Source: Oscillospiraceae bacterium
GTDB lineage: Bacteria > Bacillota > Clostridia > Oscillospirales > Ruminococcaceae
Reading direction: 5' to 3'
Assembly: GCA_017848055.1 (NCBI GenBank)
Contig: JAGALZ010000025.1
Coordinates: 1 to 64,000 of the forward strand
Length of the DNA: 64,000 bases
Below the pieces are notes generated by a model. It did no database searches. It was not told the DNA's origin and saw only the letters and a list, made by a program, of their open reading frames with translations. A program made the translations under genes and the position numbers. Positions 1 through 64,000 of the stretch are shown one piece after another (within the stretch, counting starts at the first letter, position 1; the number at the start of each line of letters is the position of its first letter).

Positions 1-38
1 AAGAATACAGGTTCATCATCAACGATAGCAATATTCAT
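1..38 (-). CDS. Response regulator, N-terminal fragment
   Basis: Only the first 12 codons lie inside the window. They read MNIAIVDDEPVF, the typical opening of a receiver domain, with the acidic pair that helps bind Mg2+ near the phosphorylation site. A GAGGTG ribosome binding site lies just upstream of the ATG at 38, and a consensus promoter follows at 82-110. LytTR-type regulators often begin this way, but the output domain is outside the window, so the subfamily is unknown. Confidence 0.6.
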   Translation of the reverse strand, partial: MNIAIVDDEPVF

Positions 39-81
39 AGCAATCACCTCACGATTGGTCACGCTTTATGTATCAGTTACT

Positions 82-110
82 ATTATACCATATCGGAGAG
101 GCTATTTCAA
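82..110 (-). promoter_or_regulatory. Sigma-A promoter of the response regulator
   Basis: Read on the minus strand, TTGAAA (105-110) and TATAAT (82-87) are separated by exactly 17 nt, upstream of the response-regulator start at 38. Confidence 0.65.
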
Positions 111-191
111 GAGCTAAAGTTAGACTTGTCATAATAAGGTGCAGCGCAAGTATAATGATGAAAAACCAAATAGGCTTCTGAAAAGAAAAAT

Positions 192-240
192 GGGCAATGC
201 CTTCCATTCAACTGTAACGGAGGACATTGCCCTTTTCTTG
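192..240. terminator. Bidirectional hairpin terminator
   Basis: GGGCAATG (192-199) pairs with CATTGCCC (225-232), extended inward by CCTTCC/GGAGG. A T-rich run follows on the plus strand (TTTTCTTG), and an A-rich stretch precedes it and would serve the minus strand. No complete plus-strand gene precedes it in the window. Between 120 and 190 nothing else is recognisable. Confidence 0.6.
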
Positions 241-278
241 TATTATTGTACTTATTATATCGAAATATGGCTGCTTGA

Positions 279-1205
279 TTTTACCTTGTATCCATTAGAT
301 GTGGTTTCCGAATAAGCACAAGGTACGCACTCAAAAAGCGTACAGACAAGCAGTACCTTTGCGAGAGGGCGAAGCGTCTTTTACTGCCTCTTTTGTTCGG
401 AACAGTGGTGCTTATGCCGATAATGACCTACCTTGCGGATAGGTTCAACAGCTCTTACGATGGCACGTTTCTCGGGCATTACGGCGTGTTCTTCACAAGG
501 TTTACAGACCTCACGGGTGCAGACGGCGGCTTTTCATTCGGGCAGTTCTGGTTCTGCTTGTACCTGTTTGTAATATCGGCAATATGTGTTGGTGTGCTCA
601 GGCTTATTAAACACAAGTCAGACGGAGAGTCGAAGGCTTTGCCGCTCTGGGTTGTAATACTGCTCGGTCTGCCGTTGCCACTACTGAGTGAGATTTTGTC
701 GATTGGCGGCAAGAGCTTAGCGGAATACACATACCTTTTCCTGCTCGGATATTTTGTCTTTTCAAGCGACACGACAATAGACAAGGCTGAGAAGTACAGA
801 TACTCTCTGCTTGCAGTCGGGCTGCTGGCGACGATTGCGAATGTGTATCTGTTCCTGTGGTGTGACAAGGATTTGAGCCTTCTTAACACGGTGACAAAAT
901 ACATAAGCGAGTGGTTTATGGTGCTCTCGCTTATAGGCGTTGCAAAGAGGCATCTGAACTTTTCGGGCAAGGTTTCAGGATATATGTCCCGCAGGTCGTT
1001 TTTGTTCTATATCTGGCACTTTATATGGGTGGTGCTGTTTCAGTATCTTCTGTACAAGTGGGCAGGAAACAACACTCCGCTTTTGTTCTTCGGTACTATA
1101 ACGGCATCGTACGTCGCAACCTTCCTGTGCTGTGAAATGTGCGTGAGGATACCGTTTCTGTGCCATCTCACCGGTACAAAGTACATAAGCAAAAAGCAAG
1201 GGTGA
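279..1205 (+). pseudogene. Acyltransferase family 3 protein, 5'-truncated
   Basis: The frame is open from 279 and contains family-like sequence upstream of any good start: a segment ending KRLLLPLLFG that matches the loop and helix after the catalytic His region of acyltransferase-3 membrane enzymes. The C-terminal half is normal, with about seven hydrophobic segments and a closing SRRSFLFYIWHF-type helix. Family members are usually 340-400 residues and begin with a helix carrying the active-site His. That first part, about 90-100 residues, is absent here, and the frame hits a stop at 276. A TTG at 393 could give a 270-residue product, but no ribosome binding site precedes it. I read this as a decayed gene for O-acetylation of a surface polymer or exported sugar; a functional short form is possible. 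Confidence 0.6.
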
Positions 1206-1209
1206 TATT

Positions 1210-1407
1210 ATGAAGCTTAAGAAAATCGCAAATATTCTGACGATAATTATGATAATAGGTATTGCGGTGTTTGTTCTGGGTGTCATTTTCGCAGATACTG
1301 ATGGGGCACGCTGGCGTATATTCTCGGTCGCTATGCCGATAGTGGGAGTGTCCCTCTGCGGTGCTATCGTACTGTCAGCAATTGATAGTATTAATGCCAA
1401 GAAATAA
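1210..1407 (+). CDS. Small two-helix membrane protein
   Basis: 65 residues, mostly two transmembrane helices (about 8-30 and 38-58) joined by a short polar loop DTDGARW. The start is 4 nt after the acyltransferase stop, whose last codons (AAGGGTGA) provide the ribosome binding site, so the two were cotranscribed. No family is recognised. Position and size suggest an accessory of the upstream membrane enzyme, but that is inference only. Confidence 0.5.
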   Translation: MKLKKIANILTIIMIIGIAVFVLGVIFADTDGARWRIFSVAMPIVGVSLCGAIVLSAIDSINAKK

Positions 1408-1695
1408 CCACATAAGAACAATACCCGTACAGATGTTTTACACGTGTCTATTGAGGAAAACCCTTTTGAAAAAGGGTTGTTCCTCAAACTCCTTTCCTAA
1501 AACTTTTAGTACAATTTCAGCCCCATAGGGTGTACATAACTTAGTGGAGATTTTATTCTCTCTTGGTGTATACCCTATGGGGCTGAAATCATATTGAAAG
1601 TCTTTGTAAGGGGGTACAGGGGATAAACTTTCTTCAGAAAGGTTTCCCCCGATAAATACATATAGAATATCTGTACGAGTGTTGTTCTTATGCGG
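1408..1695. repeat. Palindromic dispersed element, copy A
   Basis: This element lies between convergent genes. A perfect 18-bp inverted repeat (1514-1531 with 1572-1589, core CAGCCCCATAGGGT) sits at its centre. Two side hairpins flank it: one near 1454-1488 built on GAGGAA...TTCCTC and one near 1612-1652 built on GGGGG...CCCCC. The outermost arms 1408-1434 and 1669-1695 match as inverted repeats at 24 of 27 positions. The core recurs at 19047, 42295 and 45979, but the outer arms do not. It encodes no protein. Confidence 0.8.
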
Positions 1696-1700
1696 ATTTC

Positions 1701-3185
1701 TTATGGGTTTGCGGCTTCGCAGAGTTTTTGCCATACCTTGACCATAGCGTAGGTATCAAGGCCGCAGTATGTGAGAAGATGTGAGCGGAACTTTGAAAGC
1801 TCGTCGGGGGACATCTTCGCCATACGCTTGAAGGTGTCGGAAGCCTCAGCACCGTTGTGAACACCTTCGAGGTTATGGTAATCGAGCGACGGGTCGTCTG
1901 GGAAGAGCGCAGGCAGAACGTACTTAATCGAGTATGAGCCTTGCATTGCCCTTGAGTAGTACTGCTTTTTCTGAAAAGGCACCATAAGGTCGCAGATGTT
2001 GTCGTGAATGTTCATAAGATGCTGTGAAAGGTCGGGGTAAAGCTCTGCCAAGCCCTTGATTCTGCCCTTTTCAAAGCCCATATTATAAGCCGTTACGCAT
2101 ACGTTTTGCGGAATATCCTCGCAAAGCTGCTGAGCTAACGCACGGCGAGGGTCAGCACCCGGATAAGCAAGATATTCACGGTGCTTCAGCTCGCCGCCTT
2201 CCTCCTCGATATAGTGAAGGGAATACTGAAATACAATCTGCTCGTACGGGCGGGAGTTGTCGTATAGCGGAATTGCAGGCTGGAATGACTCAAAGTCAAG
2301 GAAGTACAGTGGATAAGAAAGCTGTGAGAGGAACTCTCCGATTGCCTTCTTGTCAATGTGCGCAGCACAGCCTGTAACCTCGTGCTCAACCTGTATCATC
2401 TGATTTGCTGAAACCGCCTTTGTGCCGAGTATGTCTGAAAAGGCAATAAGCCCCTTGTCGTAGCACTTGAGCTTTGTCGAGGACCTTGCCCCCGAAATGT
2501 CAAACACATTTGGCTTTGGCAGACCTCTCGTGCAGTAGCCGAAGAATCCGCAGTTGTATGGCGAAAAGCAGTGTGCTCCGATGGGGTCACAAGGCTCGTC
2601 AGTCTGCTTCATATATTCCTCAAACCGACTGACGTTGCCCTCAACACCGCCGATAAGCTCTGACACCTTGTCGGTTATGTCCTCAATGTGAAAAAGCTCG
2701 TTTAAATCAAGCTCGCCCATTCTCACATACCTGCTGTTTATGTGTACAATGCAGACACATCCTACGTTAAAGCCAAGCTTTGAAAGAACGTAGCATTGAT
2801 ATGTAGCGTCATTAAGATAAATGTCCGTTACAGAAGTTGAGCTCTTAACCTCGTAAATCTCAACATTTCTGTCACCGAGATTTTTGAGTATGTCAACGCT
2901 GCAGAACAGCCCGTCATAAGAAAACGACGCTTCTGCAATTATCCTTGTTCCCGCATCTATAAGCTCCTGAGTCCTGGCAATCATATCAGAAAGATTTCCG
3001 AAGGGCACCTCTGTGAAGTCGCCGAAAAGCCCCATCGCAAGGTCGCCGACCTCGTTTCCTGTTTCCAGAACGGACTCGTTCATAACCGAGCTGTCAAATG
3101 CCTCAGGCCTGTTCTTGTTGAGCCAGAGCATTTTTGGACATTGCAAAGCACTGCAGTATTTTGATTTTGAAAGATAGATTGACAT
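1701..3185 (-). CDS. DUF2779 protein: Cas4-like plus DEDD-like nuclease domains
   Basis: 494 residues. The N-terminal part has a PD-(D/E)XK layout: D98 (in SVDIL) and E112-V-K114. Cysteines C11/C16 and C199, C206, C212 and C218 could hold an iron-sulfur cluster, as in Cas4/AddB-like nucleases. The C-terminal part resembles an RNase H-fold 3'-5' exonuclease, with DFE at 297-299, YNMGFE near 367-372 and YCGLDTYAM near 473-481. This combination is the DUF2779 family, thought to act on DNA or RNA but not biochemically defined to my knowledge. The ATG at 3185 is preceded by AGGGAGGG. It is divergently transcribed from a WYL regulator. A role in repair or defence is inference. Confidence 0.75.
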   Translation of the reverse strand: MSIYLSKSKYCSALQCPKMLWLNKNRPEAFDSSVMNESVLETGNEVGDLAMGLFGDFTEVPFGNLSDMIARTQELIDAGTRIIAEASFSYDGLFCSVDILKNLGDRNVEIYEVKSSTSVTDIYLNDATYQCYVLSKLGFNVGCVCIVHINSRYVRMGELDLNELFHIEDITDKVSELIGGVEGNVSRFEEYMKQTDEPCDPIGAHCFSPYNCGFFGYCTRGLPKPNVFDISGARSSTKLKCYDKGLIAFSDILGTKAVSANQMIQVEHEVTGCAAHIDKKAIGEFLSQLSYPLYFLDFESFQPAIPLYDNSRPYEQIVFQYSLHYIEEEGGELKHREYLAYPGADPRRALAQQLCEDIPQNVCVTAYNMGFEKGRIKGLAELYPDLSQHLMNIHDNICDLMVPFQKKQYYSRAMQGSYSIKYVLPALFPDDPSLDYHNLEGVHNGAEASDTFKRMAKMSPDELSKFRSHLLTYCGLDTYAMVKVWQKLCEAANP

Positions 3186-3214
3186 GACACACCCTCCCTT
3201 TTTCTGTTATAATA

Positions 3215-3333
3215 ATTGTACCACAAAGTATATGCTTTTACAATCCTGTGTGCAGAATTATGCACCGTATTCTGAAAGAGTGACAAAAAGTGAATTCTTT
3301 CGTGTTTACATTCGGAGAAAGGTGTGTTATACT
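3215..3333. promoter_or_regulatory. Divergent promoters, DUF2779 gene and WYL regulator
   Basis: Leftward: TTGTAA (3238-3243) and TACAAT (3215-3220, minus strand), 17-nt spacer. Rightward: TTTACA (3305-3310) and TATACT (3328-3333), 17-nt spacer. The back-to-back arrangement would let the WYL protein control both genes from the 60-bp interval between the -35 boxes. Confidence 0.6.
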
Positions 3334-3366
3334 TGTGCTAGAATAGTCTGAATCGGAGGTGGCACA

Positions 3367-4344
3367 GTGTCAAATCGGAAAATAAGAATGCTAAGGCTAA
3401 TGGAAATACTCAGACAGGAAACCGACGAGCAAAACCCGATGCTTGCGGCAGAGATTTGCAGAAAGCTCTCTGATATGGGGATAAGCTGCGACAGGAGAAC
3501 GCTTTTAAGAGATATACAGCTTTTGAACGAGCAGGGCTACGAGGTTATGTCTGTAATGGCAAGCCACGAGAAAGCCTACTATATAGAGGACAGAAGCTTC
3601 AGCGTGCCTGAGCTTAAAATCCTTATCGACGCTGTCCAGGCGGCAAGCTTTGTTACCGAGAGGAAAACCTCAGAGCTTACGGAGAAAATTGCAAGCCTAG
3701 GCGGAAGCCACAGAGCCGACATCTTGAAGGGCAATATGGTCTGCTTCAATACAAGAAAGCACCGCAACGAGTCTATATATTATAACGTAGGCTGTTTTGA
3801 GGAAGCAATCGAGCAGAAGAAAAAAGCCACCTTCAGATACTACGACCTCAACACCGACGGACAAAGAGTCTACCGCAGAGACGGTCAGCTTTATGAGGTT
3901 GAGCCTGTTGCACTCGTGTTCAATGAGGACAACTATTACCTTATGACGTATAGCGTGCGCTATGATAAAACAGTAAACTACCGTGTTGACAGAATGGACA
4001 GAGTGAAGCTTTCGCAGGAGGAGATATGCGAAAAGGCGTTTGAGCTTAGGCAGAGTGTTGTCGGTTATACCGAGCAGGTGTTCAAGATGTACAGCGGTAA
4101 GACAGAGCAGGTTACAATAAGGTTTTCAAACAAGCTTATCGGCTCTGTCTATGACAAGTTCGGCGAAGAAACAAAGATGATACCAATCGGTGAGGATGAA
4201 AGTATCGCAACCGTGCAGGTGCAGATAAGCCCGACCTTCTGGGGCTGGGTCTTCCAGTTCGGAAATCAGATGAAAATTATGTCTCCCGACTCTGTGATAG
4301 ATGAGTATAAAAGCAGGGTAGAGGAGCTGAAAGCTAACATATAA
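3367..4344 (+). CDS. WYL-domain transcriptional regulator
   Basis: 325 residues. Residues 1-60 form a winged helix (LAAEICRKLSDMGISCDRRTLLRDI is the recognition region), followed by a WYL domain at about 140-215 with the conserved pattern YEVEPVALVF...YYLMTYS and NYRVDRM. The C-terminal WCX segment contains FWGWVFQFG. WYL domains sense ligands, often nucleic acids or nucleotides, and are common regulators of defence and DNA-repair genes. The GTG start at 3367 has GGAGGTG upstream. The divergent neighbour is a nuclease-like DUF2779 protein, the likely target. It is a distant paralog of the WYL protein at 31511-32698, which shares the FWGW motif. Confidence 0.8.
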   Translation: MSNRKIRMLRLMEILRQETDEQNPMLAAEICRKLSDMGISCDRRTLLRDIQLLNEQGYEVMSVMASHEKAYYIEDRSFSVPELKILIDAVQAASFVTERKTSELTEKIASLGGSHRADILKGNMVCFNTRKHRNESIYYNVGCFEEAIEQKKKATFRYYDLNTDGQRVYRRDGQLYEVEPVALVFNEDNYYLMTYSVRYDKTVNYRVDRMDRVKLSQEEICEKAFELRQSVVGYTEQVFKMYSGKTEQVTIRFSNKLIGSVYDKFGEETKMIPIGEDESIATVQVQISPTFWGWVFQFGNQMKIMSPDSVIDEYKSRVEELKANI

Positions 4345-4346
4345 TC

Positions 4347-4387
4347 AGAGCTTGCCAGTCGTTTTATCGGCTGACAAGCTCTTTTGT
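4347..4387 (+). terminator. Terminator after the WYL gene
   Basis: AGAGCTTG (4347-4354) pairs with CAAGCTCT (4375-4382), with further AGTCG/CGGCT pairing inside, followed by TTTTGT. It starts 3 nt after the stop codon. Confidence 0.75.
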
Positions 4388-4449
4388 ATCGAAAGACGGA
4401 CAAAACTGTCGTTCTTTCATATCGACAGTCACAAATTTGTCTTTCTCTA

Positions 4450-4478
4450 TTGAAAAATCAAAACAACAGGCGTATAAT
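4450..4478 (+). promoter_or_regulatory. Promoter of the SWIM operon
   Basis: TTGAAA (4450-4455) and TATAAT (4473-4478) with a 17-nt spacer, about 75 nt before the SWIM-protein start. Confidence 0.65.
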
Positions 4479-4554
4479 ATAGATAACAGGTAAAACACAT
4501 TTCCCTCAAAAGACACAAGGTAAAATATGATAACAATATCAAGGAGGAGTACAT

Positions 4555-5370
4555 ATGGCATTCAGAATAGGATTTTCAGCAGAAGAAACCGAAACCAAGC
4601 TGACAGAACAGGTTGACACAGTACAGAAGGCAAAGACAACACCGAGAAGGTCGGTTGTCAGAGTGAACTTCCCGGAGAGCAATTCGACATTCACTTATTA
4701 TAATGATAGCTTTGACCTGCACACAGGCGATTTGGTCTACGTTGACGGAAAGCTTGAGGGCGTAAGAGGAAGGGTTGTAGATGTAAACTACAACTTTAAA
4801 ATCAAGGTTGCTGATTACAAGCGTGTTATTGCGGTCATAGACACAGAGGTTCACGGCAAGTTCTATAACGCAGGAAGCTCGTTTGTAACCTTTGAGCGTG
4901 AGGCACTTCCTTTTGACAAGGCGGTCTGCTGGTTCAGGGCACCCGACAAGGAGGAAGACGAATATGTCAGCGGAAGCGACGACAGCTTCTTCAATATAGG
5001 CGACCTCAGCGATATGAACGTAAGCTCAAGGATTGCAGAGCGTGGACACGAATACTATGTCGGGGACAGGGTCAGATATATAAGCATCGACGGAAAAAAG
5101 GGCTACGCAGTTGTTGAAGGTACAGAAAGCTACGTCGTAGAGTTTGAGTACGAAAACGGAGATGTGAGCAATCTTACATGCTCCTGCTTCTGCAGCTTCA
5201 ACTGCAAGCACGAGTTTGCGGCAATGCTCCAGCTCAGAGAGATACTCGGCATTATCGAAAAGAATTTCGGTGACGAATTCAGACGCACAGGATATTTTGC
5301 AGCAATAAACAAGGTGATTTTCTTCTCCCTCGCAATCGACGGCAAGGAGAAACAGCCTTTTGTAGTTTAG
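4555..5370 (+). CDS. SWIM zinc-finger domain protein
   Basis: 271 residues. Near residue 215 is C-S-C-F-C-S-F-N-C-K-H, the CxCx(n)CxH signature of a SWIM zinc finger, a module used in DNA or protein binding. Ahead of it, residues 55-130 look like two small beta-barrel segments (SYN/KOW-like, with GDLVYVDGKLEGVRGRVVDV), and 160-210 carry GHEYYVGDRVRYISIDG, which is typical of the region before SWIM fingers. The ATG at 4555 has GGAGGAG upstream. It is the first gene of a three-gene unit with 12- and 16-nt gaps. No enzymatic domain is seen, so the function is unknown. Confidence 0.7.
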   Translation: MAFRIGFSAEETETKLTEQVDTVQKAKTTPRRSVVRVNFPESNSTFTYYNDSFDLHTGDLVYVDGKLEGVRGRVVDVNYNFKIKVADYKRVIAVIDTEVHGKFYNAGSSFVTFEREALPFDKAVCWFRAPDKEEDEYVSGSDDSFFNIGDLSDMNVSSRIAERGHEYYVGDRVRYISIDGKKGYAVVEGTESYVVEFEYENGDVSNLTCSCFCSFNCKHEFAAMLQLREILGIIEKNFGDEFRRTGYFAAINKVIFFSLAIDGKEKQPFVV

Positions 5371-5382
5371 GAGGGAGTAGAA

Positions 5383-6054
5383 ATGACACATAACAAGAAT
5401 TTAAGACTAATTAATGATGCGGATTTCAGAGAGCTGTTTCATAGGGTTATATATATTAAGCCGACAAAAGAAGTCATAGAGCATCTTGCGGAAGATATGG
5501 ATATATGTTTAAAAGATAGGGGATTTCTGGCATATGGATATATAGATAATCAATGTGGCTTTTCATTTCGTATAATTTGTTCAGCACATATAAGGAACAA
5601 TAAGCTGGAATATGGGGCGTATGACAGTCAGAGATTATATATTATTCGCAGAGGATACGTTAATTGTTGTAGTTTTGCATTCATAGAGGAGTATGACGTT
5701 GAAATATCGGATTTAGAAGAAAGTGCATTAAAGCATATCAGAGATATAGATATGCTCTATAAGTGCAGAGAAGAAACTGAGCAGATGAGGAAGTTTATGT
5801 TCCTTGACCCGTTCAGAAGCAAAGAGTATCCAGATGACCTGCAAGTGATATTGTTTAAGGAAGGGCTGCAACTTGAAGCGGTGTGGGTTAAGTGTTATAC
5901 ATATACTGATAACGAATTGTTTGGTTTGCTTCTCAATGAGCCGGAGCAGGACTTTGGATTTCATGAAGGCAGCATAATTGGATTTGCACCAATGGAAACC
6001 GATAATGGTACTATATGCGTATATACAGGCAGACGGTTAGAAAAGCTTAGTTGA
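5383..6054 (+). CDS. Hypothetical protein, middle gene of the SWIM operon
   Basis: 223 residues, soluble, no signal peptide or membrane segment. It starts 12 nt after the SWIM gene with GGAGGGAG as ribosome binding site. The C-terminal third contains LLLNEPEQDFGFHEG, a pattern I associate with small DUF proteins of the DUF2314/DUF4026 type, but I cannot confirm membership. The stretch is visibly more AT-rich than its neighbours, which may mean separate acquisition. Function unknown. Confidence 0.55.
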   Translation: MTHNKNLRLINDADFRELFHRVIYIKPTKEVIEHLAEDMDICLKDRGFLAYGYIDNQCGFSFRIICSAHIRNNKLEYGAYDSQRLYIIRRGYVNCCSFAFIEEYDVEISDLEESALKHIRDIDMLYKCREETEQMRKFMFLDPFRSKEYPDDLQVILFKEGLQLEAVWVKCYTYTDNELFGLLLNEPEQDFGFHEGSIIGFAPMETDNGTICVYTGRRLEKLS

Positions 6055-6070
6055 TAAAAGGGGGATATAT

Positions 6071-6718
6071 ATGTCTAGAAGATTCACAGAAACAATAACT
6101 TGTCCGAAATGTAATAATACTCAGGGCTTCGATGTCTGGTATTCGCTGAATGCAGATATTGACCCTGATGCAAAGGAGCAGCTTTTAAACGGAACGTTGT
6201 TTGGGTACAGGTGTGAAAAGTGTGGCTATGAAAGTAATGTTGATTACGGGATGCTCTATCACGATATGACCAACATGGCTATGGTTTACTATGTACACGA
6301 GAGCGAAATCGAAGAAACGAAGAAGGGATTTATTGATACTAATGATATGATGGGTATAGAGATGCCGGAGTATAAAAAACGCATTGTAACCAATCGTAAT
6401 GCACTTCGTGAAAAGGCTGTAATTTTTGATAACGGACTCGATGACAGACCGATAGAAATAATAAAGCTTTTGTATGATGTCAAAGCTATGCAGGACAATC
6501 CTGATGCAAAAATCTCCGCTGTATATTTTATTGTGAAGGACGGAGAATATGTCCTTGAGTTTTTAGGCGATACTCCTATGGTTGCAACAATACCGAGCGG
6601 GCTTTATGAGAGAATAGCAAATGATTATGCAGAGCGTATCGAACTGTTTAGCAAAAATGAATGTGTTATAGACAGAGCATGGGCAAGAAAGGTAATACGG
6701 AAATCGAAGTCTGAATAA
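6071..6718 (+). CDS. CpXC domain protein
   Basis: 215 residues. It opens with TITCPKCNNTQGFDVW and, about 30 residues later, YRCEKCGYES: two CxxC knuckles forming the zinc-binding CpXC domain. The rest is alpha/beta and lacks membrane segments. CpXC proteins occur in many Firmicutes as uncharacterised single genes. Here the protein ends an operon with a SWIM-finger protein, so two of three products bind zinc. The ribosome binding site GGGG precedes the ATG at 6071. Confidence 0.7.
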   Translation: MSRRFTETITCPKCNNTQGFDVWYSLNADIDPDAKEQLLNGTLFGYRCEKCGYESNVDYGMLYHDMTNMAMVYYVHESEIEETKKGFIDTNDMMGIEMPEYKKRIVTNRNALREKAVIFDNGLDDRPIEIIKLLYDVKAMQDNPDAKISAVYFIVKDGEYVLEFLGDTPMVATIPSGLYERIANDYAERIELFSKNECVIDRAWARKVIRKSKSE

Positions 6719-6726
6719 ATGCAGGA

Positions 6727-6793
6727 AGGCTCCACGTTGATACATCTGCGTGGAGCCTCTCATATTGAAAAAGTCATATGAGTGTGATATAAT
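6727..6793 (+). promoter_or_regulatory. Terminator and following promoter
   Basis: The hairpin AGGCTCCACG/CGTGGAGCCT (6727-6736, 6749-6758) ends the SWIM operon. Seven bases later begins a promoter, TTGAAA (6765-6770), 17 nt, TATAAT (6788-6793), which drives the next genes. Confidence 0.6.
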
Positions 6794-6821
6794 CATCTAA
6801 AGCGAAACTTGTGGACGGAGG

Positions 6822-6923
6822 ATGAAAAATGAAAACTCGTCCTTCAAGGCAACCTTCACTGATATGGAAGTAACCGAATGTAAGTGGCTCGCCCATGACG
6901 GACAGCAGCCCGACGAGGAGTAA
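6822..6923 (+). CDS. Possible 33-codon leader or remnant ORF
   Basis: An open frame of 33 codons begins at 6822, directly after GGAGG, and ends 4 nt before the next gene. The protein is acidic and starts MKNENSSFKATFTDMEV. The ribosome binding site is too close to the ATG for efficient use. It may be a remnant of a larger gene or chance. It does occupy most of the 5' leader of the reductase mRNA. Confidence 0.25.
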   Translation: MKNENSSFKATFTDMEVTECKWLAHDGQQPDEE

Positions 6924-6927
6924 GGAA

Positions 6928-7647
6928 ATGAACAGACCGTATATTATCTGCCACATGACAACGTCGATTGACGGAAAGGTAACGGGAGATTTTCTCTCTT
7001 GCCCCGAATGTCAGAGTGCAACCGAAATCTACTACGACATAAACAGAACGCTCAAATCAAACGGCTTTATCTGCGGACGTGTCACAATGGAAGGGAGCTT
7101 CACGGGCGGCTATTATCCCGACCTCTCGCAGTATCCTGCCGAAAATAGCGGCGAGGACTTTGTGCCTGAGAACCTGACAGGCTTTTATGCAGTTGCTTTT
7201 GATACAAAGGGAAGACTCGGCTGGGAATCTGATAAAATTATCGACCCCGACGGTGACCCGGGATATGATGGTGCACAGATAATTGAGGTAATCACAACGC
7301 TGGCAGACGAGCGTTATCTTGGTTATCTCAGAGCTATGGGGATAGGATACATTTTTGCAGGGGAAAGAGAGATTGATGTTTCGCTTGCACTTTTGAAGCT
7401 CAGGGAGAAATTCGGTTGTGAGGTTCTCTTGCTTGAGGGCGGAAGCATTATAAACGGTGCATTTCAGCGTGCTGATGTTATTGATGAGCTTAGCCTCGTT
7501 GTCGCACCGCTTATTGCACAAGAGAGCGACAAGCCGCTTTTCACAGACAGCGATTTTTCAGCCTTCAAGCTTGTCAGGGCTGAAAGCAAAGACGGAAATA
7601 TTGTTATGAATTATAAAAGAAAATCTGAAAAGGAGAGCATATTATGA
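6928..7647 (+). CDS. RibD C-terminal/DHFR-like reductase
   Basis: 239 residues from the ATG at 6928, chosen because GAGGAG lies at the right distance; an upstream in-frame ATG at 6895 lacks a site. The fold is that of the RibD C-terminal domain: MTTSIDGK at the start, GRVTMEG, a central LLLEGGSIINGAFQRADVIDEL with the GG nucleotide loop, and a final LVVAPLI. Such proteins reduce pteridine- or pyrimidine-like substrates with NADPH. No deaminase domain is attached and no rib genes are nearby, so a generic reductase is more likely than riboflavin synthesis. It overlaps the flavodoxin gene by 4 nt (ATGA). Confidence 0.75.
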   Translation: MNRPYIICHMTTSIDGKVTGDFLSCPECQSATEIYYDINRTLKSNGFICGRVTMEGSFTGGYYPDLSQYPAENSGEDFVPENLTGFYAVAFDTKGRLGWESDKIIDPDGDPGYDGAQIIEVITTLADERYLGYLRAMGIGYIFAGEREIDVSLALLKLREKFGCEVLLLEGGSIINGAFQRADVIDELSLVVAPLIAQESDKPLFTDSDFSAFKLVRAESKDGNIVMNYKRKSEKESIL

Positions 7648-8117
7648 GCAAAAAGCTTACGGCGTATTTTTCAGCAAGCGGAGTAACAGAAAAGGTTGCA
7701 AAGGCTCTTTCACAAGCCGCAGGCACAGACCTTTTTGAAATCAAACCTGCTATACCTTACACAGACGCAGACCTTAACTGGATGGACAAGAATTCCAGAA
7801 GCTCCGTCGAAATGAACGACCTCTCGTTCCGTCCGCAAATTGCTACAAAGCTTTCTGATATGGACAAGTACGACACCATTTTTCTCGGATTTCCTATCTG
7901 GTGGTATATCGCACCGACAATTATAAATACCTTCCTTGAAAGCTACGACTTTACAGGCAAGAAGATTGTACTTTTTGCAACCTCAGGCTCAAGCGGTTTC
8001 GGAAAGACGGCAGAAAAGCTTGAGGATAGCTGTAAGGGAGCACAGCTTATTACAGGCAGGCTCCTGAATGGCAAGCTCGATATGTCAGAGCTTACAGAAT
8101 GGGCAAACAGCTTTTAA
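7644..8117 (+). CDS. Flavodoxin
   Basis: 157 residues of flavodoxin fold: a phosphate-binding loop SASGVTEKVA at 10-19, the FMN-stacking region GFPIWWYIAPT near 90-100, and a conserved ATSGSSG turn near 112. It belongs to the NAD(P)H-quinone-type short flavodoxins of Firmicutes, which carry electrons under iron limitation or redox stress. Translation is probably coupled to the reductase upstream through the ATGA overlap, suggesting that the two act together. Confidence 0.85.
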   Translation: MSKKLTAYFSASGVTEKVAKALSQAAGTDLFEIKPAIPYTDADLNWMDKNSRSSVEMNDLSFRPQIATKLSDMDKYDTIFLGFPIWWYIAPTIINTFLESYDFTGKKIVLFATSGSSGFGKTAEKLEDSCKGAQLITGRLLNGKLDMSELTEWANSF

Positions 8118-8239
8118 TCAGCAAAACTCAAAAACCGTATGTGGAAGACCAAAACCTGCGACTAATTTAAGGCGTTAAAAATCTCCGAAGGAAAGTATCT
8201 TTAAGGAAAGCAGTTTACAAAGAAATAATGCTAAGGAAT

Positions 8240-8292
8240 CACCCTCACCAAACGGTGAGGGTGTTGTCATAGTTACGGGTTTGTGGTATACT
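8240..8292 (+). promoter_or_regulatory. Hairpin terminator fused to the kinase promoter
   Basis: ACCCTCACC (8241-8249) pairs with GGTGAGGGT (8254-8262). Its T-rich tail is part of the next -35: TTGTCA (8264-8269), 17 nt, TATACT (8287-8292). A second, nearly identical hairpin stands at 9107, on the other side of the kinase gene. Confidence 0.65.
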
Positions 8293-8324
8293 TAACTTAA
8301 AAAATAAGATTTGACGAGGTATAT

Positions 8325-9074
8325 ATGAGAAACAGATTATTTATTGTTGAGGGTTTGCCTTGTTCCGGAAAAAGTACTACTTCATCATTTGTAGCGTCTT
8401 TTTTGGAGCAAAAAGGGAGTATTTGTTTTGTTGATGAAGGTACGGGGAATCACCCTGCCGATTATGAATTTCACGCACTTGCTCCAGCAGGCCTTGTGTC
8501 AGATAAAGAAGAAATTGTATCGTTATCGCAATTCTCAGGTGAGATGTTTGATAAGCTACTGCAATATAAAATCTATGATTTTTTGCCTTGGGAAAAAGAA
8601 ATGCCGTTAATGCTAGATAAATGGCGACAGTTTGTTCAGACCAGCGATGAGAATACAACTTATATCTTCAATTGTGTATTACTGCAAAATCCTATGTGCG
8701 AAACGATGATGAGATTTGGGTTTTCGGTAGAGGAGTCTGAAAGCTACATAAGTAAAATTGTCGATATAATCCAGCCGATGAAACCGGTTGTTATCTATTT
8801 GAAAAACACTGATATTGCTGAATCTATAAAACATACAGCAAATGAACGTCCGGGTTGGCTTGATGATGTTATCAATTACCACGTGAATGGGAACTACGGA
8901 AAACAGATTGGTGCAGAAGGATTTGAGGGGTACATAAAATGCTTGGAAGAAAGGCAAGCACGTGAATTGAGAATTCTTTGTAATTTATCGTTGGAAAAAC
9001 TTATAGTCGACAACCCTCAACGTGATTGGAATTCTGCTCAGGAAAGAATCAGAAATTTTATGATGACACTTTAA
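8325..9074 (+). CDS. P-loop kinase-like protein
   Basis: 249 residues. It opens with a Walker A loop GLPCSGKSTT at 10-19, followed by FVDEGTG near 35-41, as in small-molecule or nucleotide kinases. The Arg-rich lid and base-recognition motifs of thymidylate or adenylate kinases are not clear, so the substrate is unknown. It is a stand-alone, fairly AT-rich gene flanked by two nearly identical terminator hairpins (8241-8262 and 9107-9130). The start is supported by GACGAGG upstream. Confidence 0.6.
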   Translation: MRNRLFIVEGLPCSGKSTTSSFVASFLEQKGSICFVDEGTGNHPADYEFHALAPAGLVSDKEEIVSLSQFSGEMFDKLLQYKIYDFLPWEKEMPLMLDKWRQFVQTSDENTTYIFNCVLLQNPMCETMMRFGFSVEESESYISKIVDIIQPMKPVVIYLKNTDIAESIKHTANERPGWLDDVINYHVNGNYGKQIGAEGFEGYIKCLEERQARELRILCNLSLEKLIVDNPQRDWNSAQERIRNFMMTL

Positions 9075-9106
9075 TAGCCACACAAACTTGACATCTTATA
9101 TAATTT

Positions 9107-9137
9107 CACCCTCACCAATCGGTGAGGGTGCGTTTGT
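9107..9137. terminator. Terminator between kinase and histidine kinase genes
   Basis: CACCCTCACC (9107-9116) and GGTGAGGGTG (9121-9130) form a short-loop hairpin between the 3' ends of convergent genes. The arm is the same as in the hairpin at 8241. Confidence 0.6.
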
Positions 9138-9155
9138 TGGTATATAAGCGAAAGC

Positions 9156-10946
9156 TTAAAAAACAATGTCGCTGAAAAATTTGTTGTTCTTGCAGTATAT
9201 ATCAAGCTCAAAGCCGTTCAGCTTGCAGGAGCTGTCTGCTATTGCAAGACCGAGTCCCGTACCCTTCTTTCCGCTTCTTGCCTTGTCGCCCATTACAAAA
9301 GGCTTTTTAAGGTCAGTGGTATCTATCTCCTCATCAATTTCATTTGAAATGCTGAGGATTTTCTTTTGGTGTGTAAGTAGGGAAACGATAATCGTACCGC
9401 CCTCATTTGCATATTTTATTGCATTTGTTATGAGGTTGTCTATCGCCATTACAAGGCTGTTACGGTCTGCTTCGATATAAATATCTCCGCTGATACTTAC
9501 TGTAAGATTCCGTGCCTTAATTGCGTCGGTATGCTTTTCGACAATTTCGTGTACAAGCGTCTTGATTTTCAGCGTTTCCTTTTTTACTCCGAAGCCACCA
9601 TTTATTTTGTTAAGCTCGAATGCTCTGCTTATAATGGAGTCTGCATAGTTGACATTTCGGATTATCTGATTAAGATAGTTGTTTTCGTCCTGAGAGTTGC
9701 GCCCCTTTTGTATCTCTATCAGATTTTCCGCAAATCCTCCTATTGCGGTAAACGGCGTCTTAAGGTCGTGTGCAAGGTTGTTTATAAGTGCCTTCTGATA
9801 GTCCTCCATAGCGTAGGTGGATGAGTTAATAACATTCCTTCTCCAACTCCAGACAAGGGCAATCAGCACAGTTATCAGCAGAAAGCCTCCTATAACTGTT
9901 GTCAGGAATATGATTGTCCGTCTGCTCATCGGGTTTACAAGATAAGCAATACAAAGATACGCATCCTGCCCATTATATTTTATGGGAGTCCTTGAGTATA
10001 TAAACATATCGTTGGAGTCAGAGCCTTCCGGCTTCCATGAATCCAGCTCACTCGACGGCACGAAGTCATCGGCATAAATATCCAACTGAAAAAACGGCAT
10101 CATTTTCTCAAACTGCTCCGGCCTTGTTCCTGAAGGGATAGCATAGTTACTGAGAATTATTTCCTCACTCTTTCCAGGAAAGACCATTCCCATTGGGCTG
10201 CTTTTTACAATCTCAAATCTGTCATCATCAATATTTATCCCAAATCTATAGACTGCTTCATTTCCCACACCGTTTGATATGTTTGAAAAAACGCATCCTT
10301 TTCGTGGAATTATCTCGTCGGTGCTGCTGTCATAATAAACCTCACTCAGCGAGAAAATATACTCCGGTCTTCGTTGACTTTTTATTCGAGTTGGGTTATA
10401 TCTGAGGTCGGGGCTTAAAGAATCGGAATAATACATTTCGTAAAATTCCTCAAGCTCAGGGTAATCCTCAGGTGTTGCAGAAAAGGATACAGTCCTGCTA
10501 ATCTCTTCACCGTTTTCGTCAACATATTCTATAAAGTCTATGAATACGGCATTGTTATCAGCAACCATAGTTCCGTCGGTAAGGACAATCGCAGAGCAAG
10601 CATAGCTATCGTCAAGATTTGACATGACAAGTGGTTGTTCAAGTATATCAAATACGACGTCGAAGCGTGTAGCAAAGGTTAAAGAATAGGTTAAAGCATT
10701 AAAATCCGAGGTGCTTCCCGACTCATCGTCATTGCTGACTTGGGTGAGTATCCTGCTTTGTGCAAAAGAATGGTCTTCCAAAGTCTGAGCATATATCTCG
10801 TTCATAAGCCATTTATAGAACACCACTCCGAAAACTGCTGTTGCCACCAAAGCTACACAAAGAGCCTTTATGAACAGCCTACGGAATGTTGTTCTCTTCT
10901 TTTTCTTAAATCTGATTTTCTGTTCAAGCTGTTTAATTATGCCCAT
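9156..10946 (-). CDS. Sensor histidine kinase
   Basis: 596 residues. TM1 is at about 24-45, a long extracytoplasmic sensor region of about 300 residues follows (acidic, PDC/Cache-like in size), and TM2 is at about 344-367. The kinase core has the H box NLAHDLKTP with phospho-acceptor H393, the N box DNLITNAIKYA near 503-512 and the G box GKKGTGLGLA near 560-569. There is no clear HAMP domain. It sits at the membrane and phosphorylates the response regulator whose gene ends 4 nt upstream. The large sensor domain suggests an extracellular ligand, which is not identifiable here. Confidence 0.85.
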   Translation of the reverse strand: MGIIKQLEQKIRFKKKKRTTFRRLFIKALCVALVATAVFGVVFYKWLMNEIYAQTLEDHSFAQSRILTQVSNDDESGSTSDFNALTYSLTFATRFDVVFDILEQPLVMSNLDDSYACSAIVLTDGTMVADNNAVFIDFIEYVDENGEEISRTVSFSATPEDYPELEEFYEMYYSDSLSPDLRYNPTRIKSQRRPEYIFSLSEVYYDSSTDEIIPRKGCVFSNISNGVGNEAVYRFGINIDDDRFEIVKSSPMGMVFPGKSEEIILSNYAIPSGTRPEQFEKMMPFFQLDIYADDFVPSSELDSWKPEGSDSNDMFIYSRTPIKYNGQDAYLCIAYLVNPMSRRTIIFLTTVIGGFLLITVLIALVWSWRRNVINSSTYAMEDYQKALINNLAHDLKTPFTAIGGFAENLIEIQKGRNSQDENNYLNQIIRNVNYADSIISRAFELNKINGGFGVKKETLKIKTLVHEIVEKHTDAIKARNLTVSISGDIYIEADRNSLVMAIDNLITNAIKYANEGGTIIVSLLTHQKKILSISNEIDEEIDTTDLKKPFVMGDKARSGKKGTGLGLAIADSSCKLNGFELDIYCKNNKFFSDIVF

Positions 10947-10950
10947 AACA

Positions 10951-11625
10951 TCACTCCATACTAGTAAGCTTGTAACCTCTTCCGATAGCTGTCTTTATCT
11001 GCTTGCCTGCACCGAGAAGTGCCTTGCGAAGCTTCTTTATGTGGCTGTCAACGACTCTGTCGTTCCCGTAAAAGTCATAGCCCCATATTCTGTTGAGCAG
11101 TGCGTCTCTGGTAACAACCCAGCCCTCATGCTCCATAAGATACTTAAGTATAGCAAACTGCTTTGGTGCAAGCTCGACCTCTTCCCCTGACACATAGCAG
11201 CAAAGCTTTCTCGTGTCGAGGGTAATCATACCGCAGGTTAAACGTTTGTCGCTTGTCCCTGTTGCACGCCTTACTATCGCCTCGCATTTTGCATACAGTG
11301 CGGCAAGCGAAAACGGCTTTATGATATAGTCGTCACAGCCGAGGTCATATCCGTAGAGGATATCCTCCTCTCTGCCTCGTGCCGTAATAAATACAATCGG
11401 TATGTCACAGCATTTTCTTATTTCTCTGCAAATCGTAAAGCCGTCGATATGGGGAAGCATAATGTCGAGCAGAACAAGCTCATAATTTATGCCAACTTCT
11501 TTTGCCGCAGCTATTGCATCATCTCCGTCTGATATGATGTCAACAGTCGTTCCCTTTCTCTCAAAAAACAGCTTGATTACTTCGCAAATCTGACTGTCAT
11601 CTTCAATTACAAGTATTTTGTCCAT
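10951..11625 (-). CDS. OmpR-family response regulator
   Basis: 224 residues. The receiver domain has acidic residues E8/D9/D10, phospho-acceptor D54 (VLLDIMLP) and the conserved Lys in IIKPF. The C-terminal winged helix ends in the family-typical RVVDSHIKKLRKAL and GRGYKL. It is cognate to the histidine kinase immediately downstream. Two perfect 11-bp direct repeats lie upstream at 11668-11689, the usual spacing for a tandem OmpR-type dimer, so autoregulation is likely. The ATG at 11625 is preceded by AAGGAG. Confidence 0.9.
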   Translation of the reverse strand: MDKILVIEDDSQICEVIKLFFERKGTTVDIISDGDDAIAAAKEVGINYELVLLDIMLPHIDGFTICREIRKCCDIPIVFITARGREEDILYGYDLGCDDYIIKPFSLAALYAKCEAIVRRATGTSDKRLTCGMITLDTRKLCCYVSGEEVELAPKQFAILKYLMEHEGWVVTRDALLNRIWGYDFYGNDRVVDSHIKKLRKALLGAGKQIKTAIGRGYKLTSME

Positions 11626-11658
11626 AATAAGAAGCTCCTTATATTATGATTACACTCT

Positions 11659-11689
11659 AACATACCTGTGTGTCTTTTGTGTGTCTTTT
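11659..11689 (-). promoter_or_regulatory. Direct-repeat operator and -10 of the two-component operon
   Basis: On the plus strand GTGTGTCTTTT occurs twice head to tail (11668-11678, 11679-11689). On the minus strand a -10-like TATGTT lies at 11659-11664, and the repeats take the place of a -35 box. This is the layout of an activator-dependent, self-activated promoter. Confidence 0.5.
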
Positions 11690-11761
11690 GTAAGCAGTTT
11701 TTGCGGTTTGTTCTTGACAAGGATATTATAGCATCTTGTCTATGTGAATGCAAGTGACGTA

Positions 11762-11790
11762 TTGCTATAACGGGGAATGTGTGCTATAAT
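11762..11790 (+). promoter_or_regulatory. Promoter of the TauE-type exporter
   Basis: TTGCTA (11762-11767) and TATAAT (11785-11790) with a 17-nt spacer, 34 nt before the start codon. Confidence 0.55.
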
Positions 11791-11823
11791 GGGAGAAGCA
11801 ATTTTCAGTGAAAGAAGAATAAT

Positions 11824-12603
11824 ATGGAGCTTTTTATTACAATAATAGTATGTCTGCTGGCAGGCTGCGGAGCAGGGCTGGGAACAGGCTTTGCAGGGAT
11901 GAGTGCGGCGGTAGTTATTACCCCGATGCTGGTGACTTTTCTGGGTATGCCTGCGTACAGCGCAATCGGAATTGCTCTTGCAAGCGACGTTCTGGCAAGC
12001 GGAGTAAGTGCTTACACGTACTACAAAAACAGGAATATAGATATAAAAAACGGTATTATAATGATGCTCGCTGTTCTTGCCTTTACATTTGTAGGCAGCT
12101 TTGTCGCAAGCTTTGTGCCGAACAGTGCGATGGGCGGAACGTCGGTGTTTATGACAACTATTATGGGTATCAAATTCATTGTAAGACCTGTAAATACCAC
12201 TAAGGAAACTATGAGCGCTGTTTCAGGGAAGAAAAGAATTGTACAGTCGGTTATATTCGGTATGCTTATAGGCTTTGTCTGTGGCTTTGTCGGTGCAGGC
12301 GGCGGAATGATGATGCTGATGATTCTGACAATAGTGCTGGGCTATGAGCTTAAAACAGCAGTCGGGACAAGTGTGTTTATTATGACCTTTACCGCACTTA
12401 CGGGTGCAGTAAGTCATTTTATCATCGACAAAAGGATGCCCGACTTGCTTGTGCTGATACTGTGCATACTGTTCACCCTTTTGTTTGCACGTATCGGTGC
12501 TGTTATTGCAAACAAGGTAAGCTCAAAGACGCTTAACCGTGCGACGGGAATTATCCTTGTTACGCTCGGTGTTGCAGTTATCGGCATAGGGGCGCTGGTG
12601 TAA
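11824..12603 (+). CDS. TauE/SafE-family membrane transporter
   Basis: 259 residues with about eight hydrophobic helices and the family's inverted repeat: GAGLGTGFAGMSAAVVITPML in the first half and GFVCGFVGAGGGMMMLMIL in the second. The family exports organosulfur and other small anions (sulfite, sulfoacetate, taurine-related compounds), and the substrate cannot be read from sequence. A hydrophilic linker sits at about 130-145. It is a single gene with its own promoter, next to a two-component system that may control it (inference). Confidence 0.8.
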   Translation: MELFITIIVCLLAGCGAGLGTGFAGMSAAVVITPMLVTFLGMPAYSAIGIALASDVLASGVSAYTYYKNRNIDIKNGIIMMLAVLAFTFVGSFVASFVPNSAMGGTSVFMTTIMGIKFIVRPVNTTKETMSAVSGKKRIVQSVIFGMLIGFVCGFVGAGGGMMMLMILTIVLGYELKTAVGTSVFIMTFTALTGAVSHFIIDKRMPDLLVLILCILFTLLFARIGAVIANKVSSKTLNRATGIILVTLGVAVIGIGALV

Positions 12604-12616
12604 GTAAATAGGCTAT

Positions 12617-12657
12617 AAAAAGGCGTATGCAGATTATCTGCATACGCCTTGACTTTA
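12617..12657. terminator. Bidirectional terminator between exporter and tex
   Basis: AAGGCGTATGCAGA (12620-12633) and TCTGCATACGCCTT (12637-12650) form a perfect 14-bp stem with a 3-nt loop. A-rich and T-rich sequence on the two sides lets it serve both convergent genes. Confidence 0.85.
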
Positions 12658-14814
12658 TATCTTCATTGTGAGAGATATTCTCTTTCTCTTAACGTCAACG
12701 TCCAGAACCTTGACCTTGACAACATCGCCAACCTTAACGACCTCCATAGGGTGCTTTATAAATCGGTTTGTCATCTGGGAAATGTGCACAAGTCCGTCCT
12801 CGTGGACTCCGATATCAACAAACGCACCGAAGTCGATAACGTTTCGTACAGTTCCCACAAGCTCCATACCGGGTGCAAGGTCTTTAAGCTCCATAATATC
12901 TCCGCTTCGCATAATCGGCTTGGGAAGCTCATCTCTCGGGTCACGGCCGGGCTTCTGAAGCTCCTTTACGATATCACCGAGTGTAGGAACACCGACACCG
13001 ATTTCGGCAGCGAGTGTCGAAAGCCCTGCCTTTGATGCCTTGTCGGAGAGGTCTGTGAGCGAGCCTGCATTTATATCGGCGAGTGTGTAGCCGCACTTTT
13101 CCAAAAGTGCCTTTGCGGCATCGTAGCTTTCGGGGTGAACGGCGGTATTGTCCAGAGGATTCTTTCCGTCACGGACTCTTAAAAATCCCGCACACTGCTC
13201 GAATGCCTTTGCACCGAGCTTTGACACCTTAAGAAGCTGTTTTCTGTCAGTAAATGCGCCGTTTTCCTCACGGTATTTTACGATATTCTTTGCAACCGAG
13301 GCATTGATACCTGCGATGTAGGAGAGCAGGCTGTGGCTTGCTGTATTAAGGTCAACGCCGACGTTGTTTACGCAGTCCTCAACGACACCTGTGAGAGCCT
13401 CGTCCATACGGTTTTTCGGCATATCGTGCTGATACTGACCTACACCGATAGCCTTAGGGTCAATCTTTACAAGCTCGGCAAGAGGGTCCTGCAGACGTCT
13501 TGCGATTGAAACGGCGCTTCTGAGTGAAACGTCATATTCAGGGAATTCCTCAGCTGCAAGCTTTGATGCAGAGTAAACTGAAGCACCCGCTTCGGATACA
13601 ACTGCGTAGCTTACCTTTTCAGGTATCTCCTTGAGCATCTGTGCAACAAATGCCTCGGACTCACGGCTGGCTGTTCCGTTACCAATAGAAATAGTTGTTA
13701 CGCCGTGCTTTCTGATAAGAGCCACGAGCTTTCTCTTTGCGTCCTCGGTTTTGTTCTGAGGTGGGGTAGGGTAGACAACGGTTGTGTCGAGAACCTTACC
13801 CGTTGCGTCAACGACTGCTATCTTACAGCCTGTTCTGTAGGCAGGGTCAAGACCGAGAGTAACGCTGTTCTTGATAGGCGGCTGCATAAGAAGCTGTTTT
13901 AGGTTTTCGCCGAACACCTTTATTGCACCCTCGCAGGCATTTGCTGTAAGCTCACTTCTTATCTCTCTTTCGATTGAAGGATAGATAAGTCGCTTGTAGC
14001 TGTCCTCGCAGGCGAGCTTCACGAGCTGTCCGCAGGCGGAATCATTCTTCACATACTTCTGACAGCAGGCTCTTTCTCCTGCGCCCTCGGTAACGTCAAC
14101 GGATACCTTGAGTGCGTCTTCCTTTTCGCCTCTGTCAAGAGCCAGCACTCTGTGTCCTGCAATCTTCTTTACGCTTTCGCTGTACTCATAGTAGGTCTTG
14201 TACACGGTTTCGGCTTCCTCGTCAGTAGCCTTTGAAGAAATCTTACCTATCTGTGAGAATAGCTGGCGGATGTATTTTCTCAAATCTGCGTTGTCGGAAA
14301 CATCCTCTGCGATAATATCCATAGCCCCCTGCAAAGCGTCCTGCACCGTTTCAACAGACTTGTCGGCTTCGTCGCTGTGTACGATATAAGCCTTTGCCTC
14401 ATCCTCGGGGATTGTTTTCTCGTTCTGTGCAAGCAGTATCTCGGCAAGTCCCTCAAGTCCCTTTGCTCTTGCGACAGAGCCTCTGGTCTTTCGCTTCTGC
14501 TTGTAAGGTCTGTAGATGTCCTCGACCTCAACGAGAGTAACCGCCTTGTCGATTGCTTCCAAAAGCTCAGGCGTCATCTTGCCCTGCTCGGTAATGGAGT
14601 TTGTGATTTCCTCCTTACGCTTTGTGAGGTTGCGAAGATAGTTGAGTCTGTCAAAAATATCTCTTAAAATCTGGTCGTCGAGAGAGCCCGTCATTTCTTT
14701 TCTGTATCGGGCAATGAAAGGGATTGTCTTTCCGTCGTCGATGAGTGAAACGGTGTTATCAATCTGCTCCTTTTTAAGCTTGAACTCCTGCGCCAGTACT
14801 GCATTTATATCCAA
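12655..14814 (-). CDS. tex: Tex-like transcription accessory protein
   Basis: 719 residues if started at the TTG at 14814, which has GGGAGG at good distance and gives the canonical N-terminus MDINAVLAQEF. An upstream frame extension to 14934 adds unrelated residues. Domains in order: Tex N-terminal helical region with FIARYRKEMTGSLDD, YqgF/RuvX-like RNase H fold around 320-450 (LGLDPAYRTGCK), helix-hairpin-helix SYIAGINASVAKNIV and ERGAF-type motif, and the C-terminal S1 domain starting near 640 (GMELVGTVRNVIDFGAFVDIGVHEDGLVHISQ). Tex binds nucleic acids and affects transcription and toxin expression in several bacteria. Length and motifs are complete. Confidence 0.93.
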   Translation of the reverse strand: MDINAVLAQEFKLKKEQIDNTVSLIDDGKTIPFIARYRKEMTGSLDDQILRDIFDRLNYLRNLTKRKEEITNSITEQGKMTPELLEAIDKAVTLVEVEDIYRPYKQKRKTRGSVARAKGLEGLAEILLAQNEKTIPEDEAKAYIVHSDEADKSVETVQDALQGAMDIIAEDVSDNADLRKYIRQLFSQIGKISSKATDEEAETVYKTYYEYSESVKKIAGHRVLALDRGEKEDALKVSVDVTEGAGERACCQKYVKNDSACGQLVKLACEDSYKRLIYPSIEREIRSELTANACEGAIKVFGENLKQLLMQPPIKNSVTLGLDPAYRTGCKIAVVDATGKVLDTTVVYPTPPQNKTEDAKRKLVALIRKHGVTTISIGNGTASRESEAFVAQMLKEIPEKVSYAVVSEAGASVYSASKLAAEEFPEYDVSLRSAVSIARRLQDPLAELVKIDPKAIGVGQYQHDMPKNRMDEALTGVVEDCVNNVGVDLNTASHSLLSYIAGINASVAKNIVKYREENGAFTDRKQLLKVSKLGAKAFEQCAGFLRVRDGKNPLDNTAVHPESYDAAKALLEKCGYTLADINAGSLTDLSDKASKAGLSTLAAEIGVGVPTLGDIVKELQKPGRDPRDELPKPIMRSGDIMELKDLAPGMELVGTVRNVIDFGAFVDIGVHEDGLVHISQMTNRFIKHPMEVVKVGDVVKVKVLDVDVKRKRISLTMKI

Positions 14815-14974
14815 AATAATACCTCCCAGTAGAATTTTCCAATAAGGATATTTTACTACATTTTTTAGAAAAAGTAAAGACGGACGCACGCTTTCGGATA
14901 CAAATAAACGTCTGCGATTTGGTATAAAGAACACATAATATTTCCACCCTCAGATTTTGCACCTATCAACCACG

Positions 14975-15003
14975 TTGAAAACCAGATTGCAATGTGGTAT
15001 AAT
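14975..15003 (+). promoter_or_regulatory. Consensus promoter before a 24-codon ORF
   Basis: TTGAAA (14975-14980) and a perfect TATAAT (14998-15003), 17-nt spacer. The only start codon it can serve is the short ORF at 15037. It lies in the 455-bp gap between tex and the HTH gene. Confidence 0.6.
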
Positions 15004-15036
15004 TTATGTGACAAGTCTTTTAAGGAGCAGTTTTGT

Positions 15037-15111
15037 ATGGAGAATGCATCGCTTGTTAACCGTGTAAAGCGTATGGAGATATATTTTTCTGTCACAGGAT
15101 GGACTTTATGA
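15037..15111 (+). pseudogene. Short ORF, probable 5' remnant of a lost gene
   Basis: 24 codons starting MENASLVNRVKRMEIYF, with AAGGAG in front and a near-perfect promoter 34 nt upstream. The helical, charged start looks like the N-terminus of a longer protein, but a stop comes at 15109 and no continuation is visible in the other frames. The following 150 bp hold an inverted repeat GACTTTCTT/AAGAAAGTC (15111-15140) and TTTACAAC/GTTGTAAA half sites (15176-15183, 15233-15240) ahead of the HTH gene, and nothing else. Confidence 0.4.
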
Positions 15112-15269
15112 CTTTCTTTATACTATAAGAGAAGAAAGTCAAAAACCTGCGGAAAATGGCGTTTGCAACCTGAAGTTTACAACAAGAAACGCATAGTTGG
15201 TGGCAGTTGCGGTCATTCTTTGATATCATGATGTTGTAAAAAACGACCGCAAGGTAAAGGAGAAATACT

Positions 15270-16088
15270 ATGACATTCGGTGAAAAACTATCAAGACTCA
15301 GAAAAGAAAACAACTACACACAGGAACAGCTCGCAGATATCCTGGCTGTGTCAAGACAGTCGGTCAGCAAGTGGGAATCAGACTTAGCGTATCCCGAAAC
15401 GGAAAAGCTCATCCGCCTGGCAAAGCTCTTTGACTGCTCAACAGATTACCTTTTAAAAGAGGACTGCGACAATAAAAACGGTTATGCACGGAAGCCCGAG
15501 GGAAATAGTCTTGAAACTATTTCTGTGAATGCAAAAGGACTGCTTGCTTCACTGATGCGTGAGAGGAAAAGCGAGAAGATGATATTCGGTATGCCGCTTT
15601 ATCATATAGGTAAAAACGCAAGAGGATTTTTCGCCCTCGGCTGTAAGGCAAGGGGATTCTTTTCCCTGGGGCTTATGTCAAGGGGAATATTTTCTATGGG
15701 ACTTCTGTCACTTGGCGTTGTGTCAATCGGACTGCTTTCACTTGGACTTCTTAGTGCAGGTATCCTTTCTGCCGGCATTGTCGCAGCAGGCAGCATCGCA
15801 CTGGGACTGCTTTCTGCAGGTGCGATAAGCATTGGTGTGATATCGTTCGGCGCACTCTCTATCGGAGAGTTTTCTGTGGGAGCATATGCAATAGGAGAGT
15901 ATGCCGCCGTCGGTGATACTGCAAGAGCTATGATTGCCGTAGGAGACAGCGAAGCGAACGGAAGTGTGCATAGCTTTCTGGGTGAGCTGACGAAAACAGA
16001 TATTTCGCTCATAAAGGACTGGCTTGATGCAAATGTTCCGTCGTATCTGAGCTGGGCAAAGGAAATATTCAAATTCTATATCAGCTGA
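15270..16088 (+). CDS. XRE-type HTH protein with pentad-repeat tail
   Basis: 272 residues. Residues 1-60 are a Cro/CI helix-turn-helix (GEKLSRLRKENNYTQEQLA, then VSRQSVSKWESDLAYPE). After a linker, residues about 110-215 are some 20 tandem five-residue units with Gly first and Ser/Ala fourth, such as GLLSL, GVVSI, GLLSA, GILSA, GAISI and GALSI, ending GEYAA. Fixed pentads with small and hydrophobic residues suggest a solenoid or beta-helix, possibly membrane-associated. The last 50 residues are ordinary helical sequence. The start has AAGGAG. The function of the tail is unknown; a DNA-binding sensor that touches the membrane is one possibility. Confidence 0.7.
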   Translation: MTFGEKLSRLRKENNYTQEQLADILAVSRQSVSKWESDLAYPETEKLIRLAKLFDCSTDYLLKEDCDNKNGYARKPEGNSLETISVNAKGLLASLMRERKSEKMIFGMPLYHIGKNARGFFALGCKARGFFSLGLMSRGIFSMGLLSLGVVSIGLLSLGLLSAGILSAGIVAAGSIALGLLSAGAISIGVISFGALSIGEFSVGAYAIGEYAAVGDTARAMIAVGDSEANGSVHSFLGELTKTDISLIKDWLDANVPSYLSWAKEIFKFYIS

Positions 16089-16092
16089 TAAA

Positions 16093-16125
16093 AAAACGTC
16101 TGCGATTTTCCGCAGACGGTTTTGT
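16093..16125. terminator. Bidirectional terminator, HTH gene and ABC module
   Basis: CGTCTGCG (16097-16104) and CGCAGACG (16111-16118), preceded by six A and followed by a T-rich run. It lies between convergent stop codons 38 bp apart. Confidence 0.8.
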
Positions 16126-16869
16126 TTATTTACTATGCTTTTCGATTCCTTTAAGATACAGAAATCTTGACAGAACACCTGACAGTGCGTACAACAGCAC
16201 AGCACCGGAGGCTAAGATGAATTTGAAGTATGAAGGGAAGTCGCCCGCAATAAGCTTCTTTATAAGCTTTTCAATGCCACTTAAAAGCCCGTCGGGGTTA
16301 TTTTTTAACACAAGAAGTGCTATTGCAGTCAGCGACAAATACATTGCTACCTTGATAATTCCGCCTGCCCTTTCTCCGAAACGTACTGAAAACGGGAAGT
16401 CTACTGCGATAGATGCAAGCTGGATAAAATACAGTGCCACAAAAAGCTTTGCAAATGACGGGATATCGTATCCGCCAACGCTGTCGCAGATAAACTTGAG
16501 GAGATAGCTAAGCCCGATACAAAGTGCAAAATACATAGCACTCTGCAACGCCATAAAGATATACTTTGAGCATATATATCCGCTTATTCCCGAAGGGGTT
16601 GAGGCTGCAAAATAGCACCATTTCTTCGTTCTGTCGCCCGATGGCATCCATTCTGTTATTATCCATGACGCTAAGAAGCCAAGCACAACAAGGGGGTATC
16701 TGAGAATTGCTCCCTCGTTTACAAAGACTGAAAAAGCATTTTTCGAAAAGGATTCTTCGTCAATGAAAACAAGCAGGACGGGGAGAAATACCGTGCAGAG
16801 GGCTATAAGGACAGTAAGCGCAAGCCTGAGCTTATTTTGTACAAGCTCCTTGTAAAGAAAGCCCTTCAT
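16126..16869 (-). CDS. ABC-2 type permease, second subunit
   Basis: 247 residues with about six membrane helices, starting with the short cytoplasmic MKGFLYKELVQNK seen in ABC-2 exporters, followed by a hydrophobic LALTVLIALC. There is no ATPase motif. The ATG at 16869 overlaps the stop of the first permease (TGATG-type coupling), so the two permeases probably form a heterodimer powered by the ATPase at 17636-18514. The arrangement matches GntR/YtrA-controlled exporters that respond to envelope stress or antimicrobial peptides. Confidence 0.75.
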   Translation of the reverse strand: MKGFLYKELVQNKLRLALTVLIALCTVFLPVLLVFIDEESFSKNAFSVFVNEGAILRYPLVVLGFLASWIITEWMPSGDRTKKWCYFAASTPSGISGYICSKYIFMALQSAMYFALCIGLSYLLKFICDSVGGYDIPSFAKLFVALYFIQLASIAVDFPFSVRFGERAGGIIKVAMYLSLTAIALLVLKNNPDGLLSGIEKLIKKLIAGDFPSYFKFILASGAVLLYALSGVLSRFLYLKGIEKHSK

Positions 16870-17636
16870 CAGTCTTCTCTCCTCTCGTAGTTCTTTCTGG
16901 TGATAAGATAGCTTGCAAAAAGAATCACAAACATAAGCACAAGGGCAATAATTCCGACGTGGGCAGGTATTGTGATGTAGCTCGTGTACTTATTCAAAAT
17001 CGTAGGGGAATCAGCCGTTTCAACCTCTGTCATTACCTTTTCAATTTTTCTGCCAAGCTCTGACACACTCGTGAAAGTATACTCCAGAGCAATTACAATT
17101 CCCACAAGCACAGCTCCGACAATTATGCCAAGCTTCTTGAGTGACTTTAAGTCAGTCGCTCTCATAAGAACCGACTGGCGTATAATGTCGTAAACAAGCA
17201 GAAAGTCAACAAAGCAAATGTACAGATAAATCGGTGCAAGGCTGTAAGAGGTCTTTCCAATTATGAAAACGGGTATGCATATAAGTGAGACAAGAACTCC
17301 GCAGACAGCTATAACAATAGTTTTTGTGATGTATTTTGCCTTTGCCTTGTCGTGAGCGGTAAGGGGAAGGGCGAGCGAGTATCTTTGCCAGCCGCTGGCT
17401 ATGTCCGACTTTAGAACTGTGTCATCGCTTGCTATCGTGCCGCCGATGATTATGGCAATAGTATATGCCATAATGAGTGAGAAGCCTTTGAGTGTCTCGC
17501 CGCTGCCTAAATCCTTTGAAATCATAACATATAACGCAAGAAACATCATGGCAGACATAGCAACTATCAGCAGAAGCGATGCAAGGTAGGATTTTGTTGA
17601 AATCTTTAGCTCTCTGAAAATCAAAGCCTTAGTCAT
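16869..17636 (-). CDS. ABC-2 type permease, first subunit
   Basis: 255 residues from the ATG at 17636, which overlaps the TAA of the ATPase gene by one base and has AAGGAG eight bases upstream; a GTG at 17645 is a less likely start. It begins MTKALIFRELKIS and has about six hydrophobic helices plus a central extracytoplasmic or loop segment around 185-200. It is partner of the permease at 16126 and the ATPase at 17636 in one operon. Confidence 0.75.
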   Translation of the reverse strand: MTKALIFRELKISTKSYLASLLLIVAMSAMMFLALYVMISKDLGSGETLKGFSLIMAYTIAIIIGGTIASDDTVLKSDIASGWQRYSLALPLTAHDKAKAKYITKTIVIAVCGVLVSLICIPVFIIGKTSYSLAPIYLYICFVDFLLVYDIIRQSVLMRATDLKSLKKLGIIVGAVLVGIVIALEYTFTSVSELGRKIEKVMTEVETADSPTILNKYTSYITIPAHVGIIALVLMFVILFASYLITRKNYERRED

Positions 17637-18514
17637 TACGCCCACTCCTTCTTGTCACGGTTTACATAGAAAAGCATAATCTCTTCAAGGGTTGTAGGTT
17701 CAAGCAGCATACCGCTGTACTTGTATGAAGCGGACTCTCTGTCTGAAACCATTACCTCTGCACCGAATGCGTTTACTCGTGTGCTTACAATATCGGAAGG
17801 GTCAATCTCGGAAAGCTGTTCCTTGCTGCACTTGAGCACCCCGTGAGTTTCCAAAAGCTCGTCCTTGTAGCCGCTTAAAAGTATTCTGCCTCGGTCTATG
17901 AAGGTAACACTGTCTGCAATCTTTTCAAGGTCGCTTGTGATATGCGAGGACATAAGGATACTGCGTTCTCCGTCTTCAAGATACTCCATAAATATGCGGA
18001 GAATTTCATCTCTTACAACAGGGTCAAGTCCCGATGTCGGTTCGTCCATGATGATAAGCTCTGCGTTGTGTGAAAGGGCACATGCAATCTGGAGCTTCAT
18101 TTTCATACCCTTTGAAAAGTCGCCGATTTTCTTTTTCAGCGGAAGCTCAAAGCGTTCAAGATACTTTTTATACTGAGCATCATTCCACTGGGGGTATATG
18201 CCGGAGAAAATCTTAGACATATCCTTGGCTGTGAAAATATCGTGGAAGGGAAGCTCGTCAAAAACTACTGCTATTCTCTTTTTGATTTGTGTTTCGTCCT
18301 TTATGTGGTCAAGTCCTAAGAGCTTGATTTCGCCGCTGTTTATTTTAGTGATGCCGAGAAGACTGCGGATTGTGGTTGACTTTCCTGCTCCGTTCTGACC
18401 TATAAAGCCCATAATACTGCCCTTTAGGACATTAAAGCTTACATTGTCAAGTGTGAAACCATCGTACTTTTTGGTAATGCCGGAAATCTCAATGGCATTT
18501 TCATAGCTACCCAT
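17636..18514 (-). CDS. ABC transporter ATP-binding protein
   Basis: 292 residues. Walker A GQNGAGKST near 38-46, Q-loop region, signature FSKGMKMKLQIA near 132-143 (an FSKGM variant of LSGGQ usual in this subfamily), Walker B LIIMDEPTSGLDP near 156-168, and the switch His in SSHITSD. The C-terminal 80 residues extend past the ATPase core, as in YtrB-like proteins. It sits 2 bp after the GntR gene in the same operon. It energises the two ABC-2 permeases downstream. Confidence 0.9.
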   Translation of the reverse strand: MGSYENAIEISGITKKYDGFTLDNVSFNVLKGSIMGFIGQNGAGKSTTIRSLLGITKINSGEIKLLGLDHIKDETQIKKRIAVVFDELPFHDIFTAKDMSKIFSGIYPQWNDAQYKKYLERFELPLKKKIGDFSKGMKMKLQIACALSHNAELIIMDEPTSGLDPVVRDEILRIFMEYLEDGERSILMSSHITSDLEKIADSVTFIDRGRILLSGYKDELLETHGVLKCSKEQLSEIDPSDIVSTRVNAFGAEVMVSDRESASYKYSGMLLEPTTLEEIMLFYVNRDKKEWA

Positions 18515-18516
18515 AA

Positions 18517-18891
18517 CTATTCTCCTTCGTTGATAAGGTCAAGTAAATTGTGGAGCTCATTTATTGTCATTCCGCATTTTTTTGCGTTTTCTGTAGCTTC
18601 AAATAATGATGCCTCAATCGCCTTCAGATACTCCTCACGGAAAAGCTCCATATTCTGTGCCTTTACGAAACTGCCCTTGCCGGTGTAGGACTCGATGAAT
18701 CCGTCATGCTCAAGCTCTTCGTAGGCACGCTTGGTTGTCATAAAACTGATTCTTAGCTGGGTTGCAAGTATTCTCATTGACGGAAGAGCGTCCCCTTCCT
18801 TGAGCTTGCCCTCGAGAATCAGCGCCTTCACCTGGTTTACAATCTGAAGATAGATTGGTTCGCCCGATGAATTGCTGATGTTGATATTCAT
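18517..18891 (-). CDS. GntR-family regulator, YtrA type
   Basis: 124 residues. The winged helix occupies 1-75 (PIYLQIVNQVKALILEGKLKEGDALPSMRILA, then the recognition segment). Only a short helical tail follows, which is the YtrA subfamily with dimerisation but no ligand domain. It is the first gene of an ABC exporter operon and very probably represses it through the inverted repeat overlapping its own -10 (18953-18977). AAGGAG precedes the ATG at 18891. Confidence 0.85.
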   Translation of the reverse strand: MNINISNSSGEPIYLQIVNQVKALILEGKLKEGDALPSMRILATQLRISFMTTKRAYEELEHDGFIESYTGKGSFVKAQNMELFREEYLKAIEASLFEATENAKKCGMTINELHNLLDLINEGE

Positions 18892-18952
18892 TTGGTGTGC
18901 ACTCCTTCTGAGATATTAGCTACTAGACATTTCGAACTGCCTGAAAGCTAAA

Positions 18953-19004
18953 ATTGTATAATCTCGATGTATACAATTATATCACCCGACATATACATTG
19001 TCAA
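18953..19004 (-). promoter_or_regulatory. Promoter and GntR operator of the ABC operon
   Basis: On the minus strand, a perfect TTGACA (18999-19004) and TATAAT (18976-18981) with a 17-nt spacer. An inverted repeat ATTGTATA (18953-18960)/TATACAAT (18970-18977) begins inside the -10, placed so that a bound repressor would block RNA polymerase. The palindrome resembles YtrA-type operators. Confidence 0.75.
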
Positions 19005-19046
19005 GGGGTAGTCATAAATTTAATAAATTTTGCTAAAATAGCAACA

Positions 19047-19256
19047 AACCCTCGCCGTAAGGCGCATAGCTACATAGAAGTATATTACACGGATTTGTCC
19101 AGAAGAAAACTTTTGAAAAGTAGGTTTTCCTAAAACTTATTAATTAAAATTTCAGCCCCATTGGGTACACATCAAGAGAGTGATTAGAGGCTCTCAAGTT
19201 TGTGATAGATACCCTATGGGGCTGAAATTATATGACCATCACCTTAAGGCGAGGTT
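19047..19256. repeat. Palindromic dispersed element, copy B (degenerate)
   Basis: Same central arms as the other copies (19149-19166 and 19211-19228, one mismatch), but shorter, without the GGGGG/CCCCC side hairpin. The outer arms AACCCTCGCCGTAAGG (19047-19062) and the complement at 19241-19256 pair with one mismatch and one bulge and are unique to this copy. It reaches the stop codon of the GH5 gene and, read on the minus strand, ends in a T-rich tract. It fills most of the GntR-GH5 gap. Confidence 0.7.
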
Positions 19257-20208
19257 AGAGGTACTTTATAAGCTCGTCACGCAAATCGTCAAATCTCTCG
19301 TCGGAAAGTCCGAAGTCCATTTCCTTGTAGCTCCATGCGCTTCTTGAAATGCCGTGTTTCTCGAACACTTCGTTTATGCACTTGTACCACTTCACAGCGT
19401 CGGCTGGCGGAACGATATCAATAACGCCGTACTCACCGCAGTAGAGGGTGGTGCCATTCTTATTTGCAGCCTCGATAGCAGGAGCAAAAAGCTTCTCGAA
19501 GTACTCGGGTGTGATATCGCACTCCTCGAAGGTGAAGCGGTCGGACTGGTTTATGTTGCCTGCCCAGTAAGCACCCTGATGTGTGAAAATGAGCGGCTCA
19601 TAGCAGTGGAAATTATAGATAGTGTTGTCGTCATAGGGTTTTGCAAGGTCTGGTACAGCGTGGGCGCTGTTGTTGTGATAGCTTCCGACAAGAATGAGTG
19701 TGTCGGGTGCATATACTCTGATTCTCTTTATGCACTCGTTTGAAACTCTGTTCCATGTGCCTATGTATTCCTTGTCGGTAACCTCATTGAGAAGCTCGAA
19801 GGCTACCCTTTTATCAAGCTTTCCGTAACGCTTTGCAAACTGCTCCCAGAGGCGGTAAAAACGCTCCTGGAGCTTTTCGCTGTCAAAGAAGCCTGCCTCA
19901 TTTTCTCCGTAATTATCAAAGGAAAAGCCTGCGGTTTTGTGCAGGTCAAGCACGGCGTTGAGGTTATACTTTTCACAAAGCTCAAACGCTCTGTCGAGCC
20001 TTTCAAAGCCGCTCTCCTTGTAGCTGCCGTCGTCGTTTTCAAACACGTTGTAGTCAACGGGGATACGCACGTGGTCAATACCCCAGGTTGACACTCTGGC
20101 AAAGTCTGCCTCGGTTATGAAATTATTGAGTCTGTCCTCGCTGTAGTCGCACTGCGAAAGCCAGCCCCCGAAGTTTACTCCCTTGTAAAAGCCCTTGTTC
20201 TTAAGCAT
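19255..20208 (-). CDS. Glycoside hydrolase family 5 (cellulase-like)
   Basis: 317 residues from the ATG at 20208, preceded by AAAGGA; an upstream frame to 20253 has no site. It is a TIM-barrel endoglucanase/exo-glucanase: GVNFGGWL at 10-17, HVRIPVDY near 46-53, DLHKTAGF near 88-95, acid/base E142 in LLNEV, and nucleophile E259 in YCGEYGV. There is no signal peptide, so it probably acts in the cytoplasm on imported oligosaccharides such as glucan or mannan fragments. It is divergent from a GH16 lipoprotein, suggesting a small beta-glucan utilisation locus. Confidence 0.88.
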   Translation of the reverse strand: MLKNKGFYKGVNFGGWLSQCDYSEDRLNNFITEADFARVSTWGIDHVRIPVDYNVFENDDGSYKESGFERLDRAFELCEKYNLNAVLDLHKTAGFSFDNYGENEAGFFDSEKLQERFYRLWEQFAKRYGKLDKRVAFELLNEVTDKEYIGTWNRVSNECIKRIRVYAPDTLILVGSYHNNSAHAVPDLAKPYDDNTIYNFHCYEPLIFTHQGAYWAGNINQSDRFTFEECDITPEYFEKLFAPAIEAANKNGTTLYCGEYGVIDIVPPADAVKWYKCINEVFEKHGISRSAWSYKEMDFGLSDERFDDLRDELIKYL

Positions 20209-20411
20209 AGATGTAAGTTCCTTTCGTTTTGTGATGTGATTAAAATATATCATATAAAAGGTTGTTGAGATATCACAATAATAATCTTTACATCATATTT
20301 TTGCTGGGAAATCCATATTGACAGCAAATATATAACACAGAACGCACCGATATGATATTATTGATTCTCTTCGGGTGCTACAATTAAGTAAAGACCGAAG
20401 GAGGTAATGTT

Positions 20412-21269
20412 ATGAACAATTTAAAAAAGCTTTTACCCATACTGTTATCGCTTGCAATGCTTTCAGCCTGCGGTGGGGACGATTCCTCGGGCAAGGCTTC
20501 ATCATCAGGGGCTGTAAATTCATCTGAGCCGTCATCATCTGAGTCTACGACATCTTCAGACACCGAGTTCTCGGAAACGGAGGATTCATCCGAAGCTGAC
20601 GGAACACTACCCGAGGGAAGTGTTTATGCCGAGTTTACAAACGGTATGCCGGCTGAGGGCTGGGAATGCTCCGACGGCTGGACAAACGGAAGCGTGTTCA
20701 ATGTCACCTGGAGAAAGAGCAACGTGACCTTCAAGGGCGGCAATATGCAGCTAATCGTTGACAAGGATAAAACTCCTGCTGACGGTATTCCGTATTCGGG
20801 CGGAGAATTCAGAACTCTCGGCTTTTACGGCTACGGACGCTACGAGGTGTCAATGAAGGCGATAAAGAATGACGGCGTTGTATCCTCTTTCTTTACATAC
20901 ACAGGCCCTTATGACAATAACCCCTGGGATGAAATTGACGTTGAAATTCTCGGCAAGGACACTACAAAGGTTCAGTTCAATTATTTCACCGACAGTAAGG
21001 GTGAGCACGAGTATATGCACGACCTCGGCTTTGACGCATCGGAGGATTTCCACACATATGCCTTTGAGTGGTATGAGGACAAGATTATATGGTATGTTGA
21101 CGGAACTGAGGTTCACAGAGCGACCGAGAATATCCCGTCCACAAAGGGTAAGATTATGATGAACGCATGGTGCGGAAAGGACGTTGACGACTGGCTCAGC
21201 CCGTTTGATGACAAGAACATCCCGCTCACAGCTGAGTACGAGTGGATTAAGTATACTCCGTTCAATTAA
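20412..21269 (+). CDS. GH16 beta-glucanase lipoprotein
   Basis: 285 residues. Lipoprotein signal 1-19 with lipobox LSAC and C20, then a Ser/Thr/Glu linker to about 65. The catalytic jelly-roll follows, with the lichenase-type motif DEIDVEILG (nucleophile E174, acid/base E178). This cuts beta-1,3-1,4-glucan at the cell surface. The gene is divergent from the cytoplasmic GH5 enzyme and followed by an AraC regulator. A ribosome binding site GGAGG precedes the ATG. I see no clear consensus promoter in the 158-bp divergent region. Confidence 0.9.
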   Translation: MNNLKKLLPILLSLAMLSACGGDDSSGKASSSGAVNSSEPSSSESTTSSDTEFSETEDSSEADGTLPEGSVYAEFTNGMPAEGWECSDGWTNGSVFNVTWRKSNVTFKGGNMQLIVDKDKTPADGIPYSGGEFRTLGFYGYGRYEVSMKAIKNDGVVSSFFTYTGPYDNNPWDEIDVEILGKDTTKVQFNYFTDSKGEHEYMHDLGFDASEDFHTYAFEWYEDKIIWYVDGTEVHRATENIPSTKGKIMMNAWCGKDVDDWLSPFDDKNIPLTAEYEWIKYTPFN

Positions 21270-21357
21270 CGGAAGGTTTATACGAATTTGCGTTTTGTAT
21301 CATATTCTTGTTGCAATTTGCGGTGTAATGGTGTAAAATACACTCAGAGGTGTTAAT

Positions 21358-22104
21358 ATGAATATTGAGAAAAAGCTGTCGCATATTGAGTTTCTGAACA
21401 GGGAATACAACGTTTCGCATTTGTCATACGAGCGTGAAATGGCATTCTTCCAGAGCATAAAGGAAGGCAATGTCGCCGAGGCAAAAAGGCTGTTCAAGCC
21501 GCTTGGCGGCGGAGAAATGGGAAAGCTGAGCCGTGACAGTATCCGCAATCTTAAATATCATCTTATCATTACCGTTGCTTTTATCACACGCTACTGTATC
21601 GAGGGCGGAATGGAGATGGAGGTAGCATACAACCTCAGCGACATTTACATTCAGAGCATAGACAGATGCCGCACCGAGGATGAAATCAACCTGCTTCACC
21701 GTGAGGTTGTTGACGACTACGCACAGAGAATGTGCATATTGCGTAAGCAGAATCGCTACCCTAAGTCGGTGACAATTTGCCTTGATTACATATACGATAA
21801 CCTACATACTAAAATCACCCTTGAAAAGCTCGCGGAGATTACAAGCCTCAGCCCTGCATATCTCTCGAAGCTCTTTCACAAGGAAGTAGGGCAGACGGTA
21901 TCGGGATACATTGTGAAAAAGCGTATCGAGGCGGCAGCCAATATGCTGAAATTTTCAGACTATTCCTGCCTTGATATTTCAGAGTATCTGTGCTTCAGTT
22001 CGGAAAGCCATTTTATCCAGATGTTCAAGAAACACACGGGCTACACACCGAAAGCCTACAGGGAAAGCTTCTTTCGCCGAAGGGCTGACAATAATAACGC
22101 TTAG
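21358..22104 (+). CDS. AraC-family transcriptional regulator
   Basis: 248 residues. The C-terminal ~100 residues hold the two AraC helix-turn-helices (LEKLAEITSLSPAYLSKLF and the closing FKKHTGYTPKAYRE signature). The N-terminal half is not a clear cupin and resembles the helical effector region of many clostridial AraC proteins. It lies 88 bp after GH16 in the same orientation and plausibly controls the GH5/GH16 locus. The ATG at 21358 has AGAGGTG upstream. Confidence 0.85.
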   Translation: MNIEKKLSHIEFLNREYNVSHLSYEREMAFFQSIKEGNVAEAKRLFKPLGGGEMGKLSRDSIRNLKYHLIITVAFITRYCIEGGMEMEVAYNLSDIYIQSIDRCRTEDEINLLHREVVDDYAQRMCILRKQNRYPKSVTICLDYIYDNLHTKITLEKLAEITSLSPAYLSKLFHKEVGQTVSGYIVKKRIEAAANMLKFSDYSCLDISEYLCFSSESHFIQMFKKHTGYTPKAYRESFFRRRADNNNA

Positions 22105-22132
22105 TACTCCATAATATATGAGATAGTAAAAC

Positions 22133-22194
22133 CACCCCTGACAGCTTTTCTGACTGTCGGGGGTGTTGTCATATCTTACTTATTGTGATATAAT
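22133..22194 (+). promoter_or_regulatory. Terminator fused to the next promoter
   Basis: The stem 22133-22144/22154-22165 (CACCCCTGACAG with CTGTCGGGGGTG) ends the AraC gene. The -35 TTGTCA (22166-22171) begins at the next base, followed by 17 nt and TATAAT (22189-22194) for the HD-domain gene. Confidence 0.7.
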
Positions 22195-22219
22195 CTAAAA
22201 AACGACTAAGGAGAAGTCT

Positions 22220-22783
22220 ATGGATGCAAGAAAACTACTTGATGCAATAAGCGTTGCGGAAAGACTCAAGGACGCTACTCGTCACTGCTACACCGCAAAC
22301 GGCAGGCGTGAAAGCGTTGCCGAGCACAGCTGGATGATGACGCTGATTGCATTCTTTATAAAGGATGAGTTTCCCGATGTCGATATGGATAAGGTAATCA
22401 GAATGTGCATTATCCACGACCTTGGCGAAGCGTTTACCGGCGATATTCCGACCTTTGAAAAGACAAAGGAAAACGAGAACACCGAAGAAACGCTTCTTTC
22501 CGGCTGGGTTGAGAGCCTTCCGCAGGTGCAGAAAAACGAGATGGTGGCTTTGTTTGATGAAATGAAAAAGCGTCAGACACTTGAAGCTAAGATTTACAAG
22601 GCAATCGACAGCCTTGAAGCACTCATTCAGCATAATATTTCCGACCTGTCAACCTGGACGGATAATGAGAGGGAATTCAACAAGACCTACGCAGACGACA
22701 GAGTAGGCTTTTCTGAGTATCTTACAGCACTTCGTGAAGAAATCCGCAAGGATACCTTAAATAAGCTCGGAGAGCAGCTGTGA
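22220..22783 (+). CDS. HD-domain hydrolase, YfbR-like nucleotidase
   Basis: 187 residues. HD-superfamily metal motif: H36 in SVAEHSW, H66-D67 in IIHDLGEAF, and a later Asp in KAIDSLEALIQH. This pattern is the HD_3/YfbR group, which removes phosphate from deoxynucleoside monophosphates. Some members are 5'-nucleotidases of unknown breadth. It is cytoplasmic and complete. The ATG has AAGGAG upstream. Confidence 0.8.
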   Translation: MDARKLLDAISVAERLKDATRHCYTANGRRESVAEHSWMMTLIAFFIKDEFPDVDMDKVIRMCIIHDLGEAFTGDIPTFEKTKENENTEETLLSGWVESLPQVQKNEMVALFDEMKKRQTLEAKIYKAIDSLEALIQHNISDLSTWTDNEREFNKTYADDRVGFSEYLTALREEIRKDTLNKLGEQL

Positions 22784-22813
22784 AAGCATATTAAATCAAT
22801 AGGAGGCATCGTT

Positions 22814-22837
22814 ATGTGTGGACGTTTTTCCAATTAA
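22814..22837 (+). pseudogene. Relic of a SRAP/YedK (HMCES-like) gene
   Basis: AGGAGG followed by ATG and the codons for MCGRFSN, then a stop. MCGRF is the invariant N-terminus of SRAP proteins, whose Cys2 forms the covalent bond with abasic DNA. The rest of the gene, about 200 codons, is absent, and the next gene starts 24 bp later. It could instead be a translated leader, but the match to the family start is exact. Confidence 0.5.
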
Positions 22838-22861
22838 GAAAAACTGATTGGAGGAATATAA

Positions 22862-23338
22862 ATGAACTATACAATAAGAAAAATCCGTGAGGACGAATAT
22901 AATCTTTTAGACGACTTTATCTACGAAGCAATCTTCATTCCCGATGGTGTAGAGCCGCCGCCAAGGTCTATTATATCTCAGCCCGAATTGCAGGTGTATA
23001 TAAAGGACTTCGGCAAGGGGAAGGACGATATATGCTTTGTTGCGGATGTCGGCGGAAAGACTGTCGGTGCGGTATGGGTGAGGGATATGCCCGATTACGG
23101 ACATATTGCAAACGGTGTGCCGTCCTTTGCGATTTCGCTTTACAAGGAATACCGCAATTTCGGGATAGGCACAAAGCTTATGGAAACTATGGTATCAGAG
23201 CTTAAAAGCCGTGGCTATGAAAGAGCTTCGCTTGCCGTGCAGAAGCAAAACTATGCGGTAAGAATGTACAGGAAAGTCGGATTTGAAATTATAGATGAAA
23301 ATGCCGAAGAATACATAATGGAAATAAAACTCAGGTAA
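22862..23338 (+). CDS. GNAT N-acetyltransferase
   Basis: 158 residues of GNAT fold. The acetyl-CoA loop is YRNFGIGTKLM near 101-111 (the R/Q-x-x-G-x-G/A pattern), preceded by a beta strand SFAISLYKEY and followed by LAVQKQNYAVRMYRKVGFE, the usual closing segment. The substrate is unknown. It starts right after a SRAP relic, with GGAGG as ribosome binding site. Confidence 0.85.
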   Translation: MNYTIRKIREDEYNLLDDFIYEAIFIPDGVEPPPRSIISQPELQVYIKDFGKGKDDICFVADVGGKTVGAVWVRDMPDYGHIANGVPSFAISLYKEYRNFGIGTKLMETMVSELKSRGYERASLAVQKQNYAVRMYRKVGFEIIDENAEEYIMEIKLR

Positions 23339-23341
23339 AAC

Positions 23342-23385
23342 AAAGCGCCTGCCCATCGAAAAGATGAGCAGGCGCTTTCTTGTTG
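23342..23385. terminator. Bidirectional terminator
   Basis: AAAGCGCCTGC (23342-23352) pairs with GCAGGCGCTTT (23368-23378), with further pairing CCATC/GATGAG inside, between convergent genes. Confidence 0.8.
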
Positions 23386-23387
23386 TA

Positions 23388-24905
23388 TCAGTTTTCTGAA
23401 GTGCTAAAGGTTATGTTATTGAGCTGGGCATAGATATGTGCTGCGGAGCCTTCGCTGCAATAGATTGTCAGATTTTCGCAATCTGAAAATACGTCATCGC
23501 CGATTTCGGTAACACTGTCAGGGATTACTGCCTTCGTAAGATTCTCGCAGTTTGAAAATGCACGGTTATTAATCTCTGTTACACCCTCGGGGATTGTTAC
23601 CTCTGTGAGTTTATTGCATTCTGAGAAAGCACTATCTTCAATCAGCGTTACGCCTTCCGGGATATTTATTCTCTCAAGGCTGTCGCAGGACATAAATGTG
23701 CTGTATTTAATCTCTGTTATTCCTTCGGGTAATGTAATATCGCATAGCTTATAGCAATGCGCGAAAGCCGACGCATCAATTCTCTTTACGCTGTCGGGGA
23801 TATTTATCCTTACAAGTGATTGGCAACTACGGAATGTACCTGATTTGATATCAGGTATGCCGTCAGAAAGTGATATTTCGGTGAGATAATTGCAACCCCC
23901 GAATGCTCCGGTGAATATGGACTTTACGCTGTCAGGCACCTTGTAGGTAGTGTCTGCTTTGCCAGCAGGGTAGAATACAAGCGCTGTCATATCCTTATTG
24001 AAAAGAACACCGTTTTCCGAAGTATAATACTCATTTGTTTCGCTGACCTCGATGCTGCTGAGCTTCTCGCAGCGTAAGAACGCATCGCATTTAACAGACA
24101 ATGTGCCTGCCGGGATTGTGATGCTCTCAAGCTCAATACAACTAAAGAATGCAGCGCTTCCTATATAGGTAACACTTTCGGGAATTACTATGCTTTTGAG
24201 TGAGTGACAGCCACTGAAGGTACTGTCTTCGATTGTGGTTATACTGCTTGGAAGTGTAACGCTTTCGAGTGAAGTGCAGATCTGAAACGCCTTTTCGTCA
24301 ATCCTTGTAACGCTATCGGGAATAGTCACATCGGTAAGTGCAACGGCACCGCTGAATGCCTCGGCTTCAATCACTTCTACTCCGATTGGAATTGTCACGT
24401 CAGTAAGGTTCTGTGAGTTGAGGAATGCACGGGACTGTATCTTGGTGACAGACTGTGGGATAGTGTAGGAAGTATCCTTTTTATTGATAGGGTAGCGGAC
24501 GAGTGTTTTCATATCCTTAGTGAAAAGAACGCCGTCCTCGGAAGTGAAATGCTCGTTATCGCCAGATACATCAATATGCTCAAGGCTCATAATCTGACAG
24601 AATATTCCGTTGTCAAGTTCTGTTACGGTTGCAGGGATTGTAACGTGAGTGACATCGTCGCCGTAATCGAACAAACAGCATTCGATGTATGAAACATCCT
24701 TGCCGTCAATTTCTGAAGGCAGCTTTACTTTCTTGTCATCGCCTTTGTAACGAATCAGCCTGATGGTTCCGTCGTTACGCTCACGGTACTCGTAATCATT
24801 TTCTGTGCGAATATCTCTTGTAATCACTAAGACAACAACTGCTACGATAAGGAGTATGGATAAAAGTACAGGAATTATAATGTGTAGCTTTTTTCTGTTT
24901 ATCAT
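23388..24905 (-). CDS. BspA-type leucine-rich repeat membrane protein
   Basis: 505 residues from the ATG at 24905, which has GAGGAGG upstream; the frame continues to 24968 without support. A short cytoplasmic start MINRKK leads to one TM helix (about 8-28). Then come roughly 14 LRR_5 units of about 23 residues with the pattern VTIPDSVTxIxxxAFxxCxxLxx. The insert beginning HIDVSGDNEHF around 115-160 is repeated around 260-310, so the repeat array is itself partly duplicated. BspA-like repeats face outward and mediate adhesion or binding in gut Firmicutes. The C-terminus lacks an anchor, so the TM holds it. Confidence 0.85.
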   Translation of the reverse strand: MINRKKLHIIIPVLLSILLIVAVVVLVITRDIRTENDYEYRERNDGTIRLIRYKGDDKKVKLPSEIDGKDVSYIECCLFDYGDDVTHVTIPATVTELDNGIFCQIMSLEHIDVSGDNEHFTSEDGVLFTKDMKTLVRYPINKKDTSYTIPQSVTKIQSRAFLNSQNLTDVTIPIGVEVIEAEAFSGAVALTDVTIPDSVTRIDEKAFQICTSLESVTLPSSITTIEDSTFSGCHSLKSIVIPESVTYIGSAAFFSCIELESITIPAGTLSVKCDAFLRCEKLSSIEVSETNEYYTSENGVLFNKDMTALVFYPAGKADTTYKVPDSVKSIFTGAFGGCNYLTEISLSDGIPDIKSGTFRSCQSLVRINIPDSVKRIDASAFAHCYKLCDITLPEGITEIKYSTFMSCDSLERINIPEGVTLIEDSAFSECNKLTEVTIPEGVTEINNRAFSNCENLTKAVIPDSVTEIGDDVFSDCENLTIYCSEGSAAHIYAQLNNITFSTSEN

Positions 24906-25006
24906 ATTAAAAACCTCCTCATTTTTATTTGAGTGTATTATAGCATGATGTAAATAGTATTTACACAAACATTTTGCAATTTATATTGATTTCTTGCACA
25001 AAATTA

Positions 25007-25046
25007 AATCTCCCCACTACTTTTACAGTGAGGAGATTATCATTAT
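25007..25046 (-). terminator. Terminator of the epimerase gene
   Basis: AATCTCCCCACT (25007-25018) pairs with AGTGAGGAGATT (25027-25038). Read leftward it ends in TAATTTTG. Confidence 0.65.
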
Positions 25047-26021
25047 TTAACAGAATTCGTGTTTTGTGTTGTGAACTGCCTTGCCTTCCTTTTCGGCAAG
25101 CGCTCTGTCCAGGTTCCACTTGATGTGGTTACGCAGGTCTTCCCAGCTATCAAAGGAAAGTCCGAACATACGCTCAATCTTGTCAACGCAGTAGAGCCAA
25201 GGTTCGCCCTTTTCGCCCTCAGCAGTTATAACGCTCTTTGACTGAGGATACATTTCCTTTGCGGCAAGTGCGATTTCGTACCAGGATACCGAGTTCTTAC
25301 CGAGTGCAAAGAATATTTCCTCGTTCAAATCGCTCTCGCATAGGTCTGCATAAACCTTTGCAATCTGTCGTGAGGACAAGAACTGTGTGCCGTCGTTTAC
25401 ATTGAAGGAAAGGTCGTTGTCATTGACGATTGCACGGGCAATCTTTATAAAGCGGTCGTCAGACTGAGAAGCACCGCCCTCGACAGCAGGATTTGAGTAT
25501 GTATAGCCGGGACGGATGACATTTCTGCGCATTTTTACCTTTTCGCCGTAGCCGCCCTGCTTGCTGTAATACTGCTTAAAGCCCATAAGATAAAGCTCGC
25601 TTGCGGCTTTCGTGGAGCCGTAGAGGTCTGTAGGGATACGAAGTGCAGTTTCATCCATGCCGTTGCGGAGATTTCCGGTAGCGGCGGTGGAGCTTGTGTA
25701 AATGAAGTTCTTAATTCCCGCACTCTCGCAGGCATCGAGTAAAAATGCGGTAACTCGGGTGTCGTTTGCAAGCATTTCGACAGGGTCGTTGCCCCAGCCC
25801 AGAGCGATGTGAATTGCCGCATCACAGCCCATTACTGCTTCCTTAAGAACGTCAAAATCAAGGATGCTGCCCTTTATTACCTTTACGTTTTCCATCTGAG
25901 AAAATGCGGGAATACGTTCAGGGGTTCTTGTGAGAAGTCTGATGCTGTGGCCTCTGCTTAAAAGCTCGAGGGTAACATACTGTCCGATGTTGCCTGTTCC
26001 GCCTGTGATAAATATTTCCAT
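25047..26021 (-). CDS. NAD-dependent epimerase/dehydratase (SDR)
   Basis: 324 residues from the ATG at 26021 (GGAGG upstream; nine extra codons are possible but unsupported). It is an extended SDR: GGTGNIGQYV nucleotide loop at 6-15, KVIKGSILD near 45, a YTSSTAATG strand, and the catalytic YGSTKAASE (YxxxK) near 132-140. Substrate residues do not point to one sugar. Such proteins act on nucleotide sugars or as flavonoid/NmrA-like reductases. It is a single gene. Confidence 0.82.
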   Translation of the reverse strand: MEIFITGGTGNIGQYVTLELLSRGHSIRLLTRTPERIPAFSQMENVKVIKGSILDFDVLKEAVMGCDAAIHIALGWGNDPVEMLANDTRVTAFLLDACESAGIKNFIYTSSTAATGNLRNGMDETALRIPTDLYGSTKAASELYLMGFKQYYSKQGGYGEKVKMRRNVIRPGYTYSNPAVEGGASQSDDRFIKIARAIVNDNDLSFNVNDGTQFLSSRQIAKVYADLCESDLNEEIFFALGKNSVSWYEIALAAKEMYPQSKSVITAEGEKGEPWLYCVDKIERMFGLSFDSWEDLRNHIKWNLDRALAEKEGKAVHNTKHEFC

Positions 26022-26126
26022 ACTGCTGTACCTCCGAATCGGTTTCAATTTAGTATTTTTATAGTATCACAAGCCCTATATTATTGCAATAGCAGAAAAC
26101 GATTGAGGAAAAATATTTTTTTCTTG

Positions 26127-26675
26127 TTACTGTGCCCTTAGCATAATTGCCCTTCCGTTTTTGGAAAGCCAGCCGCTGAGGCTGTCGTAATCGGGGAGAA
26201 CGCTTTTTACAAGAGCGTAAAACTCCTTCGAGTGGTTCATATATTTTCTGTGGCAAAGCTCATGCACCACGACGCTGTCTATAACCTCGGAAGGTGTCAG
26301 CATAAGAAGGCAGTTGAAATTAAGGTTGCCCTTTGAAGAGCAGCTTCCCCAGCGTGTTTTCTGGTTACGGATGGTAATTTTGCCGTAGGTAACGCCTAAG
26401 ATTTTTGAGAAATGCTCGACACGGCGGGGGATATCCTCTTTCGCCTTTATTGCAAGCTCGTATATTTCCTGAGCTGTAAGCTTCGGGTACATGGGCATAG
26501 CAGCGGCTTTCGCAAGATGCTTTTCAATCCATCCCGACTTGCTTTTTACAAACTCCTCGATTTTACTCTCGCTTATCCTTTTCGGAGCACGCACCAAAAG
26601 CTCGCCGTTTTTGATTTCAAGGCAGAGTGTGCGACGTGAGCTTCTTATAATTCTATATTCCAAACTCTTTACCAT
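26127..26675 (-). CDS. YgjP-like metallopeptidase domain protein
   Basis: 182 residues. The zinc motif is VVHELCHRKYMNHSKEFYALV (HExxH plus downstream His), preceded by NQKTRWGSCSSKGNLNFN, both diagnostic of the YgjP/DUF45 family of putative zinc peptidases. It is cytoplasmic. The start at 26675 overlaps the stop of the VOC-family gene by 7 bp, so translation is coupled. The natural substrate of this family is not established. Confidence 0.88.
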   Translation of the reverse strand: MVKSLEYRIIRSSRRTLCLEIKNGELLVRAPKRISESKIEEFVKSKSGWIEKHLAKAAAMPMYPKLTAQEIYELAIKAKEDIPRRVEHFSKILGVTYGKITIRNQKTRWGSCSSKGNLNFNCLLMLTPSEVIDSVVVHELCHRKYMNHSKEFYALVKSVLPDYDSLSGWLSKNGRAIMLRAQ

Positions 26676-27049
26676 CCCTGACAGAAAAACTCGATTTCCT
26701 CGCCGAGCGGGCCTTTGCAGAATGCAATCCTCGCAGGGAACGCTTCGTCACCGCCGACACAGACGTTTTTCGGTTTTATGAAAACCTCGTAGCCAGCCTT
26801 TTCCACCTTCTCAGCACAGGCATCAACGTCGTCTGTTGCAAGTGCAAAGTGTCTGATAACGCCTTGCCCTAAGTCACAATCACCGTTTTTGAAAATTTCA
26901 ACCACGCCGTTTCCGGTATCAAGTAGCAGACAGCTGTCGCACTCCATTATAACGCTGAGGTCGAGGACTTCTGTGTAAAAGCTTTTTGCCTTTGCGTATT
27001 GTGTATCATTTGTGGTTTTCATTGAAATGTGGTGTAATCCGTTTATCAT
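26669..27049 (-). CDS. VOC/glyoxalase-family protein
   Basis: 126 residues with two beta-alpha-beta-beta-beta units: start LHHISMKTTND (metal His region), RHFALATDDVDACAEKVEKAGYEV in the second half, and closing GPLGEEIEFFCQG with the metal Glu. This is the glyoxalase/bleomycin-resistance superfamily of isomerases, dioxygenases and binding proteins. The specific substrate is unknown. The start has AAGGAGAA, and a promoter TTGCAA-17-TATAAT precedes it on the minus strand near 27082-27110. Confidence 0.85.
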   Translation of the reverse strand: MINGLHHISMKTTNDTQYAKAKSFYTEVLDLSVIMECDSCLLLDTGNGVVEIFKNGDCDLGQGVIRHFALATDDVDACAEKVEKAGYEVFIKPKNVCVGGDEAFPARIAFCKGPLGEEIEFFCQGW

Positions 27050-27142
27050 GGGGGTTCTCCTTATTGAAATAATGTAAAGCCATTATATCACGAGAAGCCC
27101 TAATTTGCAATAAAAAAGCATCGGGGAAAGCCGACGCTGTAA

Positions 27143-27442
27143 TTAATATAATGTTCGGAAGTAGTCGATGAGGTCAGCTACTATTTTTACTTGTCTGTAA
27201 TCAAGACCATCAATGCTAATCGTTGATGATGAATTCATTCCAAGAAGATAGTCGGTAGAAACATGGAATTGCTTTGCAAGTTCAACCACATATAACGCAG
27301 AAGGCATGGAGAGTCCCATTTCCCATGCATTTACAGCAGAACGTGATAGTCCGAGTTTTCGTGCAAGCTCTGCCTGGGTGAGTCTGTTTGTTTCTCGTAG
27401 ATTCTTGATTCGTTCACCTATGCGGAATAGTTCATATGTCAT
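27143..27442 (-). CDS. XRE-family helix-turn-helix regulator
   Basis: 99 residues. The HTH is at about 8-62: IGERIKNLRETNRLTQAELARKL then LSRSAVNAWEMGLSMPS, ending with the usual HVSTDYLLGM. The 35-residue tail SISIDGLDYRQVKIVADLIDYF is a short helical dimerisation element common to SinR/phage-type repressors. GGGGTGAT is the ribosome binding site. A palindromic stretch near 27489-27505 upstream may be its operator and also overlaps the divergent promoter at 27512. Confidence 0.8.
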   Translation of the reverse strand: MTYELFRIGERIKNLRETNRLTQAELARKLGLSRSAVNAWEMGLSMPSALYVVELAKQFHVSTDYLLGMNSSSTISIDGLDYRQVKIVADLIDYFRTLY

Positions 27443-27511
27443 ATAATCACCCCACTACAATGATAATAGTATAATCACTAAGATATTTCATTATCAAAAT
27501 GATATTTATAC

Positions 27512-27625
27512 TTGACATTTTAATGATTGTGGAATAAAATAGAATTTGATGATATGGTTGAGCGTGTTTGAAGGCTGTTCCTCGAATTTCAAGCAAAAAC
27601 GTCCTGCGTATGGGACGCTTTTGCG
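27512..27625 (+). ncRNA. Candidate small RNA or gutted transcript
   Basis: A consensus promoter TTGACA (27512-27517), 17 nt, TAAAAT (27535-27540) is followed about 50 nt later by a hairpin GCAAAAACGTCC/GGGACGCTTTTGC (27593-27604, 27612-27624). No ORF longer than five codons lies between. This would give an RNA of about 80 nt starting near 27547. It is divergent from the XRE regulator. The alternatives are a deleted gene whose promoter and terminator remain, or no transcript at all; the terminator lacks a strong U tract. Confidence 0.35.
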
Positions 27626-27654
27626 TTTAAACCATGTAAAATATGTGGTATAGT
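27626..27654 (+). promoter_or_regulatory. Promoter of the BamE-like gene
   Basis: TTTAAA (27626-27631) directly after the hairpin, 17 nt, TATAGT (27649-27654), 35 nt before the start codon. Confidence 0.5.
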
Positions 27655-27688
27655 ATACCTAACGAAACAAACTAAGGAGTGTATTGAT

Positions 27689-28027
27689 ATGTTAATTGCT
27701 ATGCCTTTCGGAATACTTGGGATCTTCGCTATTCTTGCGGTGCTGATTTTTCTTGTAATGTACCCGATGACCAAACGCCGTATACGCAGATTCAAAAAGA
27801 AGTATGTGCAGATAGGTCAGGGAATGACAAAGACCGATGTTATGAGCATCATGGGAACCGATTGCAATATTTCTGCTGCTAATGGCTACGAATATGTAGA
27901 GTATCTGTGCAAGGGCTATTCAGCATTCGAGAGAGAATTGCTTGCTAAGAAGGGTGAGGAATATTTCTGCGTTAAGATATGCCTTCTGAACAATTCCGTT
28001 GTTTCATACGAATGGTACAGTAAATAA
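27689..28027 (+). CDS. Membrane-anchored BamE/SmpA-like small protein
   Basis: 112 residues. One TM helix (about 5-26) is followed by a basic stretch TKRRIRRFKKKY. A compact domain then starts KYVQIGQGMTKTDVMSIMG, the pattern seen in BamE/SmpA-OmlA folds (GMT...V...MG), and ends in beta strands. In Firmicutes this fold occurs in uncharacterised envelope proteins. By charge, the domain is probably cytoplasmic (positive residues follow the helix) unless the helix acts as a signal. It is the first coding gene of the accessory lipoprotein cluster. Confidence 0.5.
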   Translation: MLIAMPFGILGIFAILAVLIFLVMYPMTKRRIRRFKKKYVQIGQGMTKTDVMSIMGTDCNISAANGYEYVEYLCKGYSAFERELLAKKGEEYFCVKICLLNNSVVSYEWYSK

Positions 28028-28065
28028 AGAATTAGATAGTGCAATTTCAATGTGGAGGTAAGATT

Positions 28066-29055
28066 ATGAAAAAGAGTGTTTTAGCGATAATAATGGCAGG
28101 TATGATGACAGTGTCACTTGCAGGATGTCAGGAGGAAGATACAAGCAGTTCTCCTGAAATTTCAAGGGATTCAGAGACTGAATCCACAGTTGATTTGTCG
28201 GGGAATGACTGCGAATTCTCAGATGCCGATCAAGATGATTCTACTGCAATCACTACTACATCTCAACTCCCTGAAGAGCCGGATAAAGATTCCAATCCTG
28301 ATATTGATAACAATCATCAGAATGAGGAACCGTGGATTTCATTTGGTGAAGCAACATCTATCGGCGGTAAAGTCAAAATAATTCTCAGAGCACGTAACAC
28401 GAGATATGGTGTGGAACTTGCTTGTGAATTGGAGAATAACTACAGCGAGGATGTTAGTATTTTCGGAAAACCTAAAATTATTGTGGACGGATATGAGCAA
28501 GAGCTCGCGTGGTTCCCGAAATGTAAGGTTTCTGCAGGAGCTAAGATAAAGACAGACGCTGATCCGTATCTGGTAGTAGCTGACGGAGTTAATTCTATTG
28601 ATGACCTGGATGGATTCACCGGAGAGTTTTTCACTATGGGATATACAGGTAATCGTCGATTTGCAATTGAGCCATTATATCGTGACCCTGCAGTAGGGGA
28701 TGATTTGAAATGGATCGAATGCGGAACTGTAACGGGCATAGATGGCAATGTGAAGGTAACTCTCAAGGCACGTGAAACAATGATGGGAGTTGAGCTTGCT
28801 TGTGAGATAGTAAATGACTTCAGTGAAGAAGTTCATTTCTTTGGAAACCCAAGCATCATTGTAGATGGATATGAACAAGAGCTTATGTGGTTCCCTAAAT
28901 GCGAGACATCTGCAGGTTCTAAGACAAATACTGAGAATGACCCTTACCTGGTTGAAGGTGTTGAGGATATAGGAGATATAGAGAGCTTTGAGTTTGAGCT
29001 CTTCACTATGGGATACTTTGGAGAACGTAAAGGAAGTATTAAAATTAGCGGATAA
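28066..29055 (+). CDS. Lipoprotein with two tandem copies of one domain
   Basis: 329 residues from the ATG at 28066 (GGAGG upstream). Lipoprotein signal MKKSVLAIIMAGMMTVSLAGC, then an acidic Ser/Thr linker to about residue 88. Two homologous domains of about 115 residues follow. Each opens W-I-x-x-G, has V-K-(I/V)-x-L-(R/K)-A-R-x-T then GVELACE(L/I), and shares the exact block IIVDGYEQEL before WFPKC. Copy 2 begins near 28710. The same domain appears once in the next lipoprotein. It resembles immunoglobulin-like DUF5067-type modules, which I cannot confirm. It is outward facing and presumably ligand or partner binding. Confidence 0.65.
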   Translation: MKKSVLAIIMAGMMTVSLAGCQEEDTSSSPEISRDSETESTVDLSGNDCEFSDADQDDSTAITTTSQLPEEPDKDSNPDIDNNHQNEEPWISFGEATSIGGKVKIILRARNTRYGVELACELENNYSEDVSIFGKPKIIVDGYEQELAWFPKCKVSAGAKIKTDADPYLVVADGVNSIDDLDGFTGEFFTMGYTGNRRFAIEPLYRDPAVGDDLKWIECGTVTGIDGNVKVTLKARETMMGVELACEIVNDFSEEVHFFGNPSIIVDGYEQELMWFPKCETSAGSKTNTENDPYLVEGVEDIGDIESFEFELFTMGYFGERKGSIKISG

Positions 29056-29080
29056 CTGATATTAGTTGTGGAGTGATATG

Positions 29081-29908
29081 ATGAAAAAATGTTTTGTGGC
29101 GTTATTGCTGGCAGGAATAATGACGACGTTACTTGTGGGTTGCAACAATATGGATGAGGAAGACTATACGTTGCTTGTCCCTGCAACATCATCAACATCT
29201 CTTATGTGGTCAGATGCATTATCGAGTATTACATCGCAGACAACAACTGCTGAGAAAGCTACTGAGAATGACGAGAGCTTGGCTCCTTCGTCGACGCCGA
29301 CGGTAACAATTGAAAATGTCGATATAGAAACTGTTAATACCACAACAACTAAGAAATTAACAGAGGCTACCGCTATTACCAAGGAATCTACCACAACCAC
29401 CACAACAACTAAGAACCCGACTACCACAACCAAAAAACAGCTGGCTACGACTACAACCACTACAACAAAGAAGCCGGCTACGACGACTACCACAACCAAG
29501 AAGCAGACGACAACTACCACCCAGACATCAGCAAAAGAGAATACCAAGTGGACAGAGCTTGGCTATACTTATGCAAAAGACGGAAAGATAAAGGTTGTCT
29601 TTAAGGCAAGAGAGTATAATAATCAATTGCAGATGTCTGTAGAGATTCACAATAATTATACCGATACGGTTAATGTATCGGGTAATGTAAATATAATTGA
29701 TACGGACGGATTTGCGGTTCCTCTTAATGGTTATTATTCTATAGGGTTTAATAAGTGGGTCAGCTCGGGTGAAAAGTACCGTATGGATAACGAACCATAT
29801 TCGGTTAATATCGATGGCTTTGAAACTATAAAAGATATAAAAGGGATTGGATTCGATTTGTATATTCACGGTGTTGGCCCGGAGTCATACACAATCACAT
29901 GCAATTAA
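29081..29908 (+). CDS. Thr-rich lipoprotein with one related domain
   Basis: 276 residues from the ATG at 29081, seven bases after GGAG. Signal MKKCFVALLLAGIMTTLLVGC with lipobox VGC. A long linker (about 60-150) of Thr runs broken by KKP/KKQ follows, then a C-terminal domain starting WTELGYTYAKDGKIKVVFKA that is homologous to both domains of the preceding lipoprotein (shared K-x-x-x-x-F/L-(K/R)-A-R-(E/N), N-N-Y-(S/T)-(E/D)). Thr-rich linkers of this kind are typical O-glycosylated or extended spacers in ruminococcal surface proteins. It sits 25 bp after the previous gene, so the two are cotranscribed. A terminator follows at 29959. Confidence 0.65.
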   Translation: MKKCFVALLLAGIMTTLLVGCNNMDEEDYTLLVPATSSTSLMWSDALSSITSQTTTAEKATENDESLAPSSTPTVTIENVDIETVNTTTTKKLTEATAITKESTTTTTTTKNPTTTTKKQLATTTTTTTKKPATTTTTTKKQTTTTTQTSAKENTKWTELGYTYAKDGKIKVVFKAREYNNQLQMSVEIHNNYTDTVNVSGNVNIIDTDGFAVPLNGYYSIGFNKWVSSGEKYRMDNEPYSVNIDGFETIKDIKGIGFDLYIHGVGPESYTITCN

Positions 29909-29958
29909 AAACAGACAATTATTAAGTATATGTACGAATAGTATATATTCCGATAGAT

Positions 29959-30023
29959 TGGCAGGATTATGCTGCATAACCCTGCCTTTTATTGTTGACA
30001 AATGTAGAATATTGTTGTAGAAT
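29959..30023 (+). promoter_or_regulatory. Terminator fused to the HEPN gene promoter
   Basis: GGCAGG (29960-29965)/CCTGCC (29981-29986) with inner TTATG/CATAA pairing and TTTT, ending the lipoprotein pair. Nine bases later comes TTGACA (29995-30000), 17 nt, TAGAAT (30018-30023). Confidence 0.7.
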
Positions 30024-30091
30024 GTTATTATTAGAAATATTGCTATTTGAAAATTGCGATATTTACAAAAATTATCATTGGGGAAAGTATT

Positions 30092-31453
30092 ATGACACAG
30101 ATAGAAAACAATGAAGCCTGGCGCACGATGCTGTTTATCTGGGATAGTTATACCAATATTTTAAGGCCGTTTCTTATCAAGCTTTACAACCTCAAGTTCG
30201 GCGAGAACTGGCAGGACAAGGTTCCGTATGACGGCTATGTTGACAGAACTATCAAGGATGAGTACAAGGTTCCTTCCAACCTCTCCAAAGCAGATGCAAA
30301 CAAGCTTCTCAGCTACATGATACACATCAAGAAGAATAATACATACGAAGCAAACAGATTCTACAGCCAGAACAGTAACGCATGGAACGAGGTTTCTGAT
30401 AAGCCGCTTCTTATAAATAAGTTCAGCAATGCAGTCCGCTATCGTAATTATTTCTTCCATGCAAACGGTGATAAGATTCAGAGAGATTTTTACGAGGTAA
30501 CCTTTGATGAGGTAACCTCTACCGTACTCGGAATCCTCAAGCCGTTTGACAGCAACAAGATGCTCTGCAACGAAAACGGCGAATCCTACTACTCACTTGC
30601 GGTAAAGCTTGCTGACGGACTCAAGCAGAATAACCTCTATTCTATCAAGGAAGCACTCCATGATATGGAAGCTATCTTCCCGGGTATCAAGGACATTGAC
30701 ACAAAGCAGATTCTTGCCGATAACGGCGTGACAATCCGTGATGAGCACAGTGTATCATTCCCAAGCCATAACGAATATTTGTCGATTCTGCGTGATATAA
30801 GAAACAATTATATTACCTGCGATAAGATACGCAAAAAGCTTTCTGTTTCAAAAAGTAAGCTCAGCAATGAGAAAATAAAGCAGATTTGTGTTCAGAAGAC
30901 AAAATGCAAGGCAATTTACGGCGACAGCGATACATACAGCATAATTGCATATGCAAGCGCTGAGGAATGTAACGAGGCTGTGGAAATCATTCGTGCAAAT
31001 GCGAATAAGAAGTCGGGCAAGCGTGCGCTGGTGATTCTTGTGGTATTGCTTCTTGTTGCAGCGATTGTCGTCGGCGGAGTGTTTGTTGCAAACAAGCTTA
31101 TGAATCCAAAGACAACATACGAGAATGACAAGCTCAAGGAGCAGATCGACGGTGAACCGCTGAACTACAATATAAAGAGAGCTGTATGGAAAAACGACAA
31201 GCTTTATTTTGATATTATCGTTGATAATTTCAGCGATGATGAGCAGCTTGTATCAAAGCCTACCGTACATATTACCGCATACGATGGTGAAAAGCTTGTT
31301 TATGAGATGAAAATGCAGCTTGATGAGGAATGGAATGTTTCTCCTGATGGCAACAAGATTCTCAAGAAGGTTGAAGTTGATGACAAGAAGGTAAAGGAAA
31401 CATTTGATGATGGTATCCGTGACCTGAAGTTTGACATTGCCGTAACCGAGTAG
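30092..31453 (+). CDS. HEPN-domain protein with TM and extracytoplasmic sensor
   Basis: 453 residues from the ATG at 30092 (GGGGAAAG upstream). Residues 1-160 are helical and look like a Swt1-type HEPN domain: an early LRPFLIKLYNLKFGENW and, near 118-128, VRYRNYFFHANG, which holds the Rx4H (RNxxxH) catalytic signature of HEPN ribonucleases. A second helical region (about 215-315) follows, then one TM helix (about 325-347) and an outer domain of about 100 residues with beta strands (LYFDIIVDNFSDDEQLVSKPTV). That pattern is similar to the neighbouring lipoprotein domains. RNase activity and sensing are inference; the architecture suggests a membrane receptor with a cytoplasmic RNase-like domain. 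Confidence 0.6.
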   Translation: MTQIENNEAWRTMLFIWDSYTNILRPFLIKLYNLKFGENWQDKVPYDGYVDRTIKDEYKVPSNLSKADANKLLSYMIHIKKNNTYEANRFYSQNSNAWNEVSDKPLLINKFSNAVRYRNYFFHANGDKIQRDFYEVTFDEVTSTVLGILKPFDSNKMLCNENGESYYSLAVKLADGLKQNNLYSIKEALHDMEAIFPGIKDIDTKQILADNGVTIRDEHSVSFPSHNEYLSILRDIRNNYITCDKIRKKLSVSKSKLSNEKIKQICVQKTKCKAIYGDSDTYSIIAYASAEECNEAVEIIRANANKKSGKRALVILVVLLLVAAIVVGGVFVANKLMNPKTTYENDKLKEQIDGEPLNYNIKRAVWKNDKLYFDIIVDNFSDDEQLVSKPTVHITAYDGEKLVYEMKMQLDEEWNVSPDGNKILKKVEVDDKKVKETFDDGIRDLKFDIAVTE

Positions 31454-31471
31454 AAAAGCAACTGAATATTT

Positions 31472-31507
31472 AAAGGGACACGTTTGAGTAACGTGTCCCT
31501 TTTTTAG
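31472..31507. terminator. Bidirectional terminator, HEPN and WYL genes
   Basis: AAAGGGACACG (31472-31482) and CGTGTCCCTTT (31492-31502), followed by a T run, between convergent genes. Confidence 0.85.
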
Positions 31508-31510
31508 CGA

Positions 31511-32698
31511 TTATTCGTAGCTGTCAAGAATATCCATAAGATGCTTCTTGTATTCATCCTTTGCGGATTTCGGGCTGACAATATGAAGGTCGTCGTGCTT
31601 GAACTGAGCAAGCCAGCCCCAGAACGGCTTTGAAGTCTGGAGAGATATGCGGAAGGTGAAGTGGCTGTCGTCGTCCTTGTCTTTGACAAAAACTGTGTCA
31701 TAACCGAAACGGTCTACGATACTTTTGGCGATATTCTCGTGTGCACGGAAGGTGATATCGGTCGTTCTGCCGCTGTCTGATGTGAACATCTTGAAGGTGG
31801 ATTTGAGAAATCTTTCTGTGTCAAGCGCTCCTGTTGAATTATCAAAGAATTCGTTGTCGGTCGGAATGTATCGCAGATACTGCTCCGGTACGCCCTCGTC
31901 TTCATCAATTTCGCCGCCGCAAAGACGAATGTCCATCATTCTGTCAACACGGTAATTGACGATAGAGAACTTATCTCCACGGATTATTCCCGCTACAAGA
32001 TAGCACTTGGAGCTGTCCCATATAAGCTTGTACGGAGAGGCAATAAGAGGTCTTGGTGTAAACGCAAGCTCTGACTGCTCGATAATGGTAGTGCTGTCTT
32101 TGGCGGTGTCTGTCTTTTCGTCAACCCACACCTTATGAAGAAGTGCTTTTGTGTCTGAATATTTTGTATAGTAGTAGAGCTTCTTGTCGATACCCATATT
32201 GGTGTAGTAAAACTCTATTTTACGGTTGTTCCTGATTGCTGCATGAATCTGCTTTATATTGTCGAGGCAGTTGCGGTTGAGCATCTTAGGGCGGATATAC
32301 GAGTTTACGTCAGGGAAGTCGAGCTTTCTGCTGTCACTCATATAGCCCTTGATTCCTTCGAGCATCTGGTGGGCAGTTTTAGTGTCCAGAAACGCAGAGG
32401 AGCATACGATATCTGCAATGAGCGAAAGCTGAGCATCCGAGAGGATACCTTTATAGCGGTACTTTTTTATGTTGCCTTTTTGCTCCTTGCAGGTAATTCC
32501 GATATTGAAGTGCTCGCATGACATATCGCTGAGATATGTAGCAACAGTCTGTCGCTTAACCTTCCAGCCGAATTGCTCCTCGAGGTATCTGCATATATCC
32601 TCTTGTCGGATGTCGCTGTCGGCGGATGTCTTTTCTCTGAGATATTTAAGTACGGCAAGCACCCTGGAAGTCGTTGTTTCCGGCACATTGTATGGCAT
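31511..32698 (-). CDS. WYL-domain transcriptional regulator
   Basis: 395 residues from the ATG at 32698 (AAGGGTGAT upstream; the frame extends to 32752 without a site). Winged helix at 8-70 (VLAVLKYLREKTSADSDI, then VKRQTVATYLSDM), WYL domain at about 165-260 (IEFYYTNMG...FTPRPLIASPYKLIWDSSKCYLV...NYRVDRMMDI), and a C-terminal WCX segment with FWGWLAQF. It is convergent with the HEPN-TM gene and divergent from the Tad pilus operon, so it could control either or itself. WYL proteins are frequent regulators of defence and conditional RNase systems. Confidence 0.8.
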   Translation of the reverse strand: MPYNVPETTTSRVLAVLKYLREKTSADSDIRQEDICRYLEEQFGWKVKRQTVATYLSDMSCEHFNIGITCKEQKGNIKKYRYKGILSDAQLSLIADIVCSSAFLDTKTAHQMLEGIKGYMSDSRKLDFPDVNSYIRPKMLNRNCLDNIKQIHAAIRNNRKIEFYYTNMGIDKKLYYYTKYSDTKALLHKVWVDEKTDTAKDSTTIIEQSELAFTPRPLIASPYKLIWDSSKCYLVAGIIRGDKFSIVNYRVDRMMDIRLCGGEIDEDEGVPEQYLRYIPTDNEFFDNSTGALDTERFLKSTFKMFTSDSGRTTDITFRAHENIAKSIVDRFGYDTVFVKDKDDDSHFTFRISLQTSKPFWGWLAQFKHDDLHIVSPKSAKDEYKKHLMDILDSYE

Positions 32699-32723
32699 AT
32701 AAATCACCCTTTCTATATATTTG

Positions 32724-32752
32724 ATTATAACCCGCAGGCAAATTATTGTCAA
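32724..32752 (-). promoter_or_regulatory. Promoter of the second WYL regulator
   Basis: Minus strand TTGACA (32747-32752), 17 nt, TATAAT (32724-32729): a perfect consensus promoter 26 nt before the ATG. Confidence 0.75.
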
Positions 32753-32763
32753 TAGAAATTCTG

Positions 32764-32824
32764 AAAAAGCGTCCTTTCAAAGGGACGCTTTTTTCGTGCG
32801 GTAATTTCGGCTATAGTGTATACT
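32764..32824 (+). promoter_or_regulatory. Hairpin and -10 in front of the Tad operon
   Basis: AAAAAGCGTCC (32764-32774) and GGGACGCTTTTT (32782-32793) form a strong hairpin with a T run in either direction, although no gene ends here. A -10-like TATACT lies at 32819-32824 with a poor -35. The hairpin insulates the divergent WYL promoter from the pilus operon, or marks a lost gene. Confidence 0.5.
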
Positions 32825-32848
32825 TAGAACAAGGAAAGGGTTGATATT

Positions 32849-34354
32849 ATGACAAAGAAGAATATAGCAATTTGTATCGAGAACAGCACAAAGCTCGCAG
32901 AGCTTAGACGTATGCTTTCGCTTATCGAGGAATATGCACATTTTACATACAGAAAAAATCTTCAGAAGCTTCGTCAGGATGAGAACCTTTTCAGATATGA
33001 CCACGTTGTTCTCGGACAGAGAGAGGGAAGAAATTTCTTTACGGGCGAAATGATGATTGGCGGGGATGAGCTTTTTTCCGCAGAGGAGCTTTTTTCTGAA
33101 ATCAAAAGACGTCTCGGACTTGCAGTCGGAAACGAAACCGAGGAGCAGAGCACCGAAAGACTTCTTGGCATTGTTGAGTCGAGAATGAGAAACGATATTG
33201 ATTACACAGATAATGATGTCAGGGAGCTTATTGAGGAAACAGTCTCTTCAGACAGAGTTATAAACCCAAGGCTTCACGATGCCGTTTGCACAAATGTGTT
33301 CAATATTATCAGAAGATTTGATGTTCTGACAGAGTTTCTTGAGGACAGCGAAATCACCGAGATTATGGTAAACGGAACGGATAACATTTTTGTTGAGGGC
33401 AGAAACGGGCTTGTGAAGGTAGACAAGTGCTTTGTGAGCAAGGACAGACTCCGCAATGTCATAAACCGTATGGTAAGTGAGGTCGGAAGACAGATTGATG
33501 AGGCAAATCCTATTGTCGATGCAAGACTCAAGGATGGTTCGAGAGTAAATGCTGTTCTCGAGCCGATTGCCATAAACGGCCCTTCTCTGACTATAAGACG
33601 TTTCCCGAAGGCATATTCTATGCATATGCTCGTTGAGAACAAGACTATCAGCGGTGAGGCTTCGTATTTTCTTGCGGAGCTTGTAAGGGCAAAGTACAAC
33701 ATCTTCGTAAGCGGTTCGACTGCTTCCGGAAAGACAACTCTTTTAAACGGCTTGTCCGAGTACATCGGAAAGGATGAGCGAATCGTGACAATCGAGGACA
33801 GCGCTGAGCTTCAGATAAAGCATATCCCGAACATCATCCGTATGGAGGTAAGACTTGCAAACTCCAGCGGAAAGGGTTCTGTTTCTATAAGTGACCTTAT
33901 CAAGAATTCTCTCAGAATGCGACCTGACAGAATAATTGTAGGAGAGGTAAGACGTGAAGAGGCATACGATATGCTTCAGGCAATGAACACCGGACACGAC
34001 GGCTCGCTTTCAACAGGTCACGCCAACAGTGCAAGCGATATGATGCGCAGACTTGAAACTATGATTCTTACAAACAGCACAATCCCGCTGGCGGCTGTCA
34101 GAGGAACAATCGAATCGGCGATAGATATTGTCGTACATCTTTCGAGAATGAGAAACCGTTCAAGAAAGGTAGTCGAGATATCAGAGGTCAGAGGTTTCAA
34201 TGAGGATGGAAGTATAAGACTTGTTCCGCTGTTTGTGTATGATGATGAGATGGATGAGCTTGTGCAGGTGGGTGAGCTGAAGAACACCCGTAAGCTTGAA
34301 ACCAAAAGAATGCTTGAGGAGCAAAGACCTGTAAGATTTGACGATATTGCATGA
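32849..34354 (+). CDS. cpaF: CpaF-family Tad pilus assembly ATPase
   Basis: 501 residues. The N-terminal helical part (to about 130) is followed by the secretion ATPase core: DSEITEIMVNG near 168, Walker A GSTASGKTT near 290-298, the Asp box IVTIEDSAEL, Walker B-like RPDRIIVGEVRREEA, and the His-box region NTGHDGSLSTGHANS. This is the CpaF/TadA group of type II/IV secretion ATPases that drives Flp/Tad pilus extension at the cytoplasmic membrane. It is first gene of an eight-gene operon. The ATG at 32849 follows AAGGAAAGGG. Confidence 0.92.
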   Translation: MTKKNIAICIENSTKLAELRRMLSLIEEYAHFTYRKNLQKLRQDENLFRYDHVVLGQREGRNFFTGEMMIGGDELFSAEELFSEIKRRLGLAVGNETEEQSTERLLGIVESRMRNDIDYTDNDVRELIEETVSSDRVINPRLHDAVCTNVFNIIRRFDVLTEFLEDSEITEIMVNGTDNIFVEGRNGLVKVDKCFVSKDRLRNVINRMVSEVGRQIDEANPIVDARLKDGSRVNAVLEPIAINGPSLTIRRFPKAYSMHMLVENKTISGEASYFLAELVRAKYNIFVSGSTASGKTTLLNGLSEYIGKDERIVTIEDSAELQIKHIPNIIRMEVRLANSSGKGSVSISDLIKNSLRMRPDRIIVGEVRREEAYDMLQAMNTGHDGSLSTGHANSASDMMRRLETMILTNSTIPLAAVRGTIESAIDIVVHLSRMRNRSRKVVEISEVRGFNEDGSIRLVPLFVYDDEMDELVQVGELKNTRKLETKRMLEEQRPVRFDDIA

Positions 34355-34371
34355 TACGGAGGAAATACGAT

Positions 34372-35124
34372 ATGAAAAGTGCCATTAAAAACTGCAGCAT
34401 ACCGGGGCTTGTGATAAGCATTATTGCTTCAATCGCTGCTTGCTTCGGAATCGGAATGGTGTTTTTTGATAACGTAGCTTTTGCTCTGTGCACGGTACCG
34501 TTCGCAGCATATCTCGTTCTTAAGTACATAAAGCATCAGAATGCAAGGTACAAAAGACTGATGCTTGAACGCTTCAGACTGTTTATAGGTTATTTGAATG
34601 CAAGCCTTCAGGGCACTGCAAAGCCCGTTGAAAAAGCATTCTCCGAGGCAGTAGATGAGATGAGGCAGATATACTCGGAAAAGGACATATTCCTGCGTCA
34701 TATGATAATCATTCAGAAGACGCTCTCCAACAATATGTCAAGGAAAATAGAAGCTGAGTTTTATGCCTTTGCGGTGGGAACGGGTATATCGGATATCATC
34801 GATTTTGCGGGAGTGCTTGTTTCCTGCAAGAATACAAATACATCTGCAATCTCAAAGGTAATTGAGCTTGTTGACGAGCTGATAGGAGAAAAGCTGAACA
34901 CCCAGATGGATTTCAGAGCGATGGTTCAGGAAAACGCAATGGTGTTCAACATAATGTCGCTTATGCCGACTGCGTTCATTGCTTTTTTCAATGCGACAAT
35001 GCAGGATTATCTTTCTCCGCTGTATTCGGGTAAGGGACGGATAGTTATGATAGCAGGACTTGCATTTAACATAGCAAGCTACATTATAGGCAACAAATTC
35101 ATAGAAAGGTATGATGAAGAATGA
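34372..35124 (+). CDS. tadB: TadB-like pilus platform protein
   Basis: 250 residues from the ATG at 34372 (GGAGG at 9 nt; an ATG at 34351 overlapping cpaF has no site). Two N-terminal TM helices (about 8-45), a cytoplasmic T2SSF-like helical domain with MLERFRLFIGYLNASL, and C-terminal TM segments. It lacks strong sequence conservation, but its position between cpaF and TadC, its size and its membrane layout fit TadB. It ends in a 4-bp overlap with the next gene. Confidence 0.72.
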   Translation: MKSAIKNCSIPGLVISIIASIAACFGIGMVFFDNVAFALCTVPFAAYLVLKYIKHQNARYKRLMLERFRLFIGYLNASLQGTAKPVEKAFSEAVDEMRQIYSEKDIFLRHMIIIQKTLSNNMSRKIEAEFYAFAVGTGISDIIDFAGVLVSCKNTNTSAISKVIELVDELIGEKLNTQMDFRAMVQENAMVFNIMSLMPTAFIAFFNATMQDYLSPLYSGKGRIVMIAGLAFNIASYIIGNKFIERYDEE

Positions 35125-36011
35125 TGATAGCCGTTATTGCTCTTGCAGTGATAAATCTCGTGCTTTTTACAGCAGGTCTTAAAGAATACGAAAGATTCAA
35201 AAGGTCTGAGGAGTATGAATGCAAGGACGAATTCAAGTTCCGCAGTCTTATGCATATGGGATACGGTGCGCTCAGAATTATCGGCTTTTCAAAGTACAGA
35301 GGCAGGGTGTTTGAGATACATAAGCACCGATTCGGAAGCGTTGAAAAGACGGTTTGTTATTACAGAGCCTACATCTCAAATCTTATCACGGCTTGCGTTG
35401 TGCTGGGTGACATAATCGCATCGTTCGCAATCGCTTATATCAGGCTCAACGGTTTTGATATTGACCTTGTATACCTTTGTGTGCTAGGTGTGGTTGCAAT
35501 AGCGGCGATAGTATACGGTCAGTACAAGCAGAATCTTTCAGCAGAGAAAACCAGAACCGACAGTATGCTGTGTGAGCTTCCTAATATAGTGAACAAGATA
35601 ACCGTTTTCCAGGCAAGCGGCTTGCCGATGGAAACAATTCTCCAGCGAATTGCCCTTGAGGGCGGGGAAGAGAAGAATCCGATTTACAGAGAGCTTGAAA
35701 TGGTAGCTATGGATATATCGAACGGAAAGGGTGCGGTAAAGGCGATTCACGCAATGCAGCAAAGATGCAAGAGACCTGAGATATCAAGATTTGCGTCTGC
35801 GATTGTGCAGAACCTTACTCACGGAACAGCTGACTGTGCGCAGGTGCTTGAAGGACTTGCTGATGAAATGTGGCGTATGCGTCGCTCGGTCGATAAAATA
35901 CGAGGACAGAAGATAAAGGAAATGATGCTTATTCCGACGCTTATCTGTTTTGCAATTGTAATGGTGATTGTTATAACACCTGCATTTATGGGACTTGACA
36001 GATTCGTCTGA
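35121..36011 (+). CDS. tadC: TadC-like pilus platform protein
   Basis: 296 residues with N-terminal TM, two central TM helices (about 85-135) and a C-terminal TM. The T2SSF motif region reads CELPNIVNKITVFQASGLPMETILQRIALEGGE and LEGLADEMWRMRRSVDKIRGQKIKEMMLIPTLICF, typical for TadC/GspF-family inner-membrane platform proteins. Coupled to TadB by the ATGATGA overlap. It would form a heteromeric platform with TadB above the CpaF hexamer. Confidence 0.82.
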   Translation: MMIAVIALAVINLVLFTAGLKEYERFKRSEEYECKDEFKFRSLMHMGYGALRIIGFSKYRGRVFEIHKHRFGSVEKTVCYYRAYISNLITACVVLGDIIASFAIAYIRLNGFDIDLVYLCVLGVVAIAAIVYGQYKQNLSAEKTRTDSMLCELPNIVNKITVFQASGLPMETILQRIALEGGEEKNPIYRELEMVAMDISNGKGAVKAIHAMQQRCKRPEISRFASAIVQNLTHGTADCAQVLEGLADEMWRMRRSVDKIRGQKIKEMMLIPTLICFAIVMVIVITPAFMGLDRFV

Positions 36012-36032
36012 TTTTTGAATGGGGGAGTTTTT

Positions 36033-36458
36033 GTGCTGACAGCGGTACTGATTACACTGATACTTGTAATTTGCTCGGTGTCGGATGTAAAGTCCAGGGA
36101 AATTGGAATCCTGATGCCACCGGCTGTTGCGGTTATAGCACTGATTCATTCGGCACAGCTCGGAAGGCTGAAGGAAAGCCTTATAACTTCATTTGCGGTG
36201 TTTTCTCTGCTTATGCTCATCTCTCTCATATCAAAGCAGGCACTCGGCCTGGGCGATGTTGCAATACTTTCAGCCTGCTCGGTTTATGTAAAATCAGCGT
36301 CGGTGATTCTTATGATTTCATCGGCTATGGTTATAGCATCGGTTATTACAATAGGGATAATTACCGTAGACAAGCTTTTGAAAAAAAGAAGTGCAAAACA
36401 GATTTCAATACCGTTTGTTCCGTATATAACAGCAGGTTTTCTGCTGACACTTGTTTAG
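36033..36458 (+). CDS. Prepilin peptidase, TadV/CpaA type (first)
   Basis: 141 residues from the GTG at 36033, seven bases or so after GGGGGAG; a TTG at 36015 lies upstream of that site and is unlikely. About five TM helices. The two catalytic aspartates of A24 peptidases are in ICSVSDVKSREI and LGLGDVAIL (xD...GxGD). This enzyme cuts the leader of Flp pilins and TadE-like pseudopilins. It is short, lacking the N-methylation domain, as usual for TadV. Confidence 0.82.
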   Translation: MLTAVLITLILVICSVSDVKSREIGILMPPAVAVIALIHSAQLGRLKESLITSFAVFSLLMLISLISKQALGLGDVAILSACSVYVKSASVILMISSAMVIASVITIGIITVDKLLKKRSAKQISIPFVPYITAGFLLTLV

Positions 36459-36470
36459 GAGGTGCGATAC

Positions 36471-36899
36471 ATGCTGAGGATGATTCTGCTTATTATATTG
36501 CTTGGTCTTTTCGGACTGTACGACCTCAGATACAGAAAGGTAAATAACAGAGCTGTCAGGATAACAGCGGTAATGTGCTTTTTGCTCTCGTGCGTTATGC
36601 AGGGGGTGAAATTTGCACTCGGCGGTATGGCGGTCGGCTTTCTGCTGACCTTGCTGATGTATGTTATCGGCGCAATCGGTGCAGGAGATGTAAAGCTTTT
36701 TGCGGCACTCGGAGCACTGGCAGGAGCAAGACTTATAGCAAGAATACTCGTCTTTTCTATTCTCGTCGGCGGAGCTGTCGGAGTGATTCTTATAGTAGCT
36801 TCGCTTCTGAGAAAAAGCGGTATAAAGAAAGCTCTGAAGCAGAGCGCACCGTTTGTTCCGCAGTGTTTTCTGGGACTTGTTTTTTCAATGATTATCTGA
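36471..36899 (+). CDS. Prepilin peptidase, TadV/CpaA type (second)
   Basis: 142 residues from the ATG at 36471 (AGGAGG upstream). Again about five TM helices with the A24 aspartates in GLYDLRYRKV and GAGDVKLFAALGA, a clearer match to CpaA than the preceding gene. The pair shares only the motif regions and so is not a recent duplication. Two peptidases in one Tad operon suggest separate substrates, for example the Flp pilin and the TadE-like proteins. Confidence 0.85.
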   Translation: MLRMILLIILLGLFGLYDLRYRKVNNRAVRITAVMCFLLSCVMQGVKFALGGMAVGFLLTLLMYVIGAIGAGDVKLFAALGALAGARLIARILVFSILVGGAVGVILIVASLLRKSGIKKALKQSAPFVPQCFLGLVFSMII

Positions 36900-36905
36900 A
36901 AATTC

Positions 36906-36990
36906 AGCAAAAGCGTACTGTAAAGGGTACAGATTTGGCTGTACTGAAGCATTTAAAAGGTATATACTTAAATCATAGAGGGAAACCTCT
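36906..36990 (+). promoter_or_regulatory. Structured leader of the Flp pilin gene
   Basis: The 121-bp gap before the pilin holds several small stems: CTGTA/TACAG with further GTAC repeats at 36916-36945, and AGAGG-GAAA-CCTCT (36977-36990), a GNRA-capped hairpin. There is no clear promoter and no U tract. These may protect or attenuate the abundant pilin part of the operon mRNA. Confidence 0.35.
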
Positions 36991-37020
36991 TAAATCAAAC
37001 TTTTAGAAGGAGTAAGAATT

Positions 37021-37257
37021 ATGAAGAACGCAATGACAAAGGTATCAACAGCATTAACACAGGCTATGCTCAACATCAGAGCAAGACTTGTTTCTATGGC
37101 AAATTCTGAGGACGGCATCGATATCATTATTATGATTGTTGTGCTTGCAATTCTTATCGGAATAGCAATTCTCTTCAGAGATAAGCTCGGTGCTTTTGTT
37201 GAAAAGCTTTTCGATGAGATACTCTCGTTCCAGAGAGATTGCTATGAAGCTCTTTAG
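37021..37257 (+). CDS. Flp1-like pilin
   Basis: 78 residues. A helical, charged leader (1-28) ends before SEDGIDIIIMIVVLAILIGIAILFRDKLGAF, the Flp1-like pilin core with one hydrophobic helix. This is the likely major pilus subunit, cleaved before the hydrophobic stretch. The strong ribosome binding site GAAGGAG and its own leader region fit high expression. It is not the classical Proteobacterial Flp (no G/XXXXEY motif), but corresponds to the Firmicute Flp1_like form. Confidence 0.82.
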   Translation: MKNAMTKVSTALTQAMLNIRARLVSMANSEDGIDIIIMIVVLAILIGIAILFRDKLGAFVEKLFDEILSFQRDCYEAL

Positions 37258-37678
37258 CAAAAAGACGCTCAGAGGCAACGTCGTAATTGAAATGAGCGTG
37301 GTGTTTCCTGCCGTGCTCCTGGTAGTGATAACACTTCTGGTGGTAATCATTTTCTGCTTCTATCAGAGTCACATGAAGATAAGAAATGAGGCAGAGCTGT
37401 TTTCGACAGATTATGATTACACCGAGGTGTTTCTGGAAACCAAAGGTCAGGTAAAGGGCGCAAGCCACTGGGATGATATGTTCGTGAGCCGAAATATAAA
37501 GACGATGTTTTCTACCAACAGCGTGATAATGAACGAAAGAGTAACCATGCTGCTTTCGAAGAAGCTTCAGCTTTTGAGAGGTTCGTATCTTGAAAGCGAT
37601 ATCTACAGTGTCAATGAGATGAGCTATTCGGATATAATGCTCGTTATCAAGGCAATGAGTCAGGGAGAACTGCAATGA
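37244..37678 (+). CDS. TadE-like pseudopilin
   Basis: 144 residues from the ATG at 37244, which overlaps the pilin's last codons by 14 bp. A basic leader MKLFSKKTLRGN precedes VVIEMSVVFPAVLLVVITLLVVIIF, the TadE-type prepilin helix with Glu at position +5. The remainder is a soluble outward domain. It is a minor pilin or initiation component. The overlap implies translational coupling to the pilin. Confidence 0.75.
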   Translation: MKLFSKKTLRGNVVIEMSVVFPAVLLVVITLLVVIIFCFYQSHMKIRNEAELFSTDYDYTEVFLETKGQVKGASHWDDMFVSRNIKTMFSTNSVIMNERVTMLLSKKLQLLRGSYLESDIYSVNEMSYSDIMLVIKAMSQGELQ

Positions 37679-39090
37679 AAAAGAGGGTAAAGGGTTCGAT
37701 AACAGTATTTCTGCTTTTGATTACAACTGTTTTTGTAACGCTGATTACAACACTTATCGATATCATCAGAGTCGATGCCGCTATGGGAGTTGCGACAAGG
37801 GCAGGATATCTTTACAATGAATCGGCAGACAGAATGACAGATAGTGAGATACTGTTAAAATACGGCTTTTATGTAGGACGTGAAGACATGAGCCGTGACG
37901 GACTTGTAACCCTTTTTTACTCGCTTGCAGATGAAAACTTAGATTGCTCGGCACAGACAGATATCAGCACAAAAAGCTTTTCTGTACATACTAGTCTGTT
38001 TGGCAGGTCTGCTGACGGAATGAAAAATGACGTGTCAGACATAATTTACAGAGTGTGTGAGATTGCATCAAACGAAAACACAGCCGACGATTACAGAAAG
38101 GTTTATGAAATTCTTGACAAGATGAAATCACCGGCAGAGCTTTTGTCGGCAAATATGGAACTGCTTCCTATAGAAAGCTCTGACAGTGAAACCTTCTACT
38201 CAAAGATGGAAAAGCTTTGTCTTTCCGACACGGCATTCAAAAGCCCGTCACCGGCTCTTACAAAGCTTTACTGCGACAGATACTCCTTGCGTTGCGAGGT
38301 TAGCTGGACGCAGGAAGAATGGGTTTATCAGAACAGCTATAATCCGTATGTCCGGGATAAGATTACGGAGAATATTGTGTCAATAAACAGGGCTAATGAC
38401 GATATTGTGAAAAATATCTGGTTTTCTAAATCTGACGGAATGGTGGTTCTCTCGTCAGGGGATTTTGATTACTTTACAAATGACCTTACAGTTTATCTCC
38501 TGAAGCACTTTGACACATTTTACGGAAACGGCGGGAGCAAGAGATTCAATGCACAGCTTGAATACATTCAGTTCGGTAAGCCGTCGGATAAGGAAAATGT
38601 TGTATGCATGCTCGAAAAAATCTACAACTACAGATACGCTATGAATTTGCTGAGTCTTACATCGGACGGAAAGCTCAGTGCTGATGCGGCGGTGTGTATT
38701 GCGGAGAAGGAAGCGGCACTCGATGTTATGCTTTTAGCTAAGGGCAAAAGTGTGCCGATTATCAAATCGGCTAACCATTTTATGTGCAATGAGGACACAA
38801 CCGACGAGCAGCTTATTGCTATGAGCAATGCTGCGAAAAGCTATAGCGGAAGTGACAGCGTGAGCTACAAGGACTATGTTGTGTTCGGGCTTTATCACAG
38901 CACAAACTTTGAGATGCTGTATGCAAGAATAATTGACCTTATAAGCTTTGAGGAAAACACAAATCTTGCAAACCGTATCTGTACGGCAGAGGGTGAGTGG
39001 GAGTACAGAGTGAAGTTCACACCGGTTTCGATTGTGGGAATGCTCGGATTCATCGGAACCGATTCGAAGGAAAGAATACCGCTGGTATAA
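37675..39090 (+). CDS. DUF5702-like Tad locus protein
   Basis: 471 residues. The start MKKRVKGSITVFLLLITTVFVTLITTLIDIIRVDAA is a TadG-like prepilin helix (G-S-I-T-V-F-L). A long helical extracytoplasmic region without cysteines-rich motifs follows. This matches DUF5702-type proteins that accompany Tad operons in Clostridia. It overlaps the TadE-like gene by 4 bp. It is likely a large pseudopilin or tip component; exact role not known. Confidence 0.6.
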   Translation: MKKRVKGSITVFLLLITTVFVTLITTLIDIIRVDAAMGVATRAGYLYNESADRMTDSEILLKYGFYVGREDMSRDGLVTLFYSLADENLDCSAQTDISTKSFSVHTSLFGRSADGMKNDVSDIIYRVCEIASNENTADDYRKVYEILDKMKSPAELLSANMELLPIESSDSETFYSKMEKLCLSDTAFKSPSPALTKLYCDRYSLRCEVSWTQEEWVYQNSYNPYVRDKITENIVSINRANDDIVKNIWFSKSDGMVVLSSGDFDYFTNDLTVYLLKHFDTFYGNGGSKRFNAQLEYIQFGKPSDKENVVCMLEKIYNYRYAMNLLSLTSDGKLSADAAVCIAEKEAALDVMLLAKGKSVPIIKSANHFMCNEDTTDEQLIAMSNAAKSYSGSDSVSYKDYVVFGLYHSTNFEMLYARIIDLISFEENTNLANRICTAEGEWEYRVKFTPVSIVGMLGFIGTDSKERIPLV

Positions 39091-39106
39091 GAAGGGGGAG
39101 AGCGAT

Positions 39107-39787
39107 ATGAAAAAGAAGCTGAAGGCTGTGTATACAGTAGAAGCAACGCTGACAGTTCCGATGTTTGTTATGGTGATACTGTGTGCGGCAATGGCGTTTA
39201 AGATATTCAGCTCGTTTTCATACGCTCAGTCACTCTCGACTTTCACCGCTTCCGGTCTTGCGGATAAGCTTATTGTCTACACACCGTGCGGTATGAACGA
39301 GCTTATGTGTGTAAGCGTCGGGAAAACGGGCGACGGAGCAATTCCCGACGAGAAGTCTGCCGAAGTGTTCTATGATATGATTACAACGGATTTTAGTCAT
39401 TCATACAGCACATTGGAAACGCAGGATGAAAGGTATTACGCAAATGCCTATCAGAGTATCTATGATGCCGACAGCTACAATGATGCGTGGAAAACGGTTA
39501 ATGAAAAGTATTCGCAGTTTTACAAAGATAATGCGAATATGGATAAGGACGACTGCGAGGAGTATCTGAGGTATTCATTTGACAGACTTCTGAAGGAGCA
39601 ATCCGGACTCAGCAGGTTTTCATCGGTTTCTGTAAACTGCAAAGGTGCGAAAACCTGGATGCAGGGGGATTTGCTTATGGTAAGATTTGAGATTGAATAT
39701 ACACTCGAATTGCCGTTTTCTGTTTTCGGCAAAGAGTCAATACCATCTGAGGATACTCTTACCATAAGCATTGCTGCACGTGAATAG
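39107..39787 (+). CDS. TadE-like pseudopilin, last gene of the operon
   Basis: 226 residues from the ATG at 39107 (GGGGGAG upstream). The leader MKKKLKAVYTVEATLTVPMFVMVILCAAMAF has the TVEATLTVP core seen in clostridial Tad pseudopilins, with Glu +5 as in type IV pilins. The 190-residue outer domain has no recognised fold. With the proteins at 37244 and 37675 it gives three different pseudopilin-like products in the operon. Confidence 0.7.
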   Translation: MKKKLKAVYTVEATLTVPMFVMVILCAAMAFKIFSSFSYAQSLSTFTASGLADKLIVYTPCGMNELMCVSVGKTGDGAIPDEKSAEVFYDMITTDFSHSYSTLETQDERYYANAYQSIYDADSYNDAWKTVNEKYSQFYKDNANMDKDDCEEYLRYSFDRLLKEQSGLSRFSSVSVNCKGAKTWMQGDLLMVRFEIEYTLELPFSVFGKESIPSEDTLTISIAARE

Positions 39788-39832
39788 AGCCTGAGAGGAT
39801 AGGGAAACTATTTTGTCGTATGTTAATTTATG

Positions 39833-39861
39833 TTGACATTCGATAGAATAAATTGTATAAT
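39833..39861 (+). promoter_or_regulatory. Promoter of the FnIII lipoprotein
   Basis: Perfect TTGACA (39833-39838) and TATAAT (39856-39861), 17-nt spacer, 54 nt before the ATG. Confidence 0.75.
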
Positions 39862-39914
39862 GTACTTTAAGGTAAATTAACCATCCAGTGCGATATTGGT
39901 CGGGAGGATATAAA

Positions 39915-41507
39915 ATGAAAAAAAGAATTCTGGCATTGCTTGTAGCGATGAGTATGATGACCTCGCTTGCGGCATGCGGTGCTATAGACGACGAAAAGTA
40001 TGATGAGTTTATTCCTTTGATTTCAACGGATTCTGACATTAATACAGATTCTCAGACAACTACAGATTCTGCATCCGGGGATGATTCTTCTGTTCCGGAG
40101 CAGACTGAAGACCCTGCTGTTACTACAACGGCAAATTCTGAGGAGCCTTCTTCGTCAGATACGAATGCAACTGATAATTCTTCGCAGACAAATAGTCAGA
40201 GTGAAACTACTACCACAACAACTCAGGGCGAAAATTCGGGCTCTGTTACTACAACACCAGCAAGCGGCTCGTCAACTACAACAACTACTACAACTGCAAA
40301 AAATCCGACTTCTTCTGCAACAACTACTACAACTAAGAAGCCGACTTCTTCTACAACCACAACTACAACTAAAAAGCCGACTTCATCTACAACCACAACT
40401 ACAACCAAGAAGCCGACTTCTTCCACAACTACAACCACCACAGCACACAAGCATTCCTATACATCAAAGATAACAAAGAATGCTACTTGTCTTGTAGCAG
40501 GTGAAAAAACGTATACCTGCTCATGCGGTCACAGCTACACAGAAGGTATCTCCGCAACAGGACACAGCTACACATCCAAGGTTGTGAGCCCGACACCGGA
40601 AGCCCAGGGCTATACACTTTATACTTGCTCAAAGTGTTCGAGCAGCTATAAGGATGATTATACAGCTAAGATAACACTTTCAGCACCATCCTCAATTAGT
40701 TATCCTTCAAGAGTGGTCACGGAAGCGGCTATATCATGGAGCAAGGTAAGCAATGCGGATGGATATATCCTAAGCGTTTCCAATGGTAGCGATGAGAGAA
40801 GCTTTACAGTTCCCGGGACAAATGCATTGACATACACCGTAAAGTCGCTTACACCAGGTACCATGTATTATTTTAAGGTTAAATCGTACAAAACAATTAA
40901 TGGGACAAGATATGAAAGTGATGGCACCAAAACGGGCTCGTGTGCTACTCAACTTGCTGACTTGAAAATAACATCTACAGCCAGCGATTCGACTATGACT
41001 GCTATCACACTTAAATGGAATAAGGTTACAGGTGCTGGCGGATATGAGATTCAGCAGTATAAGAATAGTGCATGGACTACTATAAAAACTATTTCAAGCG
41101 GTTCTACGCTTTCACATACTGTAAGCGGTCTTAATAACGGAACGACATACAAATTCAGAATTCGTGCATTCTCATCAAACAAGTACTCATATAGCCTTTG
41201 GACAGAGAAATCTATTTCTACTCTTCCACCATTCTCTACTATAACGAGTTCTTCATCCACCAGTAACTCAATCACTCTTTCCTGGGCTTCACTTGGGGTT
41301 AAAGCAGATGGGTATGTTGTTGAGCTTTACAAGGGAACGAGCAAATTGAAGACTGTAACATTGACAGGAACAAACACGACAAATTGTACTTTCAATTCGT
41401 TATCATCTAAAACGACATACAAGGTCGTAGTGTATGGATATCGTGATGTAAGCGGCGTTAGATATCAGAAGGGACAGACGGGTACAACAACGCTGACCAC
41501 CAAATAA
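39915..41507 (+). CDS. Large surface lipoprotein with Thr linker, Cys module and FnIII domains
   Basis: 530 residues from the ATG at 39915 (GGGAGG). Signal MKKRILALLVAMSMMTSLAAC with lipobox AAC. The next residues (GAIDDEKYDEF) resemble those after the Cys in the lipoprotein at 29081. A Ser/Thr linker (to about 180) contains four KKPTSS/KNPTSS units in poly-Thr. Then comes a Cys-containing module of about 70 residues (HSYTSKITKNATC, CSCGHSYTEG, CSKCSSSYKDDY), which looks zinc- or disulfide-stabilised, and three fibronectin type III domains (about 265-530). It is likely a surface adhesin or scaffold. It follows the Tad operon but has its own promoter. Confidence 0.8.
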   Translation: MKKRILALLVAMSMMTSLAACGAIDDEKYDEFIPLISTDSDINTDSQTTTDSASGDDSSVPEQTEDPAVTTTANSEEPSSSDTNATDNSSQTNSQSETTTTTTQGENSGSVTTTPASGSSTTTTTTTAKNPTSSATTTTTKKPTSSTTTTTTKKPTSSTTTTTTKKPTSSTTTTTTAHKHSYTSKITKNATCLVAGEKTYTCSCGHSYTEGISATGHSYTSKVVSPTPEAQGYTLYTCSKCSSSYKDDYTAKITLSAPSSISYPSRVVTEAAISWSKVSNADGYILSVSNGSDERSFTVPGTNALTYTVKSLTPGTMYYFKVKSYKTINGTRYESDGTKTGSCATQLADLKITSTASDSTMTAITLKWNKVTGAGGYEIQQYKNSAWTTIKTISSGSTLSHTVSGLNNGTTYKFRIRAFSSNKYSYSLWTEKSISTLPPFSTITSSSSTSNSITLSWASLGVKADGYVVELYKGTSKLKTVTLTGTNTTNCTFNSLSSKTTYKVVVYGYRDVSGVRYQKGQTGTTTLTTK

Positions 41508-41511
41508 CATC

Positions 41512-41572
41512 AAAAGCAGCATCCTTTCAGGTGCTGCTTTTTGTTTACAAAATGAGTGTTTTGTGGTACAAT
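41512..41572 (+). promoter_or_regulatory. Terminator fused to the phosphatase promoter
   Basis: AAAAGCAGCA (41512-41521) pairs with TGCTGCTTTT (41532-41541). The T run leads straight into TTTACA (41544-41549), 17 nt, TACAAT (41567-41572). Confidence 0.7.
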
Positions 41573-41604
41573 AGTTACATCACGAATGAATTTCGGAGGT
41601 CGCT

Positions 41605-42288
41605 ATGAAGATAATACTTGTCCGTCACGGACACCCCGACTATGTAAACGACTGTCTTACCCCTTTAGGGCACGAGCAGGCAAAAAGTGCCGCCTTGCGT
41701 CTTAAGGACGAGGGTATTGAAGAAATATTCACCTCTCCCTACGGCAGAGCAATGGAAACCGCACAGCACACCGCAGACCTTATTTCAAAGGATGTCCGTA
41801 TCCTGGATTTCATGCACGAACTGAAGTGGGGAGCAAAGGAAAATACCACAGTTTACGGTGAAGGGCATCCATGGGATACATCACTCTATGCGCTCTCACT
41901 CGGGTATTCTCTTATGGATGAGGAGTGGACGAAAAAAGAGCCTTTCTGCAACAACGTCGTTTTTGATGAGCTGGAGCGTGTGGCGGCCGAGTGCGATAAG
42001 TGGATGGAAACCCTCGGCTATAAAAGAGAAGGTGCAAACTACCGTGTGGTCGGCGACAATACAAACCGCACAATTGCCCTTTACAGTCACGGCGGTTCGT
42101 CGTCCGCTCTTTTGTCACACCTTCTGAATCTGCCGTTTTTCTATCTTTGCAGAGCAATCTGCCCCGACTTTACGGCAATTACTGTGCTCTCGCTTTCAGA
42201 TGAAATGGGTGCAATCACAACTCCGCAGATTGAACTTGCCAATGATTCAAGACACATAAAGGGCGGCAATGCTACCTACGAAATGTAA
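41605..42288 (+). CDS. Histidine phosphatase family protein
   Basis: 227 residues. The phosphoglycerate-mutase-like motif LVRHGHP (4-10) carries the catalytic His in RHG. FTSPYGRAMETAQHTA near 40-55 supplies the second Arg and C-terminal IALYSHGGSSSALL near 153-166 supplies the second catalytic His. It is cytoplasmic. Family members dephosphorylate sugars, phosphoserine or cobalamin intermediates, and the substrate is not evident. GGAGG precedes the ATG. Confidence 0.88.
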   Translation: MKIILVRHGHPDYVNDCLTPLGHEQAKSAALRLKDEGIEEIFTSPYGRAMETAQHTADLISKDVRILDFMHELKWGAKENTTVYGEGHPWDTSLYALSLGYSLMDEEWTKKEPFCNNVVFDELERVAAECDKWMETLGYKREGANYRVVGDNTNRTIALYSHGGSSSALLSHLLNLPFFYLCRAICPDFTAITVLSLSDEMGAITTPQIELANDSRHIKGGNATYEM

Positions 42289-42294
42289 TACATA

Positions 42295-42552
42295 CGTCAG
42301 GAACATTGATGATATTGTGAACTTATATGTGGTTATCGGGGGAAACCTTTCTGAAGAAAGTTTCTCCCCCGAACCCCCTTACAAAGACTTTTGATATGAC
42401 TTCAGCCCCATAGGGTACTCATAAGAGAGAACTAATTTCAATTCTCTGTTTCTGATAGGTACCCTATGGGGCTGAAATTTTACTAAAAGTTTTAGGAAAG
42501 GGTTTTCCTCAACAGCACGTGTAAATCCACTATATTAACAATGTTCCTGACG
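42295..42552. repeat. Palindromic dispersed element, copy C (inverted)
   Basis: Same core as copies A and D but in opposite orientation, with about 34 bp deleted from the GAGGAA hairpin. The central arms are 42399-42416 and 42461-42478. The outer arms CGTCAGGAACATTG (42295-42308) and CAATGTTCCTGACG (42539-42552) are a perfect 14-bp inverted repeat, followed by six T. The right arm lies inside the last codons of the MaoC gene, so coding sequence forms half of the stem. Confidence 0.8.
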
Positions 42553-42981
42553 TTTTTTAACGACAGCTTCGGTGAGGTTTGTCATAACGAGTTCGCCGTG
42601 TTGGTTTGTGACGGAGAGTGACAGTTCGGCGATGCCGTTTCTAGGGCTTCTGTCGACAAGCTTTGAAACGGTCACGGTAGTTGAGAGTACGTCGCCTGCA
42701 AAGACGGGTTTTAGCCACTCGATTTTAGAAGATTTTCCTGCGAGTAGTTCAGGGCCGAAAATATCCTTTTCCAGGTACTTTGCCCAGACTGCTGCAAAGG
42801 ACATAAGTCCGGGTGCAATAAGTCTGCCGAATGGTGTTTTGCTTGCGTATTCCTCGTCGGTGTGCAGTGGGATGTTATCGTATTTCTTCGCAAAGTCAAT
42901 CATCTCGTCCTTGTCAATAACGGCATCATCGAGAGTAAATTCCGTGCCGAGAACTATATCATCAAAGTACATACTTTTCAC
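42535..42981 (-). CDS. MaoC-like dehydratase
   Basis: 148 residues of hotdog fold: MYFDDIVLGTEF start, then the hydratase-2 motif region YDNIPLHTDEEYASKTPFGRLIAPGLM, where Asp and His correspond to the catalytic pair of R-specific enoyl-CoA hydratases. Substrate length is unknown. It is convergent with the phosphatase gene. Its last four codons (QEHC) form one arm of the repeat's outer stem. It is 1 bp from the deformylase-like gene and cotranscribed with it. Confidence 0.85.
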   Translation of the reverse strand: MKSMYFDDIVLGTEFTLDDAVIDKDEMIDFAKKYDNIPLHTDEEYASKTPFGRLIAPGLMSFAAVWAKYLEKDIFGPELLAGKSSKIEWLKPVFAGDVLSTTVTVSKLVDRSPRNGIAELSLSVTNQHGELVMTNLTEAVVKKRQEHC

Positions 42982-42982
42982 C

Positions 42983-43396
42983 TCAAATAAGTATTCCGTT
43001 CAGGTGGTCGATTTCGTGCTGGATAATCTGAGCCGTAAAGCCTTCGAAGGTCTTTATGCGGTTTTGCATTTTCTCGTTCTGGAACTGAACGGTGATTTTC
43101 TTGTATCGTTTTGCTGCACGTGGCCCTCCGAGCAGGGAAAGACAGCCCTCCTGTGTTTCGTAGAGTCCAGAGGATTTAGTGATTACGGGGTTTAGCATAG
43201 CCGTGTATTTTCCGTTATCGTCAAAGGCGATGATGCATTTTTTTACACCTATCATATTTGCCGCCATACCTACGCAGCCGTCCTTGTGGTGCTTTAAGGT
43301 ATCCAGCAAATCTGTAACGACTCCGATATCGTCTGCCGTTGCGGGAGAAGATTTTCCTGCAAGAAAAATCGGGTCGTGCATAAGCTCTTTTACCAT
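42983..43396 (-). CDS. Peptide deformylase family protein
   Basis: 137 residues. The metal-binding set is complete: EGCLSL with C85 and QHEIDHLNG with H127, E128 and H131. Motif 1 reads GMAANMIG (43-50), where classical enzymes have G-x-A-A-x-Q-(I/V)-G. The Gln that stabilises the transition state is replaced by Met48. This variant is known to me from several clostridial deformylase-like proteins. It is at the short end of the family. It could be a second, specialised deformylase. Confidence 0.82.
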   Translation of the reverse strand: MVKELMHDPIFLAGKSSPATADDIGVVTDLLDTLKHHKDGCVGMAANMIGVKKCIIAFDDNGKYTAMLNPVITKSSGLYETQEGCLSLLGGPRAAKRYKKITVQFQNEKMQNRIKTFEGFTAQIIQHEIDHLNGILI

Positions 43397-43607
43397 GTCA
43401 GCAGACTCCTTTTACAAGATTTTACGCTGATTATTCTAACACATTTTAGCTGTAAAATCAAGCTTTTACAGCATATTACGGGTGGTTTGGCGGGACAATA
43501 GCTTTATTGGTTTAGTTAAAAATAACCTAAGAGAAATTCATGAGAGTTTGAAAACAGTAAAATCCCACAAAATTTAAGTTTCAGGGCAAAAAAGTTTTCA
43601 AATGCTA

Positions 43608-43636
43608 TTGAAAAAGAAAATGAATTGTGATAAAAT
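43608..43636 (+). promoter_or_regulatory. Promoter of the CofE-like gene
   Basis: TTGAAA (43608-43613), 17 nt, TAAAAT (43631-43636). The whole 29-bp block differs from the pyrB promoter at 62865-62893 at only two positions, including the spacer. It lies in the 296-bp gap after the divergent deformylase gene. Confidence 0.65.
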
Positions 43637-43692
43637 GTAAGCTGTGATTTTTGAAAATCCATGCTAGTTAGATTTGTAAGGAGTGTTGACAA

Positions 43693-44886
43693 ATGAGCCG
43701 TATGATAGGTACAGTATCCAGAGGCGTTAGAGCACCGATTATCAGACAGGGTGACGACATAGTTGAAATCGTAACCTCGTCAGTTCTTGATGCTGCAAAG
43801 GATGGAAACTTTGAGATTGCAGACAGAGATATCGTTGCGATGACTGAAGCTATCGTTGCAAGAGCACAGGGCAACTATGCATCTGTTGACGATATTGCTC
43901 AGGACGTTAAGACAAAGTTTGGCGGAGAAACAGTAGGAGTTATTTTCCCTATTCTCAGCCGAAACCGTTTTGCAATATGCCTTCGTGGCATTGCAAAGGG
44001 TGCAAAGAAGATAGTTCTTATGCTTTCCTATCCTTCAGATGAAGTGGGTAACCACCTCGTGACACTCGACCAGCTCGATGAAAAGGGAATCAACCCATAC
44101 ACTGACGTTCTGTCACTTGAAAAGTACCGTGAGCTTTTCGGATACGAGAAGCACACCTTCACAGGCGTTGACTACGTTGATTACTACAAGACACTTATCG
44201 AGGACTGTGGTGCAGAGTGCGAAATCGTGTTTGCAAACAATCCTAAGGCAATCTTAGATTATACAAAGAATGTCCTCAACTGCGACATTCACACAAGAGC
44301 AAGAACAAAGAGAATCTTAATGGCTGCAGGTGCTGAGAAAGTATTCGGTCTTGATGAGATTATGAATGCTTCCGTAAACGGCAGCGGCTACAACGAGAAC
44401 TATGGTCTCCTCGGTTCAAACAAGGCAACTGAAGATACTGTAAAGCTCTTCCCAAGAGACTGTCAGCCGGTAGTTGATGCTATCGCTGAAAAGCTCAAGG
44501 CTGCAACAGGCAAGAACGTTGAAGTTATGGTATACGGCGACGGCGCATTCAAGGACCCTGTAGGAAAGATTTGGGAGCTTGCTGACCCTGTAGTTTCACC
44601 TGCTTATACAAAGGGACTTGAGGGTACACCAAACGAGCTCAAGCTCAAGTACCTTGCAGATAACGACTTCTCTGAACTTTCAGGCGATGCTCTTAAGGAA
44701 GCAATCAAGGAAAAGATTACTGAGAAGGACGGCAACCTCGTAGGTCAGATGGTTTCTGAGGGTACAACTCCTAGAAGACTTACAGACCTTATTGGTTCAC
44801 TCTGTGACCTTACTTCAGGCTCAGGTGACAAGGGTACACCAATCGTATTTATCCAGGGCTACTTCGATAACTACACAACTGAATAA
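43693..44886 (+). CDS. CofE-like ligase (F420-0:L-glutamate ligase family)
   Basis: 397 residues. N-terminal GTVSRGVRAPIIRQGDDIVEIV and DRDIVAMTEAIVARAQGNY match the CofE fold, including the DxDIVxxTExIVxxxxG block. The protein is longer than archaeal CofE (about 250). The extra C-terminal part includes GTPNELKLKYLADNDF. Archaeal CofE adds glutamate to coenzyme F420 with GTP. Clostridia of this type are not known to make F420, and no other cof gene is in the window. So the real substrate, perhaps another amide-ligation step, is unknown. The codon bias is strong, suggesting high expression. Confidence 0.7.
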   Translation: MSRMIGTVSRGVRAPIIRQGDDIVEIVTSSVLDAAKDGNFEIADRDIVAMTEAIVARAQGNYASVDDIAQDVKTKFGGETVGVIFPILSRNRFAICLRGIAKGAKKIVLMLSYPSDEVGNHLVTLDQLDEKGINPYTDVLSLEKYRELFGYEKHTFTGVDYVDYYKTLIEDCGAECEIVFANNPKAILDYTKNVLNCDIHTRARTKRILMAAGAEKVFGLDEIMNASVNGSGYNENYGLLGSNKATEDTVKLFPRDCQPVVDAIAEKLKAATGKNVEVMVYGDGAFKDPVGKIWELADPVVSPAYTKGLEGTPNELKLKYLADNDFSELSGDALKEAIKEKITEKDGNLVGQMVSEGTTPRRLTDLIGSLCDLTSGSGDKGTPIVFIQGYFDNYTTE

Positions 44887-44901
44887 TCAGAGCATAAATT
44901 T

Positions 44902-44940
44902 ACGCTCCTCACTTTCAAAGTGGGGAGCGTTTTTAATTTT
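44902..44940. terminator. Bidirectional terminator after the CofE-like gene
   Basis: ACGCTCCTCACTTT (44902-44915) pairs with AAAGTGGGGAGCGT (44917-44930) across a 1-nt gap, so the real loop is CTTTCAAAG. A TTTTTAATTTT tail follows. It ends convergent genes. Confidence 0.85.
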
Positions 44941-44946
44941 GCGGTA

Positions 44947-45642
44947 TTATACCAATGGCTTGTTTCCGAATGCCTCGGGGCCGTTTTCGATTATGCTTTT
45001 TATTCCGCCCTCTGTGTATGCGTAAGTGTCTTCGGAAGGATACTTTCCGACAATTTCTGATGTTTCATCTTCTGCCCAGAAGACTTCTGAAGGGAAACCA
45101 CTACTATTGAAATACACGCAATATACCGAGCCGACTAAGTTCTTTTCTGAGTTTTTTGGTAAATAGTTATCTACAGCTTTTGATATCGCTTTTATAGCCG
45201 ATTCGGATAATGTCGGATTAGCAGACGAAGCTCCCTCGACGTTTAATATCTTAACAGACTCCCCCGTTGCAGAATTGATAACCAATACACCTGTGCAGTC
45301 ATCGTCGGTGATGGATAGTCTCTTACCGGCCGTTTGACATTTTTGAGCGAGGTTGTCTATGCAAATGTAAATGCTTTTACAGTTGCTATCAGTGTACCGA
45401 AATGGTGTAATAACAGCATACGGCACAGTAACATCACTGTCTGCGGTGCTACCATTATTTGTACTGTTGTCATCTTCTGTACTGTTGTTTATATCACTAT
45501 CCTGCTTATCGCTGGTATCTGTTTCGGATATGGTTGTATCGGGTTTGCTATCCTTTTTGGTATTATCATCTTCACTGCAGGCTGTACAGGACAGCATTAC
45601 AAGTCCCGACATCAAAAACGCAAGCAGTCTTTTCATCTTCAT
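44947..45642 (-). CDS. Lipoprotein of unknown function
   Basis: 231 residues from the ATG at 45642, positioned after GAGGAG; a GTG at 45651 is too close to it. Signal MKMKRLLAFLMSGLVMLSCTAC with lipobox CTAC, an Asp/Ser/Thr-rich linker to about residue 72, then a folded domain of about 155 residues with no recognised family. Its promoter shares the -35 sequence with that of the divergent small HTH gene, so the two are probably coregulated. Confidence 0.65.
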   Translation of the reverse strand: MKMKRLLAFLMSGLVMLSCTACSEDDNTKKDSKPDTTISETDTSDKQDSDINNSTEDDNSTNNGSTADSDVTVPYAVITPFRYTDSNCKSIYICIDNLAQKCQTAGKRLSITDDDCTGVLVINSATGESVKILNVEGASSANPTLSESAIKAISKAVDNYLPKNSEKNLVGSVYCVYFNSSGFPSEVFWAEDETSEIVGKYPSEDTYAYTEGGIKSIIENGPEAFGNKPLV

Positions 45643-45695
45643 AATTCTCACTCCTCATAATAATTGCAACAGAGCATATACTCTGTATGTAGACA

Positions 45696-45746
45696 ATTAT
45701 ACTCTATATATCGACAATTGTCAAGATATAAAGTATGTTTTATCAT
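45696..45746. promoter_or_regulatory. Back-to-back promoters sharing one -35 palindrome
   Basis: Leftward: TTGACA (45719-45724) and TATAAT (45696-45701), 17 nt. Rightward: TTGTCA (45718-45723) and TATCAT (45741-45746), 17 nt. Both -35 boxes are the two strands of the same TTGTCAA, within the perfect palindrome GACAATTGTC (45713-45722). A second GACAATT occurs at 45692-45698. A protein bound to the palindrome would affect both promoters. Confidence 0.65.
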
Positions 45747-45766
45747 TAGAGCAAGAGGTGAGGGGA

Positions 45767-45976
45767 ATGATAACATATGAGCCGTTTTACAGGACAATAA
45801 AGGATAAGAATATATCTACCTACAAGCTTATAAATTCCTATGGTATCAGCCGAAGCCTTCTCGACAGGCTCAAGCATAACAAGCCCATAAGTACAGTCAC
45901 CCTCAATGACCTTTGCAGAATTCTTGAGTGCAGAGTGGAAGATGTCGCAGTGTATATCCCCGACAAAACCGAATAA
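45767..45976 (+). CDS. Small Cro/CI-type HTH protein (HTH_26)
   Basis: 69 residues, almost all of it an HTH domain: TYKLINSYGISRSLLDRLKHNKPISTVTLNDLCRILECRVEDVAVYI, the pattern of Cro-like HTH_26 repressors. Ribosome binding site GAGGTGAGGGG. It is divergent from the lipoprotein at 44947, and its promoter overlaps that gene's promoter, so it is the natural candidate to bind the shared palindrome. Confidence 0.8.
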   Translation: MITYEPFYRTIKDKNISTYKLINSYGISRSLLDRLKHNKPISTVTLNDLCRILECRVEDVAVYIPDKTE

Positions 45977-45978
45977 AA

Positions 45979-46289
45979 CCACCTGCCGAGAATATAGCAA
46001 GCAGTTTATAAAAGTATTACACGAACCTATTGAGGAAAACCCTTTTGAAAAAGGGTTATTCCTCAAACTCCTTTCCTAAAACTTTTGTAATAAAATTTCA
46101 GCCCCATAGGGTACCTATCATGGTTTCGAGAATATATGTCATTCTCTTGATGTGTACCCTATGGGGCTGAAATCATATTAAAAGTCTTTGTAAGGGGGTC
46201 CGGGGGAGAAACTTTCTTCAGAAAGGTTTCCCCCGATAAATTCGTATAATATACTTTTATAAAGTGTTCGTCATATTCCGGGCGGGTGT
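45979..46289. repeat. Palindromic dispersed element, copy D (most complete)
   Basis: It lies between convergent genes and touches both ends. The centre is a perfect 18-bp inverted repeat (46095-46112/46156-46173). The GAGGAA...TTCCTC and GGGGG...CCCCC side hairpins are intact. The arms extend outward as an almost continuous stem to CACCTGCCGAGAATAT (45980-45995) opposite 46273-46288 (13 of 16 match, one more G-U). T-rich tracts follow on both strands. Outer arm sequence is unique to this copy. Confidence 0.85.
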
Positions 46290-46290
46290 T

Positions 46291-47829
46291 TTATCTTTTT
46301 ACGAAGTATTCCTCGTACCATACGAGGAAGGTATAGATTGTCCAGACCTTTCTCCAGTTGTCGGAGTTGCCGCCGACGTACTCGTTCCAGATTGCCTTGA
46401 TTTCGTCTACATTGAAAAACTCAGCTGCAATATCGCTGTCAAACTTCGCTCTTACATCTGCGTTGTAACGCTCGTCTGCAAGCCATATTCTGATAGGAAC
46501 AATAAATCCGAGCTTCTTGCGGAAAGCGATTTCCTCGGGGAGAACCTTTGCGGCAGCTGTTCTGAAAGCGACCTTGTTCTGCTCCTCGGTAACCTTGTGC
46601 TTTGACGGCATTCTCGATGCAATGTCAAACACACGTCTGTCGGTCAGAGGCATTCTAACCTCAAGACCTGCTGCCTCGCTCATCTTGTCAACGTTGAGGT
46701 AGATATCTCCTTCGAGCCAAATCTGAATATCAACTGCCGACATCTTGGTGAGTGGGTCAAGTCCCTCTGTTTCCTCGTAGATTTTCTTTGCAAGGTTGAT
46801 AGGGAGAACATCCTCGTTGTATGTCTTTAAGATACGCTTCTTTTCATCTTCCTTCATAATGTTGGTGTTGCCGACATAGAAGGTCTTGAGGTTTTCGCCA
46901 TATCTCTCAGCGTTGCGGTACATATTGTAGCCGCCGAAGAATTCGTCCGAACCTTCGCCTGAATAGCAGAGCTTTGTGTGCTTTGCGGTTTCGATACAGC
47001 CGAGTGCGAATGCGATTGCCGAAGCATCTCCGAGCGGCTGTTCCATATTGTACATAACGTAAGGCACGATATCAAAGTAAGCCTCTGGAGTGATTACGCA
47101 TCTGCGGTTTTCTCTGCCGAGAAGGTCAGCAGTTTTCTTAGCAAGCATCGATTCGTCAAAACGTTCGTCGTCATAGCCGCAGGAATCTGTAACCATAGCG
47201 TCGGTCATTGCAAGCACATAGGATGAGTCAACACCGCCCGAAAGGAACGACTCTGCGGTTTCGCCGTCCTCTTTAATCTCGGGTACAATTGACTTTACGG
47301 TTTCGTGGATTTCATCAGCCCACGCTTCGAGTGACTTTTCATTGTCGGGCTTGAAGGTAGGTACAAAGTAGCGGGTTATCTCAATTTTGCCGTCCTTGAA
47401 GGTAAGATAGTGACCCGGCATAAGCTTCATTACACCCTTGAAGAAGGTTTCTTCGCCGCCTACATATGTGAGCGACATATATATCTGAAGAAGGTCACGG
47501 TTAACCTCTTTTTCAAAGCCTTCCTGCGAAATGATATCTCTTATCATTGTGCCGTAAAGAAGCTTGTTATCACGGGTAAGGTAGTAATAAAAAGGCTTTG
47601 TTCCGAAATGGTCGCGCAGGCAGAAAAGCTCGTCAGCGTCGGTGTCGTAGAGTGCAAATGCAAACATACCGTGCATATACTGCGCCATATCCTTGCCCCA
47701 TTTTTCGTATGCCTTTATAAGTATCTGTTCCTCACGCTGTTCTCTTGGAAGGTTATTGTCCACCGAAAGAACAGAGCAAAGCTCCTTATGGTTTCTTATG
47801 TGTCCTCTGTAGGTCTTAAGTTCAATCAT
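46291..47829 (-). CDS. Asparagine synthetase-like protein lacking the glutaminase nucleophile
   Basis: 512 residues from the ATG at 47829 (AGAGGTG upstream). The synthetase half is intact: PP-loop SGGVDSS at 197-203, CYSGEGSDEFFGGY, and the usual C-terminal VRMPLTDRRVFD. The N-terminal amidotransferase domain begins at what is normally residue 75-80 and so lacks Cys2, the RGPD loop and the NGEIYN-type site. Normal AsnB proteins have about 610 residues. The gene may be ammonia-dependent or act on another substrate; the clean promoter and ribosome binding site argue against a recent truncation. Confidence 0.8.
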   Translation of the reverse strand: MIELKTYRGHIRNHKELCSVLSVDNNLPREQREEQILIKAYEKWGKDMAQYMHGMFAFALYDTDADELFCLRDHFGTKPFYYYLTRDNKLLYGTMIRDIISQEGFEKEVNRDLLQIYMSLTYVGGEETFFKGVMKLMPGHYLTFKDGKIEITRYFVPTFKPDNEKSLEAWADEIHETVKSIVPEIKEDGETAESFLSGGVDSSYVLAMTDAMVTDSCGYDDERFDESMLAKKTADLLGRENRRCVITPEAYFDIVPYVMYNMEQPLGDASAIAFALGCIETAKHTKLCYSGEGSDEFFGGYNMYRNAERYGENLKTFYVGNTNIMKEDEKKRILKTYNEDVLPINLAKKIYEETEGLDPLTKMSAVDIQIWLEGDIYLNVDKMSEAAGLEVRMPLTDRRVFDIASRMPSKHKVTEEQNKVAFRTAAAKVLPEEIAFRKKLGFIVPIRIWLADERYNADVRAKFDSDIAAEFFNVDEIKAIWNEYVGGNSDNWRKVWTIYTFLVWYEEYFVKR

Positions 47830-47864
47830 TGAAAACACCTCTGTCAGCTAAAAATTACCTATAA

Positions 47865-47957
47865 ATTATACCACATTACCGCCCGATAGTCAACGAATAT
47901 CTTGACGGAATTTGTCGCTTTGTGCTTGTTTACAAAAGTGCAAAGCTATGGTATAAT
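47865..47957. promoter_or_regulatory. Divergent promoters, asnB-like and lipoprotein genes
   Basis: Leftward TTGACT (47888-47893), 17 nt, TATAAT (47865-47870) for the asparagine synthetase-like gene. Rightward TTTACA (47929-47934), 17 nt, TATAAT (47952-47957) for the Thr-rich lipoprotein. Confidence 0.7.
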
Positions 47958-47993
47958 ACTAGGGAAATAATTTCGGTTTGAGAGGTGAGTCCT

Positions 47994-48440
47994 TTGAATA
48001 TAAGAGCAAGAATTGCAGTAATCGCAATGGCGGCAGTGTGCGTAATGTCGCTTTGCTCCTGCGATAATGAAAGCAGCAGTAAGCCGGGCAAAGGCGATAC
48101 AATTACTACCACATCTACAAAACAGCCTGCCGTAAAGTTCCCCGACGATGACAGCAGTGAAGAGGAAACCTTTGTGACTTCAAATGATTTCAATGAGCCG
48201 CAGGATACAACAACCACAACAACTACTACAACAACCGCATCTGAGTCTGAAACTGTAACAACAACCACCACCGAGGAAGATAGCGGTCAGATTGTTACCC
48301 TGCCTACCCAGGACAACTCGGTAACAACTACTACGACAACAGAATCGAGCTCATCAGATTCGTCGCAGGGTGAGGGAAGTGACAATAAAGACGACAGCGA
48401 CCCCGGTGTAATAACGCTTCCGTTTGTCCCTGCAAACTGA
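47994..48440 (+). CDS. Low-complexity Thr/Ser/Asp-rich lipoprotein
   Basis: 148 residues from a TTG at 47994, placed six bases after GAGAGGTG (a GTG at 47985 lies inside that site). Signal with lipobox CSC (IAMAAVCVMSLCSC). The entire mature part is an acidic linker with poly-Thr runs and no globular domain, ending GVITLPFVPAN. The short motif VTLP/ITLP recurs. It looks like the spacer of the larger surface lipoproteins without a cargo domain: a cell-wall spacer or a truncated family member. Confidence 0.6.
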   Translation: MNIRARIAVIAMAAVCVMSLCSCDNESSSKPGKGDTITTTSTKQPAVKFPDDDSSEEETFVTSNDFNEPQDTTTTTTTTTTASESETVTTTTTEEDSGQIVTLPTQDNSVTTTTTTESSSSDSSQGEGSDNKDDSDPGVITLPFVPAN

Positions 48441-48452
48441 TTATAAAAAGTC

Positions 48453-48495
48453 AACAGCTCCCAAACAGAATTTCTGTCTGAGAGCTGTTTTTATA
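48453..48495. terminator. Bidirectional terminator
   Basis: AACAGCTC (48453-48460) pairs with GAGCTGTT (48482-48489), with an inner CAGA/TCTG stem and a T run, between convergent genes. Confidence 0.8.
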
Positions 48496-48503
48496 TGTAA
48501 GTA

Positions 48504-49241
48504 TTAAACGTAGGACTCTTCCTTTACCTTCTTTTTCTTTGTCTTGTATATCTTCATAAGACGAAGCTTTGACTTTAATCCCTTGTAGGAGAGTGCTCTT
48601 GTGAGGATTGCTCCTACAATGAGAACGGAGAGCAAGATTGTAACTATCAGCTTTGATTTGTGGCTGTAGTCTACGCCGTCTGCGATAAACATACCGACGA
48701 ATGCGTTTGTCAGAGTGCAGATTATGTAGCCCATAAAGCCTGTAAATCCTGATACAAAGCCCATTCTGTACGGGTCCATTTTTGAGCCGCCCGGCATAAC
48801 ATTCGAGTAGAGCGATATATGGCAGGCAATGTACATTACAAGGTGTGCGATAAGCTTTACGGGAACGTACTTTGCAATTCCGAAGATTATAAAGAATATA
48901 ACGTCTGAAAGTACTGCTGCTAAAAGTACGAGGTCGAGCGTAAGCGACATTGCAAGCGGAATCTTCGAGGTCTTTGCAGGAATTGTTGATACGAAGGTGT
49001 AATTCGAGCCGATATTTATTCCTATAAGTATCGAGGCAAAAAGCAGTATCAGCGAGGACGCAACCTGAAGCCCCATAATTCCACCGTTTTCTGCTTCTTC
49101 AACGTTTCCCAGCCTGAACATAAAGTACACGCAGACAAAATTTATGATTACCGCTACTAAAGTAAGCCACATACATCCGCTTTTTACAGGGAGCAGGCTG
49201 AATATTTCGCTCATTCCCTTGCGATGAGTTTTGTTTTCCAT
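48504..49241 (-). CDS. ABC-2 type permease-like membrane protein
   Basis: 245 residues from the ATG at 49241 (AAAGGG upstream; longer frame to 49310 overlaps the previous gene and lacks a site). About six TM helices and a basic C-terminus KIYKTKKKKVK. It is the last gene of the second GntR-ABC operon, 25 bp after the other permease. It probably forms a heterodimer with that permease; the sequence is not close to the 16-kb module's permeases. Confidence 0.7.
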   Translation of the reverse strand: MENKTHRKGMSEIFSLLPVKSGCMWLTLVAVIINFVCVYFMFRLGNVEEAENGGIMGLQVASSLILLFASILIGINIGSNYTFVSTIPAKTSKIPLAMSLTLDLVLLAAVLSDVIFFIIFGIAKYVPVKLIAHLVMYIACHISLYSNVMPGGSKMDPYRMGFVSGFTGFMGYIICTLTNAFVGMFIADGVDYSHKSKLIVTILLSVLIVGAILTRALSYKGLKSKLRLMKIYKTKKKKVKEESYV

Positions 49242-49266
49242 TTGTTTTTCCCTTTCGTAAAATGAA

Positions 49267-50061
49267 TTAGTTCTGATACCATGCGGTCTTTTCGGCTCTC
49301 TTTTCCACAACTGCCTTCTGGATTACAACGATTGCAATAACGCAGATAAGGGAAAGAGCAATGCCGACATATCCTGAAAGGAAGCCGAACATATCAATGT
49401 CTATGAACTTATCCGCAAAGTCCAGCATAAGTCCAATCCATACTATGTAGTAGATAATGAGAGCTGCTGAAAGTATAATTCCTCTTGCCTTTTCCGAAAG
49501 ACCTCTTATAACGTAGAAGGAGAGAAGATAGGACACGAGTATGAATACTGCGGCTGTAGTTCCCCAGATGCCGAGTGTGCCCTTTACTACCTCAAAGCGG
49601 TCGTCAATTATTATCATAACATTCGGGAAAACCGATGAGAAGAATACGAATGTCGAAGCTATCATAAATGAACGGAAGGAGAGCTTGTATGTGTCAATCT
49701 TTCTGATAGGAAGGTGCATCATGGTTTCTGTGATTGTAGCACAGCCGTCCAGGTTTCCTCTCGCCTTGCTTGCAGTGGCAGGGTCGTTCGGGATACAGCT
49801 GTTTAGTGTAAACAGCATAAACGCCATAAATGCCGATGTGCAGCAGAAGGTAGGGAGAGTGGACTTGTCCTCAAGGAAATCCTTTGTGTCAAAGATTGCC
49901 CCGAATACAGCAGCTACAAGCATAAGCAGTGCCATAACTACGTATACAATGCTTATAACGATATTGGTTTTGCCGATAAGACAGCGGAATACCTTTTTTG
50001 TCCTCTTTACATTGGAGTAGGAGGGATTGTATTTAACCTGCTCCTTTTTCTTCTTAGCCAT
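49267..50061 (-). CDS. ABC-2 type permease-like membrane protein
   Basis: 264 residues from the ATG at 50061 (GGAGGAG upstream, overlapping the ATPase's last codons by 8 bp). It begins MAKKKKEQVKY, then six TM helices. No soluble domain. Partner of the permease at 48504 and the ATPase at 50054. Confidence 0.72.
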   Translation of the reverse strand: MAKKKKEQVKYNPSYSNVKRTKKVFRCLIGKTNIVISIVYVVMALLMLVAAVFGAIFDTKDFLEDKSTLPTFCCTSAFMAFMLFTLNSCIPNDPATASKARGNLDGCATITETMMHLPIRKIDTYKLSFRSFMIASTFVFFSSVFPNVMIIIDDRFEVVKGTLGIWGTTAAVFILVSYLLSFYVIRGLSEKARGIILSAALIIYYIVWIGLMLDFADKFIDIDMFGFLSGYVGIALSLICVIAIVVIQKAVVEKRAEKTAWYQN

Positions 50062-50944
50062 TGTTTTCTCCTCCAAGCTCTACAATGTCCTCTCTGTGTC
50101 CCCAGATGCTGAAGGTGAGGAGGTTTTCGATATTAGGAGTTCTTACGGAAACATTCTCGAAGTGCGAAAGCTCACGTCTTTCAACGAGTGCCTCGAAGTT
50201 CTGTGTGCCACGGCGGATACCTACACAGCGGCTTGTGTTTGTCGGAGTGAGGGCTGTGAGCGAGCCGCTTATTACTGCGTACTTGTCCTCAATCATATCA
50301 ATCGGCATGCTTTCTGTAGCCTTACCGCCGATAAGAACTGTAACCGAGTCTGCAATCTTATCAAGGTCGCCTGTGATATGTGTCGAGAAAAGCACCGACT
50401 TGTCACCGTCAGCAACGATATCTCTGAGGATATCCAGAACCTCGATTCTTGCAACCGGGTCAAGACCTGCGGTAGGCTCGTCGAGGATAAGAAGCTCAGG
50501 GTGGTGTGCAAGGGTAAGAGCGAGCATTGCCTTTGTCTTCATACCCTTTGAGTATGTGGAAAACTTCTTCTTAGGCGGAAGCTTCCACATCTTTGCGTAC
50601 TTCTCGAAAAGCTCCTGGTCCCAGTTTTTGTAGATGTGGGCGAAAGCCTTTGCGTAGTTTTTGATGTTTGAGGTAACGATGAGGTAATCCTCGTCTGCAA
50701 CATAGCCTATCTTTTCCTTGCAGGCAATTTCTTCCTTGGTGTTATCCATACCGAAGATGTTTATCTCACCGCCCGACTTTTCGATAGCGTTTAAAATAAG
50801 CTTGATGATGGTTGTCTTGCCGGCACCGTTTTCTCCGACAAGTCCCATTACCATACCCTTTTCAAGCTCAAAGGAAACATTGTCGAGCTTGAAATCCTGA
50901 AATTCCTTCGAGAGGCTTTTTACCTCAAGTGCTAAATCCTTCAT
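50054..50944 (-). CDS. ABC transporter ATP-binding protein
   Basis: 296 residues from the ATG at 50944 (AAAGGAC upstream). Walker A GENGAGKTT near 37-45, signature YSKGMKTKAMLA near 133-144, Walker B LLILDEPTAGLDP near 157-169, switch His in STHITGD. As in the first module, the signature is YSKGM rather than LSGGQ, and there is a C-terminal extension. The GntR regulator lies 40 bp upstream. Confidence 0.9.
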   Translation of the reverse strand: MKDLALEVKSLSKEFQDFKLDNVSFELEKGMVMGLVGENGAGKTTIIKLILNAIEKSGGEINIFGMDNTKEEIACKEKIGYVADEDYLIVTSNIKNYAKAFAHIYKNWDQELFEKYAKMWKLPPKKKFSTYSKGMKTKAMLALTLAHHPELLILDEPTAGLDPVARIEVLDILRDIVADGDKSVLFSTHITGDLDKIADSVTVLIGGKATESMPIDMIEDKYAVISGSLTALTPTNTSRCVGIRRGTQNFEALVERRELSHFENVSVRTPNIENLLTFSIWGHREDIVELGGENNG

Positions 50945-50984
50945 AATGTTTTGTCCTTTCATATAAATACTTACATATTACTGT

Positions 50985-51356
50985 CTACTTGTCGTAGACC
51001 TCACTTATTACATCTGTCAGCTTCTGTTTTTCAATTCCGTGGTCACGGCAAAGCTGTGCCGAGTCCTTGAGCTTTGACAGAAGCTCCGCTTCGTGGTTTT
51101 TCTGAAGCTCAGAGAGCTTGTCGAGTCTGACAAACGTACCCTTGCCGGATACCGTATAGACAAGGCCCTCGTGTTCTAAGTCAATATACGCTCGCTTTGT
51201 AGTGATAGCGCTGACGTTTAAATCTTTTGCAAGCTGTCTTACGCTGGGCAGAAGCTCATTGTTTTTAAGCTCACCCTCGTAGATAGCCTTTTTTATGCCG
51301 TCTTCAATCTGCTCGTACATCGGCTTGTCGCTGGTATAGCTTATAATGATGTTCAT
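50985..51356 (-). CDS. GntR-family regulator, YtrA type
   Basis: 123 residues from the ATG at 51356, which follows AGGAG; longer frames read through the promoter. Winged helix at 1-75 (PMYEQIEDGIKKAIYEGELKNNELLPSVRQLAKDL) and a short helical tail. It is paralogous in function and layout to the regulator at 18517. Its palindromic operator overlaps the -10 upstream. Confidence 0.85.
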   Translation of the reverse strand: MNIIISYTSDKPMYEQIEDGIKKAIYEGELKNNELLPSVRQLAKDLNVSAITTKRAYIDLEHEGLVYTVSGKGTFVRLDKLSELQKNHEAELLSKLKDSAQLCRDHGIEKQKLTDVISEVYDK

Positions 51357-51387
51357 ATATCTACTCCTTTCAGGAAATTTCATACTG

Positions 51388-51434
51388 TGTATATGCTGTA
51401 TATACAGTATACCACCTATATACACACTTGTCAA
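51388..51434 (-). promoter_or_regulatory. Promoter and operator of the second GntR-ABC operon
   Basis: Minus strand TTGACA (51429-51434), 17 nt, TATACT (51406-51411). Inverted repeat TGTATAT (51388-51394)/ATATACA (51400-51406) touches the -10. The design is the same as at 18953-19004, including TGTATA half sites. Confidence 0.75.
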
Positions 51435-51463
51435 CCCCTTTTTGAAATTTTTTCTCAGAAAAG

Positions 51464-51492
51464 TTGACATAAGGGGGATACGGTGCTATTAT
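51464..51492 (+). promoter_or_regulatory. Promoter of pnuC
   Basis: TTGACA (51464-51469), 17 nt, TATTAT (51487-51492). The predicted start near 51500 leaves a leader of about 105 nt. Confidence 0.65.
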
Positions 51493-51499
51493 ATATAGG

Positions 51500-51600
51500 A
51501 AGAAAATAATATGCTGCCACCGGGTAGCGGATGAGTTCATCCGTATGCGTTTCGTTAGGTCTTTGAAGAAGCGCAGGCGGGTGTATTTTTTTGAGGTAAT
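51500..51600 (+). promoter_or_regulatory. Structured leader of pnuC, candidate riboswitch
   Basis: The leader can form GCT-CC/GGG-AGC (51514-51529), a clean hairpin GGATGA/TCATCC (51529-51542), and TGCG...TTC against GAA...CGCA (51545-51575). A G-rich tail GGCGGGTG could pair back with the CACC at the start. The ribosome binding site lies about 20 nt downstream after a T7 run. pnuC homologs are often under riboswitch control (NAD+, TPP, FMN, preQ1 classes), but I do not recognise the consensus of a known class here. Confidence 0.45.
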
Positions 51601-51604
51601 TTAT

Positions 51605-52303
51605 ATGAAGAAGCTTTTGAATTATTTTACAGCCCTTGAAAAGGGAATATGGATATGCTCGATGATAGCGATAGTGGTATCGTTTGTGATATGCGGTGAG
51701 GTTGATATTATGGTGCTTTCAGCCTGCCTCATGGGAGCTACGGGGCTGATATTCCTTGCGAAGGGAAATCCGATAGGGCAGATTCTGACGGTGACCTTTT
51801 CGCTTGCCTACGGAATAGTGTCGCTCAGGTGCCGATACTGGGGAGAGATGATAACCTACCTCGGAATGAGTATGCCGATGGCGGCAATGGCGGCGATAGC
51901 GTGGTACAGAAATCCGTTTGAGAAAGGCAAGAGCGAGGTGAAAATCCGAAAGCTCAGAGCTTTGGATGTCGCTTTGCTTGCTTTGTTTGCAGGGGTAACA
52001 ACTTTCGTGTTTTACTTTATACTTAGGTATTTTGACACTCCGAGTCTTGCGGCAAGCACAGTATCTATCGCAACGAGCTTTTTTGCGGCAGGGCTTACGT
52101 TCCTTCGGAGTCCGTATTATGCACTTGCATATACGGCAAACGATTTGGTGCTCATATACCTCTGGGTTTCAGCAAGCAGCAGCGACAAGCAGTTTATACC
52201 TATGATAACCTGCTTTATGATTTTCCTTGTAAATGATATGTACGGCTTTTTCAGCTGGAGAAAAATGAACAGGCGACAGAGCCGAAACGACGCTGCCGCT
52301 TGA
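51605..52303 (+). CDS. pnuC: PnuC-family nicotinamide riboside-type transporter
   Basis: 232 residues from the ATG at 51605 (GAGGTAA upstream). About seven TM helices in the SWEET-like PnuC arrangement; conserved elements include AKGNPIGQILTVTFSLAYGIVSLRCRYWGEM and C-terminal ASTVSIATSFFAAGLTFLRSPYYALAYTANDLVLIYLW. PnuC proteins facilitate uptake of nicotinamide riboside, and close relatives take thiamine, riboflavin or deoxynucleosides. No kinase is fused or adjacent to settle the substrate. It ends 10 bp from the convergent AlkD gene. Confidence 0.85.
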   Translation: MKKLLNYFTALEKGIWICSMIAIVVSFVICGEVDIMVLSACLMGATGLIFLAKGNPIGQILTVTFSLAYGIVSLRCRYWGEMITYLGMSMPMAAMAAIAWYRNPFEKGKSEVKIRKLRALDVALLALFAGVTTFVFYFILRYFDTPSLAASTVSIATSFFAAGLTFLRSPYYALAYTANDLVLIYLWVSASSSDKQFIPMITCFMIFLVNDMYGFFSWRKMNRRQSRNDAAA

Positions 52304-52313
52304 AAATGCGATA

Positions 52314-53012
52314 CTATTTAATTGTAAGAGTACGAAGGTAAGCCTTCTGCTCGTTTGTAATACGATAGCTTTCAATCGCCTTGCGGATGGTCTTGTTGTG
52401 GCACCATTTGCCGAGGCGATTTTCTTTGAGGTATACTAGGGCATGGTCGTACTGTTTAGCAAGTGCCGTTGCGAAAAACCAGGCAATCATCATATTTATG
52501 TAGTATTCCTCGCTCCTGATATCTGCAACGATTTTAAGAATATCGGGTGTAAAATGCTCATCGAGATAAAAGCTCATAAGGCACTTTATCCCGAAGCGTA
52601 TACTGTAGGTATGCTCAGCGCCTACCCATTTTTTTATATGCTCCATAAGCTTTGTAGGGTGTTTTTTAAATACCTTCGGTGACATACAGTCGCAGGTTGC
52701 CCAGTTATCGACAAACGGCAGGAAGCTGTCAAGCAGGTCTGTGCAGATGTCAAAATCCTTTTCGGCTTCTATTATAAAAGCGTGGAGATTGTTTTCTTCG
52801 TAGTATCGGTGAGGGAGAGCAAAGAGAAATTCGTTTTTGTCCTGCCTTTTGGAGATTTCTTTTGCAAAAGCCCGAAGCTTCGGGGAGCGGATTCCGATTA
52901 CTTTATCGGGCTCAACCGAGGGAATAAGCGGAAGGTGAAAGCTGCGGTAGTTCTCGTCACGCATTGCAAGAAGGGAGTCTTGTATATATGTATTTATGTT
53001 CAGAAAAATCAC
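52314..53012 (-). CDS. AlkD-like DNA alkylation repair protein
   Basis: 232 residues built of HEAT-like helical repeats: VIGIRSPKLRAFAKEI near 39-54, FLPFVDNWATCDCMSPKVFKKHP near 97-120, and WVGAEHTYSIRFGIKCLMSFYLDE. These match AlkD, a DNA glycosylase that removes cationic alkyl-purines without base flipping; the N-W-A-T-C-D block carries the catalytic Asp. The GTG start at 53012 is close to its AAAGGAC site, so the true start may differ by a few codons. Confidence 0.83.
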   Translation of the reverse strand: MIFLNINTYIQDSLLAMRDENYRSFHLPLIPSVEPDKVIGIRSPKLRAFAKEISKRQDKNEFLFALPHRYYEENNLHAFIIEAEKDFDICTDLLDSFLPFVDNWATCDCMSPKVFKKHPTKLMEHIKKWVGAEHTYSIRFGIKCLMSFYLDEHFTPDILKIVADIRSEEYYINMMIAWFFATALAKQYDHALVYLKENRLGKWCHNKTIRKAIESYRITNEQKAYLRTLTIK

Positions 53013-53092
53013 GTCCTTTGAGCGTTTGTATTAAATATAATGCAGATTAAAAAGCTTGTCAAGATAATTTGCACAAATTGGGAAACAACCGA

Positions 53093-53121
53093 TTGACAAG
53101 CATTTAAATAGGTACTATAAT
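53093..53121 (+). promoter_or_regulatory. Promoter of the MATE-MFS pair
   Basis: Perfect TTGACA (53093-53098) and TATAAT (53116-53121), 17-nt spacer. Confidence 0.75.
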
Positions 53122-53184
53122 GTTCTTGAAACACAGCTTATTTATTTTTGGGCTGTGATTTTTTATGCAAGGGAGATGCCTTCG

Positions 53185-54579
53185 GTGTCAGTAAACAGAA
53201 CGGTCGATATGTGTGAAGGGCCGCTTTTAAAGAAAATTGTTTTCTATACAATCCCGATAATACTCACAGGAGTTTTGCAGCTTTTGTTCAATGCCGCTGA
53301 CCTTGTTGTAGTAGGACGCTACGGCTCGGAGTTTTCAGTCGGAGCAGTAGGTGCGACTGGTGCAATCATAAATTTAATAGTAAATCTCTTTATCGGACTT
53401 TCCGTCGGCGCTGGTGTTACTGTTGCACACGCTCTCGGTGCAGGAAGAGAGGATGATGTAAAGAAAATTATCCACACGGCAATTCCTACTGCGATAATTA
53501 GCGGAATTGTGCTTACAGTGGTCGGTGTATGCTGTTCGGGATTTTTTCTAAGGCTTATGGATACGCCGAAAAATCTTATCGGGCTGTCGACGGTGTATAT
53601 GAGAATATACTTCTGCGGAATTACGTCAAGCATGGTTTATAACTTCGGCTCAGCAATTCTTCGTGCGGCAGGTGACACAAAGGGGCCTCTTATATATCTG
53701 TCGAGTGCAGGTGTGTTCAATGTTGTCCTAAATCTCATATTTGTAATTGTTTTTGATATGGACGTTGCGGGAGTTGCACTTGCGACAGCTATCTCACAGA
53801 CACTTTCGGCGGTGCTTGTTGTTATGGCTCTTATGAGGAGAAAGGACGCTTGCAGGCTTTGCCTTAAAGAGATGAAGATTTACAAGAATCAGCTTATTAG
53901 AATGGTAAGAATCGGACTTCCGGCAGGAATTCAGGGCTCGCTGTTTTCAATATCAAATGTAATTATCCAGTCATCGGTTAATTCCTTCGGAGAGATAGTC
54001 GTAAACGGAAACTCTGCAGCGCAGAACATCGAGGGCTTTGTATACACGATAATGAACTCCTTCCACCAGACGGCTCTTAATTTTACGGGCAAGAACCACG
54101 GTGCAAGAAAGTACAGAAGAATAAGCAGGATTATGGGGATATCCCTCTCTCTTGTTTTTGCGGCAGGACTTACCTTTGGTAATCTGGCATTTGCATTCGG
54201 CGAAAAGCTTTTAAAGATATATCTGCCGGATTCTCCGCAGTCGGTAGCCTACGGACTTATAAGACTCAAGTTTATATGCGTGCCGTATTTTATCTGCGGA
54301 CTTATGGACGTAACGACGGGTGTTATCAGAGGTATGGGTGCTTCGATTTCGCCTATGATAATTACCGTTTTAGGTGTATGCGGAATGAGAATACTGTGGA
54401 TTTACACGGTATTCCGTATAGACAGATTTCACTCGCTGGAGAGCCTTTATGTATCGTATATCATTTCCTGGAGTCTGGCATTTTTAGCAGAGCTTGTTGC
54501 GTATTTTGTGATATTCAAAAGGATTAAGAACAGGTGTGCCGAGATTAAGGAACAGCAGGCTGTGGAGGCAGAGCAATGA
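53185..54579 (+). CDS. MATE-family efflux transporter
   Basis: 464 residues if started at GTG 53185, nine bases after GGGAG; an ATG at 53176 abuts that site and a GTG at 53155 lies upstream. Twelve TM helices in two MatE halves, with the typical N-terminal ILTGVLQLLFNAADLVVVGRY and ALGAGREDDVKKI blocks. It uses Na+ or H+ gradients to export cationic drugs or metabolites. The C-terminal tail is polar (RIKNRCAEIKEQQ). It overlaps the following MFS gene by 4 bp, an unusual transporter pair. Confidence 0.85.
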   Translation: MSVNRTVDMCEGPLLKKIVFYTIPIILTGVLQLLFNAADLVVVGRYGSEFSVGAVGATGAIINLIVNLFIGLSVGAGVTVAHALGAGREDDVKKIIHTAIPTAIISGIVLTVVGVCCSGFFLRLMDTPKNLIGLSTVYMRIYFCGITSSMVYNFGSAILRAAGDTKGPLIYLSSAGVFNVVLNLIFVIVFDMDVAGVALATAISQTLSAVLVVMALMRRKDACRLCLKEMKIYKNQLIRMVRIGLPAGIQGSLFSISNVIIQSSVNSFGEIVVNGNSAAQNIEGFVYTIMNSFHQTALNFTGKNHGARKYRRISRIMGISLSLVFAAGLTFGNLAFAFGEKLLKIYLPDSPQSVAYGLIRLKFICVPYFICGLMDVTTGVIRGMGASISPMIITVLGVCGMRILWIYTVFRIDRFHSLESLYVSYIISWSLAFLAELVAYFVIFKRIKNRCAEIKEQQAVEAEQ

Positions 54580-55748
54580 CGACACTTTTACTTGCGATAA
54601 TATATCTGTCTTTTATAAGCCTGGGACTTCCTGACTCACTGCTTGGCTCTGCATGGCCTGTAATGCATGCAGACATAGGAGCAAAGCTTTCGTGGGCAGG
54701 AATACTCTCTATGATAATATCCTTCAGCACGATTTTATCGAGCTTAGCATCCGAGAGGCTTACAAAAAAGCTCGGCACGGGACTTCTGACCGCACTTAGT
54801 GTGCTGCTGACAGCGGCATCTCTTGTCGGCTTTGCTGTAAGCGACAGTTTCGTAATGCTTTGCTTTATATCCGTTCCTTACGGACTTGGCGCAGGCTCTA
54901 TTGATGCGGCGCTCAACAACTATGTTGCACTGCATTTTGCATCAAGGCACATGAGCTGGCTTCACTGCTTCTGGGGAGTTGGTGCATCGCTCAGCCCGTA
55001 CATTATGTCGTACTGCATAGGCCACGGCAAGGGCTGGCAGGGTGGCTATCTGTCGGTATCGGTTATACAGATTATTCTGACTGTGTTTATATTTATAAGC
55101 CTTCCTCTCTGGAAGAAAAGCAGTGGTGATGCACAGAGCGAAAAGACACAGACGCTGGGCATAAGAGGCGCGATGAAAATTCGTGGAGTGCCGTATATGC
55201 TTCTTACATTCTTCTGTTACTGTGCGCTTGAATCTACCGCAGGACTCTGGGCAAGCACCTACCTTTGCGACGACAGGGGAGTATCTGCTACGACAGCCGC
55301 GAGGTTTGCGTCGCTTTTCTACTTAGGGATTACACTTGGCAGGTTTGTATGCGGATTTGTTTCAGAAAAGCTTGGCGACAGATTTCTTATAAGGCTTGGA
55401 ACTGCAGTTGTTGCAGTCGGTGTACTTATGATTATTATGCCGATTGACACGGGTGTTTTAGCACTTGCGGGGCTTATAGTTACGGGAGTCGGCTGTGCGC
55501 CGATTTATCCATCTATAATACACTCGACGCCTCAGAGCTTCGGCAAGGAGAACTCGCAGGCGATTATCGGCATACAGATGGCGTGTGCTTACACTGGAAC
55601 TACGTTTATTCCGCCTGTTTTCGGGCTTATTGCACAGCATATTTCGTCGTTCTGGTATCCGTATTTCCTTTTGTTCTTTGTTATTTTTATGGCGGTATCA
55701 TACGAGCTTACGGCTCGTGTGGTTTCCAAAGACATGGCACAGCGGTGA
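54576..55748 (+). CDS. Major facilitator superfamily transporter
   Basis: 390 residues with twelve TM helices. YLSFISLGLPDSLLGSAWPVM at the start and the SLGLPD and LGSAWP patterns are typical of the FucP/sugar-permease-like branch. A loop after TM2 reads ASERLTKKLGTG, the degenerate MFS A motif. The substrate is unknown. Translation is coupled to the MATE gene by an ATGA overlap. No classical terminator T tract follows, but three hairpins do, starting at the stop codon. Confidence 0.83.
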   Translation: MTTLLLAIIYLSFISLGLPDSLLGSAWPVMHADIGAKLSWAGILSMIISFSTILSSLASERLTKKLGTGLLTALSVLLTAASLVGFAVSDSFVMLCFISVPYGLGAGSIDAALNNYVALHFASRHMSWLHCFWGVGASLSPYIMSYCIGHGKGWQGGYLSVSVIQIILTVFIFISLPLWKKSSGDAQSEKTQTLGIRGAMKIRGVPYMLLTFFCYCALESTAGLWASTYLCDDRGVSATTAARFASLFYLGITLGRFVCGFVSEKLGDRFLIRLGTAVVAVGVLMIIMPIDTGVLALAGLIVTGVGCAPIYPSIIHSTPQSFGKENSQAIIGIQMACAYTGTTFIPPVFGLIAQHISSFWYPYFLLFFVIFMAVSYELTARVVSKDMAQR

Positions 55749-55833
55749 TTTTGCTTTCGCAAAATCTTTCCGAGCCGCCGCGGGGCGAAGCTCCTGCGGC
55801 GGCTCTTTTCGCAACACCCCAACGGGGTGTTGC
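55747..55833. repeat. Three consecutive perfect hairpins
   Basis: GATTTTGC/GCAAAATC (55747-55754, 55759-55766), GAGCCGCCGC/GCGGCGGCTC (55772-55781, 55796-55805, followed by TTTT), and GCAACACCCC/GGGGTGTTGC (55811-55820, 55824-55833). Very GC-rich compared with the surroundings. The second can act as terminator for the MFS operon. The purpose of three stems in 87 bp is unclear. Confidence 0.75.
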
Positions 55834-55872
55834 GCCGCTGTGCCAAACGCACACAAAAGAAGTCAAAAAGCC

Positions 55873-55901
55873 TTGACAAATGTAAAAGTCGGTATTATAA
55901 T
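55873..55901 (+). promoter_or_regulatory. Promoter of alaS
   Basis: Perfect TTGACA (55873-55878) and TATAAT (55896-55901), 17-nt spacer, directly before the T-box leader. Confidence 0.75.
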
Positions 55902-55907
55902 AAGTGT

Positions 55908-56136
55908 ATATGTAAAAAGCAAACGACGGAATTATCCGATAAGTTTTTTAAAGAGAGAAAGCGGTTGGTGTAAGCTTTCATAAACGAATCGGTGGCTACC
56001 CTGAGAAGCTGTGCGGAAAACCGTAACGTAAAGCCTGCGTTAAAGGCTTCAAGTGACTGCAGAAAACCTGCGGTAATTTGGGTGGTACCACGGAGAAGCT
56101 TCGTCCCATATTTCGGGCGGAGCATTTTTATTTTTA
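55908..56136 (+). promoter_or_regulatory. T-box leader, alanine
   Basis: The T-box proper is GGGTGGTACCACGG (56080-56093), whose TGGT pairs with the free 3' end of uncharged tRNA. The terminator stem is GCTTCGTCCC/GGGCGGAGC (56098-56107, 56115-56123) with a T-rich tail to 56136. A GCT triplet followed by A at 55995-55998 in stem I fits an alanine specifier, matching the gene downstream. Uncharged tRNA-Ala would favour the antiterminator and alaS expression. Confidence 0.9.
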
Positions 56137-56164
56137 CGTTAATTTTTCAAAAGGAGATTTATCT

Positions 56165-58810
56165 ATGAAATGGACAGGACTTAACGAGCTCAGAGATTCG
56201 TATCTCAAGTTCTTTGAAAGCAAGGGAGCTTTAAGAAAGAAGAGCTATTCGCTTATCCCTCAGAATGACAACAGCCTTCTGCTTATCGTTGCAGGTATGG
56301 CACCTTTAAAGCCTTACTTCACAGGCCAGGAGGTTCCGCCGAGAACAAGAATGACAACCTGCCAGAAGTGTATCAGAACAGGCGATATCGAAAATGTAGG
56401 TAAGACTGCAAGACACGGTACCTTCTTTGAAATGCTCGGTAACTTCTCGTTCGGCGATTACTTCAAGGAAGAAGCAATCGAGTGGGCTTGGGAGTACTGC
56501 ACAAAGGTACTCGAGCTTCCTGAGGAAAGACTTTTTGTTTCTGTTTACGAGGAAGACGACGAGGCAGAAAAAATCTGGCACGAAAAAATGGGACTTCCGC
56601 TCAATAAGATTTTCAGAATGGGCAAGGAGGATAACTTCTGGGAGGCCGGAACTGACGGCCCTTGCGGACCTTGCTCCGAAATCTATTTCGACAGAGGCGA
56701 GGAGTACGGCTGCGGCAAGCCTGACTGTACAGTAGGCTGTGACTGCGATAGATATATGGAATTCTGGAACCTCGTGTTCACTCAGTTTGAGCGCCACGAG
56801 GACGGTACATATACACCTCTCGCTCAGAAGAATATCGACACAGGTATGGGTCTTGAAAGACTCGCTGCTCTTATGCAGGGCGTGGGCTCAATCTTCGATG
56901 TTGATACTATCAAGGCTATCAGAGACAAGATCTGCGAAATCGCAGGCTGTGAGTACGGCAAGGAATATAAGAAGGACGTTTCAATAAGAGTTATCACAGA
57001 CCATATCAGAAGCGTTACATTCCTCGCTTCCGACGGAGTTTTACCTTCAAACGAGGGCAGAGGCTACGTTATGAGAAGACTCTTAAGACGTGCAGTGCGT
57101 CACGGCAAGCTTCTCGGAATCAACGGTCTTTTCCTTAAGGATATCGTAAAGACTGTAGTTGACAACTCCAAGAGCGAGTACAACGAGCTTGAAGAAAAGT
57201 ACGACTATATCGTAAAGCTTCTTACAACTGAGGAAAAGAACTTCAACGAAACTATCGACAGAGGTCTTAACATCCTCTCAGGCTATATCGAGGAAATGCA
57301 GAAGAACGGTGAAACCGTGCTTGACGGCGTAAAGTGCTTCACACTCAGCGATACCTACGGCTTCCCGATTGACCTTACAAGAGAAATCTTAGAGGAAAAG
57401 GGACTTTCCTGCGACGAGGAAGGCTACGCAAAGGCTATGGACGAGCAGAGAGAAACAGCTCGTAAGGCAAGAGGCGGCTCTAAGTATATGGGCGCTGACG
57501 AAACAGTGTTCCATAAGATTGATAAGAATTTCTCTACAGAGTTTGTAGGCTATGACACTCTCGAGGCTGAAGCTGAAATTGCATTCATCGCAAATGACGA
57601 TGAGCTTCTGGACAATGCAGGTATCGGCGACGAGGTTTATATCGTGTCTTCTAAGACTCCTTTCTACGCTGAAAGCGGCGGACAGGCAGGCGATAAGGGT
57701 ATCATCAGGACTGCAAGCGGTGTTTGCGAGGTAATTGATACCCAGAAGGTAGTAGCAGGTAAGTTTGCCCATAAGGTTAAGGTTACCGAGGGTGCAGTTT
57801 CATGCGGTCAGCTGGCTCAGTTTATCGTTGACAAGGCAAACCGTGAGAGCACAATGAGAAACCACTCATGTGCACACCTTCTCCAGTCTGCACTCAGAAA
57901 GGTTCTCGGCGACCACGTTCACCAGGCAGGTCAGCTTGTTGACGCTGAGAGACTCAGATTCGACTTCTCTCACTTTGAGGGCGTAACACCACAGCAGCTT
58001 TCCGAAATTGAGGCTATCGTAAATGGCTACATTCTCGCAGCTTACGATATCAAGGTTGAGGAAATGGCTATCGACGAGGCTAAGAAGCTCGGAGCTATGG
58101 CTCTGTTCTCCGAAAAGTACGGCGAAACCGTAAGAGTTGTTACAATGGGCGACGCTTCAGTTGAATTCTGCGGCGGTACTCACCTTGACAATACATCCAA
58201 GGCAGGCCTCTTTAAGATTGTTTCCGAAAGCTCTGTAGCTTCCGGTGTAAGACGTATCGAGGCTGTAACAGGTGCAGGAGTTCTCGCACTTATCAAGGAG
58301 CAGGCTGACCTTATCTCAGCTTGTGCTTCAACCCTCAAAATCGGCAATACCGCAGAGCTTGCAAACAGATGTGCAGGCGTTATGGCTGAAATCAAGGGCC
58401 TTGAGAAGGAGAGAGATTCTCTGCAGTCTGAGATTTCCAATATGAAGCTCAAGTCACTGCTTGATAACGTAACCGAGGTAAACGGCGTTAATGTAATCAC
58501 CGCTAAGCTTGACGGAGTAAAGCCTGATATGCTCAGAAAGATGTGCGACGAAATCAAGGCTGACAAGGCTGATACAATCGCAGTTTTAGCAGGTATAGAC
58601 GGCGGCAAGGCTAACCTTGCCTGTGCAGCAGGTAAGGACGCAGTTGCAAAGGGTGCTCACGCCGGTAAGATTGTAGGAAAGATTGCCGCAATCACCGGCG
58701 GTAAGGGCGGCGGACGTCCTGACAGCGCTATGGCTGGCGTAGCTGATATTGCAAAGCTCGATGAGGCACTTTCTCAGGCTACCGAGGTTGTAAAAGAATT
58801 TGTAAAGTAA
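56165..58810 (+). CDS. alaS: Alanyl-tRNA synthetase
   Basis: 881 residues from the ATG at 56165 (AAAGGAG upstream, just after the T-box terminator). Order: aminoacylation domain with the class II motifs (FFESKGALRKKSYSLIP; RPRTRMTTCQKCIRTGD-type motif 2), the tRNA-recognition region, the editing domain with HxxxH in NHSCAHLL and CGGTHL, and a C-terminal C-Ala domain ending with the GGKGGGRPDSAMAG loop. Full length. It attaches Ala to tRNA-Ala and removes mischarged Ser/Gly. First gene of a five-gene unit. Confidence 0.97.
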   Translation: MKWTGLNELRDSYLKFFESKGALRKKSYSLIPQNDNSLLLIVAGMAPLKPYFTGQEVPPRTRMTTCQKCIRTGDIENVGKTARHGTFFEMLGNFSFGDYFKEEAIEWAWEYCTKVLELPEERLFVSVYEEDDEAEKIWHEKMGLPLNKIFRMGKEDNFWEAGTDGPCGPCSEIYFDRGEEYGCGKPDCTVGCDCDRYMEFWNLVFTQFERHEDGTYTPLAQKNIDTGMGLERLAALMQGVGSIFDVDTIKAIRDKICEIAGCEYGKEYKKDVSIRVITDHIRSVTFLASDGVLPSNEGRGYVMRRLLRRAVRHGKLLGINGLFLKDIVKTVVDNSKSEYNELEEKYDYIVKLLTTEEKNFNETIDRGLNILSGYIEEMQKNGETVLDGVKCFTLSDTYGFPIDLTREILEEKGLSCDEEGYAKAMDEQRETARKARGGSKYMGADETVFHKIDKNFSTEFVGYDTLEAEAEIAFIANDDELLDNAGIGDEVYIVSSKTPFYAESGGQAGDKGIIRTASGVCEVIDTQKVVAGKFAHKVKVTEGAVSCGQLAQFIVDKANRESTMRNHSCAHLLQSALRKVLGDHVHQAGQLVDAERLRFDFSHFEGVTPQQLSEIEAIVNGYILAAYDIKVEEMAIDEAKKLGAMALFSEKYGETVRVVTMGDASVEFCGGTHLDNTSKAGLFKIVSESSVASGVRRIEAVTGAGVLALIKEQADLISACASTLKIGNTAELANRCAGVMAEIKGLEKERDSLQSEISNMKLKSLLDNVTEVNGVNVITAKLDGVKPDMLRKMCDEIKADKADTIAVLAGIDGGKANLACAAGKDAVAKGAHAGKIVGKIAAITGGKGGGRPDSAMAGVADIAKLDEALSQATEVVKEFVK

Positions 58811-58825
58811 ACGGAGGATAAGCTT

Positions 58826-59167
58826 ATGTCAGATTGTCTTTTCTGTAAAATCATAAAGGGAGAAATCCCATCAACAAAGGTTTATGAGGACGAAACCGTG
58901 TATGCCTTCAAGGACATCGCACCTATCGCTCCTGTTCATATTCTGATTATTCCGAAAGAGCATATTTCAAAGCTTGAGGATGTAAACGAAACAAACAGCG
59001 CTGTTATCTCTCACATCTTTGAGGTTGCAGCAAAGATAGCAAAGGATATGGGACTTACAAACGGCTACAGAGTAGTTTCAAACTGTGGCGAGGACGCAGG
59101 TCAGACAGTATTCCATATTCACTTCCATCTCTTGGCAGGCAGAAAGCTCGGCTGGGAGGAACAGTAA
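58826..59167 (+). CDS. HIT-family (HINT-like) nucleotide hydrolase
   Basis: 113 residues. FCKIIKGEIPSTKVYEDE at the start and the histidine triad FHIHFHLLAG near 95-104 define the HINT branch, which splits AMP from amino groups (AMP-lysine, acyl-adenylates). It directly follows alaS by 15 bp, and HINT proteins are linked with aminoacyl-adenylate chemistry, so the position is reasonable. GGAGG precedes the ATG. Confidence 0.93.
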   Translation: MSDCLFCKIIKGEIPSTKVYEDETVYAFKDIAPIAPVHILIIPKEHISKLEDVNETNSAVISHIFEVAAKIAKDMGLTNGYRVVSNCGEDAGQTVFHIHFHLLAGRKLGWEEQ

Positions 59168-59219
59168 AGAGAGAGCCGTGAAAACGGCAAAAACATAAAC
59201 TTTGGAAACGAGGATATCA

Positions 59220-61211
59220 ATGAGGCGGAAAACGGTAGTCATAGGGGTTTCATACTTATGCGGGCTTTTTCTTGCCTCATTTTTGTCACCCGTTCATTCG
59301 GTGTATGTGATTGTTGCGACTGCTGCGACAGCTCCTGCTGTTTGTATTATGAAGAGAGATGCGGCAAGATATATTGCGGTAGTGTCGGCGTTTTTCTGTG
59401 TCGGTGTAATGCTGTATACAAGCTATACCGTGAATAATGCCGATAAGCTTCTGGCACTTGACGGGCAGGAGGTAGAAATAACAGGAAGAGTAGCTGACTT
59501 TACTCACCTTGAAGGTGATATGGTTATGGTTGCTCTTGACGTAACACTTGATGGCGTAGATACCACTATCGGTTTTGTCGCAGACGATACGGGAACTATC
59601 GGCTACGACGACACGGTTACTATAAAGGCAACTGTCGAGAAATTAAGCGACAACATATACGCTCAGACAACGCAGTACAATAACTCAAAGGAAATATTTC
59701 TGACGGGCGGATTTGCTCGGATACTAGACATTGAGCATCAGGAATTTTCATTCAGAAAGTCTGTTCTTTCATACAGAGATTTTCTTGGAGAAACCATAAT
59801 GCAAAGTTGTGACAGCGAGGTAGCGGGCTTCCTGGTTGCAATGCTGTGCGGCGATAAATCGCAGGTGTCTGATGATTTGAGTCTGGCACTTTCGAGAACA
59901 GGACTTATTCACATTTTAAGTGTATCGGGACTTCATCTTGTCATCATCGTGTGTATGGTTATGCAGGTGCTCCGATTAATGGGACTTGGTAAGGCTCTGA
60001 GTTTTGTGATAACGCAGCTTCTTATTGTGGCTTTTGCCATATTTGCAGGCGGTGCTGTTTCTGTATTGAGAGCCGCTTTTATGATATCGCTTCATAATAT
60101 GAGCCTGCTTACAAAGCGAAGATACGACCCGCTCAGCTCGCTTGTGCTTGCCTGCGTGATAATTACCGCACTTTCGCCGTACTCAATCAGAAACTCCTCG
60201 CTGATTCTTTCGGCTGCCGGTACGCTTTCAATGACGGCTATTACTCCAAAGGTAATTCCCACATTCAATCTTGGCAGAAGATTCTATAAAACCAAATGTA
60301 CGGTTATATCCCTCGGCGTTCTGAACGTTGTAATGTTTCCGCTGAATATCTTGTTTTTCTCGGAAGTGTCGGTGGTAGCAATTGTTGCAAATATTGTATT
60401 GCTTCCTATTTGCTCTGTGGCACTTTGTCTTGTTGCGACAGTTGCAGTGTGCGGAGCTGTGTCGGTAGTTGCAAAGCCGCTTCTGATGCTCGCAGAAATA
60501 ATAACCCGACCTTTTCTCGCTATGGTAAACGGTCTGGCTGAGCTTGAGTTTTCTTCGGTTGCAATTGGATATCGTTCCGTAAAGCTTGCGGTATTCAGCG
60601 TTATTGTTCTCACGTTGGGTGCGGCAGTTCTGTGCAGGAAGGACACCCTAAAAATGTGCATGGTCTGTCTTTCGGGATATGTCGCTTGCATGAGCTGTGC
60701 CTTTGTAAATCAGAATATGGCAGGCAATATCCTCAGGATATACAGACTGCGTGATGACGACAGTAGTGTTCTGGTCGTTGCAAAGGGCAACGAATGTATT
60801 GCCGTGAATTTAAGCGGTGATGGCGAAGTATCCGATGCAGTTGGCCCTCTGCTTCAAAGTAAGGGGATAAGGCACATCAGGGCGTTTTACGACTTATCTG
60901 ACAGCACTTCGGCACATACCCGTTTCTGCGATAGCTTATCTGTGAATGGCCTGATTTTGAATGCAGACTATGATGGATTTGCATCGTCGTGGGTTTATGA
61001 TGGCGGAATAGTTATCGAATACGGGGATGCGGATATCTGTATCTCGCCTGATGAAATATATGACAAATCTTATGATGTAACGCTTTCGTGTGATATGCTG
61101 ACTGATAATATGAATGAGAGAAGCTATGCGCTGTTCAGTGACGCAGAGCTTATAACTATAAATGAAAATAAAGTAACAGTAAGGGGGCTTCAGTATGGCT
61201 TTGATGAATGA
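59220..61211 (+). CDS. comEC: ComEC/Rec2-like competence channel protein
   Basis: 663 residues from the ATG at 59220 (GAGGATATCA upstream; a TTG at 59202 is less likely). N-terminal TMs and an OB-like DUF4131 domain (about 90-170), then the Competence domain with GDKSQVSDDLSLALSRTGLIHILSVSGLHLVII near 215-250 and about eight further TMs. The C-terminal part (from about 505) keeps the length of the metallo-beta-lactamase domain but lacks the HxHxDH metal motif (the site reads AFYDLSDS), so it is non-catalytic. It would form the membrane pore for DNA uptake. Confidence 0.88.
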   Translation: MRRKTVVIGVSYLCGLFLASFLSPVHSVYVIVATAATAPAVCIMKRDAARYIAVVSAFFCVGVMLYTSYTVNNADKLLALDGQEVEITGRVADFTHLEGDMVMVALDVTLDGVDTTIGFVADDTGTIGYDDTVTIKATVEKLSDNIYAQTTQYNNSKEIFLTGGFARILDIEHQEFSFRKSVLSYRDFLGETIMQSCDSEVAGFLVAMLCGDKSQVSDDLSLALSRTGLIHILSVSGLHLVIIVCMVMQVLRLMGLGKALSFVITQLLIVAFAIFAGGAVSVLRAAFMISLHNMSLLTKRRYDPLSSLVLACVIITALSPYSIRNSSLILSAAGTLSMTAITPKVIPTFNLGRRFYKTKCTVISLGVLNVVMFPLNILFFSEVSVVAIVANIVLLPICSVALCLVATVAVCGAVSVVAKPLLMLAEIITRPFLAMVNGLAELEFSSVAIGYRSVKLAVFSVIVLTLGAAVLCRKDTLKMCMVCLSGYVACMSCAFVNQNMAGNILRIYRLRDDDSSVLVVAKGNECIAVNLSGDGEVSDAVGPLLQSKGIRHIRAFYDLSDSTSAHTRFCDSLSVNGLILNADYDGFASSWVYDGGIVIEYGDADICISPDEIYDKSYDVTLSCDMLTDNMNERSYALFSDAELITINENKVTVRGLQYGFDE

Positions 61212-62238
61212 CGCAGAGCTTGCAAAATCAATCCGTGAGGGTAATATACAAAGGGTGTACTATTTCTACGGCAAGGATACTGCCGTGCTTGAAGCGTACA
61301 CAAAAAAGCTTATCGTAAAGCTTGCGGGCAAGGACGAAAACAGCCTCAATCTCCACAAGCTTGACGGAAGAAAGCTTAAGATGAGTGAGCTTTGGGACTG
61401 CTGCAATATGCTCCCATGCTTTGCTGACAGGGTCGTGGTTGCCGTTAATGACCTGAATGCCGAACAGCTTTCAAAGGATGATTTGGATTACCTTATGTCG
61501 ATAGTAGAGGATTTGAGCGAAACAACAACGCTTATTTTCTACGCAACGGGTGTTGACCTTTACAAGAATAAGAAGTCGCTTACCGACAAGAACGAAAAGC
61601 TCAATAAACTTTGTCAGAAGGTCGGTGTAAGCTGTGAGTTTGCATATAAAACACCTGCAGACCTTGCAAAGACGATTATTACAAAGCTGCAGAAGCGTGG
61701 ATGCACAATTTCAAAGGACAATGCTTCATATCTTGCGCAGAAGTGCCTCTGTGAGCAGGCGGCAATAAATTCTGAAATAGAAAAGCTCTCGTCCTATGCC
61801 GTGGACAGAGAGATAACAAGAGAGGATATAGACGAGCTTTGTATGAGAAGGCTTGACGCAGATGCGTTCAGACTCTCGGGCTTTATTTTAAAGAGAAATG
61901 CAAAGGCGGCGTTCTCGCTGGTGTCGGAGCTTTATGATATGCAGGTTTCAACCTTAGCGATAATAGGCTCGATGACAAATTCCTTCTGTGATGTCTACAG
62001 AGCAAGATGTGCTACCTCAAACGGCAAGACTCAGTCGGATATCGCTTCGGATTTCAATTACCCGAGAAACCGTGAATTTGCGATAAAATATGCACTTTCC
62101 GACTGTCGCAACGTGTCTGACGAGAGAATAAGACGGTGCATAAAAGCGCTGTTTGAAGCGGACAGTCAGGCGAAGTTTTCAAGAGTAGATGACAGAATTA
62201 TATTGGAACGTGCAATAACAACAATGCTGGAGAGGTAG
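61195..62238 (+). CDS. holA: DNA polymerase III subunit delta
   Basis: 347 residues. Start MALMNDAELAKSIREGNIQRVYYFYGKDTAVLEAYTKKL shows the first motif of HolA (Y-Y-F-Y-G-K-D); the AAA+-like fold follows without Walker A, then helical domains with INSEIEKLSSYA and closing RVDDRIILERAI. It opens the sliding clamp in the clamp loader. It overlaps the comEC 3' end by 17 bp, an association seen in many Firmicutes. AAGGGGG is the ribosome binding site. Confidence 0.93.
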   Translation: MALMNDAELAKSIREGNIQRVYYFYGKDTAVLEAYTKKLIVKLAGKDENSLNLHKLDGRKLKMSELWDCCNMLPCFADRVVVAVNDLNAEQLSKDDLDYLMSIVEDLSETTTLIFYATGVDLYKNKKSLTDKNEKLNKLCQKVGVSCEFAYKTPADLAKTIITKLQKRGCTISKDNASYLAQKCLCEQAAINSEIEKLSSYAVDREITREDIDELCMRRLDADAFRLSGFILKRNAKAAFSLVSELYDMQVSTLAIIGSMTNSFCDVYRARCATSNGKTQSDIASDFNYPRNREFAIKYALSDCRNVSDERIRRCIKALFEADSQAKFSRVDDRIILERAITTMLER

Positions 62239-62240
62239 AC

Positions 62241-62834
62241 TTGGAAAGAGAAAAGATACACATAGAGCAGGCGATAATTGTCGAGGGGAAGTATGATAAA
62301 ATCCACCTTTCGCAGTTTGTCGATGCGGTGATAATTGTTACAAACGGATTCGGGATATATAAAAACGAGGACACACTTTCGCTTATACGTCATTACGCAA
62401 AAACAAGCGGCATAATTATTCTTACTGATTCTGACAATGCAGGAAATCAGATAAGAGGCAAAATCAAGGGCGTTGTAAGAGGCGGTAAGGTTTTAAATGC
62501 TTACGTCCCCGAAATTTTCGGAAAGGAAAAACGCAAGAGTGTTCCTTCAAAGGAAGGAAAGCTAGGTGTCGAGGGTATACGCCCCGAGCTTGTTATCGAA
62601 GCACTCGAAAAATGCGGAGCTAAGCTATCTCATAAGAAAACCGGCGGTGTAACCATGACTGATTTTCTTGAGGACGGCTTCTCGGGAGGAAAAAACAGCA
62701 CACTCAGACGAAAGGAGCTTCTCTCTAAGCTTGGGCTTCCGCAGTCGCTGTCTTCGAAGGCAACTTTAGAGGTTGTAAACTCGGTTATGAGCTTTGAGGA
62801 GTATAAAAAGTTGGCCGAGGATATCGAAAAATAA
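62241..62834 (+). CDS. rnmV: Ribonuclease M5 (TOPRIM)
   Basis: 197 residues from a TTG at 62241 (GAGAGG upstream), 2 bp after holA. TOPRIM domain: catalytic Glu in IIVEGKYDK near 12-20 and DxD in ILTDSDNAGNQIRGKI near 60-75. The DUF4093 C-terminal domain follows (GVTMTDFLEDG...LLSKLGLPQSLSSKATLEVVNS). RNase M5 finishes 5S rRNA ends and is restricted to Gram-positives, which supports the taxonomic reading. Confidence 0.93.
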   Translation: MEREKIHIEQAIIVEGKYDKIHLSQFVDAVIIVTNGFGIYKNEDTLSLIRHYAKTSGIIILTDSDNAGNQIRGKIKGVVRGGKVLNAYVPEIFGKEKRKSVPSKEGKLGVEGIRPELVIEALEKCGAKLSHKKTGGVTMTDFLEDGFSGGKNSTLRRKELLSKLGLPQSLSSKATLEVVNSVMSFEEYKKLAEDIEK

Positions 62835-62864
62835 GAATATATTGTGAAAGTTACTGCAATTTGC

Positions 62865-62893
62865 TTGAAAAAGAAAATGAAAAGTGATAAAAT
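62865..62893 (+). promoter_or_regulatory. Promoter of pyrB
   Basis: TTGAAA (62865-62870), 17 nt, TAAAAT (62888-62893). It is nearly identical across all 29 bp to the promoter of the CofE-like gene at 43608. A small stem GTGAA/TTCAC follows near 62902-62912. No PyrR-type attenuator is visible. Confidence 0.65.
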
Positions 62894-62931
62894 AATTAGT
62901 GGTGAATTTTCACGGAAGGAATGAAAAAGCT

Positions 62932-64000
62932 ATGGACAATCAGGAATACATAAATCTTATAGATTTGAGCGACTATCCGCCGATTTGGTGGGAGGATATC
63001 GTTGTCCTTGCTCACGAAATCAAGAAGAATCCGCAGAAGTATCAGAAAAGATGCCAGGGCAAAATTATGGCAACTCTTTTCTATGAACCGTCTACAAGAA
63101 CACAGATGTCCTTCCAGGCAGCTATGCTCAAACTCGGCGGGGGAATTATCGGATTTGATAACCCTTCAACCTCATCGGTTGCAAAGGGTGAAAACTTAAA
63201 GGATACTACAAAGGTCGTTTCCTCATACGGAGATATCGTTGTTATGCGTCATCCGCTCCCCGGCTCCGTAAAGGCAGCAGCTCTGACTGCTGATTGCCCT
63301 GTTGTAAACGCAGGCGACGGCGGACATCTCCACCCGACTCAGACTCTTACCGACCTGCTTACCCTCTATGAAGAAAAAGGAAAGCTTGACGGCCTTACAA
63401 TCGGTCTGTGCGGCGACCTTAAGAACGGAAGAACCGTTCACTCGCTCTTAAAGGCAATGAGCAGCTATCCGAACAATAAGTTCGTGCTCATCTCGACAAG
63501 GGAGCTGGAGCTTCCCGACTACACAAAGCGGGCACTTGCTGACAAGGGCGTTGAGTTCAAGGAAGTTTTCAGACTCGAGGATGCAATCGCAGAGCTCGAT
63601 GTTTTGTATATGACAAGAATCCAGAGAGAGCGTTTTGCATCTGAGCAGCAGTATTTAGAGCAGAAGAATGTCTATGTCCTCGACGAGGAAAAGATGAAGA
63701 AGGCAAAGCCTGACCTCGCTGTTCTGCATCCGCTGCCAAGAGTTGACGAGATTACTATCGGTGTCGATGACGACCCGAGAGCTAAGTATTTCAAGCAGGC
63801 AAATTACGGAATGTATGTGAGAATGGCACTCATTCTCCTTATCTTAGAGAAAAGCTCAAAGCCCGCACCGCTTATGAAGGGCGAGGTAAGAAACGATATT
63901 ACCTGCTCAAATCCAAAGTGCATAACACATCAGGAAAGCTATCTGCCTCATTCGTTTGTAATAAACGGCAACAAGGCTGTCTGCGAGTACTGCGACGAAA
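62932..64000 (+). CDS. pyrB: Aspartate carbamoyltransferase with PyrI-like zinc tail (3' end outside)
   Basis: The ATG at 62932 lies 11 nt after GGAAGGA. 356 codons are present, with no stop before the window end. The catalytic part has the carbamoyl-phosphate motif FYEPSTRTQMSF, RHPLPGS with the conserved His, NAGDGGHLHPTQ and HPLPRVDEI, all intact. After residue 305 the sequence continues into APLMKGEVRNDI, CSNPKCIT and CEYC, a CxNPxC...CxxC pattern that is the zinc domain of the regulatory subunit PyrI. So catalytic chain and zinc module are fused, without the allosteric nucleotide domain. First committed step of pyrimidine synthesis. Confidence 0.92.
   Translation, partial: MDNQEYINLIDLSDYPPIWWEDIVVLAHEIKKNPQKYQKRCQGKIMATLFYEPSTRTQMSFQAAMLKLGGGIIGFDNPSTSSVAKGENLKDTTKVVSSYGDIVVMRHPLPGSVKAAALTADCPVVNAGDGGHLHPTQTLTDLLTLYEEKGKLDGLTIGLCGDLKNGRTVHSLLKAMSSYPNNKFVLISTRELELPDYTKRALADKGVEFKEVFRLEDAIAELDVLYMTRIQRERFASEQQYLEQKNVYVLDEEKMKKAKPDLAVLHPLPRVDEITIGVDDDPRAKYFKQANYGMYVRMALILLILEKSSKPAPLMKGEVRNDITCSNPKCITHQESYLPHSFVINGNKAVCEYCDE

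Follow-up and report, generated by a model that had tools for sequence, protein, structure and literature searches.

The stretch of DNA analysed here (the window, 64,000 nt) lies on contig C21 of a 1.94-Mb Ruminococcus MAG (G000) and contains four copies of a repeat, A to D, all of which were confirmed as members of one family (Table 1). Copy C is located between a histidine phosphatase family gene and a MaoC-like gene that converge on it, with the last codons of the MaoC gene and its TAA stop (42535-42537, minus strand) falling inside the right arm of the repeat, an overlap already pointed out in the first-pass annotation. The T tracts reported there behind the arms of copies C and D are also present, as T6 in C and as a T tract within the 3' arm of D. 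The fold of copy C (MFE -117 kcal/mol, z = -12, 0/200 shuffles) is closed by a 15-bp outer stem (CGTCAGGAACATTG.../...CAATGTTCCTGACG), after which comes T6, and copy D folds like copy C, with its outer stem closed. Elsewhere in the window, a T-box leader (RF00230, 98.7 bits) is found at 55913-56111 upstream of the 56078-58810 ORF, and two ORFs carry 36-nt coding-type direct repeats (29409-29516 and 40276-40455) that are apparently Thr-rich.

Table 1 Repeat copies, their parts and associated features in the window.
Feature	Position	Strand	Remark
Copy A	1400-1702		host arms included
Copy A host terminator 5' arm AGAAATAACCACA	1400..1412	+	
Copy A element proper	1413..1690	-	TAAG at both ends
Copy A host terminator 3' arm TGCGGATTTCTT	1691..1702	+	
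Copy B	19047-19256		host arms included
Copy B host 5' arm AACCCTCGCCG	19047..19057	+	pairs with GGCGAGGTT
Copy B degenerate element (TAAGG..CCTTA)	19058..19246	+	Y side lost
Copy B host 3' arm GGCGAGGTT	19248..19256	+	
Histidine phosphatase family gene	41605..42288	+	PF00300, E=1.5e-19; convergent with MaoC
Copy C	42294-42558		host arms and T tract included
Copy C host 5' arm ACG	42294..42296	+	by alignment to family ends; ambiguous for C
Copy C element proper	42297..42550	+	border by alignment to family ends
Copy C Y hairpin (CGGGGGAAACCTTTC..CCCCCG)	42338..42372	+	
Copy C central hairpin (CTTCAGCCCCATAGGGTA..TACCCTATGGGGCTGAAA)	42400..42477	+	
MaoC-like gene	42535..42981	-	PF01575, E=1.1e-13
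Copy C host 3' arm CGT + T6 tract	42551..42558	+	terminator of the 41605-42288 gene
Copy D	45975-46293		host arms included
Copy D host terminator 5' arm AAAACCACCTGCCGAGAA	45975..45992	+	
Copy D element proper	45993..46275	-	fold z = -13
Copy D host terminator 3' arm TTCCGGGCGGGTGTTTTA	46276..46293	+	with T tract
Ordinary terminator AACAGCTCCCAAACAGAATTTCTGTCTGAGAGCTGTTTTT, site empty in G000	48450..48499	+	filled in the RGIG1923 (G007) ortholog (L061); coordinates approximate

The element is about 250-290 bp long and has a cloverleaf layout with modules of fixed order and orientation: an end arm of ~38 nt starting with TAAG, the Y hairpin (CGGGGGAAACCTTTCTGAAGAAAGTTTCTCCCCCG), the linker AACCCCCTTACAAAGACTTTTAATATGA, a central hairpin (TTTCAGCCCCATAGGGTA...TACCCTATGGGGCTGAAA, variable loop), the linker TTTTATTACAAAAGTTTTAGGAAAGGAGTTT, the X hairpin (GAGGAATAACCCTTTTTCAAAAGGGTTTTCCTC) and a second end arm finishing with CTTA. 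As RNA, it is predicted to form a four-way junction with the outer stem as its closing helix. Across an alignment of 63 copies, in which copy C has lost ~30 nt corresponding to the first half of X, the Y hairpin is nearly invariant. Identity between paralogs in G000 is 93% for the Y/X modules, 79% for the central hairpin and 58% for the 38-nt arms. Rfam searches at gathering and relaxed thresholds returned no known RNA family over the element.

In G000, at least 40 distinct copies were identified by DNA search and ~45 by exact core pattern, together marking at least 50 places. The same core is found in at least five further MAGs, namely Ruminococcus sp. RGIG4025 (G041), SIG537, SIG539 and RGIG9144 as well as Oscillospiraceae RGIG1923 (G007), which shares its genus with G000. 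All compared genomes are MAGs and hence incomplete. Other members of the genus and one other genus have a sister family, which shares the Y and X hairpins but differs in its central palindrome, and four contigs of RGIG4025 (C131, C116, C89, C47) carry a second subfamily with common Y and X modules and an apparently different central part. The element has no coding capacity, its cores of ~200-270 bp leaving no room for a transposase gene. It is thus short, free of ORFs, bounded by inverted ends of ~38 nt and present in at least 50 copies, as is typical of MITEs. Among the part of the arm and core matches that was scored, those examined were element copies or nested insertions, and none had a gene between its ends. 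The X or Y hairpin of some copies (L090, L096, L098, L099, L114, L163, L164) harbours another hairpin repeat, ~57 bp long (ACTCCCCACAGTGTGGGGAGATGTCNGAAGNACAGAGGGGAC...), a case of hairpin elements inserted within hairpin elements.

The outer stem consists of two layers. The inner layer of ~38 nt on each side belongs to the element, whose ends show weak conservation from copy to copy yet pair within each copy, while the outermost ~8-15 nt represent the stem of a host terminator and are unrelated between copies. The initial description of the arms as unrelated between copies and complementary within each therefore holds for the outermost letters, with pairing far beyond chance, but the next ~38 nt proved to be diverged versions of one element end. 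Conversely, the possibility raised there that the arms belong to conserved element ends applies to these ~38 nt and not to the outermost 8-15 nt. In a set of 84 fully flanked copies drawn from five genomes, left and right arms of the same copy resemble each other more closely than mixed arms do, up to ~50 nt from the core: 26 of the 84 exceed the 99th percentile of mixed pairs in the arm window 36-71 nt out, compared with at most 1/84 beyond 50 nt. Over the next 16 nt outside the element border, within-copy complementarity averages 6.4 against 4.1 for mixed arms (0/2000 permutations reach 6.4), and another 25 nt outward none of it is left (0/88 copies).

The border between the layers is sharpest in RGIG4025, the genome whose copies look youngest. 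There, the ~38-nt ends are 87% identical from copy to copy and switch abruptly at TAAG to site-specific stems of 7-12 bp bounded by A and T tracts, which indicates that the element owns ~38 nt per arm and the host the rest. When the host flanks are joined with a single TA assumed at the junction, a terminator with TA in its loop is rebuilt at 9/9 of these sites (for example AAAAAGGACTTCCGATAATGGAAGTCCTTTTT). Such joined-flank hairpins have a mean energy of -9.9 kcal/mol, as opposed to -5.2 for mixed pairs (copy A, -9.5 kcal/mol). For copies whose TAAG end is intact, 28 hairpins are strong, and every one of them leaves the TA unpaired in its apical loop. The suggestion that copies share a target structure rather than a target sequence is thereby borne out. 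An A-run of at least 4 toward the element is present in 60/88 copies and in 12/88 of the wrong-strand control. Clean TA on both borders is seen in only 49/88 copies, presumably owing to the age of many of them.

For copy C itself the border is ambiguous. Because TCAGGAACATT of this copy aligns with the family end TAAGGACAATA, most of its perfect 15-bp outer stem may be element end. On the basis of this alignment, its arm is probably for the most part a diverged element end, with only ACG and the T tract clearly outside. Alternatively, the 15-nt perfect stem at 42295-42309 would be the host terminator.

Empty sites were sought by joining the flanks of filled sites and searching them in relatives. 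For copy L006 (G000:C46), the orthologous locus L204 in G007:C45 is empty, with 82% identity over both flanks. L204 is a complete terminator hairpin, ACCGCCCATACCA-ATA-TGGTATGAGCGGT+TTT, classed as terminator-like by a scan (13 pairs and a T tail). At the filled site both arms are kept, with the element between CATACCA and TGATATG (empty ...GAATAAAAATACCGCCCATACCAATATGGTATGAGCGGTTTTCTTTATA..., filled ...GAATAAAAACCCACCCATACCA|TAAGATGAG [element] CCACCTTA|TGATATGGGTGGCTTTTTTATA...), so that in this one cross-species comparison at most the loop was lost. The empty loop, ATA, is compatible with both TA duplication and loop replacement, and insertion may proceed by either. Nine further pairs (six sites filled in G000 but empty in G007, three the other way round) have an ordinary terminator between the same genes, though its letters differ from those of the filled site. 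The proposal that an empty site should show both arms as a terminator hairpin thus came true at the letter level at L204, whereas the other nine sites have a terminator of other sequence. Arms conserved at the letter level are accordingly seen in only 1/10 pairs, as genes at this evolutionary distance change more slowly than terminator sequences do. In most of the other pairs the terminator of the partner is missing from the filled genome, with the element directly next to stop codons; at such sites the native stem must therefore have been replaced or have been lost later. Site L026 is filled in both genomes. Three RGIG4025 sites have terminators of other sequence in their G071 orthologs, which were too diverged for a letter-level comparison and were dropped. 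Copy C was also dropped as an empty-site case, as the MaoC end in RGIG1923 adjoins only a doubtful core-like fragment. At another site (L039, compared with its empty RGIG1923 ortholog L237), the upstream gene appears 3'-truncated by the element, which provides the stop codon.

Flanking frames could be read for 71 copies, of which 47 are found between convergent, 24 between tandem and none between divergent genes, compared with 9 convergent, 44 tandem and 9 divergent arrangements for adjacent genes of the window scored by the same crude method. The orientation of the element relative to transcription is even (13/11).

We consider it roughly 80% probable that the repeat is a non-autonomous, MITE-like element that transposes into the apical loop of intrinsic terminators. 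Structure-directed insertion into terminator loops, as first proposed from copies A to D, is well supported by the L204 empty site, the loop TA in 28/28 hairpins and the 47/24/0 gene context. Mechanistically, an element without ORF, with TAAG...CTTA ends and a cloverleaf fold, would be moved by a trans-acting enzyme into the apical loop, the target being recognized as a hairpin and not by its sequence, and would be joined at or beside the loop TA. The host stem would remain on both sides, which would explain why the outermost arms, being host DNA, differ from site to site and yet pair. The T tract would remain as well, so the enlarged hairpin should still terminate, and termination activity may be retained with the element in place. 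Later, element ends and host stem would drift but remain paired, and recombination between copies would exchange or flip the conserved core. We tentatively extend this to a more specific scenario, which we hold to be somewhat short of an even chance: the element recognizes a cruciform or single-stranded hairpin, inserts at its apex and takes over as the terminator of the gene, its own ends replacing the host stem and drifting together while exchange keeps the core uniform.

If true, terminators would be a renewable, structure-defined niche for a Ruminococcaceae-wide family of cloverleaf DNA with interchangeable central hairpins, and the repeat would be a clear natural case of mobile DNA choosing DNA or RNA structure over sequence. 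Loop targeting would explain how tens of copies (~fifty or more) are carried without broken genes. Terminators are seen to turn over between related species, with repeats supplying replacements. The many sites with empty and filled alleles offer a ready system for studying how an enzyme finds hairpin loops, and the same system would suit asking whether a terminator still works with a cloverleaf of ~250 nt nested in it.

Copies clearly recombine after insertion. Orthologous filled sites L038/L052 in G000 and G007 are 97% identical in both arms and 99% in the central hairpin, whereas the orthologs L024/L056 retain 97% identity in the arms but only 80% in the central hairpin, which matches a paralog at 99%. 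In the orthologs L008/L046 of the same two genomes, the core is inverted relative to its flanks with the arms in place. Swapped or flipped cores between locus-bound arms imply that cores are exchanged or inverted by recombination between copies, and such recombination would explain uniform cores and divergent arms better than new insertion alone. This lends some substance to gene conversion, which had been suggested as an alternative source of the paired ends, except that it acts on the core. Could the repeat then spread altogether by homologous recombination or conversion of intergenic terminator regions, replacing terminators without transposing? Both this core exchange and the 9/10 empty partners that show a different terminator replaced, often with the element abutting stop codons, would fit. 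We nevertheless regard it as unlikely, as the flanks lack the homology from which conversion at a new site could begin, and in young copies unrelated stems enclose precise TAAG/CTTA borders; conversion accounts for the turnover of existing copies, not for new sites.

A second alternative is foldback copying, in which the element inserts anywhere and intrastrand template switching (quasi-palindrome correction) then turns one flank into a complementary copy of the other. Indeed, the arms of one copy share copy-specific changes, with left-right identity in G000 of 65% within copies against 55% for mixed copies. Among outer-arm mismatches, transversion types are halved within copies while G.U and A.C types both remain, as expected if the arms began as copies and then drifted. 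The count of 187 G.U versus 153 A.C mismatches in the outer arms is too weak a bias for wobble pairing to serve as proof of RNA-level selection, an argument we rejected. Foldback copying may contribute to the inner, element-owned layer, but as the origin of the outer stem we find it improbable: the L204 empty site has both arms before insertion, outer complementarity in RGIG4025 amounts to an A-tract/stem/T-tract terminator at nine sites, and in other genomes such sites hold a terminator and no element. Finally, an immobile structured RNA or giant bidirectional terminator selected gene by gene, in keeping with the strong fold, the pairing maintained through drift and the restriction to gene 3' ends, is very hard to reconcile with Y/X modules that share 93% identity across tens of unrelated loci and with sister species that differ in occupied and empty sites.

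Several candidates for the mobilizing enzyme were considered. IS630-type DDE_3 transposases (PF13358) were found in 0/6 element-bearing genomes, all of them incomplete MAGs. RAYT-like Y1 genes are present in 4/6 genomes, with none in G000, and have no element parts near them, so RAYT was rejected. SIG537 and SIG539, which have RAYT-like transposase genes (L253, L255, L258), also commonly carry GTAG-type REP-like hairpins (GTAGGGGACGATG...CATCGTCCC, GTAGGGGCGGAT...; for example at L090:4150-4720 and L096:7100-7600). An IS found at contig ends (ends TGCACAGGTCCAG...) was rejected too, since several element copies carry it within their C/G tract, making the element its target. Five G000 contigs (C25, C27, C37, C38, C39) start with this IS inside the C/G tract (L064, L065, L067, L069, L081); it has the end TGCACAGGTCCAGTAAAAACGGACA, encodes MSKRYG.LKQYEKE... 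and in four insertions sits at the same base. The palindromic repeat thus serves as its landing site.

Terminator-seeking elements related in kind are already known, but this ~280-base repeat of gut Ruminococcus is not among them, and a search of the open-access literature found no terminator-loop MITE. Like MITEs derived from IS630/Tc1-mariner transposons (Correia and RUP type), the Ruminococcus element is short with inverted-repeat ends and TA borders; it differs in that no IS630-type transposase was found in the six host genomes and in that TA duplication is only putative. IS630/Tc1-mariner-derived MITEs are not known to target loops. REP/BIME palindromes act as landing sites for IS1397, ISKpn1 and IS621, a hairpin-linked form of mobility (PMC1525189). 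The sequence of these palindromes is conserved, however, while the Ruminococcus target stems are unrelated in sequence, and the proximity of repeat and Y1 gene seen in REP/RAYT systems does not extend to the Ruminococcus copies, which are not flanked by RAYT genes. The pneumococcal repeats SPRITE, RUP and BOX are likewise small, gene-less and structured, and SPRITE sits at gene 3' ends and is terminator-like (PMC3049150). SPRITE is a single hairpin with a U-rich tail, for which that study found no empty site and did not describe a nested host stem (PMC3049150). Group IIC (bacterial-C) introns target intrinsic terminators and spare genes, but they are retroelements with a ribozyme and usually an encoded protein, and insert just after the terminator (PMC8919778). 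The Ruminococcus element sits in the loop and not 3' of the stem, and has no Rfam match at the gathering threshold. The best precedent is IS1272/TnSha1 of the IS1182 family in Staphylococcus, which targets terminator hairpins by their structure in both orientations, shows no sequence consensus and ends up flanked on either side by complementary host sequence (PMC4923244). It is autonomous, encodes a transposase and makes blunt stem cuts with partial deletion of the hairpin and no target duplication (PMC4923244). The Ruminococcus element shares its insertion into hairpins without a sequence consensus, but is a gene-less cloverleaf that has TA at its borders and, in the L006/L204 comparison, keeps both arms.
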